Positions 1-38,466 of a DNA stretch of 38,466 nucleotides are shown here, in pieces. The stretch covers positions 1-38,466 of the forward strand of contig JAUPKU010000102.1 in the NCBI GenBank assembly GCA_030837285.1, in the 5' to 3' direction. The notes below the pieces were generated by a model. That model did no database searches and was not told the origin of the DNA. It was given only the letters and a program-made list of their open reading frames with translations. Positions within the stretch are counted from its first letter, which is position 1. Each line of letters begins with the position of its first letter. This DNA comes from Thermoproteota archaeon. GTDB lineage: Archaea > Thermoproteota > Bathyarchaeia > RBG-16-48-13 > GCA-020355125. A program made the translations under genes and the position numbers.

Positions 1-86
1 TAGTATTTGATAATGAGAGTTGAAGAATCGCATGAGCTAGATAATTAAATACAGGCATATTTTTTAAAATAGACTTAATTACACTT

Positions 87-91
87 GGAGG
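87..91 (+). promoter_or_regulatory. Shine-Dalgarno GGAGG for the first gene
   Basis: GGAGG lies 9 nt before the ATG at 101. The only other nearby candidate, GTG at 97, runs into a stop after four codons, so this site fixes the start of the following gene and is the best evidence that it is real. Confidence 0.7.
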
Positions 92-100
92 AAATTGTGA

Positions 101-493
101 ATGGAAATTGACGCTATATGCAATTTACGAAGTTTCAGGGCTTTCATGATCTTAAGTACATGTCAGTCTTTTATTCCTCCGAATCTATTGGAAGAGGAAC
201 GAGTTTTTCCCGAGAGGCCGAAGGCTGAGGGTACAATGTATATTGAGGCTGAAGATAAACAGACAATCCAGACTATAGGCGAAATAACCTTCGTAAGAGT
301 TTCTGAGGTTCTCGGGGTAATCTATAACTCGAAGAGCGGGCGGACAAAACTGAAATGGAGGAACATGAAAGAAGGTCAAGGAAGACTCACTGGAGAAGCT
401 AGTAGTAATACTCTAGTTAACCTATTTGCTGTAGGTGCTTTAGACAGATCCTATGCTGAGAATGTTAGAAAAGAAGTCTCGTCGAAAGCATGA
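101..493 (+). CDS. unrecognised 130-residue protein
   Basis: I do not recognise this protein. The start is set by a GGAGG site 9 nt upstream. The first 45 residues contain two cysteines and several hydrophobic residues but no clear signal peptide. The rest is a mixed alpha/beta-looking, soluble sequence with a basic patch (SGRTKLKWRN) and a charged C-terminus. No metal-binding or catalytic motif is visible. It lies about 100 bp upstream of a UDP-sugar dehydrogenase in the same direction. That gene has its own possible TATA element (about 538-550), so a shared function is not implied. An internal ATG at 236 would give a shorter 85-residue product, but it lacks the strong ribosome site. Confidence 0.6.
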   Translation: MEIDAICNLRSFRAFMILSTCQSFIPPNLLEEERVFPERPKAEGTMYIEAEDKQTIQTIGEITFVRVSEVLGVIYNSKSGRTKLKWRNMKEGQGRLTGEASSNTLVNLFAVGALDRSYAENVRKEVSSKA

Positions 494-590
494 TTTTAGA
501 AGATTAATTAGACTCCCATATCTCAAATTAGCCTTCTTCTTTTTATATTTCCTCCCGATAGATAATGGAAACCCTAACGAATAAGAGCAA

Positions 591-1991
591 TTGAAAAGAT
601 TTGAAGGGACAAAATTGTCTAGTATCATAGAGTTGTCACAAAAGGCTATTAAAGACGCAGTGAAAGAAGGTAGACTTGTCATTAGCGTTTATGGCTTAGG
701 TTGGATGGGTCTACCCACTGCTATTCTCTTCGCTGAAGCAGGGGCAAAGGTGATCGGAGTTGACATCGATCCGAGAGTTATTGAATTGATAGGACATGGA
801 GAAAGCCCTATTGAAGAGCCTGCTCTAACAGTTATGCTTAAGAAGTATCTGAATAGTCGAATCAATGTTACGAGCGACCTGAGGAAGGCGGCTTCTGAAA
901 GCGATGTTATGATTTTAGTAGTTCCTACGAATGTTGATGAAGGAAAGAAGCCCGACTACTTATCTTTGGAGAAGACAGCGAAAGAAATAGGGTTACAGAT
1001 GAAGAAAGGTAGCCTAATAGTCTTAGAAAGCACGGTTGGTCCAGGTGTTACCGAGGATGTCGTTAAGAGAACGCTTGAAGCCAACTCTGGTCTAAAGGCA
1101 GGGATCGACTTTTGTTTGGTCTATAGTCCAATAAGAGCTATGGCGGGCAAGACTCTTCATGATATTCGAGTATATCCTCGAATAATTGGTGGGATAGATA
1201 AAAAGAGTCTAGATGTTGCCTCTGCTCTTTTAGAATGTGTAGTCAGCGGGGGAATGGTCAAAGTAAAAGATATCCAGACTGCTGAAGCAACTAAAATCTT
1301 CGAGAACATTTATAGAGATGTTAATATTGCTCTGGTGAACGAGTTAGCTATCTTCTGTGAGACTGTTGGCATAGACTTCAAAGAGGCTAAAGATGCAGCT
1401 AACACTCAGCCCTACTGCCATCTTCATGAACCCGGAGTAGGCGTAGGTGGCCACTGTATTCCCGTCAATCCCTACTTCCTAGTAGATGTTGCGGAAAAGG
1501 CTGGAGTGGATTTGAAGCTAATCAAGACTGCTAGGAAGATCAATGATCTTATGCCTGAGCATACCCTTCAATTGGTTACTACAGCTCTTAAAAGCTGTAA
1601 GAAGCGGATTAAGAGAGCTAGAATCACGGTACTCGGTATCTCATATCGCTCCAACGTTAAGGAGGCCAAGAATTCCCCCTCAAGAGAGATAATAAAGAAG
1701 CTGATAGAACACGGTGCGAGAGTGAGCGTTTATGACCCATATTTTACAGTAGATGAGATTAAAAATATGGGATACTCCTCAGCTGAAAGCTTTGAGAAGA
1801 CAGTTGAAGGCTCCGATTGCGTACTGATTGCGGTTAACCATGATGCATTCAAACAACTAAAGTTAGAGAATATTACAAGACTCCTCAGAAAGCCCGCATG
1901 CATCATTGATGGATGCCGGATCTTCAATCCAAAAGAAGTGATGGAGAAAAACATTCTGTACTATGGAATTGGATTGGGACATGATGCATGA
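591..1991 (+). CDS. UDP-sugar (UDP-ManNAc type) 6-dehydrogenase
   Basis: This is an NAD-dependent enzyme that oxidises C6 of a UDP-hexose to the uronic acid in two steps, supplying charged sugars for surface glycans. The N-terminal Rossmann motif is GLGWMGLPTA (residues 35-44). The family catalytic cysteine is in GVGVGGHCIPV (Cys289). The C-terminal UDP-binding domain begins near residue 340 with a second Rossmann-like VLGISYRSNVKEAKNS stretch. At 466 residues the length is normal. The sequence resembles WecC-type UDP-N-acetylmannosamine dehydrogenases more than UDP-glucose dehydrogenase, but substrate cannot be settled by eye. The TTG start gives a natural N-terminus; no strong ribosome site is seen. 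The glycan genes from 5543 on are plausible pathway partners. Confidence 0.88.
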   Translation: MKRFEGTKLSSIIELSQKAIKDAVKEGRLVISVYGLGWMGLPTAILFAEAGAKVIGVDIDPRVIELIGHGESPIEEPALTVMLKKYLNSRINVTSDLRKAASESDVMILVVPTNVDEGKKPDYLSLEKTAKEIGLQMKKGSLIVLESTVGPGVTEDVVKRTLEANSGLKAGIDFCLVYSPIRAMAGKTLHDIRVYPRIIGGIDKKSLDVASALLECVVSGGMVKVKDIQTAEATKIFENIYRDVNIALVNELAIFCETVGIDFKEAKDAANTQPYCHLHEPGVGVGGHCIPVNPYFLVDVAEKAGVDLKLIKTARKINDLMPEHTLQLVTTALKSCKKRIKRARITVLGISYRSNVKEAKNSPSREIIKKLIEHGARVSVYDPYFTVDEIKNMGYSSAESFEKTVEGSDCVLIAVNHDAFKQLKLENITRLLRKPACIIDGCRIFNPKEVMEKNILYYGIGLGHDA

Positions 1992-2106
1992 CTCGTAAAC
2001 TTTCTGGTTAGATTGGTATACAGCTTTTATCATAAAGACTAGAATAGAAAATATATCTATTAGCTAAGTGAAAAAAAGTCAGATAAAAAGGATGGATAAT
2101 CGAATC

Positions 2107-2799
2107 ATGTCTGTTAACATGTATTGCAAGATAGTGTCTTTTAAAGAAGTTCATGACATGACTAGGAAGGTAGCTGACGAGGTCAAGGCTTCAGGTTATA
2201 AGCCAACAACCGTCATCGGCTTGGCGCGTGGCGGGTGGATTCCTGCAAGATTGATGTGTGACTTTCTAGGCATCACCGATCTATGTAGCCTTAAAGTTGA
2301 GCATTGGCTTCAAACCGGGAAAACAAAAAATGAAGCGACTATCAAATACCCACTAGCGGGAGACTTTGCTGGTAAGAGATTTTTGGTCGTTGATGATATT
2401 GCAGATACAGGTAAGAGTCTAATAACTTCCACAGAATATTTGAAGCAACTGAATATAAGCGAAATTAGAACTGCCACTATGCAATACATCCCCCAGTCTA
2501 AGTTTAAGCCCGACTACTTCGGAGAAGAAGTGAAGATTTGGACCTGGTTCATATATCCTTGGAATTGGATTGAAGATACAAGTACCCTCATTGTCAGACT
2601 GTTATGTACTCAGAAAGATAGATCATGGTCTTTTGGAGAAATAAAGAAGGGTTTGAAAGAGTATTTCAAGATTCAATGGAATGAAGTAATGCTTCGAACC
2701 ATAATAAAGACTATGGTTGAAAGAGGGCAGATAGTAGCAAAAAGAGGAGATAGAATCCTAACATACAAGCTTGAAGCGGAGAATGTAATTCAATTATAA
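2107..2799 (+). CDS. phosphoribosyltransferase with C-terminal helical extension
   Basis: This is a type I phosphoribosyltransferase, likely a purine (xanthine-guanine or hypoxanthine) salvage enzyme. The PRPP-binding signature is FLVVDDIADTGKSL, with two acidic residues followed by the TGKS loop. The GLARGGWIPARL segment near the N-terminus matches the family's PPi-binding loop. The catalytic domain ends around a Trp-rich stretch (IWTWFIYPWNWIED). It is followed by about 75 residues rich in helix-forming charged residues that look like a small winged-helix or helical domain. In-frame starts exist at 2068 (GTG), 2092, 2107 and 2119 (ATG). I prefer 2107 or 2119 because homologues usually begin just before the YCKIVSFKEV segment. 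The exact start is uncertain. Confidence 0.8.
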   Translation: MSVNMYCKIVSFKEVHDMTRKVADEVKASGYKPTTVIGLARGGWIPARLMCDFLGITDLCSLKVEHWLQTGKTKNEATIKYPLAGDFAGKRFLVVDDIADTGKSLITSTEYLKQLNISEIRTATMQYIPQSKFKPDYFGEEVKIWTWFIYPWNWIEDTSTLIVRLLCTQKDRSWSFGEIKKGLKEYFKIQWNEVMLRTIIKTMVERGQIVAKRGDRILTYKLEAENVIQL

Positions 2800-2900
2800 T
2801 CATCTTATTTTTTAAATCGCAAACAACACAGGGACTCGTAAAAGTTAAAAAACACCACTACTTTTTAAACTCCTTCAAGCCTGATGACCAATGGCGAAAT

Positions 2901-4022
2901 TTATTCTTCTGTGACCATTGCTTTAAGCCTTTTAAAAGCCGAAAGCTTCTCTTCATGCCCTATTCTTGCCTGCTCAACGGCCTCTCTCAAGAATTCAATT
3001 GAACTATCCATCGACCTTCTGTCAACTGGAAAGGGGACTCCGTCTTTGCCACCATAGGCAAAGGAGTATTTCACAGGGTCAGTCCAACTAGGTTTTTCAC
3101 CATAGATAATCTCAGAAACAAGAGCTAGTCCTCTAACAGTTGCCGACCCAATCCCCCTTATGCCCAGAAGTTCCTCGTAATTCTTAGGTTGAAACTCATA
3201 GGCTGTCTCTAACGCTTTCCAATTTATATTCCACGGCATCGAGAAGAAGTCAATAGTATAGTCCTTCGTTTCATCCTCTTTTCTCATACAGTTTTCAAGA
3301 GTACTCTGGTTTCTGTGACGAAGAGATAGAATAAGCCTCTCAACTCTCTTGGGCTCTTCATTCACTAAATCTACAGCTGCCTTTCTGCTTTTTTCGCTCT
3401 CTTTTGCGGTCATGTTGAGAACACGTTCTTTTACAATGTCGCAGACGACAGCCTCATGTGGTTCAACGATAAAGCTCTTAACATTGTCTGAAAGCCAGTG
3501 ATACCGTCTAGCTGTCCTATTGCTGATATTCATTCCCTGCTGAATCACAGCCCACTTTTTATTCTCGCATATAAAGAATGTATGATGGTAGAGTGGATAA
3601 TCCGCTTGAATGGCAGTATTATCTACTTTGGCACTCATTCGACTTGAATACCGTAAGAGCTTGATATCCTCTTCGGACAAGCCAAACTTCATCCCAACAT
3701 CGATAATCTCATCTTGAGCGTGAGTAGAAGCTTTTCCTTTCCCTCCAACTACAGCTATCCCCTGTTCCTCTGGGACTATTAACGACTTCAATACTCCTGT
3801 TACAACGGTAGTCACACCGGAGGAGTGCCAGTCATAGCCTAGAACACACCCTAACGCCTGAAACCAGAAAGGGTCAGCCAATCTCTGAAGCAGCTTCTCC
3901 TGCCCGTATTCGTCAATGATTATTGAAACAATCTCTCTCGCTAAACCTTGCATGCGCTTAACAAGCCAGGTAGGCGCCTTGCCGTAGTGTAGTGGAAGCT
4001 CTACAACTCCAGTTTTTTTCAT
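2901..4022 (-). CDS. DUF763 domain protein
   Basis: This is a member of the archaeal and thermophile DUF763 family, whose function is not established. The family signature is recognisable in the N-terminal region (GVVELPLHYGKAPTWLVKRM), in FWFQALGCVLGYDWHSSG and in the charged DYPLYHHTFF region. A helix-hairpin-helix-like segment (ELLGIRGIGSATVRGLALV, about residues 283-302) suggests nucleic-acid contact. Length (373 residues) is typical. It starts at ATG and is transcribed away from the tRNA methyltransferase gene, with a 100-bp convergent gap to the phosphoribosyltransferase. Some DUF763 proteins have been discussed as nuclease-like, but I see no diagnostic catalytic motif, so I leave the role open. 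Confidence 0.85.
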   Translation of the reverse strand: MKKTGVVELPLHYGKAPTWLVKRMQGLAREIVSIIIDEYGQEKLLQRLADPFWFQALGCVLGYDWHSSGVTTVVTGVLKSLIVPEEQGIAVVGGKGKASTHAQDEIIDVGMKFGLSEEDIKLLRYSSRMSAKVDNTAIQADYPLYHHTFFICENKKWAVIQQGMNISNRTARRYHWLSDNVKSFIVEPHEAVVCDIVKERVLNMTAKESEKSRKAAVDLVNEEPKRVERLILSLRHRNQSTLENCMRKEDETKDYTIDFFSMPWNINWKALETAYEFQPKNYEELLGIRGIGSATVRGLALVSEIIYGEKPSWTDPVKYSFAYGGKDGVPFPVDRRSMDSSIEFLREAVEQARIGHEEKLSAFKRLKAMVTEE

Positions 4023-4176
4023 TTAGATAATCCTTTACTATCTATCTGACTTATTATCTTAAATTTATCACACACATTAACAAAACACGTTTACCATAAG
4101 CAATTATCTTTCAAGCGCCCCATATGGAATAGCCACTCTAATAATAATGATGAAGCGAGATGAAGATCAGAATTTA

Positions 4177-5031
4177 CTAAGAAGAAGTTTTTACGTCGAG
4201 GACGACTTGATACCAGTTAGGTCCGACAGTTCTCACAATTCTGGAGTCAATAACTTCGAAATCAACTTTGATCCTTCTCATTGCTTCCACAAATCTTGTA
4301 ACCACTTTCTCAGTGGATTTTTCTCCCTTCACTGCATAGATAAAATCGTAGTAGTGGATAAATCCAATGCCTGGCTTGAGAGCAATGACCGCTGTATCTA
4401 GGTAATCATAGGCTTTCTCAGGCAGTGGCATGAGTACTCGGTTAGCCACGCTCTTTAGGTTTTTCTCAACTACCTTTTTAGAGTCTCCCTGAATTACTTC
4501 AACTATTACTTCAACTCTGTTTAGGAGAGCGTTCTGTCGCATTAATTCAACAGCCAGCGGGTTTATGTCAATTGAATAGACTTTGGCTACATTGGAGTGT
4601 TTTGCTAGAATTATTGAGAAGCATCCGACTCCAGCAAACATGTTTACAATTACTTCGCCAGCTTGGGCAATCCTTGAAATTCTCATCCTTTCATGAGCGA
4701 GTCTAGGAGAAAAATATGTGTTTGACAAATCCGTTTTAAAGGAACAGCCGTACTCTTTGTGGATAGTTGTTGTTCTCTTCTCACCCCACACCCACTCTAA
4801 CTCTCTCAGTCTATATTCTCCTGAAATTGGAGAGACCTGGTTGAGTATCGTCTTCACGTTTTTGTTTGCTGCTCTTATAGCATCTGCAATAATGCCTTCT
4901 TTCCCCTCAAGGGTTTCCGGAACCTTTATTATTACAATATCGCCAACGATGTCAAAAGAAGTATTGACCTCTTCCAGCTCTTCTCGTGTAAGCTTATTCC
5001 GTAGGAATTCTCTAACAAAACGCTTTCTCAT
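4177..5031 (-). CDS. Trm5/Tyw2-family tRNA (G37) methyltransferase
   Basis: This is a class I SAM-dependent methyltransferase of the Trm5/Taw2 family, which modifies G37 of tRNA or makes wyosine intermediates. The SAM-binding motif I is VNMFAGVGCFSI, followed by the acidic YSIDINPLAVELM segment. The D2 domain (FDIVGDIVIIKVPETLEGKE) is present. The protein is short (284 residues from the ATG at 5031; a TTG at 5037 would add two) and lacks the N-terminal D1 domain of full-length Trm5b. The position equivalent to the family's N-x-P/NLP active-site motif reads RVLMPLPEKA, so the asparagine is replaced. This leaves Trm5a, Trm5b-like and Taw2-like roles open. The gene is transcribed alone after a 500-bp gap. 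Confidence 0.82.
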   Translation of the reverse strand: MRKRFVREFLRNKLTREELEEVNTSFDIVGDIVIIKVPETLEGKEGIIADAIRAANKNVKTILNQVSPISGEYRLRELEWVWGEKRTTTIHKEYGCSFKTDLSNTYFSPRLAHERMRISRIAQAGEVIVNMFAGVGCFSIILAKHSNVAKVYSIDINPLAVELMRQNALLNRVEVIVEVIQGDSKKVVEKNLKSVANRVLMPLPEKAYDYLDTAVIALKPGIGFIHYYDFIYAVKGEKSTEKVVTRFVEAMRRIKVDFEVIDSRIVRTVGPNWYQVVLDVKTSS

Positions 5032-5039
5032 ATACAACC

Positions 5040-5542
5040 ACTTATGGAATAAGAGTTAGCTATTCCGTCTTTCTCTAATATGTTTATGGACCTGATTAAA
5101 CCTGATGCATGCTCGAAACGATAGACATAATTCTCCTTGAAGACGATTGGATCTTCTCAAACTCGATTTTGTGGCATTGAGGAGTACAAGTTTTGTTATC
5201 AAATGATACGGGAATGTGGTCAACAACGTTATTCAGGACATGAGTTCTTTAGAATGGCAAATCATTAGCAAATGATGTAATCTTTAACTAAACGCGCGCG
5301 CTTAAAACTTGGATGAAGCCCTGAAAGACTTAGATATTACCATAATGCGACAGATCATCACGAATACGAAAATCTGAGTCCCTAAGAACCGAAGAAAAAG
5401 ATGGGTAATAGAGAGAATCGGGATCGTGGATGGTTGTCACATGGTAAAGAATTGGTGCCATCCACCGAAAGGCGTAGCCTAGGTGTGCATCTGGAGACCC
5501 TTCAGAGTTAACCTTTAAAGACTAAAAGACGTAGATTCAAAC
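5040..5542. other. 500-bp gap with a strong inverted repeat
   Basis: No convincing open frame is present. Contents include a CG-repeat (about 5293-5301), an ATCATT/AATGAT hairpin near 5264-5280, and a perfect 8-bp inverted repeat GTGGATGG/CCATCCAC (5426-5433 and 5458-5465) with a 24-nt loop. The repeat is followed at once by a CC-GAAA-GG mini-hairpin and an AGGC-GTA-GCCT repeat. The 3' end carries the TATA element of the next gene. The clustered hairpins could be a small RNA, but I recognise no family. Confidence 0.4.
5512..5521 (+). promoter_or_regulatory. TATA element for the Gfo/Idh gene
   Basis: CCTTTAAAG is centred about 26 nt before the ATG at 5543. That is the usual archaeal distance from TATA box to transcription start, so the message is predicted to be leaderless. 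No ribosome site precedes the ATG, which fits. Confidence 0.55.
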
Positions 5543-6484
5543 ATGGCTAAACTTAATGTTGCAGTGTTAGGATGCGGTTTCTGGGGAAAAAATCACGCAA
5601 GAGTATACAGCGAGTCAACAACATGCAACCTCGTGGCAGTCGGAGATGTAGATGCTGAAAGAGCAAGAACCACTGGGGAGAAGTATCATGTGGACTGGTA
5701 TGCAGATCCGCTAAAGCTTATTGAAAGGAAAGATATAGAAATCATTAGTATTTGCACGCCAACGACCACGCATGCCAAGTTAGCTTTGGAAGCAATCAAG
5801 GATGGAAAGAATGTTTTGGCTGAGAAGCCTATGACTAGCACCGTGGAAGAAGCGAAAGAAGTTATCGGAGCTGCAGAACGTCAAGGAGTACACGTTATGG
5901 TTGGTTTTATAGAGCGCTTCAATCCAGCTGTGAGAAAGGCTGAAGAGTTAACAGGAGATGGAGAGATTGGCAGCATCGTCTTAGCCTCCTCTAAACGAGT
6001 CTCAAGATGGCCCGAACGGATCGGAGATGTGGGTGTAGTGAAGGACTTGGCCATCCATGATATCGATCTGATCTGTCATATGTTTAACAGTGACGTTGAG
6101 CAGGTTTATGCTGAGGCTGGAAGCCTAGCACATAAGCTTGAAGACTATGCAAATATTACACTGCGGTTTAAAGATGACAGAAGCGCCTTCATTGAGGCGA
6201 ACTGGCTAACCCCTAGAAAGATTAGGAGACTCACACTTACTGGTACAGAAGGAATAATCCAGGTCGAGTATATAACACAAGAAGTAACCGTAGAAAATCA
6301 AAAAATGATGTATATGCCCATGTTCAACCAAGAAGAACCGCTGAAAAATGAACTAGAATACTTCGCGAGATCAATCCAGAAAGGTGAACAGCCTAAACCC
6401 TCAGGTGAAGACGGGCTAAGAGCACTGAAGATATGCGAAGCTGCATTAAGATCAGCTCAGACCCATCATCCTGAAAATCCTTAG
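5543..6484 (+). CDS. Gfo/Idh/MocA-family sugar oxidoreductase
   Basis: This is an NAD(P)-dependent oxidoreductase of the Gfo/Idh/MocA family, acting on sugars or nucleotide sugars. The N-terminal Rossmann motif is VAVLGCGFWGKNHARVY. The nicotinamide-site EKP motif is in NVLAEKPMTSTVEEA. The substrate-domain DLAIHDIDLICHM supplies the family's conserved Asp and His. At 313 residues it has the length of UDP-GlcNAc 3-dehydrogenase-like members and of WlbA-type enzymes in acetamido-sugar pathways. With the upstream UDP-sugar dehydrogenase and the glycosyltransferases it probably contributes to an unusual acetamido sugar. The substrate is inference. The TATA spacing supports the ATG start. Confidence 0.88.
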   Translation: MAKLNVAVLGCGFWGKNHARVYSESTTCNLVAVGDVDAERARTTGEKYHVDWYADPLKLIERKDIEIISICTPTTTHAKLALEAIKDGKNVLAEKPMTSTVEEAKEVIGAAERQGVHVMVGFIERFNPAVRKAEELTGDGEIGSIVLASSKRVSRWPERIGDVGVVKDLAIHDIDLICHMFNSDVEQVYAEAGSLAHKLEDYANITLRFKDDRSAFIEANWLTPRKIRRLTLTGTEGIIQVEYITQEVTVENQKMMYMPMFNQEEPLKNELEYFARSIQKGEQPKPSGEDGLRALKICEAALRSAQTHHPENP

Positions 6485-6999
6485 AAGCGCGTCAGTACAA
6501 TAAGAATATCCTTTAGTTCTCAAGCATTTATTCTCTTTGCATTATTACCCGCTCAATAGAGTCATCTTTGCGCATGCGATATTTCGAAATCATCTCAGTT
6601 AGCGGCTAACAAATTACCACTCCTCTTTGCCTTACATCCTAATATCCATCATGAAGAAAGTGACAAAACCATTGATTTAACAATATCTTTTCTTCTCATT
6701 CAGATTCTATATCAACAATCATTCAAGTTTTGTCTCTACGTGAGACCGCTAATCCAAAAAAAGATTGCAGGAATCTGTTTTCCATTAGGACATATTTAGC
6801 GACTAGATAGAGACAAGCATCAATATATTATTGTCTTCTATTAGAAAATCTTCAAAAAGGTATATCAGTTAATTACGTAAAGCGTGAACTACATTATGAA
6901 ACATGACAGAGATTATGATTTAAAAAAAGAAAGAACTCTGCGAAATGTATTGTAATGTTGAAAGCCAGAAACCATTTTAAACGTATGCCATAAGTATTT
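6485..6999. other. A+T-rich 515-bp gap
   Basis: No open frame of protein-like composition is seen on either strand. The region carries several poly-A tracts and, at its 3' end, the TATA element of the flippase gene. No repeat or RNA gene is recognised. Confidence 0.5.
6973..6982 (+). promoter_or_regulatory. TATA element for the flippase gene
   Basis: CATTTTAAAC is centred roughly 24-26 nt upstream of the ATG at 7000. With no ribosome site, the start and first base of the message are predicted to coincide (leaderless). Confidence 0.5.
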
Positions 7000-8523
7000 A
7001 TGAGAGTGTCAGTGTTGAGTCTCCCTGGATCTAACGTTAGATTGCGTTATACAGGTCTCATATCGTTCCTTTCTAGCCTATTCAGTCTTCTTACAGGAGC
7101 AATTTTTGTCTTGCTTATTACGAGGAAGCTTTCCGTTGAGGAATTTGGCTTATGGAACATGATGAGTCAATATTTGGCGTATGTCTTAATATTCACTAAT
7201 GTCTATAACTATTGGCTTCCGAGAACTATAGCGCGAGGAATTAACACTTCCAGAACCGGTTTGATTCTATCTTTGAGCTTAGGCTCAGTTGCGACATTAC
7301 TCTATTTGGTCATAGCTTTCTGGTTCTCTCTATCTCTCAATCAACCTCTCCTAATATTACTCCTGGTAACTCCAGAAGTTATCTTATTCTATGTAAAATC
7401 TACGATGGACTCGATATCAACTGGATATGCCCCACAACTTAGCGGATACGCGCAAATGATATATGAATCGGTCAAGGTAGGTGTGGCATTCTGCTTGGTG
7501 TTCTTCTTTCGCGTCGAACTTGCAGGAGCTATCCTAGCAGTTGTTGTAGCACAATTGGCATCAGTTTTGTTATCGGCAAAACTTAACTCCCACGTCATAA
7601 AAAGCTCGAAACTAGACCTTGACATAGCTAAGTCATGGCTAAGACATTCGTGGCTACCGTTGTTTGGTACAGGCGTTCAAATAGTGGTAGGTTTGTCTTT
7701 TATTCTTGTAAGATTGGTCTCTGGGAGTGACCAGGCAATAGCCTATTATGGAGTCGCCACCACCATAGCTGGCATTGTTGCCAATGCAAATGCGATGACA
7801 TCGGGATTATACCCTCGACTGTTAGCTAATCGGCATCTTTCGGAAGGAGAAATGGTAATGAAACTAATGTACTTGTTTGCTCTTCCGCTATCTGTATTCA
7901 TATTCTTTTATGCTGAACCGATTTCAGCAATCTTCGGATTGAAATACTTGGTTATTGCTAACGTTGTCAGAATTGCTACACTATATTCTCTTATTGCCAT
8001 TCTTTCTTCACTTCTCGATACCGTCATATTAGGGATGGAAAGAAGGGACGCCGAAAGACTGAATTCAAAGGATTTGGCAAACAGCATGTTATTCAAATTA
8101 CCATTGCTGAACTATGTTGTGTCTTTTGCATACCTCATCATACTATACCTTCTTCTGATTGGTGCTCAGGGGTATGTTGAAATTACCTCTAGATGGATTA
8201 TTTCCCTTGCTATTAGCATCTCTCTAGGAGTATCGATGAAATTAATCATTTTGAGAAGTTTCAAAATTAGAGGATTAACTAATATAGTCATGTCGTTACT
8301 GAGATATTTTGCAGCTTCTGTAATTTCGGTAGGCATTGCATTGACAATCTGGAAAGTGCTTCCAGTAATCAATATTTCAGATCTGCTCTTAGCCTTAGCA
8401 CGTCCTGCAATCTTAACAGCTATACTCTACTTTGCTGTACTCGCAGTTATGGACAGGGATTTTAGGCTTCTTATTAATCATTTAGTAGAGGAAGCTAGAG
8501 AAATCTTTAGAGACTTATTATAA
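7000..8523 (+). CDS. polysaccharide flippase (MATE/MVF-like membrane protein)
   Basis: This is an integral membrane protein of the oligosaccharide flippase type (Wzx/RfbX-like), expected to move lipid-linked glycans across the cytoplasmic membrane. It has 507 residues and about 12-14 hydrophobic segments spread over the whole length, starting with the LISFLSSLFSLLTGAIFVLL helix. The early motif VEEFGLWNMMSQYLAY matches the conserved region after helix 1 in this family. A charged C-terminal tail follows the last helix. It lies between the sugar oxidoreductase and a set of glycosyltransferases on the other strand, consistent with a glycan island. Substrate cannot be read from sequence. It stands alone with long gaps on both sides. 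Confidence 0.85.
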   Translation: MRVSVLSLPGSNVRLRYTGLISFLSSLFSLLTGAIFVLLITRKLSVEEFGLWNMMSQYLAYVLIFTNVYNYWLPRTIARGINTSRTGLILSLSLGSVATLLYLVIAFWFSLSLNQPLLILLLVTPEVILFYVKSTMDSISTGYAPQLSGYAQMIYESVKVGVAFCLVFFFRVELAGAILAVVVAQLASVLLSAKLNSHVIKSSKLDLDIAKSWLRHSWLPLFGTGVQIVVGLSFILVRLVSGSDQAIAYYGVATTIAGIVANANAMTSGLYPRLLANRHLSEGEMVMKLMYLFALPLSVFIFFYAEPISAIFGLKYLVIANVVRIATLYSLIAILSSLLDTVILGMERRDAERLNSKDLANSMLFKLPLLNYVVSFAYLIILYLLLIGAQGYVEITSRWIISLAISISLGVSMKLIILRSFKIRGLTNIVMSLLRYFAASVISVGIALTIWKVLPVINISDLLLALARPAILTAILYFAVLAVMDRDFRLLINHLVEEAREIFRDLL

Positions 8524-9015
8524 TTCATTGAGCATCGATATGTTTTTCCAAGGATTTTCACCAGAAGAAAAGTCTCAAGGGGATTTTTGGAAGATTAGAC
8601 GTTGGGAATACTATTGGGCTGGAGAAGAGGATCGCTAAACAGACTTGGATAATCATCTAGTAACTCAATGATTAAGACTTGCAGGCGCTTTCTACGAATG
8701 GTAATTCAAATTAAGTGATTAAACATAAAAAACAGGCATCTCATTAGGATGGTTTTTGCTATCCAAAGTTTTAAATCATTGAGTAGTGAAATGAAATTGA
8801 GCTGTAAATCACTCTTTTTACTCTTCTGATGATCTGCGATTGGAAAGAATAGTTGGAAAGAACATCTCGAAAAAGCCCATATCGAATATACAATGTGCAC
8901 CTTGTGTCAATCATTTTCATCTTTGATTAAGTAGGTTCATTCACAATATTTGGACATCGGTTTTCTAGATAATCTCGTTGTACGGACATTTGACATAGTG
9001 TTCTCAAATGATGAT
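8524..9015. other. 490-bp gap, one very short open frame
   Basis: A 32-codon frame (8540-8638, plus strand) starts with ATG and has protein-like composition (aromatic- and Glu-rich, ending WEYYWAGEEDR). It has no ribosome site and could be a remnant. The rest is A+T-rich without recognisable content. Confidence 0.3.
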
Positions 9016-10044
9016 CTATCTATTTAACCTGGTTACTTGTCTAGCAATTGTTACTATGTCGTTTAAGGATATCTTCAGTCTTCTTCTAGGAGTCACGAGA
9101 ATTTTTAGCGTGTGAAGCTTCACGTATGGCGCCTTGTACAAGCTGAGATTGATTCCCTTGTTTTTCAATCTAGAGCCGACTGCAGACCCTTCTACGAATG
9201 CTTTGATGTATGAAGACGTTGATGGGGAACGCTTGAGACGAAGTAGAGACCAAAATAGGTCTATCATGATTATCCTGTAGAGGTAAAGACGGCCAAAATG
9301 TGTGTAAATGACGCTGTGAGCCACGGTCCTATTCCTAATGCTTTGAATCTCTGTGAATGTGGACCTAGATGATCCTCCTCTAAGGTGTTTGCCAACAATT
9401 GTTGGTACAACTTTTACTGTATATCCGTTATTCCAGAGTTTGACGCCTAGGAGAGCATCTTCGAAATATGCAAAAAGTTCTTCTTCAAACAAGTAGTCGC
9501 TCTGAATATCCCTAAGAGCGGCAATTCTTACAACACAATAGCTACCATCAGCATAGGTGATGTCCCTAAGGTCTGTTGGGATTTTGTCCACATTCAAATA
9601 CGGTCTCAAGGCCTCATCAAGATAATCTCCAGCGCTGTCTACCTCCGTCATGTTCCTGTTGAATGTTATTCCTTGTACAGAACCGATATTACCGTCGGAC
9701 TCCATGGTAAGGACGAGTTTAGTAAGGCTATCTGGTTTTGGTATTAGATCTGAGTTGATTAGTGCCACATATTTTGCTTGTGGGCTCCTGTGTCGAAAAG
9801 CAAAGTTATTGCCACCAGCAAAGCCAAGGTTTTGGCTGCTATGTAGAATTCTTGCTTTCAATTTTATGCTATTTGCATATTCTCCTATCTCTCTGAAACT
9901 ATTATCCGATGAGCTGTTATCGACCAATATCAATTCAAAATTCGAGTAATCAAGATTCTTTATGGCTAACAGGGAATCTTTAGCTATATTAAGTATGTTC
10001 TCGCTGTTGTAGTTCAACCATATTATCGTTACGTAAGGCTCCAT
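9016..10044 (-). CDS. family 2 glycosyltransferase (rhamnosyltransferase-like)
   Basis: This is a GT-A-fold glycosyltransferase that moves a sugar from a nucleotide donor to a growing glycan at the inner face of the membrane. N-terminal nucleotide-binding elements are visible: VTIIWLNYNS, ELILVDNSSSDNS and the very typical NLGFAGGNNFAFRH. The metal/donor motif appears as ALINSDLIP, where the usual DxD is NSD. A conserved acidic helix segment (LFEEELFAYFEDALLGVKLW) holds the likely catalytic EDxxL. Its 342 residues match COG1216-type enzymes. The C-terminal 100 residues contain one hydrophobic stretch (IIMIDLFWSLLRL) that may touch the membrane. It starts at ATG and faces the flippase gene across a 490-bp gap. 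Confidence 0.88.
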   Translation of the reverse strand: MEPYVTIIWLNYNSENILNIAKDSLLAIKNLDYSNFELILVDNSSSDNSFREIGEYANSIKLKARILHSSQNLGFAGGNNFAFRHRSPQAKYVALINSDLIPKPDSLTKLVLTMESDGNIGSVQGITFNRNMTEVDSAGDYLDEALRPYLNVDKIPTDLRDITYADGSYCVVRIAALRDIQSDYLFEEELFAYFEDALLGVKLWNNGYTVKVVPTIVGKHLRGGSSRSTFTEIQSIRNRTVAHSVIYTHFGRLYLYRIIMIDLFWSLLRLKRSPSTSSYIKAFVEGSAVGSRLKNKGINLSLYKAPYVKLHTLKILVTPRRRLKISLNDIVTIARQVTRLNR

Positions 10045-10272
10045 TCAGACTCCTCTAAGATGGCGATGCTCCAAATGTCGACATATACCTGTTTTTTAAT
10101 TCTTTTGGTTATGCAATGGCCTTAGTTTCAGAGATGTCGACAATGCAATATGTACATATGGTGGACGATGAAAAAGGTTTTTGGCCTTTACCAAATCGTA
10201 CATTGCAGAATCCTTTTTTTCATGCAGAATAGTTGCAATCTGGACAGAACTATCTCTTTTTATACGAGCTTT

Positions 10273-11079
10273 TCAACGAGGTTCAGTCAAGGAGTACCTA
10301 CCTATGATTTCGTTCCAATCAACACCTAGAGACATCATTGATTCAACCATGTGCGTAGCTAAGCTCGGCATTGGAGACCATAACTTAAAAGGTTTGCCGA
10401 CTACTAGGCGCATTCCAGCAAGCTTGTAAAGGTAGGCAGTCCTTCGGAAACTAAAATGAGTTTTTCTCATCTTGGTCATCATGAGCCACATTCCGTAGTC
10501 TCCGGCTCTTGGATAGAGACTTAAGTATTTGACGACTTTTTCCAATATGGGTTTCTTGGTCAGGAATGTCATTGTGGTAGATGAGACCGTTCGCCAATGC
10601 CTACTCTTGAATACTATTTTAGATCTGTAGCTATGTATAGATGGCGCTAGATAGTAGTCCGTATGATCGTATGGTGTGACGAAATCGACATCACTTTCCT
10701 CTATCATCTCAAGCATCTCTAGCATCGCTTTTTCAGTGTACAAGTAGTCGTCTTCAGCAAAATATACTATTTCCGATTCATGCTGATCCTTGAGTAGTCT
10801 CATTTGCTCAAGAAAAGTGGCGGCGTTTCCATTCCCAGGAAGTTCTACTATCTTGAGGTGGTCGCTGTCGACCAATTTGCTAAATAGTTCTTTGTACTCG
10901 GCAGGGCACCCGTCAAGTATTGCGTACAGTTTATAGTTGATTCTCTCAAGAGCCTTAAGCAGTGATTTGAGGCAGACCATGGCCAAATCATACTTTTTCC
11001 AACTTGGCAAGACGAAGGCTTGACGTCCAAACTTAGGATATATTCTATAGGCGATTGTCACATCGTATCTATCAGTCAT
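10273..11079 (-). CDS. GT-A-like glycosyltransferase, divergent
   Basis: This is a probable glycosyltransferase with a GT-A fold. The supporting features are an N-terminal strand (YDVTIAYRIYP), a mid-region YKLYAILDGCP strand, NAATFLEQMRLL, and the donor-binding acidic motif VYFAEDDYLYTEKAM (EDD near residue 124). Further aromatic residues (TPYDHTDYYLAP) probably line the acceptor site. It lacks the VDNSS motif seen in the neighbouring family 2 enzymes, so it is more divergent. Its 268 residues form a single domain with no membrane segment. It starts at ATG. It lies 230 bp downstream of nothing else on its strand and probably has its own promoter. Role in the glycan island is inferred from position. 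Confidence 0.72.
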   Translation of the reverse strand: MTDRYDVTIAYRIYPKFGRQAFVLPSWKKYDLAMVCLKSLLKALERINYKLYAILDGCPAEYKELFSKLVDSDHLKIVELPGNGNAATFLEQMRLLKDQHESEIVYFAEDDYLYTEKAMLEMLEMIEESDVDFVTPYDHTDYYLAPSIHSYRSKIVFKSRHWRTVSSTTMTFLTKKPILEKVVKYLSLYPRAGDYGMWLMMTKMRKTHFSFRRTAYLYKLAGMRLVVGKPFKLWSPMPSLATHMVESMMSLGVDWNEIIGRYSLTEPR

Positions 11080-11588
11080 ATCTTACAAGTTAACTCCTAT
11101 ATTCTTTATTTAAAACTACCTAAATGGAATGCTTCAAAAATCTGAATCGACCCCCAAAATGTTTGGTCTAGTAGAGATTAACGAATCTGTCTAGGAAAGA
11201 CTCGTCAAAGCAATTAGCAATACTGTGTTTCCTATTTAGAAACTAGACACAGTGCGTTATCGACTAGAAAGGGCATATTAATTCCAGAGACTCTTATATG
11301 TCTCTCAACAGTCCTGTTCATAAATTGACCATAAAACATCACTTTGAAACGCTTGATTCTTGTACTATCCGAATTAGTTAGACTTGTAATCAAGAAAAAG
11401 TAAAAATATTCCGTAGTATGCCTCCTAAAATTAGTAAATTCCTTTATCTTATGTACATAATTGAGTTAAAAATACTTGCAGATATATGCCTTGGGAGTCA
11501 TCACGGCTGAATATAGGCATCTTCCATAATATGGCGATATACTGCCAATTCGTCCCTAGGACGATTTGTTCTCTTAACAAGCTATGTT
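11080..11588. other. A+T-rich 500-bp gap in the glycan island
   Basis: I see no protein-like frame, ribosome site or stable repeat here. A minus-strand frame running from 11679 to 11449 mostly overlaps the end of the next glycosyltransferase and looks like chance. Confidence 0.4.
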
Positions 11589-12395
11589 TTAGCCGTTCAT
11601 CCATCCCTTTATTGTGTATACGTATACATAGAGCTGAGTCTTCAAAGCATGAAAGTTTCTGCTGTTCAAATATATCCAAGCAGCTTTGGCAAGGCCAGTT
11701 GTAAAGTACTTAATTATGTCTTTTGTCTTTAGAAAGCCGATCTTTTTTCCACACCAGCCTGTGAGATAGTAGTCTCTAGGCCTTTCTTGGCCTTGTGGGA
11801 AATGAGTGCAATATGCTTCTGGAATGGAGAGCCACTTATACCCTTTAGATTCTACATATTGACGTATGTAGTGATCCTCCAGCACATGAAGCCAAATGGG
11901 TATTTGAATATCTTTTGCAGCTTCTGTTCGTATAAGGGTGTCATGTGTTAACCCCCTTTTTTGCCCAGCCTTCATTGCGATCCATAATTCATTCTTACCA
12001 TAAACTTTGGACATGGCTCTGTATATGTCTGAGTCAGTCTTAGCACGTGGTAATACTGCTCCCCAGATGCCACCTACCCCTTCTTTCATATGTTTGCTTG
12101 CTTTTTCGAACCAATTGTCACACAAAATCACATCTGAATCAAGGAAGAGGAACCAATCGGTTTTAGCAAGTTTGATACCAATTTCTCTAGCTTTAGCTCG
12201 ACCAGACCTATCGAAAGTCGTCTCCACTGGAAAATACTTGTTATATTCTTTTGCAAGTTCTATGGTGCCATCCGTGCTGTTTCCATCGACTACTATAAGT
12301 CTGTTTACAGGTACGTTATTCCGGAGACTTTCTAAACATTCTTTTAAACAGGGTTTTACGCTATTCCTAGTGAGTACAACGACATCAACCTTCAA
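11589..12395 (-). CDS. family 2 glycosyltransferase
   Basis: This is a GT-A-fold glycosyltransferase. Its N-terminal motifs are textbook: VDVVVLTRNS, RLIVVDGNSTDGTIE and FLFLDSDVIL, the last carrying the DSD metal-binding triad. A His-containing VLEDHYIRQYVESKG segment near residue 170 resembles the catalytic ED motif. The protein has 268 residues and ends shortly after a basic, aromatic C-terminal stretch. The TTG start is supported by a strong GGAGG site 7 nt upstream. It lies in a run of minus-strand transferases in the glycan island, probably adding one sugar of the chain. Donor and acceptor are unknown. Confidence 0.87.
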   Translation of the reverse strand: MKVDVVVLTRNSVKPCLKECLESLRNNVPVNRLIVVDGNSTDGTIELAKEYNKYFPVETTFDRSGRAKAREIGIKLAKTDWFLFLDSDVILCDNWFEKASKHMKEGVGGIWGAVLPRAKTDSDIYRAMSKVYGKNELWIAMKAGQKRGLTHDTLIRTEAAKDIQIPIWLHVLEDHYIRQYVESKGYKWLSIPEAYCTHFPQGQERPRDYYLTGWCGKKIGFLKTKDIIKYFTTGLAKAAWIYLNSRNFHALKTQLYVYVYTIKGWMNG

Positions 12396-12733
12396 ACTTT
12401 CTCCTCCACATATTACTTACTACTCTCGATGAAACACTAGTGCCAACGGAGAGTAACAACATCTCACTCGCTCTCATAAGCCATTTCTTCTAAACCAGAT
12501 AGAGACAACATTCCCTTTTTCTGTAAGACCGGTTTCCTAAAAATGAATCTTTAGCCCTTGCTGATGAATAATCCTTATATGACAGCACATTTATATCGAA
12601 TCTCGTTGCCCGCTACTCTACACTCAGCAATATCTCCAATTCTCATGAGGGCTGTCTGCGCTGTCAATCCATCATTAGTCGAACGCAATACCAAATCAAC
12701 TTTTGCGTCTATGCTCCTAAACTTGATAGTTGT
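12396..12733. other. 340-bp gap; frame of upstream gene continues
   Basis: On the minus strand the reading frame of the glycosyltransferase starting at 13684 stays open for 52 codons past its TGA, to a TAA at 12575-12577. No start with a ribosome site is visible inside it. The GGAGG site for the next gene is at 12403-12407. Confidence 0.35.
12403..12407 (-). promoter_or_regulatory. Shine-Dalgarno GGAGG deciding a TTG start
   Basis: GGAGG on the minus strand lies 7 nt before the TTG at 12395 and supports that codon as the start of the family 2 glycosyltransferase. Confidence 0.65.
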
Positions 12734-13684
12734 TCATTTCCTGTCAATACTCGCAATTGCATCATATATGTCCATCAAGCTTTCTACGATACTAATTGCC
12801 TCATGATTTTTTCCTAGGTAGGCATACTCTTTTTCCCATAATTCTATCTTAGCATTATTTATGGCTTTGATAATGTTTTCCTCAGTATCCACATCTTTCA
12901 AAGGGAAACTCTCATATTCTGAATATTTCGATGACACGAAGGAAACTACAGGTCTTCCACAAGCTATGGCTTCTAAGGAAATCATGCCGAGTGACCCCAA
13001 TTTGAATCTGTCAATAACCACATCTGCATTCCAATAGTATTCTCTTACTCTCTCATGGGAAACCTTTGGCAATAATTGCAAGTCTAGACCTTGAGATTTT
13101 GCTAAATTAATTGTTTTCTCAAAATCTCTGCCATAATTGACTATGGAAACATCCACTTGATCTCTAATCCTACTTAAGGCTCTTATAGCTACATCTGTAC
13201 CCTTTACACTCCAGTTCGAATCGCTTGCTATTAAAATTCTTAGTTTTTCTCCAGGTTCACGCATGGGCTTAGTATAGTAGAGCTGTGAGTCTACGGGATT
13301 TGGGAGATATATCACATCCTCCCTGTATTGCCTTGCAAGTTCAAGGATGTCTGGAGTGCTCACGAGTATCTTATCGCAATTCTTCAGATTATACTTTACA
13401 ATCCTCTTCCAGAGATGATGATCTAATCCAGCTCTTATATCACTACCATGTGCGTGCCCAACCAGAGGTTTTTTCCCCAATTTCAATGCCAAATAGCAGT
13501 CTTGAAGAAGATAATTCACATGGTACACGTCAGCCTTTGATCCAAAAATTTTAAGGGCTATTCCAAACGTCTTACTCCATAATCCTCTGCTCCTCTTCAC
13601 ATGCGTCCTCTCAACGCTTTCAGGAAGGTACTTGAGGATTGTCTCACCCACAAAAGCGCAGTCATTAATCATGGAAACCTTCAA
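12734..13684 (-). CDS. GT-B glycosyltransferase (family 4-like)
   Basis: This is a GT-B-fold glycosyltransferase. The N-terminal acceptor domain includes the DVYHVNYLLQDCYLALKLGK segment and the conserved VGHAHGSDIR. The C-terminal donor domain contains the LPNPVDSQLYY hinge, RILIASDSNWSVKGTDVAIR, and the donor-binding GSLGMISLEAIACGRPVVSF, where the EA(x)ACG motif with its glutamates is characteristic. At 316 residues it is slightly short for the family, but both domains are complete. The TTG start gives the normal MKVSMIND beginning. It precedes the family 2 transferase on the same strand with a 340-bp gap. The frame remains open past the TGA, noted separately. Confidence 0.87.
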   Translation of the reverse strand: MKVSMINDCAFVGETILKYLPESVERTHVKRSRGLWSKTFGIALKIFGSKADVYHVNYLLQDCYLALKLGKKPLVGHAHGSDIRAGLDHHLWKRIVKYNLKNCDKILVSTPDILELARQYREDVIYLPNPVDSQLYYTKPMREPGEKLRILIASDSNWSVKGTDVAIRALSRIRDQVDVSIVNYGRDFEKTINLAKSQGLDLQLLPKVSHERVREYYWNADVVIDRFKLGSLGMISLEAIACGRPVVSFVSSKYSEYESFPLKDVDTEENIIKAINNAKIELWEKEYAYLGKNHEAISIVESLMDIYDAIASIDRK

Positions 13685-14241
13685 TCAACATACCAGCTTC
13701 AAACATTCTATGACATAAATACCATTGTTGTCTAAATACACTAAAATAATCTTTCCTCTCCAAAAATACTTCAATAGTTCAAAAACCAAAACTGTATTGA
13801 CAAACACTCCATTTATGATAGTCATTACCATTTCAGATTAATTGTTAACAAACGGGAAATGGCGAGTAATCAATTATCTATATAATACTACAACCCGTTT
13901 ATCCCTAAGCGAATCCTCAAGAAACCATAAGGACAGCCAACCACTCTATACAAACCACCCAAGAAAACAATAAAAGAGCTCTGTGAAAATATATCCTGAA
14001 TAACGTTCTGTTTCCATACCAGTTCATGATAATTCGAATCCGTTTCAACCTTTTTTCACCTAAAAAACCCCTAAAAAACCCCTAAAAAACCCCTGAACCA
14101 ACCAAAAAAGCAAAAAAACACAAAATCAACCCCCCACCATCCAAAACAAGAAAGCCTTAGCCTCAGGTACATACGAGACCGCGCATAACTTCCCCATTAT
14201 TTCAGGTTAAAAAGAAGAAATACTTGTCCCTCTTATCGCAG
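13685..14241. other. A+T-rich 556-bp gap with short tandem repeat
   Basis: No gene is recognised. A tandem repeat is at 14061-14093. The stretch around 14100-14140 is purine-rich A and C tracts, low complexity on either strand, and may include the terminator region for the converging or neighbouring transcripts. Confidence 0.4.
14061..14093. repeat. three 11-bp tandem repeats TAAAAAACCCC
   Basis: Three exact copies of TAAAAAACCCC follow each other, preceded by CC and followed by a degenerate fourth copy beginning TGAACC. The unit length is near one helical turn. It lies in a gap between the glycan island and the ATP-grasp gene. Read on the minus strand the unit is GGGGTTTTTTA, a G4 tract spaced by T6. 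Confidence 0.9.
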
Positions 14242-15450
14242 CTACTGTAACATAGAGTAAATGTGATTGGCAATATCTCTTGCCTTTCTAAGAGAGGACA
14301 CTCTCGATATTCCCTCAGCAATGGCAGAGCAAACTGGCTCACCTTTCTCCACAATAACCCCGGGAAACGGAATATCTTGAACTCCCTCCAAACCATTCAA
14401 ATCAGGAACTTTAGATCTTTTTTTAGCATAAAGGATCAATCTAGTACAGACGCATCTAGGCACCGCAACATTCTGAGGAAGAATTCCTGAGACGCATGCC
14501 CTTATATGAGCCTCTAGAAGATTCACTCCTAGAACTCGTTCAACACACTCAAAAGTTCCTTGAAAACGCGGATTAATCTCGATTACACAAGGCTCACCCA
14601 GACTGGATAAGACGAAGTCAACACCATTTGAACCGATTAGCCTAAAGTTATTAACTATTCTTTCAGCAATTCTCTCACATTTCTTAACAAGTAACTCTCT
14701 AGCTGATAATGGAACAATGCTTCCACAATAATTGAAAGAATTATGTTGACCAAGACTTCGCATTCCCATTAGTTGCTCATTGACTGACAGAACCATTGAT
14801 CTTCCCGGAATAGATATCAGTGACACACTGACAGGTATCCCTTCAGTATATTCCTGAATTAGTACTCGTCCTCCAATCGAAGAAACTCGATTGAAAGCAC
14901 TTTCCAACCTGTAGGAGTGGGAGACTTTTTCCACTCCTCCTCCGCCTGAACCTTTTTCAGGTTTCAGGATTACAGGATAACCAATATCTCTTGCTTGTTT
15001 CATTGCTTCTTTAACGTTGTCAACTATCCTAGTTGATGGATGAAGAATCCCCAGACTTTCAAGCTCTCGAAAGAAATTTAGTCTATCTCTAACTCGTTTA
15101 ATGGATAAAGAATCATTCCCTATAATGGGTATGTATTCCCCCAGTTCTGAAATAATCTCAGGCGAATCTTCAAGTCCCGATGAAAGAATTGCACCTTCAA
15201 TCCGGAACTCTCTTACCAAACGTCTTACTAGTTTCAACAGATATTCCGGACTAAATTGTTCGGACAATCGTTTACAAGACTGGTTTTTCTGCTGGCAGAT
15301 TATAGAGTAAGACTTAACACAAGCTCTTTTAAGATCAGAATCCCCGAAATAGTCAATAGAATAGACCTTGTATCCCACCTCGCTGGCTGACTTTGCTAGT
15401 GAAGTGACATCCAATCCAATTATCAGAATACTATGAATGGTTTTTTCCAT
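14242..15450 (-). CDS. ATP-grasp ligase (COG2232/MfnD-like)
   Basis: This ATP-grasp enzyme forms a C-N or C-C bond through an acyl phosphate. An N-terminal preATP-grasp domain begins with ILIIGLDVTSLAKSA. The ATP-lid segment GYPVILKPEKGSGGGGV has the conserved Lys and Gly-rich loop. The magnesium ligands are in EPCVIEINPRFQGTFE. Length is 402 residues with a C-terminal domain of about 100 residues. The family includes tyramine-glutamate ligase MfnD of methanofuran synthesis and other ligases; I cannot assign a substrate. It starts at ATG. It diverges from the threonine operon across 275 bp, so the neighbours do not define its pathway. Confidence 0.82.
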   Translation of the reverse strand: MEKTIHSILIIGLDVTSLAKSASEVGYKVYSIDYFGDSDLKRACVKSYSIICQQKNQSCKRLSEQFSPEYLLKLVRRLVREFRIEGAILSSGLEDSPEIISELGEYIPIIGNDSLSIKRVRDRLNFFRELESLGILHPSTRIVDNVKEAMKQARDIGYPVILKPEKGSGGGGVEKVSHSYRLESAFNRVSSIGGRVLIQEYTEGIPVSVSLISIPGRSMVLSVNEQLMGMRSLGQHNSFNYCGSIVPLSARELLVKKCERIAERIVNNFRLIGSNGVDFVLSSLGEPCVIEINPRFQGTFECVERVLGVNLLEAHIRACVSGILPQNVAVPRCVCTRLILYAKKRSKVPDLNGLEGVQDIPFPGVIVEKGEPVCSAIAEGISRVSSLRKARDIANHIYSMLQ

Positions 15451-15725
15451 ACCAAGATATGCTCTATTATAATTTAATCATCAGTACATTCTAATTTTTA
15501 ATCAATAGTTAGAGAATAAGTATCTTTTAAGAAAAATCTGCAGATCATTCACAACCATGTGACAAGTTCCTCTTTCGACATTTATGCGAAAATTCTCTTA
15601 CAACTCCTGCTAAATATCAATCTAAGCAATTATTGAATTTATTAGTGACGATCTATGATTTAATCTTACAAAGAAATAGTAACGTTTATTCTCATCTTTA
15701 TCTCACATGGTTAGGCGATGTCATA

Positions 15726-15893
15726 ATGCCACAAAAGATCGTTTGTGAGGTTTGCGGGGAGGTTCTCTATAAGGGCGTTGACCTTAAGCCGCCTGAAGAA
15801 GTTATACAACAATTCGGTGGTAATTGTCCAAAATGTGGCAAAAAACTAAACTTCAATGCAGAAAAAGTTGAGATTAAGGGTAACAAGAAGTAA
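15726..15893 (+). CDS. small zinc-ribbon protein
   Basis: This is a 55-residue protein with two CxxC knuckles, KIVCEVCGEVLYKG and NCPKCGKKLNF, forming a zinc ribbon. It resembles small archaeal zinc-ribbon proteins found beside translation or metabolic genes; a specific role is unknown. I chose the ATG at 15726 because the upstream in-frame sequence is not protein-like and the CxxC begins right after it. It lies 36 bp before threonine synthase on the same strand and may be co-transcribed with the threonine operon. The second knuckle is followed by a Lys-rich tail, which could bind RNA or a protein partner. Confidence 0.8.
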   Translation: MPQKIVCEVCGEVLYKGVDLKPPEEVIQQFGGNCPKCGKKLNFNAEKVEIKGNKK

Positions 15894-15929
15894 CGCCTTC
15901 TCGCACCTGTGAAATGGAAGACTGAAATT

Positions 15930-17180
15930 ATGGAGCACTACCTTGAATGTATCAACTGTGGTGCAAAATACGACTCAAGAGAAACCATATATGTTTGCGG
16001 TCGATGCGGTGATCTCTTAGACATTAAGTACAATTACAGAGAATTTAAAGACCTCACTGAGTCTTGGTTGAATACACCACTGTCTGTATGGAAATATAAA
16101 GAACTTCTTCCTCTGGGAAGAACATCTAATATAATCTCACTTGGAGAAGGTGGAACAAATCTTCTGGAATGTAGTCGTTTAGGAACAACTTTGAAACTAA
16201 AACATCTCCATATGAAGAATGAAGGTGAAAATCCAACAGGCTCCTTCAAAGATAGAGGTATGACTGTAGGTGTGTCTAAGGCAGTGGAATTAGGCGCTAA
16301 AATCGTAGCCTGTGCTTCAACAGGCAATACTTCAGCTTCACTAGCAGCCTATGCTGCAAAGGCAGGTCTCCAGTCAATAGTCCTCATCCCTTCGGGAAAG
16401 ATTGCCTTAGGAAAACTGACCCAAGCTATTGTTCATGGTGCACGAATTGTCCAAGTCAAAGGGAATTTCGATGATGCATTGCAGACAGTCTTTAACTTCA
16501 CAAACTATCACAAAGATATCTACCTTTTAAATTCCATAAATCCGTATAGGATTGAAGGACAGAAAACTCTTGCTTACGAAGTCTACGACCAATTGGGATA
16601 TGAAGCCCCTGACAATGTCATCCTACCCGTAGGAAATGCTGGAAATATAAGCGCAATCTGGAAGGGCTTCAAAGAACTTCACATTCTCGGTCTAATTAGA
16701 CAACTGCCTAGAATGATCGGCATTCAAGCAGAAAACGCAGCTCCAATAGCGAATGCCTTTAAGCTGAAGAAGAGGGATATCAAGGCCGTGACAGCACCAG
16801 AAACGATTGCCACAGCCATAAGGATTGGCTCTCCCGTGAGTTGGAAGAAAGCTCTAAACGCTGTTTATGAATCCCAAGGCCTAATGGAGACTGTAACAGA
16901 TACAGAGATTTTGGATGCTCAAAGGCAACTTGCTAGGCTTGAAGGACTATTTATCGAGCCTGCAAGTGCGGCTTCTATAGCCGGACTTAAAAAAATCGTT
17001 GACATGGGCTTAATAGGAAGAGATGAAGAAACCGTCTGCATCGCTACGGGACACGGCTTAAAGGACCCAGATACGATTATCAAATCATATAACATTAATC
17101 TAACTGAGATCAATCCAATGGAGGAGTCTATTGATGAAGCTTTGGGCTTGAAACAGGTTATGGTGGTGAAATCTAATTGA
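15930..17180 (+). CDS. thrC: threonine synthase
   Basis: This PLP enzyme converts O-phosphohomoserine to threonine, the last step of threonine synthesis. It begins with a zinc-ribbon-like YLECINCGAKY/VCGRCGDLL motif common in archaeal threonine synthases. The PLP lysine is in NPTGSFKDRGMTVG. The PLP-phosphate Gly/Ser loop appears as CASTGNTSASLAAYAAK, with a second Gly-rich loop ILPVGNAGN. Length is 416-423 residues. I favour the ATG at 15930 (EHYLECINC), with a weak GGAAG 9 nt upstream, over a GTG at 15909. It overlaps the following homoserine dehydrogenase by 4 nt (TTGA), which indicates translational coupling. Confidence 0.94.
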   Translation: MEHYLECINCGAKYDSRETIYVCGRCGDLLDIKYNYREFKDLTESWLNTPLSVWKYKELLPLGRTSNIISLGEGGTNLLECSRLGTTLKLKHLHMKNEGENPTGSFKDRGMTVGVSKAVELGAKIVACASTGNTSASLAAYAAKAGLQSIVLIPSGKIALGKLTQAIVHGARIVQVKGNFDDALQTVFNFTNYHKDIYLLNSINPYRIEGQKTLAYEVYDQLGYEAPDNVILPVGNAGNISAIWKGFKELHILGLIRQLPRMIGIQAENAAPIANAFKLKKRDIKAVTAPETIATAIRIGSPVSWKKALNAVYESQGLMETVTDTEILDAQRQLARLEGLFIEPASAASIAGLKKIVDMGLIGRDEETVCIATGHGLKDPDTIIKSYNINLTEINPMEESIDEALGLKQVMVVKSN

Positions 17181-18193
17181 GAATAATAGTCCTAGGATTC
17201 GGAAATGTTGCCCAACCATTTGTGAAAATACTATGTGAAAGAGAGAAAGAACTCTCAGGAAACTTCGGATTAAAGCCCAGAGTCGTCGCAGTCGTAGATA
17301 GAGGTGGTGCAATAGTATCTTCTTCAGGATTGAACTTCACTAGAATACTCGAAGCAAAGAAATTGGGGAAATCTGTGGCTGCCGATACCAAACTTGGAAG
17401 ACCTAGAACCACTGGAATGGAAATTATAGAAGAGGTTGAGGCGGACGTAGTAGTTGAAGCAACACCTACTAATATTGTCGATGGAGAACCAGGTTTATCC
17501 TTCATTAAAGCCGCCTTGAAGAAGAAGAGGAATGTTATAGCGACGAATAAGGGACCTCTAGCAATTGCTCTTCCTTCGCTTATGGAATTGGCCCGATACA
17601 ATGGTGTTTGTCTGAGATTTAGTGGGACGGTAGGGGGTGGAACTCCCCTCCTCGATCTTGGTAAGAAATGCCTGCTTGGAGACAAGATTCAGTCGATTAA
17701 AGGAATTCTTAATGGAACTACAAATTACATCTTGGCAAGGATGACTGAAGCTCGCGTACAAATGGATGATGCCCTGAAAGAAGCCCAAGCAGCTGGGTAC
17801 GCTGAGGCAGATCCCACTTACGATGTAAAGGGAATAGATTCTGCCTGCAAGCTCGTTATCCTGGCAAATTGGCTGATGGATAGACGAATAACAATTAAAG
17901 ATGTAAATATCTCTGGCATAACAGAAGTCACATTAAATGAAATAGTAAAAGCTGAAGAAGAAAAGGCAGCTATCAAATTAATAGCATCAATAAACGGTGG
18001 AGAAGCATCGGTTTCACCGAGGCTTCTGCCTAAAAACCATCCGTTATGTGTTGGTGGTACTCTCAATGCTGTTACATTTACAACAGAATTCGCTGGCGAG
18101 ATAACATTAGTCGGACATGGAGCAGGAGGAGTTCAGACAGCTGGGGCTGTCCTAAGAGATTTAATTGATATTAAAAGAGAACTTTCTCTTTAG
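17177..18193 (+). CDS. hom: homoserine dehydrogenase
   Basis: This enzyme reduces aspartate semialdehyde to homoserine with NAD(P)H. The Rossmann motif is IIVLGFGNVAQPFVKIL at the N-terminus. Family signatures are present: VVEATPTNIV, VIATNKGPLA, the FSGTVGGGTPLL loop, IKGILNGTTNYIL and AEADPTYDVKGIDSACK with the catalytic acidic/Lys region. At 338 residues it has no C-terminal ACT domain, so threonine feedback would have to act elsewhere. The TTG start overlaps the thrC stop by 4 nt. Aspartate kinase follows 30 bp downstream. The three genes form a compact threonine pathway operon; the aspartate semialdehyde dehydrogenase is not in the window. Confidence 0.94.
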   Translation: MRIIVLGFGNVAQPFVKILCEREKELSGNFGLKPRVVAVVDRGGAIVSSSGLNFTRILEAKKLGKSVAADTKLGRPRTTGMEIIEEVEADVVVEATPTNIVDGEPGLSFIKAALKKKRNVIATNKGPLAIALPSLMELARYNGVCLRFSGTVGGGTPLLDLGKKCLLGDKIQSIKGILNGTTNYILARMTEARVQMDDALKEAQAAGYAEADPTYDVKGIDSACKLVILANWLMDRRITIKDVNISGITEVTLNEIVKAEEEKAAIKLIASINGGEASVSPRLLPKNHPLCVGGTLNAVTFTTEFAGEITLVGHGAGGVQTAGAVLRDLIDIKRELSL

Positions 18194-18210
18194 TCCTATC
18201 ATTGCTGGTG

Positions 18211-18215
18211 GGAGG
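18211..18215 (+). promoter_or_regulatory. Shine-Dalgarno GGAGG for aspartate kinase
   Basis: GGAGG lies 8 nt before the GTG at 18224 and decides this start inside the operon. Confidence 0.7.
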
Positions 18216-18223
18216 AAGAAGAA

Positions 18224-19639
18224 GTGAAGATAGTTATGAAGTTCGGTGGTACATCAATTGCTGATGGTAAAAGGATCGAGCAAGTGATAGACATAGTTCA
18301 TGAGAATATCCGAGGAAAAAACAAAGTGATATTAGTAATCTCCGCTTTAGCGGGGGTGACTGACAATATTATTACAGCTATTGGAAAGGCTTTGTCTGGA
18401 GATCAAGAAGCCATAACCAGGATTATAGAAAAACTAAAGTTAGATCACCACAGACTAGCCAAGGAGGTAGTGAAGGACGAAGTAGTTCTGGATGCTGTAT
18501 TACTGGAACTCAATGAACTTGTTGAAGAGTTTAAGCGAGTAATATTCAGCGTTTCCTATTTGAGAGAAGTAACACCCCGCTCAAGAGACAACCTTCTCTC
18601 TTTTGGGGAGAAATTATCTGCATCAATCATCTGTGCAGCGCTAAAGGCAGATGCTTTGAAGGTGAAGTGGCTTTCTGGTGGTGAGGCTGGAATCGTCACT
18701 GATGATCATTTTGGTGCAGCTAGACCTTTGATGAATATCACAAATCAGCAAGTAAAAGAGAGAATCGGAAACCTTTTGGATGAAGGTATAATCCCGGTGG
18801 TGACCGGTTTTATTGCATATACCCAAAATGATGTGACAACAACCCTGGGTAGAAGTGGTTCAGACTATTCAGCTACCATTCTGGGCGCTGCTTTAGATGT
18901 TAATGAAGTTTGGATTTGGAAGGATGTTGACGGACTAATGACTGCAGATCCAAAAATTGAGCCTTTGGCGCAGACCATTCAAAGGATATCATATAGTGAG
19001 GCTATGGAGATGGCTTACTTCGGAGCTACTGTAATGCACCCTAAAGCCCTTGAACCGGTGGCGGAGAAGAATATTCCTGTGAGGGTGAAAAATGCCTTCA
19101 ACTTGAAAAAACCTGGAACATTGGTAATGGAAGAGAAGCTTGTCAAGTTAGGAGACGCTGTTAAGTCTGTTGCGATGATCAAAGATGTTGCATTGATAAC
19201 AGTTAGTGGGGCAGGAATGGTTGGTACGCCTGGAGTGGCTGCTAGAGTTTTTAGTATTCTAAGTGAGAATCATGTAAATATTCTCATGATTTCTCAGGGG
19301 TCTTCAGAGGCTAATATATCATTCATAGTTTCAAGAGAAAGCTCGGATAGAACTGTTAACACTTTAGAAATTGCTCTTTTAGGAGGGGACACAGTCAAAG
19401 ATATCATTTCAGAGAATGATGTCTGCGTCGTTGCTGCTGTTGGAGCTGGAATGAAGGGTATACCCGGCGTAGCTGCGAGAGTGTTTAAAGCTGTGGCGGA
19501 CGTGGGAGTGAATGTTAGAATGATTGCTCAGGGCTCTTCGGAATTGAATATCTCATTTGTTGTTCAAGAAGAAGATTCTGTCAAAGCTGTGAGAGCACTC
19601 CATAGAGAGTTTAGGCTTGATAAGTCAGAAATTACGTAA
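18224..19639 (+). CDS. lysC: aspartate kinase
   Basis: This kinase phosphorylates aspartate, the first step toward threonine, methionine and lysine. The kinase domain opens with MKFGGTSIADGKR. It contains VTGFIAYTQNDVTTTLGRSGSDYSA split over the ATP/aspartate site, and WKDVDGLMTADPKI. Two C-terminal ACT domains are visible from about residues 320 and 400; both contain the GxxGvaARVF and qGSSExNISF patterns, where threonine or lysine would bind. At 471 residues it has normal monofunctional length. A GGAGG site supports the GTG start. It is last in the thrC-hom-lysC operon. The duplicated ACT domains make it the likely feedback-control point. Confidence 0.94.
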   Translation: MKIVMKFGGTSIADGKRIEQVIDIVHENIRGKNKVILVISALAGVTDNIITAIGKALSGDQEAITRIIEKLKLDHHRLAKEVVKDEVVLDAVLLELNELVEEFKRVIFSVSYLREVTPRSRDNLLSFGEKLSASIICAALKADALKVKWLSGGEAGIVTDDHFGAARPLMNITNQQVKERIGNLLDEGIIPVVTGFIAYTQNDVTTTLGRSGSDYSATILGAALDVNEVWIWKDVDGLMTADPKIEPLAQTIQRISYSEAMEMAYFGATVMHPKALEPVAEKNIPVRVKNAFNLKKPGTLVMEEKLVKLGDAVKSVAMIKDVALITVSGAGMVGTPGVAARVFSILSENHVNILMISQGSSEANISFIVSRESSDRTVNTLEIALLGGDTVKDIISENDVCVVAAVGAGMKGIPGVAARVFKAVADVGVNVRMIAQGSSELNISFVVQEEDSVKAVRALHREFRLDKSEIT

Positions 19640-19747
19640 TCATTTTTTCCTGCTCTTCAACTAGATCATCGAAATAACGGTCTAAGGATTCCAGTTATGA
19701 TAAAAATGAAAAAAGGATGAAGTTTTCTGATATCTAACTTTCTGTTT

Positions 19748-20317
19748 CTAGAAGCTGTCCCATACTAGAATTTCTTCGAGTTTCCTTTTTGGGACATTAA
19801 GAATTCCTTGCTCGTCGAACCAGTATTTTGTGTCGTTTCCTATCATTTCTACAGCCTTAGATTTCTCAGCTGGGTAGCCAAGCGCTATGACTAAGATTAC
19901 CTGGAGATGTTCAGGGATGTTTAGAATCTCCTTTAGTTTAGGCCTGTCGACGGAGCCTAGGATGCATGACCGAAGTCCTGCTTCATACGCGACCATCGAG
20001 ATACTCATTGCAGCTATGCCTGGGTCATGGCCAGCTTCTTCTCTGATTTTCTTGTCGAGGAGGATGACAATGTATGCTGTTGGAACCTCGTTGGGGGTAT
20101 GCTTGTAGTTTGGAATGCTTCTTGCCCAAGAAAGTGTGCTGAAGACACTTGTAAGGAGTTTCTTTTCTGCGACTATGATGTATTTCAGGGGTTGTAGGTT
20201 CGATCCAGAAGGCGACATCCTCGCTGCGTCAACGCAGTTGATCAAAGCTTCTTTTGGAACAACTTGTTGTGTAAATTTTCGTATTGTCCTTCTCTCAGTG
20301 ATTCTCTCATATATCAT
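19748..20317 (-). CDS. nitroreductase-family flavoprotein
   Basis: This is an FMN-dependent nitroreductase-fold enzyme. The N-terminal family pattern is ERITERRTIRKFTQQVVPKE with conserved RRTIR for FMN phosphate, followed by ARMSPSGSNLQPLKYIIV, where the SPSGxNxQPW-like motif has Leu-Lys in place of Trp-Arg. A C-terminal GYPAEKS supports the assignment. Its 189 residues are normal for one subunit of the dimeric enzyme. Substrate is unknown; family members reduce nitro groups, quinones, or dehalogenate. It starts at ATG and converges on the lysC gene with a 108-bp gap. No partner gene is nearby, so no pathway is suggested. Confidence 0.88.
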   Translation of the reverse strand: MIYERITERRTIRKFTQQVVPKEALINCVDAARMSPSGSNLQPLKYIIVAEKKLLTSVFSTLSWARSIPNYKHTPNEVPTAYIVILLDKKIREEAGHDPGIAAMSISMVAYEAGLRSCILGSVDRPKLKEILNIPEHLQVILVIALGYPAEKSKAVEMIGNDTKYWFDEQGILNVPKRKLEEILVWDSF

Positions 20318-20450
20318 TAAGATAACACTACTCCTAACTAAAAGTAAAGGGCATCTCTTGTAGATAAGTCTGTATAAAAAATCTCAGTTCAGTATGAATG
20401 TTTGCTGAATATTTTAAAGATTATTCGTGATCTTTCTGGAATTCTTCCAT

Positions 20451-22241
20451 TTAATTATGACTTTGATTCTTTCTTTGTTCAACAGGTTTTCCTAGCTCGT
20501 CAAACTGAAGTCTGTTTTTAAAGTATTCTCGTAGAAGTTGAGGCAACTCCGTTGACTTGTTTCTTATTTGTTTCCATGTGTTGATGTCTCTAAGTGTAAC
20601 TGTTTTGTCCTGAAGTGTCTGATAGTCAATGGTTATGCATAGGGGAACGCCTATCTCATCGGCACGGGCGTATCTTCGTCCTATGGAGTCGGATTCATCG
20701 TATCTGACTTTGAATCCTTCATCCTGCAATAACTCGTAAAGTTTCTTCGCCTCCTCCGGCAATCCATCCCTGCTTACCAGTGGAAAAATACCTGCACTAA
20801 TAGGAGCAATTTCCTTTGGAAGCTTGAGAGTCATCCTGTTTCCCTTTTCGGCAAATGCATATTCCAGTGTTGAGTAGAAAATTCTGTCAATGCCAAAGGA
20901 AGGTTCAACTACATGAGGTATGAATGACCTACCTGACTCAATAACCTCTTCCATAATTATCTCAACGTGCTTTAGTTCTAGGCGAATTGGAGGTAGTCCC
21001 GTCAACTCGTAGAAGCCCTTCGTCTTTAACTCCCTTTCGATAATGTTTTGATCACCCTTGGAGATTAAGCTAATAATCTTCTGAGCATCTTCTCTGCTAA
21101 ACTCAGTCTCTAGAACATCAATTCTGGGCTTGACTATAGCCTTGATTACTTTCTTAGGTTGATCAAAAGCCTTGTAGACCCTCAAATCAACACCACTGTG
21201 GGCCATGTGATTTCTTAAATCATAGTCACTCCTATATGCATGCCCAGAAACCTCTGTCCAACCCCATCTCTCCAGCCAGACTTCCTGATCAAAGGTCTCG
21301 CTAGAATAATGTGCGCGCTCCTCTGGGAGCTGTTCTCTCAAACGCTGCTTCTCAGAAGGAATCCCAAGGTTGTCCAGAAACTTAACAGCAAGGGCCATGA
21401 AGTAGCATAAAACCTGATTTTTAACAATTCCTTCTTCTAGTGCTTCTTTGATGGTCACTTCTAGGATCTTGTTTGTTTTAGAGACTTGCTCGCTGATCGG
21501 CAGTATCCTAAGCTTCTGATCTTCAACTAACTTGATTCTGGAGTAAGATGTATTCTCTGGATCCATAAATATCTCGTAATCGATTATTGTGAACTCTCTA
21601 AGCCTAATTGGCCCCTTTCTCGGAGCGATCTCGTTTCTAACGCATCTTCCGATTTGTGCTATGCCAAGTGGGAGTCGCTCTCTCTCAGCAGAATATATTC
21701 TTTTAAAATTCACGAATTGTCCTTGGGCAACCTCAGGTCTTCCATAACCTATGATGCTTCCACCGTAGGAGCCTATTTTCACTTGGAACATTAGATTAAA
21801 GGGCTCAGATTTGGTTAGAGCTCCACCGCATTCGGGGCATCGAATGCTATTCTCTTCTACTAGCTTGTCAAGTTCATCTATTTTCATTCCTTCTCGACAT
21901 TCTATTCCTAATTCGTTTAACAGATTGTCTGTCCTGTATGCTCTGTTGCATTTGGTGCATTTTGTCATGATGTCTGTGAAATGTGATAGGTGTCCTGAAG
22001 CTTCGAAAACTTGGGAAGGCATGATGAGTGAAGATTCTAATTCGACCATGCCTTCCTTGTTGACAAAAAAGTCACGCCACCTGTCCTCGATATTTCTTTT
22101 GAGTAATGCGCCGACCGGACCATAATCGAAGAATCCGCTTACGCCGCCATAAATCTCGAATGCAGGGAATATGATTCCTCTTCGCTTGCCTAGATTAGAA
22201 ATCTTATCATACAAATCCGTGGACATGTGTTCTAGAACCAT
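20451..22241 (-). CDS. glyS: glycyl-tRNA synthetase
   Basis: This is a class II aminoacyl-tRNA synthetase that charges tRNA-Gly in the cytoplasm. It is the dimeric archaeal/eukaryotic type: 596 residues, starting near KRRGIIFPAFEIYGGVSGFFDYGPVG, a diagnostic glycyl-tRNA synthetase opening (shown in parts: GIIFPAFEIYGG and GFFDYGPVGALLK). A zinc-binding region follows (CTKCNRAYR and CPECGGAL). Motif 2 is near IAQIGRCVRNEIAPRKG, then LREFTIIDYE. Motif 3 is around VVEPSFGIDRIFYSTLEYA. The anticodon-binding domain is C-terminal (LVSRDGLPEEAKKLYELL). Start candidates are ATG at 22241 or 22226. It is followed upstream by rpoP on the same strand. Confidence 0.95.
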   Translation of the reverse strand: MVLEHMSTDLYDKISNLGKRRGIIFPAFEIYGGVSGFFDYGPVGALLKRNIEDRWRDFFVNKEGMVELESSLIMPSQVFEASGHLSHFTDIMTKCTKCNRAYRTDNLLNELGIECREGMKIDELDKLVEENSIRCPECGGALTKSEPFNLMFQVKIGSYGGSIIGYGRPEVAQGQFVNFKRIYSAERERLPLGIAQIGRCVRNEIAPRKGPIRLREFTIIDYEIFMDPENTSYSRIKLVEDQKLRILPISEQVSKTNKILEVTIKEALEEGIVKNQVLCYFMALAVKFLDNLGIPSEKQRLREQLPEERAHYSSETFDQEVWLERWGWTEVSGHAYRSDYDLRNHMAHSGVDLRVYKAFDQPKKVIKAIVKPRIDVLETEFSREDAQKIISLISKGDQNIIERELKTKGFYELTGLPPIRLELKHVEIIMEEVIESGRSFIPHVVEPSFGIDRIFYSTLEYAFAEKGNRMTLKLPKEIAPISAGIFPLVSRDGLPEEAKKLYELLQDEGFKVRYDESDSIGRRYARADEIGVPLCITIDYQTLQDKTVTLRDINTWKQIRNKSTELPQLLREYFKNRLQFDELGKPVEQRKNQSHN

Positions 22242-22324
22242 CCTTCGATAGATTACCTGAGATTATTCACCTTGACCTCGAAGAATTTCGAAGTCTAATT
22301 GATCTTTGTCTGCATTGTCAAAGT

Positions 22325-22495
22325 TTAGACTGCCTTAACCCTCTTAACTATTGGCGGTCTGACTTTCCTTAGGACTCTGTAGCCGCAATTTGGGCATTTT
22401 ATCTCAAGAAGTAGAGAAAATTGGTCTGAAGTTATAATTGCGCCGCATTGCACGCACTTATATGTCACGCCTGTTTCAGGCTTTTGGTCTGCCAT
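22325..22495 (-). CDS. rpoP: RNA polymerase subunit P (Rpo12/Rpb12)
   Basis: This is a small zinc-binding subunit of archaeal RNA polymerase, holding the clamp/assembly platform together. The 56-residue product has the pattern YKCVQCGAII followed 18 residues later by KCPNCGYRVLRKVRPP, giving the CxxC...CxxC zinc ribbon and the conserved basic C-terminus of Rpb12. It begins at ATG (22495). It lies just upstream of glycyl-tRNA synthetase on the same strand with 83 bp between them, so they may be co-transcribed. Too short to be found by a length cutoff, but the motif spacing is characteristic. Confidence 0.9.
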   Translation of the reverse strand: MADQKPETGVTYKCVQCGAIITSDQFSLLLEIKCPNCGYRVLRKVRPPIVKRVKAV

Positions 22496-23221
22496 TTTCA
22501 ATCACCATCTTAACGGGGATAGTAGGTTCTTTAATGCCTTTTAGTTAAAGGTTTCTATATATCTTAAACAAATGGAGTTTATTATGTATCACTATAGATT
22601 TATAGTTCGTTCTCTGTGACAATTTGGCTTTTAATAATTTACTAAGACGCGTTTGATGCTTTCTTTGGTATATTCTGGTTTTTGGAGTTCCTTGTTCATT
22701 AAATACACTTCATACATGTTTCGCTTAGAAGTGTGACTGTTAGCTTGGGCTTTTAGGATTTTAAATAGTTTCTCTCTGAGGCTGAGGTTCTTTTGTCTTG
22801 GGCGGTAAGGGCGGATATACGGTTTTCAGTCTTTATCTGATGAATCAAACCGTTTTTTGGGTAATAAATCTAGAAAGAAGTGCAAAAATGCATTCGAATT
22901 ATCATGAACTAGTATGGAAAGGGACTGTTATTCATCATGAATTTTTACAGAGGTCTTCTATTGTTTTCTTAGATGGTTTATTGTATACTCTTGCCTTTAG
23001 TTTTTTGAAGAAAAAAATACTGAGTATAAACTTCTCATTAGATTGTGTCGTCGAGATCTGGACTTCTTAGAATTACTCTTTCCGTCTTTGGGATTAAAGC
23101 TTCAGATGAGATCTACTTTATACTCCTCCTTTAAACTAGTATCAACTAATGGTAAGGTTCTTCTTTTCTAGTACTCTTATCTTCTAGAAACGTTCCAGAA
23201 ATACAATTATTGACTTTTTTA
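22496..23221. other. 725-bp gap with unexplained open frames
   Basis: On the minus strand a frame is open from about 22812 down to a TAA at 22631-22633. Its product looks protein-like (for example SLREKLFKILKAQANSHTS and EYTKESIKRVLVNY), but no start codon precedes an internal ATG at 22717. A TTG-started plus-strand frame at 22798-23070 overlaps it and lacks a ribosome site. I recognise no family. An RNA gene could also lie here; none is recognised. Confidence 0.35.
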
Positions 23222-23260
23222 TGGTGGACCGGCGGGGATTTGAACCCCGGACTTCCGCCA

Positions 23261-23276
23261 TTCTGTTTTTTGGTTA
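23261..23276 (-). other. anticodon-loop intron of tRNA-Ala (37/38)
   Basis: The anticodon loop contains 23 nt between the stem halves. Removing 16 nt after A37 leaves the expected 7-nt loop TT-GGC-A-T. The bulge-helix-bulge here is imperfect (TTG can pair with CAG next to an AAT bulge), so the exact cut may shift by one base. Confidence 0.75.
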
Positions 23277-23292
23277 TGCCAAGGCGGCGATC

Positions 23293-23315
23293 GCTCTGAG
23301 CAGTCCTTTCTGCTT
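23293..23315 (-). other. D-loop intron of tRNA-Ala with bulge-helix-bulge
   Basis: On the transcribed strand the 4-bp helix TCTG/CAGA (23318-23321 with 23295-23298) is flanked by 3-nt bulges GAA and GCG. It stacks on a 5-bp intron stem AGCAG/CTGCT with loop AAAGGA. Splicing between bulge bases two and three (GA/A and GC/G) releases 23 nt and restores a GATC-AGTCTGGA-GATC D-arm. This is the standard substrate of archaeal tRNA splicing endonuclease, at a non-canonical position. The outer exon helix is weak, so the motif is a half-relaxed form. Confidence 0.75.
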
Positions 23316-23356
23316 TCCAGACTGATCTACCGGCCCACAGCCATTTGTTTCAGAAG

Positions 23357-23367
23357 AAATAAATTTA
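23357..23367 (-). promoter_or_regulatory. TATA element for tRNA-Ala
   Basis: AAATTTATTTC on the minus strand is centred 26 nt before the first base of the tRNA (23336), the expected archaeal spacing. Confidence 0.6.
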
Positions 23368-23419
23368 GTGATTTGTTTAATTAAGTTTCCTTCAAAAGGA
23401 AAGTGCTTAGAGCGAGGAT

Positions 23420-23608
23420 TTAGCGTATTCTTGTGCTTCTTGTAAGTAGCTTTGTTTGCCAAGAGTAGCTTCTAAGCCTCGGTGATTCTCCGAATCCACA
23501 AGCTGAACATCGTTTGTTCTTTATGTGGTAAGATCGGCGGCCGCATCGTCGGCATGCTATGACAAGAGTCTTCTGATGTTTTCCTCGTGAGGGTGTGCCT
23601 TTAGTCAT
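23420..23608 (-). CDS. rpl37e: ribosomal protein L37e
   Basis: This is a protein of the large ribosomal subunit found in archaea and eukaryotes. The 62-residue sequence opens with [13 protein letters not shown] and has the zinc-ribbon [20 protein letters not shown] with the full CxxC...CxxC set, plus the basic C-terminal tail expected for rRNA contact. It starts at ATG, preceded by a GGTG ribosome site, 5 bp after the Sm-like gene, so the two are co-transcribed. The Sm/L37e pairing is a conserved archaeal arrangement. The tRNA-Ala gene follows downstream. Confidence 0.96.
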
Positions 23609-23613
23609 TCAAT

Positions 23614-23841
23614 TCACCTTGGTGGGGGGGATATAATTATGACGTTGTCTCCTCTAATTATGAGGGTGCCTAGCTGCTGTATGCTATTTGTATCTGAAAT
23701 GTCTTCAGTATCCTCTAGGACAAGGTTCATGTGCTGATCAAAGCCCTGGAGTTTGCCCCTGAGACTTCTTCCTCCCTTTAATCTTATGAGAACTGTCTTT
23801 CCCACGCTTTCTTCTAATATCTTCGCTGCTGCTTCAGCCAT
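23614..23841 (-). CDS. Sm-like RNA-binding protein (SmAP)
   Basis: This is an archaeal Sm/LSm protein that forms a heptameric ring binding U-rich RNA. The Sm1 motif is TVLIRLKGGRSLRGKLQGFD followed by MNLVLEDTED. The Sm2 motif is the LIIRGDNVIIISP stretch at the C-terminus, with the IRGxxV pattern. At 75 residues it is exactly family length. A TATA-like element is centred about 26 nt upstream of the ATG. It is operonic with L37e, as in many archaea, linking RNA metabolism with ribosome synthesis. Confidence 0.95.
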   Translation of the reverse strand: MAEAAAKILEESVGKTVLIRLKGGRSLRGKLQGFDQHMNLVLEDTEDISDTNSIQQLGTLIIRGDNVIIISPPPR

Positions 23842-23862
23842 AATTTGTCAACTCTATCAACA

Positions 23863-23873
23863 ATAAAAATATG
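23863..23873 (-). promoter_or_regulatory. TATA-like element for the SmAP-L37e operon
   Basis: CATATTTTTATT on the minus strand is centred about 26 nt upstream of the SmAP ATG at 23841; the transcript would be almost leaderless. A second candidate, CTTTAAATC, lies about 25 nt further upstream. Confidence 0.4.
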
Positions 23874-24035
23874 AATCCCTTTGTCTAATGATTTAAAGAT
23901 TACTCTATCATATGGGTGCATTTATACATTCTTATCCTAAAAAAGGAGGACGTGAATTTACTTGATAGTTTTTCAGTAAAAGAGTCTACCGATAGAAATA
24001 TGACTAACGTCACATACTTAGCCGACATGAGGCTT

Positions 24036-24040
24036 AGGAG
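24036..24040 (+). promoter_or_regulatory. Shine-Dalgarno AGGAG deciding a TTG start
   Basis: AGGAG lies 9 nt before the TTG at 24050 and supports it as the start of the PUA-domain gene. Confidence 0.6.
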
Positions 24041-24049
24041 AACCATTAA

Positions 24050-24544
24050 TTGATAAAGGGAAAGAGGTATCACCTCAAAGAGAAAGAAGTAAGAGCCATT
24101 ATAGAAAAAATAAAGGCGACTCTTCAGTTGAATATAACAGACTTTCTAAGCCCGGCCGCCCGATTCGAGAATATAGAATTGCCTTCTAAAGATAAAATAT
24201 TCCTCATAGATGAAAAACCTGCCTTTATAGAGTCCAAAGGAGAATTCTTTCCATCGTTATTGTACGAAAATATACTAAACAAACTTCCTTCCATCACAGT
24301 CGACATGGGAGCTATTCCTCACATATGTAATGGCGCAGACATAATGGCTCCCGGAATAAGAAAGATAAATGGAGAGTTTAGCTCAAACAGCATAATCGTC
24401 ATAATTGAAGAGAAATTCTCGAAGAAGATAGCTCTAGGTAAAACTCTCTATACATCCCTTGAGATCTCAGAAAAGAAGAGCGGGAGAGTAGCAAAGAACA
24501 TTCACTTTGTAGGCGATAGATTTTGGGATATACTCAAGACATAA
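24050..24544 (+). CDS. PUA-domain RNA-binding protein (MCT1/Tma20-like)
   Basis: This is an archaeal relative of eukaryotic MCT-1/Tma20 (COG2016), proteins that bind the ribosome or tRNA during initiation or recycling. The N-terminal pre-PUA domain covers about residues 1-75 (YHLKEKEVRAIIEKI, then IFLIDEKPAFIESKGEFFPS). The PUA domain follows with ITVDMGAIPHICNGADIMAPG, a very characteristic stretch, then VVIIEEKFSKKIALGKTLYTS-like strands. At 164 residues it has family length. It starts at TTG with an AGGAG site. SepF follows 120 bp downstream on the same strand and may share a transcript. Confidence 0.9.
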   Translation: MIKGKRYHLKEKEVRAIIEKIKATLQLNITDFLSPAARFENIELPSKDKIFLIDEKPAFIESKGEFFPSLLYENILNKLPSITVDMGAIPHICNGADIMAPGIRKINGEFSSNSIIVIIEEKFSKKIALGKTLYTSLEISEKKSGRVAKNIHFVGDRFWDILKT

Positions 24545-24667
24545 TATATGAAAATTATCATATCCAAGGGAAGACACGCCGAAGCAGCTTAATCAATGAT
24601 TAAAATACCTAAACAATGTTAATAATATGTTTGTGAAAGAGTTGACTAGTGGAAGAAGGGCAGTTTG

Positions 24668-24988
24668 ATGAAAAAGCTTGATGCGGAAGAGTTGTTCAAG
24701 ACCCCTCCAAAAGAGACGGCGAACAAGATTTACTTAAAAGCTCTATCTATACAAGAAACATCTGATGTGGATTCTGTCCGAACGGAGTTGGAAGCAGGTA
24801 ATATAGTCATAGCCCGTATTACCCCCCTTGCAAGAAAGAGTGTAGACGACGCTAGACAGGCAGTAGACGAACTATGTGCCTTCATTAAGGAATTGGGCGG
24901 AGATATAGCCCGCTTGGGTGAGGAGCGCCTAGTTATAACACCACCATCAATAAAGATCTGGAGAAAGTCCTCTGAGATAATAGAATAA
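24668..24988 (+). CDS. sepF: SepF cell-division protein
   Basis: This is a SepF homologue, which in archaea tethers FtsZ to the membrane. The 106-residue product has the SepF core: KIYLKALSIQETSDVDSVRTELEAGN, then NIVIARITPLARKSVDDARQAVDELC, and the glycine-containing GGDIARLGEERLVITPP at the end. Only a short N-terminal tail precedes the core; it contains Leu/Phe residues that could act as the membrane-binding helix. The ATG at 24668 directly follows a TTG; I prefer the ATG. FtsZ is not in the window. It converges closely (5 bp) with the aCPSF1 gene. Confidence 0.88.
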   Translation: MKKLDAEELFKTPPKETANKIYLKALSIQETSDVDSVRTELEAGNIVIARITPLARKSVDDARQAVDELCAFIKELGGDIARLGEERLVITPPSIKIWRKSSEIIE

Positions 24989-24993
24989 TTAGT

Positions 24994-26913
24994 CTACTTT
25001 AGCCTCATCGTCTCTAGAACTTCCGGAGCAGAGGAATTTACTCCATAAGTTTTACGAATAGTATTCGCCATTGATAGACACTTGGTTCTCTCGCCGTGAT
25101 TGAAAAAAATTCGTTCAGGCTTCGGAGATATTCTCCTCAAATATGAGATAATCTGATTCCTATCAGAATGCCCTGAGAAGCCTTCAATAGCGTCTACTCC
25201 AAGCCTAATCTTTATGATCTCAACTTTTCCAGAATCGGTCATCATAGGAACCTCGGTCAATCCCTTCTGCACTCTTCTACCGAGGGTCCCTTCTATCTGA
25301 TAACTAACAAATACAAGTCTGGTTCTCTCGTCAGCTGCCAGAGCCTTAAAGTACTCCACAACCGGTCCTCCTTCCAGCATCCCTGATGTTGTAATGATTA
25401 CGCTTGGACCTCCTTGCAAAATCTCCTGTCTTATATTAGTGTCTTTGACGTTTACGAAGTAATCTGATTGGAATGGATTTATTCCTTGATGGAAGATCAT
25501 GTCTCTAATACTCTTAGCTAAGTACTCTGGGTAAGCAGTGTGAATTGCTGTTGCCTCATTAACCATGCCTTCTATGTAAACTGGGGCTTCTTTAAGCAAA
25601 CCTTGCCTCATGTAACCGTCTAAAACAAGCATAACCTCTTGAGCTCTACCGACACCTGGAACAGGAATAATAGTCTTACCGCCTTTTTCAATAGCAGAGT
25701 TTACGATTGAGACTAGTTTATCTTCAGCCTCTTTCCTGGATGGCATAATATCTCCTGGGGCACCATATGTGCTCTCAGCTATTACTGTCTCTGCTCTGGG
25801 AAATGTTGCTACCGCGGGTTCTAAAAGCATTGTGTGACCATACTTGAAATCACCAGTATATACTATGTTATGTGCTCCTTCTCCGAGGTGCAAGTGCGTG
25901 ATTGATGAACCGAGGATGTGACCAGCATTGTGTATTGTTAAGCGGATATCTGGTGATACATCTGTCACTGTTCCTTCCTTTATCGGTATCGTATGTATAA
26001 CTGTCTCTCTGACATCCTTTTGACTATAAGGAGGTGTCATCCCCTCTTTTTGGGCTACATCCAAATAGTCAAGTTGAAGAAGAGTCATTAAAGTCGCAGT
26101 GGGTTCAGAACAGTAGACTGGGCCATCATACCCATACTTATACAAGAACGGAAGGAAACCACAGTGATCCAAGTGAGCATGTGAAATTACTACAGCGTCA
26201 AGGAGTTCCAGGTCAAAAATGTCTGCGCTTAGTCTAGGATAAGCTTCAATAGCGTTATTGGAGCCTGGATTGATGCCACAATCAAGGAGAACACGGCCTT
26301 CCTTGGTTTGAACAAGAACAGCAGATCGCCCCACTTCTTGAAATCCACCCAGAGCTGTTATGCTAATATCGCCCATAGTGAAAACAGGAGGTCTGAAAAT
26401 TCTCTCACCAACCGTGCGAAGTATCCTCTCCCTCTCTTTACTCTCCGAGTGTAGGAAGTGTCTTACGTGAGCCACAATTCTGGACGGAATAGGAGGGCTT
26501 CTTAGAACTCTAGGTCGCCATCTAGTTGCCTTTATAATTTCCTGAAGAGATACTCCATCCTTTCCTATAACTAAACCGGGCTTCTTAGCATCAATTATAA
26601 CCTCTCCAACAGTAGGATCGAAGGTTATGTTCGTAATCTCCGCCTCAGCCGGAATCATTGTTGAAATAAGTTTCTCGGTTTCCGGTTCAGATAAGCGAAC
26701 TGAAGGATCAGAGCGAATGACTATTCTTTTCTTAATTAAATTGACGATCTCAGTTATAACATAACTTTGTTCAACAAGAATCTCAGGTCGTTTTGTATAA
26801 ATTGCTATCCTGGGACCTTCATACTCGATTCTGCTTATCTCAGCTTCCTTAGGAACATGCTCCAGAACTGCATCTCTAATCTTAACTTTAGTATCATTGA
26901 ACGAAGATGTCAC
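24994..26913 (-). CDS. fttA: aCPSF1/FttA beta-CASP ribonuclease
   Basis: This is a KH-domain metallo-beta-lactamase/beta-CASP nuclease that in archaea cleaves nascent RNA and drives transcription termination. Two KH-like domains cover about residues 1-140 (GLVIGKDGVSLQEIIK has the GxxG loop). The beta-lactamase domain follows, with the zinc motif SHAHLDHCGF at about 244-253 and the later GHILGSS and YTGDFKYG. The beta-CASP domain has ESTYGAPG, VPGVGRAQEVML, and the C-terminal FSGHSDRNQI and FFNHGERTK motifs. It has 639 residues; a GTG codon starts it. The proteasome gene lies upstream on the same strand with 22 bp between, suggesting co-transcription. Confidence 0.95.
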   Translation of the reverse strand: MTSSFNDTKVKIRDAVLEHVPKEAEISRIEYEGPRIAIYTKRPEILVEQSYVITEIVNLIKKRIVIRSDPSVRLSEPETEKLISTMIPAEAEITNITFDPTVGEVIIDAKKPGLVIGKDGVSLQEIIKATRWRPRVLRSPPIPSRIVAHVRHFLHSESKERERILRTVGERIFRPPVFTMGDISITALGGFQEVGRSAVLVQTKEGRVLLDCGINPGSNNAIEAYPRLSADIFDLELLDAVVISHAHLDHCGFLPFLYKYGYDGPVYCSEPTATLMTLLQLDYLDVAQKEGMTPPYSQKDVRETVIHTIPIKEGTVTDVSPDIRLTIHNAGHILGSSITHLHLGEGAHNIVYTGDFKYGHTMLLEPAVATFPRAETVIAESTYGAPGDIMPSRKEAEDKLVSIVNSAIEKGGKTIIPVPGVGRAQEVMLVLDGYMRQGLLKEAPVYIEGMVNEATAIHTAYPEYLAKSIRDMIFHQGINPFQSDYFVNVKDTNIRQEILQGGPSVIITTSGMLEGGPVVEYFKALAADERTRLVFVSYQIEGTLGRRVQKGLTEVPMMTDSGKVEIIKIRLGVDAIEGFSGHSDRNQIISYLRRISPKPERIFFNHGERTKCLSMANTIRKTYGVNSSAPEVLETMRLK

Positions 26914-26935
26914 TAATTTCCACCTTAAAGAAAAA

Positions 26936-27595
26936 CTAAGGACTTACGGATAGTTCGAGCGCCTTCTTTTCATCACCAGTTAACTCGCGATAGCCTTCTT
27001 TTGCTGTCAATGTCACAACATCAAAACTATCGCCAGTTCCTGCATTCCTCTTCATCGCAGCAATTACAGCTCGAACTACAAGAGATATTCCATCTTTAAT
27101 ACTCATGTTCTTAAGATATCCATCTTCCAGTACTCCGTAGGCAACTGGAGAACCTGAGCCAGTGGAAACACAGTTCTCTTCTGTAACACTCCCAAAGGGA
27201 TCAATGGAAAAGATGTGTGCTCCAGAATCATCTACTCCACCGATTAAAGCTTGCAGTATTAGAGGAAATCCTCTTGATTCAAAAAGGATGTTTGCAGCTA
27301 ACCTAGCTACAGCGCTAACAGGCATAAGCCTGCCCTTATCCAGCTTGAAGAGACTGGCATTCGCCTTAAGCACCTCGACAACGTTTTGAGCATCGGCCAC
27401 AACCCCTGCGATTGTCATTGCCAAGTGATCATCTATCCTGTATACTTTCTTTCCATGTCTATGGGCTATAAAATATCCCATTGTTACTCGTGTGTCTGTT
27501 GCAAGAACTATTCCTTCTTTACAGACCACTCCGATGGTCGTTGTCCCTTTGAGTATCATATCTTCTAGTTTATTTTGTTCTGAGTTTTCAATCAA
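26936..27595 (-). CDS. psmB: proteasome beta subunit
   Basis: This is the catalytic subunit of the archaeal 20S proteasome, an N-terminal threonine protease. The sequence KGTTTIGVVCKEGIVLATDTR gives the cleavage site after Gly17 (numbering from TTG) and the nucleophile Thr18, with Lys and Asp following in VVCKEGIVLATD as expected. A GSGSPVAYGVLEDGY segment supplies the serine/glycine loop, and GTGDSFDVVTL the conserved C-terminal motif. Start: TTG at 27595 gives a 17-residue propeptide; ATG at 27559 gives five (MILKG). Both are plausible. It precedes the FttA gene. Confidence 0.94.
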   Translation of the reverse strand: MIENSEQNKLEDMILKGTTTIGVVCKEGIVLATDTRVTMGYFIAHRHGKKVYRIDDHLAMTIAGVVADAQNVVEVLKANASLFKLDKGRLMPVSAVARLAANILFESRGFPLILQALIGGVDDSGAHIFSIDPFGSVTEENCVSTGSGSPVAYGVLEDGYLKNMSIKDGISLVVRAVIAAMKRNAGTGDSFDVVTLTAKEGYRELTGDEKKALELSVSP

Positions 27596-27826
27596 TGTTA
27601 CTTTACCCTCTTGATAGTTCTGTAGAGAAGATTGGCTGAAAATTTAGGGTCGCTTAGAAAAACCCTTTTCCGAAGTCATCTATAGTCTGGAAGAAGCCAA
27701 CCTTAAAAACATTTCGTGATTCTGACGAGTCTTGAAGGAACAAATATCAAATAGATATTTTTAAGATTAAAGAATGATTTTTAGAATCATAAGAAAATTT
27801 CAAAATAAAAACTTGTATGGACAAGG

Positions 27827-27835
27827 ATATTAAAG
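27827..27835 (+). promoter_or_regulatory. TATA element for glycerol-1-phosphate dehydrogenase
   Basis: ATATTAAAG is centred 26 nt before the ATG at 27857. This supports that ATG (leaderless) over the in-frame TTG at 27842. Confidence 0.6.
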
Positions 27836-27856
27836 CCATTATTGTCTTTTTATATT

Positions 27857-28918
27857 ATGGCGCAGAATTTCCATCGAATACAACTTCCCAGAGAAGTGCT
27901 GATCGGTCAAGGAATCCTAGATAGAATTGGCAATGTATGTGTACAGTTGAGTCTCGAAGCTCCTGCCTTAGTCTTAAGTGGGTTTCACACGCAGGATGTG
28001 GCGGGTAAAAGAGTGGTATCCACATTAGAGACCCAAGGGTATAAAACAGCTTTTACTCTTCTTGAGGGATCCACTCTAAAGCAGGTTGCGAATGTTACTG
28101 CTACTATAAAAAACACATCGTCAAAATTCGTTCTAGGAGTAGGTGGGGGCGCTGTAATAGACGTGGCGAAACTCGCTTCATTTTACGAGGGTGTTCCTTT
28201 CATTAGCGTTCCAACAGCAGCTTCTCACGACGGAATCTCTAGTGATAGAGCTTCGATATCCAACTCGGAGAAAAAACCTATTTCTGTATCTGCTCAAGCA
28301 CCTCTTGGAATAATTGCTGATACAGATATCGTTTCTCAATCTCCTTGGAGACTAACAGCAAGTGGTTGCGGAGATATTATTGCAAAATACACTGCGGTAG
28401 GAGATTGGGAATTGGCTCATAAGATAAGGGGAGAATATTACGGGGAATATGCCTCAAATCTCGCGTTAATGAGTTCCAAACTTATCATGAAGAACGCGAG
28501 GACGATCCGTCTAAATAGAGCTGAGGGACTTAGAATTATTTTAGAAGCATTATTGAGCTGTGGAGTTGCTATGAGCATCGCTGGAAGCAGTAGACCTTGT
28601 AGCGGTTCGGAGCATCTATTCAGCCACGCTCTAACTCTGATATCTCAGAAGACAGCGATGCATGGTGAACAATGTGGTGTAGGTGCTATAATGATGGCTT
28701 ATTTACAAAAGAGGAATTGGAAGCTGATTAGAGAAACATTAAAGATAGTTGGAGCTCCTGTGACTTCTGAGGAGTTGGGAATAGATCCAGAACTTATCGT
28801 AGAAGCGTTAACTTTAGCTCATAAAATTAGGCCAGAAAGATATACCATTTTAGGAAGTGATGGATTAACTGTAAACGCGGCTAAAAATTTGGCAAGAATA
28901 ACTGGTGTAATAAATTAA
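27857..28918 (+). CDS. egsA: glycerol-1-phosphate dehydrogenase
   Basis: This enzyme makes sn-glycerol-1-phosphate from dihydroxyacetone phosphate, the stereochemistry-defining step of archaeal lipids. The sequence has the NAD-binding FVLGVGGGAVIDVAKLAS and the family ISVPTAASHDGISSDRAS with the metal/substrate Asp-His region. GSRPCSGSEHLFSHAL and MHGEQCGVGAIMM supply the remaining zinc-ligand histidines. It is 353 residues from ATG, normal for the family. The upstream in-frame TTG (27842) would add five residues, but TATA spacing favours the ATG. Its presence is the firmest sign of an archaeal origin. Confidence 0.95.
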   Translation: MAQNFHRIQLPREVLIGQGILDRIGNVCVQLSLEAPALVLSGFHTQDVAGKRVVSTLETQGYKTAFTLLEGSTLKQVANVTATIKNTSSKFVLGVGGGAVIDVAKLASFYEGVPFISVPTAASHDGISSDRASISNSEKKPISVSAQAPLGIIADTDIVSQSPWRLTASGCGDIIAKYTAVGDWELAHKIRGEYYGEYASNLALMSSKLIMKNARTIRLNRAEGLRIILEALLSCGVAMSIAGSSRPCSGSEHLFSHALTLISQKTAMHGEQCGVGAIMMAYLQKRNWKLIRETLKIVGAPVTSEELGIDPELIVEALTLAHKIRPERYTILGSDGLTVNAAKNLARITGVIN

Positions 28919-28941
28919 AAAAGAAAGTGATTATACGACTA

Positions 28942-29390
28942 GTGAAAAAAAGTTAAAGATAAGTCTTGTAGGCTCAAAACAGGCTAAGAAAGGCTTTTCC
29001 TTCCTTCACGAAGGGCCTTTAAAGGAATGCGATGATTGTCAACTCCTTAATGTCTGTATGGTGGGATTGGATAAGGGACGAATATACAGCGTAGCAGTTG
29101 TTCGTGATAAATCTTTTTCATGCCGAGTTCATGAAGAGGGAGTTAGAGTAGTCGAGATTGTGGAACCTGATCTTGAGGCGGTTATAGAGAACAGAATGGC
29201 ATTTCCAGGCGGAATAATAACATACCAACCACAGGAATGTCAAGAGATTTCTTGTCCTAACTTTAAAAAGTGCGTACCAATAGGACTTACGAAGGGTGAT
29301 AAATGTAAAATAATTGATGTTGAAGGTTCTATTCAGTGTCCTTCTGGGCGTCCTCTTCTTCTTGCGAAGCTGCATCGGTCGATGGAGTAG
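28942..29390 (+). CDS. UPF0179 family protein, 5' end frameshifted
   Basis: This is a member of the archaeal UPF0179 family, of unknown function, with cysteine clusters that suggest metal binding. Conserved parts include the N-terminal SLVGSKQAKKGFSFLHEGPL, then CDDCQLLNVC, the RDKSFSCRVHEEGV region, SCPNFKKCVPIGLTKGDKC and GSIQCPSG. The first in-frame ATG is at 29058, which would delete about 30 conserved residues. The expected start GTG (28942) is one base out of frame, separated by an A7 tract (28945-28951); one more A gives a continuous frame. The gene's 3' end overlaps the convergent FKBP gene by 62 bp. The start is therefore uncertain. Confidence 0.7.
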
Positions 29391-30090
29391 TCTTCTCCTT
29401 TTGATAAGTTTCAGTGAAGACTATGTTCTCTATTTCAGGAAGGAACTTTTGAATATCAGCTGCTATTCCTCTCTTAGCAAATTGGACACCTTCTAAATAG
29501 AAAGCTTCTTCCGGTAACTCGATGCTAACCCGCTTCTCGGCAGCTCTTAGCTTTACTTTCTGCAGATCTACCGTAGGTATTCGTCTGTGTATAAGAGCCT
29601 TTATCTTATCAGTTTTATTTTTGATGATGTCTTTGATAGTTAAATCATATATCAAAGTCTTTCCAGCAAGAGGAGGGTTAAAATCAACTTGAACCCTTCC
29701 AGCACCTACAGCTCTGACAACTGCTAGTTTTCCATCGATTTCAAGCTGTGCCCCTGGATATGGGGTTACCTTCTGTCCTCTAAATCTTCTGAGTGGAATC
29801 AGTCTAATCTTGTTTGGGTCTCTGGGTCCAAATCCTTGCTCTGGAAGAATTTCTACAGTCGTTGGTTTACCAACTTCAAGGCCTACTAACGAATCGTCTA
29901 ATCCCTTCAGAACCCAACCTTCTCCAACAGCTATGAGCATCGGCTCATAGGCTGTGTTTTCCTTGAAGATTCCGCCTTTCTTAGCTTCTTCGCCGCTAGT
30001 AGTGTCAAAGACTTCTCCGGTTTCTTTAACCTTTGTGATATATTCTACGAGGATAAAGTCTCCCTTTTGTATCGACACGCTAATATTCAC
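29329..30090 (-). CDS. FKBP-type peptidyl-prolyl isomerase
   Basis: This is an SlyD/FKBP-type cis-trans prolyl isomerase and folding chaperone of the cytoplasm. The FKBP domain starts with KGDFILVEYITKVKETGEVFDTT. It is interrupted after GKPTTVEILPEQGFG by the insert-in-flap domain (PRDPNKIRLIPLRRF to NPPLAGKTLIYD), as in archaeal long FKBPs. The C-terminal 90 residues form a separate domain and end with a Glu/Gln/Thr-rich acidic tail. Length is 253 residues. The GTG start at 30090 follows AAGGTG; an alternative GTG at 30078 is possible. The acidic tail is encoded by the bases that overlap the UPF0179 gene. Confidence 0.9.
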   Translation of the reverse strand: MNISVSIQKGDFILVEYITKVKETGEVFDTTSGEEAKKGGIFKENTAYEPMLIAVGEGWVLKGLDDSLVGLEVGKPTTVEILPEQGFGPRDPNKIRLIPLRRFRGQKVTPYPGAQLEIDGKLAVVRAVGAGRVQVDFNPPLAGKTLIYDLTIKDIIKNKTDKIKALIHRRIPTVDLQKVKLRAAEKRVSIELPEEAFYLEGVQFAKRGIAADIQKFLPEIENIVFTETYQKEKTTPSTDAASQEEEDAQKDTE

Positions 30091-30131
30091 CTTATACTAC
30101 CCTTTGATTTAGGGAGTACCTTTTAACCTTT

Positions 30132-30797
30132 TCATTTCAGAGATTTCAGTTTAACACTTGGATCCCCATTCACGGCGACTATAGCGTAGAAACCTAGGTG
30201 GCCAAGTCCAGGGTTAACTATCAAACTTCCTTCCAAATAATCAGTTCCTCTAGCTTCATGAATATGTCCGCAGAAAACTAGTATTGGCTTAGTTCTGATT
30301 ATGAATTCTCTAATGGCTCTGCTTCCAACATGAGTTCCAGAAGAAGTGACATCAGTTCTAGTATCCGATGGAGGAGAATGGGAGACGAGTATTAGGCGTT
30401 GTTTATAATCTTGTTCTTTGTAAGAATGATACACGATCTCTTCAATTTCCTCTTCAGCTAGTTCGAAGGGTGTACTAAAAGGAGTGTAGGGACTCCCTCC
30501 AACACCGAGAATATTAAATTCTCCAATTCTCACACATCTTCCATGAACATTTTGGGCTCCTTCGACTACATTCCTATTTGCCAATTCCTTAGGATCACAA
30601 TTACCTGGAACGAATAGAACAGGCTTCCTCAATGCAGTTAATTTAACCAACATTTCTTCTGCTGATTGTATGTTACCGAAGTGAGTTAAATCCCCACAGT
30701 CAATAATAAAATCGACTTTTTCAAAGTCATCTATTGCAGAGAGTTTTTCTACTATTGAGTGATGGCTATGCAAATCACTGACTACAAGAATCTTCAA
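30132..30797 (-). CDS. metallophosphoesterase
   Basis: This is a calcineurin-like metallophosphoesterase of the YfcE/MJ0936 type, with two metal ions. All motifs are present: LVVSDLHSHHS (Asp and His), IIDCGDLTHFG, VPGNCDPKE (GNC in place of GNH, usual for this subgroup), LILVSHSPPSD and FCGHIHEARG with VNPGLG after it. The 221-residue length fits single-domain enzymes. The physiological substrate is unknown; phosphodiesters are likely. It begins at a TTG codon giving the natural MKILVVSDLHSH. It lies 41 bp downstream of the FKBP gene's start side, in a minus-strand run with dnaJ. Confidence 0.9.
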   Translation of the reverse strand: MKILVVSDLHSHHSIVEKLSAIDDFEKVDFIIDCGDLTHFGNIQSAEEMLVKLTALRKPVLFVPGNCDPKELANRNVVEGAQNVHGRCVRIGEFNILGVGGSPYTPFSTPFELAEEEIEEIVYHSYKEQDYKQRLILVSHSPPSDTRTDVTSSGTHVGSRAIREFIIRTKPILVFCGHIHEARGTDYLEGSLIVNPGLGHLGFYAIVAVNGDPSVKLKSLK

Positions 30798-30845
30798 TAA
30801 ATACCACTGCCATGAATAATATTCTGCAAATACTTTAGTGGAGCC

Positions 30846-31973
30846 TTAAATTTTTCCGAAAAAACTTTTCTTCTGTTTTGCTTCTTCGTCCATTTCTTTT
30901 GCCAACTCTGTCAGCAGATCTTTCTGCCTTGGAGTAAGTTTCGTAGGAGTTTGGATATTGACTCTCACCAATTCGTCTCCTCTGCCGAAGGCGCGTAAAC
31001 GGGGCATTCCTTTACCTCTAAGTCTAAAAACTGTGCCTGTTTGTGTACCCGATGGAATACGCAATTTGGCTTTTCCGTCTATAGTTGGCACTTCTATCTC
31101 CTCTCCCAGAGCAGCTTGTGTGAAACTTACAGAGGCCTCATGAAAGAGGTCATCATCTCTTCTCTGAAAGAGGTTATGAGGTCTTGAGTGAATGTAGACA
31201 TACAAGTCTCCTGGAGGACCGCCTCTAGAACCCGCGTCTCCTTCGCCGCTAAGTCTCAGCACGCCGCCATCATCTATTCCTGGGGGCACTCTAACCTTTA
31301 TCTTCCTTGTCGTAGAAACGACACCTGCTCCACGGCATTCTAGGCATGGAGACTCGACTATCATCCCTTTCCCACTGCAGATATTGCACGTTTCAACTTG
31401 GATTAATCTTGCAAACCCAGTTGATCTGACGCGTTCTACTCTGCCTGTTCCTTGACATTGGGGGCAACGTTTCGGCGATGTGCCTGATCTCGCTCCACTT
31501 CCATGGCAAACACTGCAATTCTCAGTTCTCGGCACGTTTATTTCAGTCTCTACGCCCGAAGCAACTTCTTCAAGGGTTATGTCCATATCATGTCTAAGAT
31601 CGTTTCCTCTCTGCGGTCCGTATCTGTTGACTCTTTGGCGACCAAAGAATATGTCGAAGATGTTGTCGAAGCCTCCGACTCCAAAGCCTGAGTTTCTGAA
31701 GACTTCATCGAAGTTGGCACCTCGGAATATATCTTCTTGTGTGTACTTCTCTCCTATTCCAGCATGACCGTACATATCATATTGCTTACGTTTCTCATCA
31801 TCCGATAGAATAGCATAGGCCTCTGATATTTCCTTAAATCTCTCTTCAGCTTCAGGTGACTTGTTTCTATCTGGATGAAACTCTAATGCAAGTTTACGAT
31901 AGGTGCTCTTAATATCATCCTTGGTAGAATCTTTGGATATGCCAAGAACCTCATAGTAGTCTCTTTTACTCAT
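30846..31973 (-). CDS. dnaJ: chaperone DnaJ
   Basis: This is the Hsp40 co-chaperone that delivers substrates to DnaK and stimulates its ATPase. The J domain has the HPD triad in LALEFHPDRNKSPEAEE. A Gly/Phe-rich linker follows, then four CxxCxGxG zinc repeats (CSVCHGSGAR, CPQCQGTGRV, CNICSGKGMI, CLECRGAGVV), and the substrate-binding C-terminal domain (VRVPPGIDDGGVLRLSGEG). At 375 residues it is full length. It is third in the grpE-dnaK-dnaJ set, 39 bp after dnaK. The set is of bacterial type and was probably acquired by horizontal transfer long ago, as in other mesophilic archaea. Confidence 0.96.
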   Translation of the reverse strand: MSKRDYYEVLGISKDSTKDDIKSTYRKLALEFHPDRNKSPEAEERFKEISEAYAILSDDEKRKQYDMYGHAGIGEKYTQEDIFRGANFDEVFRNSGFGVGGFDNIFDIFFGRQRVNRYGPQRGNDLRHDMDITLEEVASGVETEINVPRTENCSVCHGSGARSGTSPKRCPQCQGTGRVERVRSTGFARLIQVETCNICSGKGMIVESPCLECRGAGVVSTTRKIKVRVPPGIDDGGVLRLSGEGDAGSRGGPPGDLYVYIHSRPHNLFQRRDDDLFHEASVSFTQAALGEEIEVPTIDGKAKLRIPSGTQTGTVFRLRGKGMPRLRAFGRGDELVRVNIQTPTKLTPRQKDLLTELAKEMDEEAKQKKSFFGKI

Positions 31974-32012
31974 AGCAAATCAACTTGGAAGTAAAAAAAA
32001 AAGATAGGATGA

Positions 32013-33908
32013 TTACTTTCTATCTTCCTTCTCATCAACAACTTTGTAGTCCGCATCAACAACTTTTTCCTTTTCTCCTTCATTTCTGGGCTGCTCAGCC
32101 TGGTTCGCCTTCTCCTGTGCCTGCTGTTGAGCTTGCTGCTGCGCTGCCTGCTGATAGACTGCTGTGCCGACCTCTTGTAGGACTTTGGTTACCGCTTCAC
32201 TCTTAGCCCTAATTTTATCTGTTTCTTTCCCATTTACTGCTTCCCTTAGTTCCGCAACTGCCTTATCAATCTTGTCGATATTCTCTTTGCTAATCTTGTC
32301 GCCTAGATCCTGTTTTGTCTTCTCGGCAGTATACATCAATGAGTCAGCATTATTCCTGACGTCAGCCTCCTCTCTCTTTCTGCGGTCCTGTTCAGCGAAT
32401 TGTTCTGCGTCTTTAATCAGTCTGTTCTTCTCTTCTTCTGAGAGCTTTGTTGAAGCTGTTATTGTAATCTTCTGTGCGTTTCCAGTGGCTATATCCTTAG
32501 CTGAAACGTTTAGTATACCGTTTGCATCGATGTCGAAAGCCACTTCAATCTGAGGGACTCCTCGCGGAGATGGTGGTATTCCTGTTAGGTTAAACATACC
32601 TAGAGAGACATTGTCTCCAGCCATCGGTCTCTCCCCTTGGAGTACGTGAATTGTAACCGCTGTCTGAAAGTCTGCTGCTGTAGTGAATATTTGGCTCTTT
32701 TTTGTTGGAATAGTTGTATTTTTCTCTATTATCTTTGTAGAAACGCCACCTAAAGTCTCAACCCCTAGTGAAAGCGGAGTTACATCCAGTAGGAGGAGAT
32801 CTCTAACCTCTCCAGCTAGGACACCACCCTGGATTGCTGCGCCTATTGCAACGCACTCCATCGGATCTACTCCTGTTTCGGCTTGCTTGCCTACAATATC
32901 TTCGACGAATCTTCTGACGAGAGGCATCCTGGTCTGGCCGCCGATTAGGATAATCTTATCCACGCCCTTTGGTTCAAGTTTCGCGTCTGTTAGCGCCTTC
33001 ATTAATGGCTCTCTGACCCTCTGCACAATTGGCATGGCAAGTTGCTCTAGCTTCGTTCTGGTCACCGCTATTTGGAAGTGTTTAGGACCACTTGCGTCTG
33101 AAGCTAAGAATGGGAGACTTATCTCCGTAGTGAATAAATTAGAGAGTTCAATTTTCGCTTTTTCCGCTGCTTCTTTCATTCGTGCCAAAGCTGTCCTATC
33201 ATTCTGTAGGTTAATACCTGTCTGGTTCTTGAATTCATTGGCTAGATAGTCGACTAAGGCATTGTCTATGTCTGCTCCTCCAGTTTTGGTATCCCCGCTT
33301 GTAGATAAGACTTGGAAAACTCCTCCCCCGAATTCCATCATTGTGACATCGTGGGTGCCGCCGCCGAAACTAAAGACCATAATCTTCAATTCTTTTTCAG
33401 TCTTATCGAGACCATAGGCTAGGGAAGCAGCGGTGGGCTCATTGATTATTCTAACCACATCCAAGCCTGCAATCTCTCCTGCATCTTTTGTTGCTTGCCT
33501 CTGATTGTCATTGAAGTGAGCTGGAACCGTGATGACAACCTTCTTGACAGGTGTTCCCAGAAACGTTTCCGCATCTTTCTTTATCTTCTGGAGAATAAAA
33601 GCTGAGATTTGTTGTGGGGTGTATTCCTTACCGTACACGCTTACCTTATAGTCTGTGCCCATCTTCCTTTTGATTTCTATGATTGTTCCTTCGGAGTTTG
33701 TTATGGCTTGCCTCTTAGCTGACTCACCAACGAGTAATTGTCCATCCTTTGTAAAGGCAACTACAGATGGAAACATCTTCCCGGCCATAGTGGGTCCTTC
33801 AGCACTTGGAATTGTTAGGGGTCTACCAGCTTCCATCACAGCCGCTGCAGAGTTGGTTGTTCCCAAATCTATTCCTAATATTTTCTCTTTTTGAGCTGTA
33901 CTACTCAT
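32013..33908 (-). CDS. dnaK: chaperone DnaK (Hsp70) with altered phosphate-2 motif
   Basis: This is the Hsp70 ATP-driven folding chaperone. The nucleotide domain has the phosphate-1 motif [14 protein letters not shown] and the connect segments [16 protein letters not shown]. The phosphate-2 motif, usually DLGGGTFD, reads SFGGGTHD (residues 180-187): the first Asp is Ser and the Phe is His. The substrate domain ([21 protein letters not shown]) is normal. The C-terminal lid ends in a Gln/Ala-rich stretch and the acidic [13 protein letters not shown] tail, as in DnaK. Length 631 residues. It overlaps grpE by 4 nt (ATGA), so translation is coupled. Confidence 0.95.
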
Positions 33909-34492
33909 TTCTCATCACCTTTTTCAACAATATTGTCATTTTGAGAATAAATTGCAACTTTAACTAAGCTCGGACGAATGACTTTTCCTTTGAGCATGAA
34001 TCCCTTTCTTATCTCTTCAATGACGGTGCCCTCTTTATAATCTTTTGTCGGCACTTTTATAATTGCATCATGCTTGTTTGGATCAAAAGGACATCCAATT
34101 GCGTCAATTTTTCTTAAACCCTGTCTCCCAAGAACATCATAAGTCTTCTTAAGGATCATTTCAATTCCTTCTATTATAGAATTCTTGTCGCTACTTTGTT
34201 TTCCAGCTTCAACAGCTAATTCAAGTTCACCCAACACTGGGAGTAACTCACAAATGAGATTTAAATTCCCGTAATTGACTTTCTCATCCATCTCTTTTTG
34301 CGTTCTTCTTTGGAAATTCTCGAAGTCAGCTTGGAGGTACTTTAAGCGATTTAAATAGTCATTAACTTTTTCCTGTTCTTTTTTCAAGGCTTTTCTGAGA
34401 TTTTCCACTTCTTTTTCTAGCGCAGGAGTGTTCTCTCGCACTTCTGGTTCTTCACTTAGTTTTTCAGAAGATGTTGTTGATTTGTCAGACAT
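33905..34492 (-). CDS. grpE: nucleotide exchange factor GrpE
   Basis: This is the nucleotide exchange factor of DnaK. A long N-terminal coiled coil ([20 protein letters not shown]) leads into [20 protein letters not shown], the most conserved GrpE stretch. The C-terminal beta domain includes [21 protein letters not shown] and [17 protein letters not shown] chose the ATG at 34492, giving 195 residues: a TATA-like TTTAATAG (34526-34533) places transcription start near 34504, downstream of the alternative ATG at 34516. First gene of grpE-dnaK-dnaJ; heat-inducible control is likely but not visible in sequence. Confidence 0.93.
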
Positions 34493-34525
34493 GTCAAGCC
34501 CGCCAAAATATAGCATTACCTTTAG

Positions 34526-34533
34526 CTATTAAA
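34526..34533 (-). promoter_or_regulatory. TATA-like element before grpE
   Basis: TTTAATAG on the minus strand is about 26 nt upstream of a predicted start near 34504, 12 nt before the chosen ATG. It lies between the divergent grpE and SAM-hydrolase genes. Confidence 0.35.
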
Positions 34534-34621
34534 CTAATTAAGAAAGTTGAGAGAATTTCCTATAAACTTTTTGGAGACTAATATTCTGGATAAGGTAATT
34601 CAATAGATAGGTGAACTAGTC

Positions 34622-35428
34622 TTGAGTTGTAAATATCCTGTAATAACACTTCTCACCGATTTTGGCATCAAAGATGCTTACGTCAGTACAATGAAAGGTA
34701 TCATACTCCAAATATGTCCAGCAGTTAAAATAATTGATGTTTCACACAATATCCCTAGACACAATGTGATATATGGATCGTTCCTACTACTAGGAGCGTC
34801 ACCTTATTTTCCATCGGGGACTATTCATGTGGCAGTGGTTGATCCTGGGGTGGGGACAGCCAGGCGTAGGATAGTTATTCAAGGTAGACACAGCTTCTAC
34901 GTTGGACCAGATAACGGAATCCTCTCATTATCTGCAAGGAAGGAAGGTATTAAATTAGCTGTTGAAGTAAGAGAGAAGAGATTCATGCTGCCTCAAATCT
35001 CTAACACTTTTGAGGGGCGGGATGTCTTCGCCCCTATTTCTGCTTATCTGGCAAGGGGAACTGAAATTCAGGAATTTGGTCCTGAAATAAAAGATCTAGA
35101 AGAACTTACACTCAAAGAAGCAATATTTTCAGAGGAGAAGATCCTCGGAGAGATACTCCATATTGATACATTTAAAAACATAATAACTAACATTCCGAAG
35201 AATCTTCTAAATGAAGCAAAGATCACAGAAAATACTCTCCTGAGAGTATCTGTTGGAAAAAATTCTCAACTCATGAGATTCTGTAAAGCATATGGAGAAG
35301 TTCCAGCTAAAATGCCTCTTATAATCATTGGAAGTAGTGATTTTCTAGAGATTGCAGTTAATCAAGGAAGTGCAAGCATATTATTCAAGGCGAAAATCGG
35401 AGATGACGTTATAGTCGTTCCATATTAA
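34622..35428 (+). CDS. SAM hydroxide adenosyltransferase (DUF62)
   Basis: This enzyme of the DUF62 family cleaves S-adenosylmethionine with hydroxide, giving adenosine and methionine. The N-terminal signature is ITLLTDFGIKDAYVSTMKG, followed by the AVVDPGVGTARRRIV loop and GPDNGILSL, which hold the conserved Asp/Arg residues. The C-terminal beta barrel spans about residues 180-268. Length 268 fits the family, whose members act as trimers. The TTG start is supported by GGTG 8 nt upstream. It diverges from grpE. Fluorinase and chlorinase share the fold, but the presence here with normal DUF62 motifs argues for the hydroxide enzyme. Confidence 0.92.
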   Translation: MSCKYPVITLLTDFGIKDAYVSTMKGIILQICPAVKIIDVSHNIPRHNVIYGSFLLLGASPYFPSGTIHVAVVDPGVGTARRRIVIQGRHSFYVGPDNGILSLSARKEGIKLAVEVREKRFMLPQISNTFEGRDVFAPISAYLARGTEIQEFGPEIKDLEELTLKEAIFSEEKILGEILHIDTFKNIITNIPKNLLNEAKITENTLLRVSVGKNSQLMRFCKAYGEVPAKMPLIIIGSSDFLEIAVNQGSASILFKAKIGDDVIVVPY

Positions 35429-35475
35429 TTAAAGGTCGATAAGCAGTATAGTAATATTCATAATTGTCAGTATGT

Positions 35476-36522
35476 TTAAGAAAAATGGTTCTTATGGAAT
35501 CTTCCTTTTATTGCAATCTTTTCACCACATCTAGGGCAAGTATTATCTTGTGCAACATTCCATCTAGTTATGCTAAAATTATATCTTTCTACCAGCAGTT
35601 CATTGCACTTTGGACAATATGTATTCTCCCCTCTATTTCCTGGAACATTTCCCGCATAAACATACTTCAAACCTGTCTCTTTAGCTATTTTTGCAGCTCT
35701 CTCCATTGACTGAATGGACGTTTGAGGAATATCAATCAAGTCGAAGTTAGGGAAGAATCGAAGCAGATGAAATGGTGTATCTTCCCCAAGATTGTCTTTT
35801 AGCCAAGTAGCTAATCTTTTAAGATCTTCCTCTGAATTGCCATATTTCGGAACTATGAGATTCGTAACTTCAATGTGTATACCTTGTTTCTTCATCTCCT
35901 TCAAACAATCATAAATTGGCTCTACAGATGGTACTCGCATAAGATTATTATAGAATTCGGGGTTTCCAGCTCCTTTAAAATCCACAGTAGCAGCATCTAG
36001 GTAGGGTGCAATCGTCTTCACGGCCTCTGGAGTTAGATAACCATTGGTAACAAATGTGTTGAATAAGGAATTCGAATGAGCTATCTTTGCAGAGTCAAAA
36101 GCCCATTCAAAGAAGACAGTAGGTTCTGTGTAAGTATAACTTATTCCTTGGCAACCTCTTGTCTTAGCAGATTTAACATTATCTTCAGGCAGTATTGTAA
36201 GCGTTTCAGAGAGAGATCTCTGTTGACTTATAATCCAATTGTCACAAAAGGCGCAGAAAAAGTTGCAGAAAGGTGACGCCACAGAGTAGACTACTGCACC
36301 GGGATTAAAGTGGAATAACGGCTTTTTCTCTATTGGATCTACTGAAGCACTACAAGATCGTGAATAAGACCTTGACCATAATTTTCCTTTTTCATTTATC
36401 CTTGCACCGCATACACCTGATTTCCCTTCCAATATGAGACATCGCCTTCCGCATAAATTACACTTCAAGCTGCCATCTTCATTACGTTCATAGAACATCG
36501 CTTCTCTATCAGCCATTTCCAC
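35476..36522 (-). CDS. amrS: AmrS-like radical SAM protein
   Basis: This is a radical-SAM protein of the AmmeMemoRadiSam group, related to pyruvate formate-lyase activating enzymes. The 4Fe-4S motif is SPFCNFFCAFCDNW, with CX3CX2C at residues 86, 90 and 93. An N-terminal zinc-like Cys cluster (CNLCGRRCLILEGKSGVC) and a C-terminal pair of CxxC knuckles (CPKCNELL, CPRCGEKI) are present. The last resembles a zinc ribbon. Length 348. The GTG start at 36522 or ATG at 36516 are both possible; a GGTGG lies just upstream. The Memo and AmmA partners are not in the window, so its substrate cannot be inferred from context. Confidence 0.9.
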   Translation of the reverse strand: MEMADREAMFYERNEDGSLKCNLCGRRCLILEGKSGVCGARINEKGKLWSRSYSRSCSASVDPIEKKPLFHFNPGAVVYSVASPFCNFFCAFCDNWIISQQRSLSETLTILPEDNVKSAKTRGCQGISYTYTEPTVFFEWAFDSAKIAHSNSLFNTFVTNGYLTPEAVKTIAPYLDAATVDFKGAGNPEFYNNLMRVPSVEPIYDCLKEMKKQGIHIEVTNLIVPKYGNSEEDLKRLATWLKDNLGEDTPFHLLRFFPNFDLIDIPQTSIQSMERAAKIAKETGLKYVYAGNVPGNRGENTYCPKCNELLVERYNFSITRWNVAQDNTCPRCGEKIAIKGRFHKNHFS

Positions 36523-36829
36523 CTAACCTCTGGAAGACTAATATATTCTTAGTTCTAAAAATCGTCTACCAGCTTAATGAACTTGACTAATTTTTGAATT
36601 TTTAACTCGAGCTCAGCTGTGATTAAGAAACTTCAAATTTAAATTTAGAAGCCATCTCACATCATTGTCTTGCATTCGAGTATTGACTTTTGTTACTAAC
36701 AAGACCTTAAATTTTGTTATCATTATTTTTTTAGTAAAATTGGAGGAATTGAAAAATATCAAAAATCAGACCTTCTTCACGCGCCAGTATTTCCTACTTA
36801 ACCTTGAAAAGTCTACAGTCGGAAATGTT
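36523..36829. other. A+T-rich 307-bp gap
   Basis: Poly-T tracts that could act as terminator are present around 36717-36733 on the plus strand. A plus-strand frame at 36665-36928 has a GGAGG only 3 nt before an in-frame TTG and overlaps the pseudogene, so I do not call it. Nothing else is recognised. Confidence 0.35.
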
Positions 36830-37730
36830 TTAAGCCATTTCTTTGTGGGAGAAAATCGTGGGAGAATGGAGTTTACCATTTTCAATCTCCAAAATCTTTG
36901 CTTGGATGTCAGTGCTTTTGAGCCATAGTTCCTCGAATATAACCGTGAACGACTGGACTAGCGACTTACAATTCGTCCAAAGGCATGTGTTTTCGTCATC
37001 TCCTTCAGGAGAATCTGCGCCTTTGATAAAATATAAGATCTCTTCTTCATCTCTTATTGCCATTCTAGGAAACAGCGGTAATCCTCTACTAGGATTTCTT
37101 CCTTTAAAGTTGAATCCTGTCTTCGGCATTTGCCTAAGCGAAACTTTAACCAAACTCAAATTTTTCTTAGTTATATCAGTAAGTAGACGAAATTGAACTT
37201 TAGATCTTAACCGATGATTAAAGGCGTTATCAAGAACACCATATTGATTGGCTCGCATAATCTCAATAATAGATGAAACAACTGAGAATTGATGTTTTGT
37301 CTCTCTTATCATATGCGAAATCTTTGGATAGATTTTACGATTGCCTTTTATAACGACAAATATTTCTAATTCTGGTTCTGAGCTAGGTTTATTGATTTCT
37401 TTCCAATAGCGAAGCATATCTTCTTTGGAACTCTCAATTAACTTAGCTTCTTCCTGCCTCGTCCTAATATAAAGATCTAAAACCGTGACAAAAGGAACAG
37501 CTACAAATCGGGCTGGTGATTCTAGAGATCACCAATCAAGCCTTTCTTTTGTAGGCTTTTAGGATATGATAAGCTTGGGCTTTATTTATTCGAATTTTTT
37601 TAGCAATTTCTCCGCCTTTTAAAATACCACACTTGGCTAGGAAAACGTAGACTTCGGTTTCTTTTTATGTTAGCACTGAATCCTTCAAAACCTTTTTTAT
37701 AGTCTCTTCGCTCAACTCAAGGTTCCCCAA
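36830..37730 (-). pseudogene. broken TrmB-family transcription regulator
   Basis: This is a degenerate sugar-type TrmB regulator. From TTG at 37730 the product begins MGNLELSEETIKKVLKDSVLT and hits an in-frame TAA at 37665-37667. The winged-helix continues in the same frame as KETEVYVFLAKCGI and KIRINKAQAYHILKA. Then the frame shifts near 37555 to LQKKGLIGDL, and again near 37520 to LESPARFVAVPF. The last frame then remains open through the 195-codon C-terminal part (36830-37417), which has the TrmB-type coiled and effector-domain look. Three lesions make it a pseudogene unless the sequence carries errors. The C-terminal open frame alone could still be translated from ATG at 37417. Confidence 0.75.
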
Positions 37731-38143
37731 TTAGTAAATATATAAGATTATTTATGTATACTTTATAAATATATTATATATATATATATATATATGCATA
37801 TTTTATATATACATATATAAAAATCATATATGTATTTTCTAAATTTACTATGATCATTAAATAGACTCATTCACAAAGTAGAAAACAAAATACTCAAATA
37901 ATACTTTGTCTGTAAGCTAAAAAATTCACTTTTCGACACACCTATCTATAGGAAGAGAAAATAAGAATAACTGGAGAAACAAGTATAAGCCTCAACTTTT
38001 TCATACACTCATTTAAAGATACTTCCTATCACTTCAAAGATTTTTAAAGTGAGTAGTTGCCACTCTATAATGAGAAAAATTGAAGACGAAATATGTAATA
38101 AAAAAATTATATTACTAATCCTATGATCTCTAATTTCCTTTCT
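37731..38143. other. very A+T-rich gap with a TA repeat
   Basis: The region is extremely A+T-rich and holds a run of alternating TA (about 37775-37795). A TATA-like sequence at 37735-37747 may have served the broken regulator. No gene or origin-type repeat is recognised. Confidence 0.4.
37775..37795. repeat. alternating TA run, 21 bp
   Basis: A 21-bp alternating T-A stretch lies in the A+T-rich gap upstream of the pseudogene. It is an easily melted, low-complexity element. No function can be assigned. Confidence 0.85.
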
Positions 38144-38440
38144 TCAATCTTTGATTATCTCGCTGAAATGTTTAATATGTACTGCGAACGTGGTTAGAGG
38201 ATAGATTTTTCTTCGACTATAGAAGAAGAGAGGATCTTCGCTGACAATCTTGGATAATTCATCATCGGTAGAAGAGTCAATGATTAGCATGTGCCCCTGT
38301 TGCCCCACAAGATGATAATACTTCTCAATTTTTCCCTTTCTCTGCAATTCTTCAATATACTTAAGCTGGGCCGGAGTGAGTTCAGCCAATATCTTAATAG
38401 AAGTACCAGATCTAATTCTCTGAAGTATCAAGAATTTCAT
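38144..38440 (-). CDS. small ferredoxin-fold protein, muconolactone isomerase-like
   Basis: This 98-residue protein resembles the muconolactone delta-isomerase (MIase) family, whose members share a ferredoxin-like alpha/beta fold. The pattern MKFLILQRIRSG, then LKYIEELQRKGKIEKYYHLVGQQGHMLIIDSST, then LSKIVSEDPLFFYSRRKIYPLT matches the family layout: a G-x-x-x-x-x-x-G loop, the DS-acidic turn and the PLF-Y segment (each given here in parts of at most 20). Catalytic activity is not implied; many relatives are of unknown function. It starts at ATG with a GGTGA site 6 nt upstream. It lies at the window end; whether an upstream gene shares its transcript is unseen. Confidence 0.6.
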   Translation of the reverse strand: MKFLILQRIRSGTSIKILAELTPAQLKYIEELQRKGKIEKYYHLVGQQGHMLIIDSSTDDELSKIVSEDPLFFYSRRKIYPLTTFAVHIKHFSEIIKD

Positions 38441-38466
38441 TTTTATTCACCGACAACTTGTTTAGA

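Follow-up and report, generated by a model that had tools for sequence, protein, structure and literature searches.

The window analysed here is a 38,466-nucleotide (nt) stretch (contig JAUPKU010000102.1, positions 1–38,466, assembly GCA_030837285.1) from a metagenome-assembled genome (MAG) of the archaeal class Bathyarchaeia, which comprises 2.74 Mb in 281 contigs and is 89% complete and approximately 4% contaminated. On the minus strand, positions 23222–23336 hold a tRNA-Ala(GGC) gene with two inserts, spanning 112 nt (23336–23225) plus an encoded CCA. Exon 1, GGGCCGGTAGATCAGTCTGGA (23336–23316, minus strand), supplies the 5′ strands of the acceptor and D-stems and the D-loop, and is near-identical in members of the same family. 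It is followed on the same strand by a 23-nt D-loop intron, AAGCAGAAAGGACTGCTCAGAGC (23315–23293, site 21/22), which has a fold resembling a bulge–helix–bulge (BHB) motif and which in relatives differs or is absent. Exon 2, GATCGCCGCCTTGGCA (23292–23277, minus strand), contributes the 3′ strand of the D-stem, the 5′ strand of the anticodon stem and the anticodon GGC. The 16-nt intron at the canonical 37/38 position, TAACCAAAAAACAGAA (23276–23261, minus strand), is supported by the fold of the spliced form and by its presence in four family members; its bounds are ambiguous by one base, as the insert can slide. Exon 3 (23260–23225, minus strand) provides the 3′ strand of the anticodon stem, the T-arm, the 3′ acceptor strand with U70 and the discriminator A, and the genome-encoded CCA (23224–23222, minus strand) is read directly from the sequence.

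Removal of both inserts leaves a standard 73-nt tRNA plus CCA in which all stems are paired, including G3:U70; given this spliced 73-mer, ARAGORN returned a tRNA-Ala(ggc) fold that keeps the G3:U70 pair. The fold confirms the first-pass annotation, which had proposed a 23-nt D-loop insert and a 16-nt insert at 37/38 in an otherwise perfect tRNA-Ala of this length with G3:U70 and CCA. The D-loop insert thus has what defines a non-canonical intron, namely a position outside 37/38 and a standard tRNA upon its removal, a form that is also seen in uninterrupted orthologues.

The unspliced gene yielded no ARAGORN call with the intron option either on or off, and a gathering-threshold Rfam scan of the window gave no call for the native gene; in a whole-genome search with the Rfam tRNA model the native gene scored 44.5 bits (cut-off 29). 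The silence of ARAGORN and of the gathering scan is a limit of these tools with D-loop introns and no argument against a tRNA. Elsewhere in the genome ARAGORN named tRNA-Arg(TCG) 'Asn' and tRNA-Gln(TTG) 'Arg'. Because interrupted genes are missed or misnamed in this way, the number of tRNAs counted in MAGs of this sort is probably an underestimate.

The window also encodes an FttA protein with 64–75% identity to FttA proteins of the same order, and among the named genomes of the collection it was best matched by Candidatus Bathyarchaeota MAGs, which places the contig in Bathyarchaeia. No relative was recovered when FttA was used alone as the query of a collection scan, and an alignment query was needed to recover these matches. 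The tRNA-Ala(GGC) gene lies near FttA in two Hecatellales records as well, and also in G008 and G011, so the locus is old. One model (R1) was built solely from sequences of the host genome and G011. Separately, a 507-aa open frame (7000–8523, plus strand) had no match in Pfam or NCBIfam.

Fold of the precursor and the D-arm motif

The 115-nt precursor adopts a cloverleaf in the predicted fold (z = −4.1 against shuffles; D-arm alone, z = −2.8). Its D-arm contains a 4-bp TCTG:CAGA helix, a bulge of 3 nt (GAA) and a 5-bp stem (AGCAG:CTGCT), and a 2×2 internal loop precedes the D-stem. The bulges flanking the TCTG:CAGA helix would be cut as GA|A and GC|G under the rule we applied to the inserts of this gene, which puts each cut, as splicing endonuclease would, between the second and third bases of the 3-nt bulges beside a 4-bp helix. 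The exon–intron borders of the D-loop insert carry a relaxed BHB. The 4-bp helix, the 3-nt bulges and the 5-bp intron stem described in the first-pass annotation were all found, and the motif is a relaxed rather than a strict BHB, because the 2×2 internal loop sets the D-stem off. When the insert was shuffled, a correctly registered central helix of 4 bp was common (45%), but its combination with an intron stem 5 bp or longer arose in 1 of 3,000. The anticodon intron, which sits at 37/38, has a poor or relaxed BHB in the window copy (TTGG:CCAA with a 10-nt 3′ loop); for relatives, inspection of the alignment allows a strict-register reading.

Across genomes, cuts in the BHB register restored a fully paired D-stem and an 8–10-nt D-loop in most inserts, and the intron stems vary in sequence with pairing kept. 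In family f21 the restored D-arm reads AGCCTGGTAT and then GATC, identical at every base to the D-arm of uninterrupted genes, for example that of G023. Two D-arm sites were distinguished, 21/22 (f1, f5, f21 and part of f18) and 22/23 (f6, f19 and part of f18). The poorest BHB fits fell in the window's own family, f1, where the spliced D-stem has a C12–A23 mismatch in G001, G003 and G005 and where no inner stem in strict register was found for the D-loop inserts of G001, G002, G003 and G005; the insert of G208 also fitted BHB-register cuts poorly.

Interrupted tRNAs in the host and across Bathyarchaeia

By hand reading, about 22 of the 38 tRNA genes detected in the host carry at least one intron each. 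The density is roughly 0.7 intron per gene, by an approximate count; published values are 0.84 for Thermoproteales and 0.21 over archaea (PMC8450103). At least eight host tRNAs have a D-arm intron: besides Ala(GGC), these are Gln(TTG), Leu(TAA), Arg(CCT), Glu(TTC), His(GTG), Ser(GCT) and Ser(GGA) (loci L017, L040, L033, L032, L035, L038 and L039). Two introns each were read in Ala(GGC), Leu(TAA), Glu(TTC) and Ser(GGA), the last three with an anticodon-loop intron beside the D-arm one. The cut positions in host tRNAs other than Ala(GGC) were chosen by eye, and Glu(TTC), whose spliced form ARAGORN named Arg(tcg), is the least certain of the set. The D-arm intron of Arg(CCT) lies at 15/16, and by inspection the D-loop predicted after splicing in G004 is the same as the one that G002 has without interruption. 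Further host introns lie at 29/30 in Arg(TCG) and near 31/32 in Lys(CTT). We also observed an apparent 29-nt T-loop intron in tRNA-Gly(GCC) (L037, C275:14704–14779), whose spliced form folds as tRNA-Gly, and a probable tRNA-Thr(GGT) (L034, C15:2022–2096) with one insert just past the acceptor strand, near 8/9, and another in the anticodon loop. The longest D-arm insert among the genes examined, approximately 50 nt, was seen in tRNA-Lys(CTT) of G008 (L118, C5:51480–51606).

In the window's family, G001, G002, G003 and G005 have both tRNA-Ala(GGC) inserts at the same sites within near-identical exons, and their D-loop inserts differ in sequence and in length (29, 16, 21 and 21 nt, respectively). 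Of the other genomes of this order, G010 and G011 carry an insert in the D-arm without the anticodon intron, and G007 lacks both. In G008, G009 and Hecatella orcuttiae (L099, L104 and L158) an insert in the variable region takes the place of the D-loop insert. The intron position in tRNA-Ala(GGC), as predicted from these genes, differs from family to family.

Pattern searches for tRNA-Ala(GGC) covered 257 Bathyarchaeia genomes, of which those that matched neither pattern are uninformative. The D-arm insert pattern was matched in 35 of the 257 (families f1, f5, f6, f18, f19 and f21) and the uninterrupted pattern in 26; a reversed-pattern control over Bathyarchaeia genomes gave zero matches. G009 alone matched both patterns, which leaves 25 other genomes with an uninterrupted gene, and the tally of 34 interrupted genomes used below omits G009 (second pattern match, C1:83312). 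In G195 two tRNA-Ala(GGC) copies (C32:16371 and C32:17293), identical over the matched part, lie approximately 0.9 kb apart in opposite orientation.

The D-arm of Bathyarchaeia tRNA-Ala(GGC) may be a recurrent intron site, as unlike introns sit at 21/22 or 22/23 depending on the family and other families have none. If these were independent gains rather than one drifted old intron, the class would be another centre of intron gain outside Thermoproteales, a tentative proposal to which we give somewhat less than an even chance. Because intron-bearing and intron-free families are close neighbours, the gain and loss of these introns can be put to the test, as can a link between such changes and the specificity of the endonuclease.

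Splicing enzymes and interpretation

The host genome encodes two splicing endonuclease proteins and one RtcB ligase. The first endonuclease protein, alpha, has its best solved-structure matches in the crenarchaeal chains 2cv8 and 3p1z_B (8.6e-41 for the latter), and keeps the catalytic Tyr-His-Lys. Its K41-P42-K43 aligns with K44-P45-R46 in the enzyme of A. pernix; a broad range of substrates depends on the lysine of this crenarchaea-specific loop (PMC6379350, PMC12397907). The other protein, beta, is without the loop and has Ala in the catalytic His column, but a His lies one residue away. The pair thus shows an alpha with triad and loop lysine and a beta without the loop and the full triad, the His column of beta being uncertain. 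A heteromeric endonuclease of this type goes with non-canonical introns (PMC4090602), and the heteromeric broad-specificity enzyme that the first-pass annotation had anticipated is borne out by these alpha (triad, K-P-K) and beta genes, as far as gene content can predict it. At least one splicing endonuclease gene was present in 60 of 61 Bathyarchaeia sampled, most of which have two, and the K-P-K/R loop was present in 32 of 33 alphas examined. In the catalytic His column, the betas of other Bathyarchaeia show Thr, Pro, Ser or a gap. Among the betas compared (L002 and L294–L311), that of the window's family is well conserved, with Tyr and Lys kept and a His one residue from the catalytic column, and the beta of other families is far more diverged.

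We conclude that the tRNA-Ala(GGC) gene is most probably functional (probability about 0.94), with two putative protein-spliced introns, the non-canonical one in the D-loop and the canonical one at 37/38. The precursor would fold as a cloverleaf whose D-arm has a BHB-like motif and whose anticodon arm has a less strict version of it. The alpha and beta gene products, which presumably form one (alpha beta)2 splicing endonuclease, would cut each intron at its two bulges, for the D-loop intron at TCTGGA|AAGC and GAGC|GATC. RtcB would then join the exons into the 73-nt tRNA with its encoded CCA, which would read GCC and GCU. The sequence, the predicted fold, the conserved exons around variable inserts, the uninterrupted orthologues and the enzyme genes are what we observed; cutting and joining at these very bonds in the cell is what we infer.

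A decayed tRNA pseudogene that has acquired insertions, its normal counterpart lying in another part of the genome, would present a similar picture; eukaryotic extra tRNA copies with D- or T-arm insertions are usually read so (PMC4090602), and an intact second gene could sit in the missing tenth of the 89% complete MAG. However, the exons are perfect and conserved across genera, and the same kind of D-arm interruption occurs in eight different host tRNAs. An intact second tRNA-Ala(GGC), which the first-pass annotation had counted as a refutation if this copy were also silent, was looked for and not found in the roughly 89% complete host genome, and none of the 34 interrupted genomes matched an uninterrupted copy. 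We therefore regard a pseudogene as very improbable.

Slightly less probable again is that the anticodon intron alone is removed, so that the mature tRNA keeps the other insert and has a larger D-loop. The predicted fold offers a stable hairpin stacked on the D-arm that would suit such a structure, but the insert varies freely in length and sequence, from 16 to 29 nt within one family, and is absent in other families, whereas splicing as predicted would yield the D-arm found in uninterrupted genes, and the genome encodes the enzyme type expected for such introns. The 281 contigs and approximately 4% contamination of the MAG might raise the thought of an assembly artefact, yet the organisation recurs in separate genomes, including the single-contig G002; this explanation is already refuted by the orthologues and its residual probability is negligible.

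Relation to known systems

Introns of this kind are already known in Thermoproteales, Caldiarchaeum and mesophilic Thaumarchaeota, and the tRNA-Ala(GGC) described here is a well-supported new case; we found no account of non-canonical tRNA introns in Bathyarchaeia in the searchable open-access literature. One close likeness is to Thermoproteales such as Pyrobaculum (PMC4090602, PMC8450103), in which single genes can hold two or more introns, at 37/38 and in the D-arm, the T-arm and elsewhere, with strict or relaxed BHB motifs and a heteromeric endonuclease. The present host, by contrast, belongs to Bathyarchaeia and is probably no hyperthermophile, and its sites 21/22 and 15/16 do not appear among the Thermoproteales sites named in PMC4090602, a list that ends in 'etc.'. 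The predicted enzyme resembles the (alpha beta)2 endonuclease of A. pernix (PMC6379350, PMC12397907) in its alpha triad, K-P-K/R loop and separate loop-less beta, although the host enzyme is predicted from genes and its alpha–beta pairing is likewise deduced. Interrupted tRNAs in the style of Thermoproteales, and the endonuclease type that accompanies them, are thus present in an archaeal class that is widespread and uncultured.

The first-pass annotation had placed non-canonical introns mainly in some Thermoproteota. They are indeed known there, but the statement was too strong, as 107 are recorded in Thaumarchaeota, a different lineage that includes mesophiles (PMC8450103), and others in Caldiarchaeum subterraneum (PMC3293823). 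In the latter, tRNA-Thr(GGU) has introns at 24/25 and 45/46, which resembles the present gene in pairing a D-arm intron with a second one in an intron-rich uncultured archaeon; the tRNA and the sites are different, and Caldiarchaeum is a putative thermophile. Equally overstated was the view that two introns are notable in a mesophile-looking genome: a mesophile with non-canonical introns is unsurprising in itself, and the host would be a mesophile only as judged from the window's DnaK/DnaJ locus and the impression recorded in that annotation. This locus (29329–34516, minus strand) encodes DnaK (32013–33908) and DnaJ (30846–31973), and the best models for DnaJ are bacterial-type.
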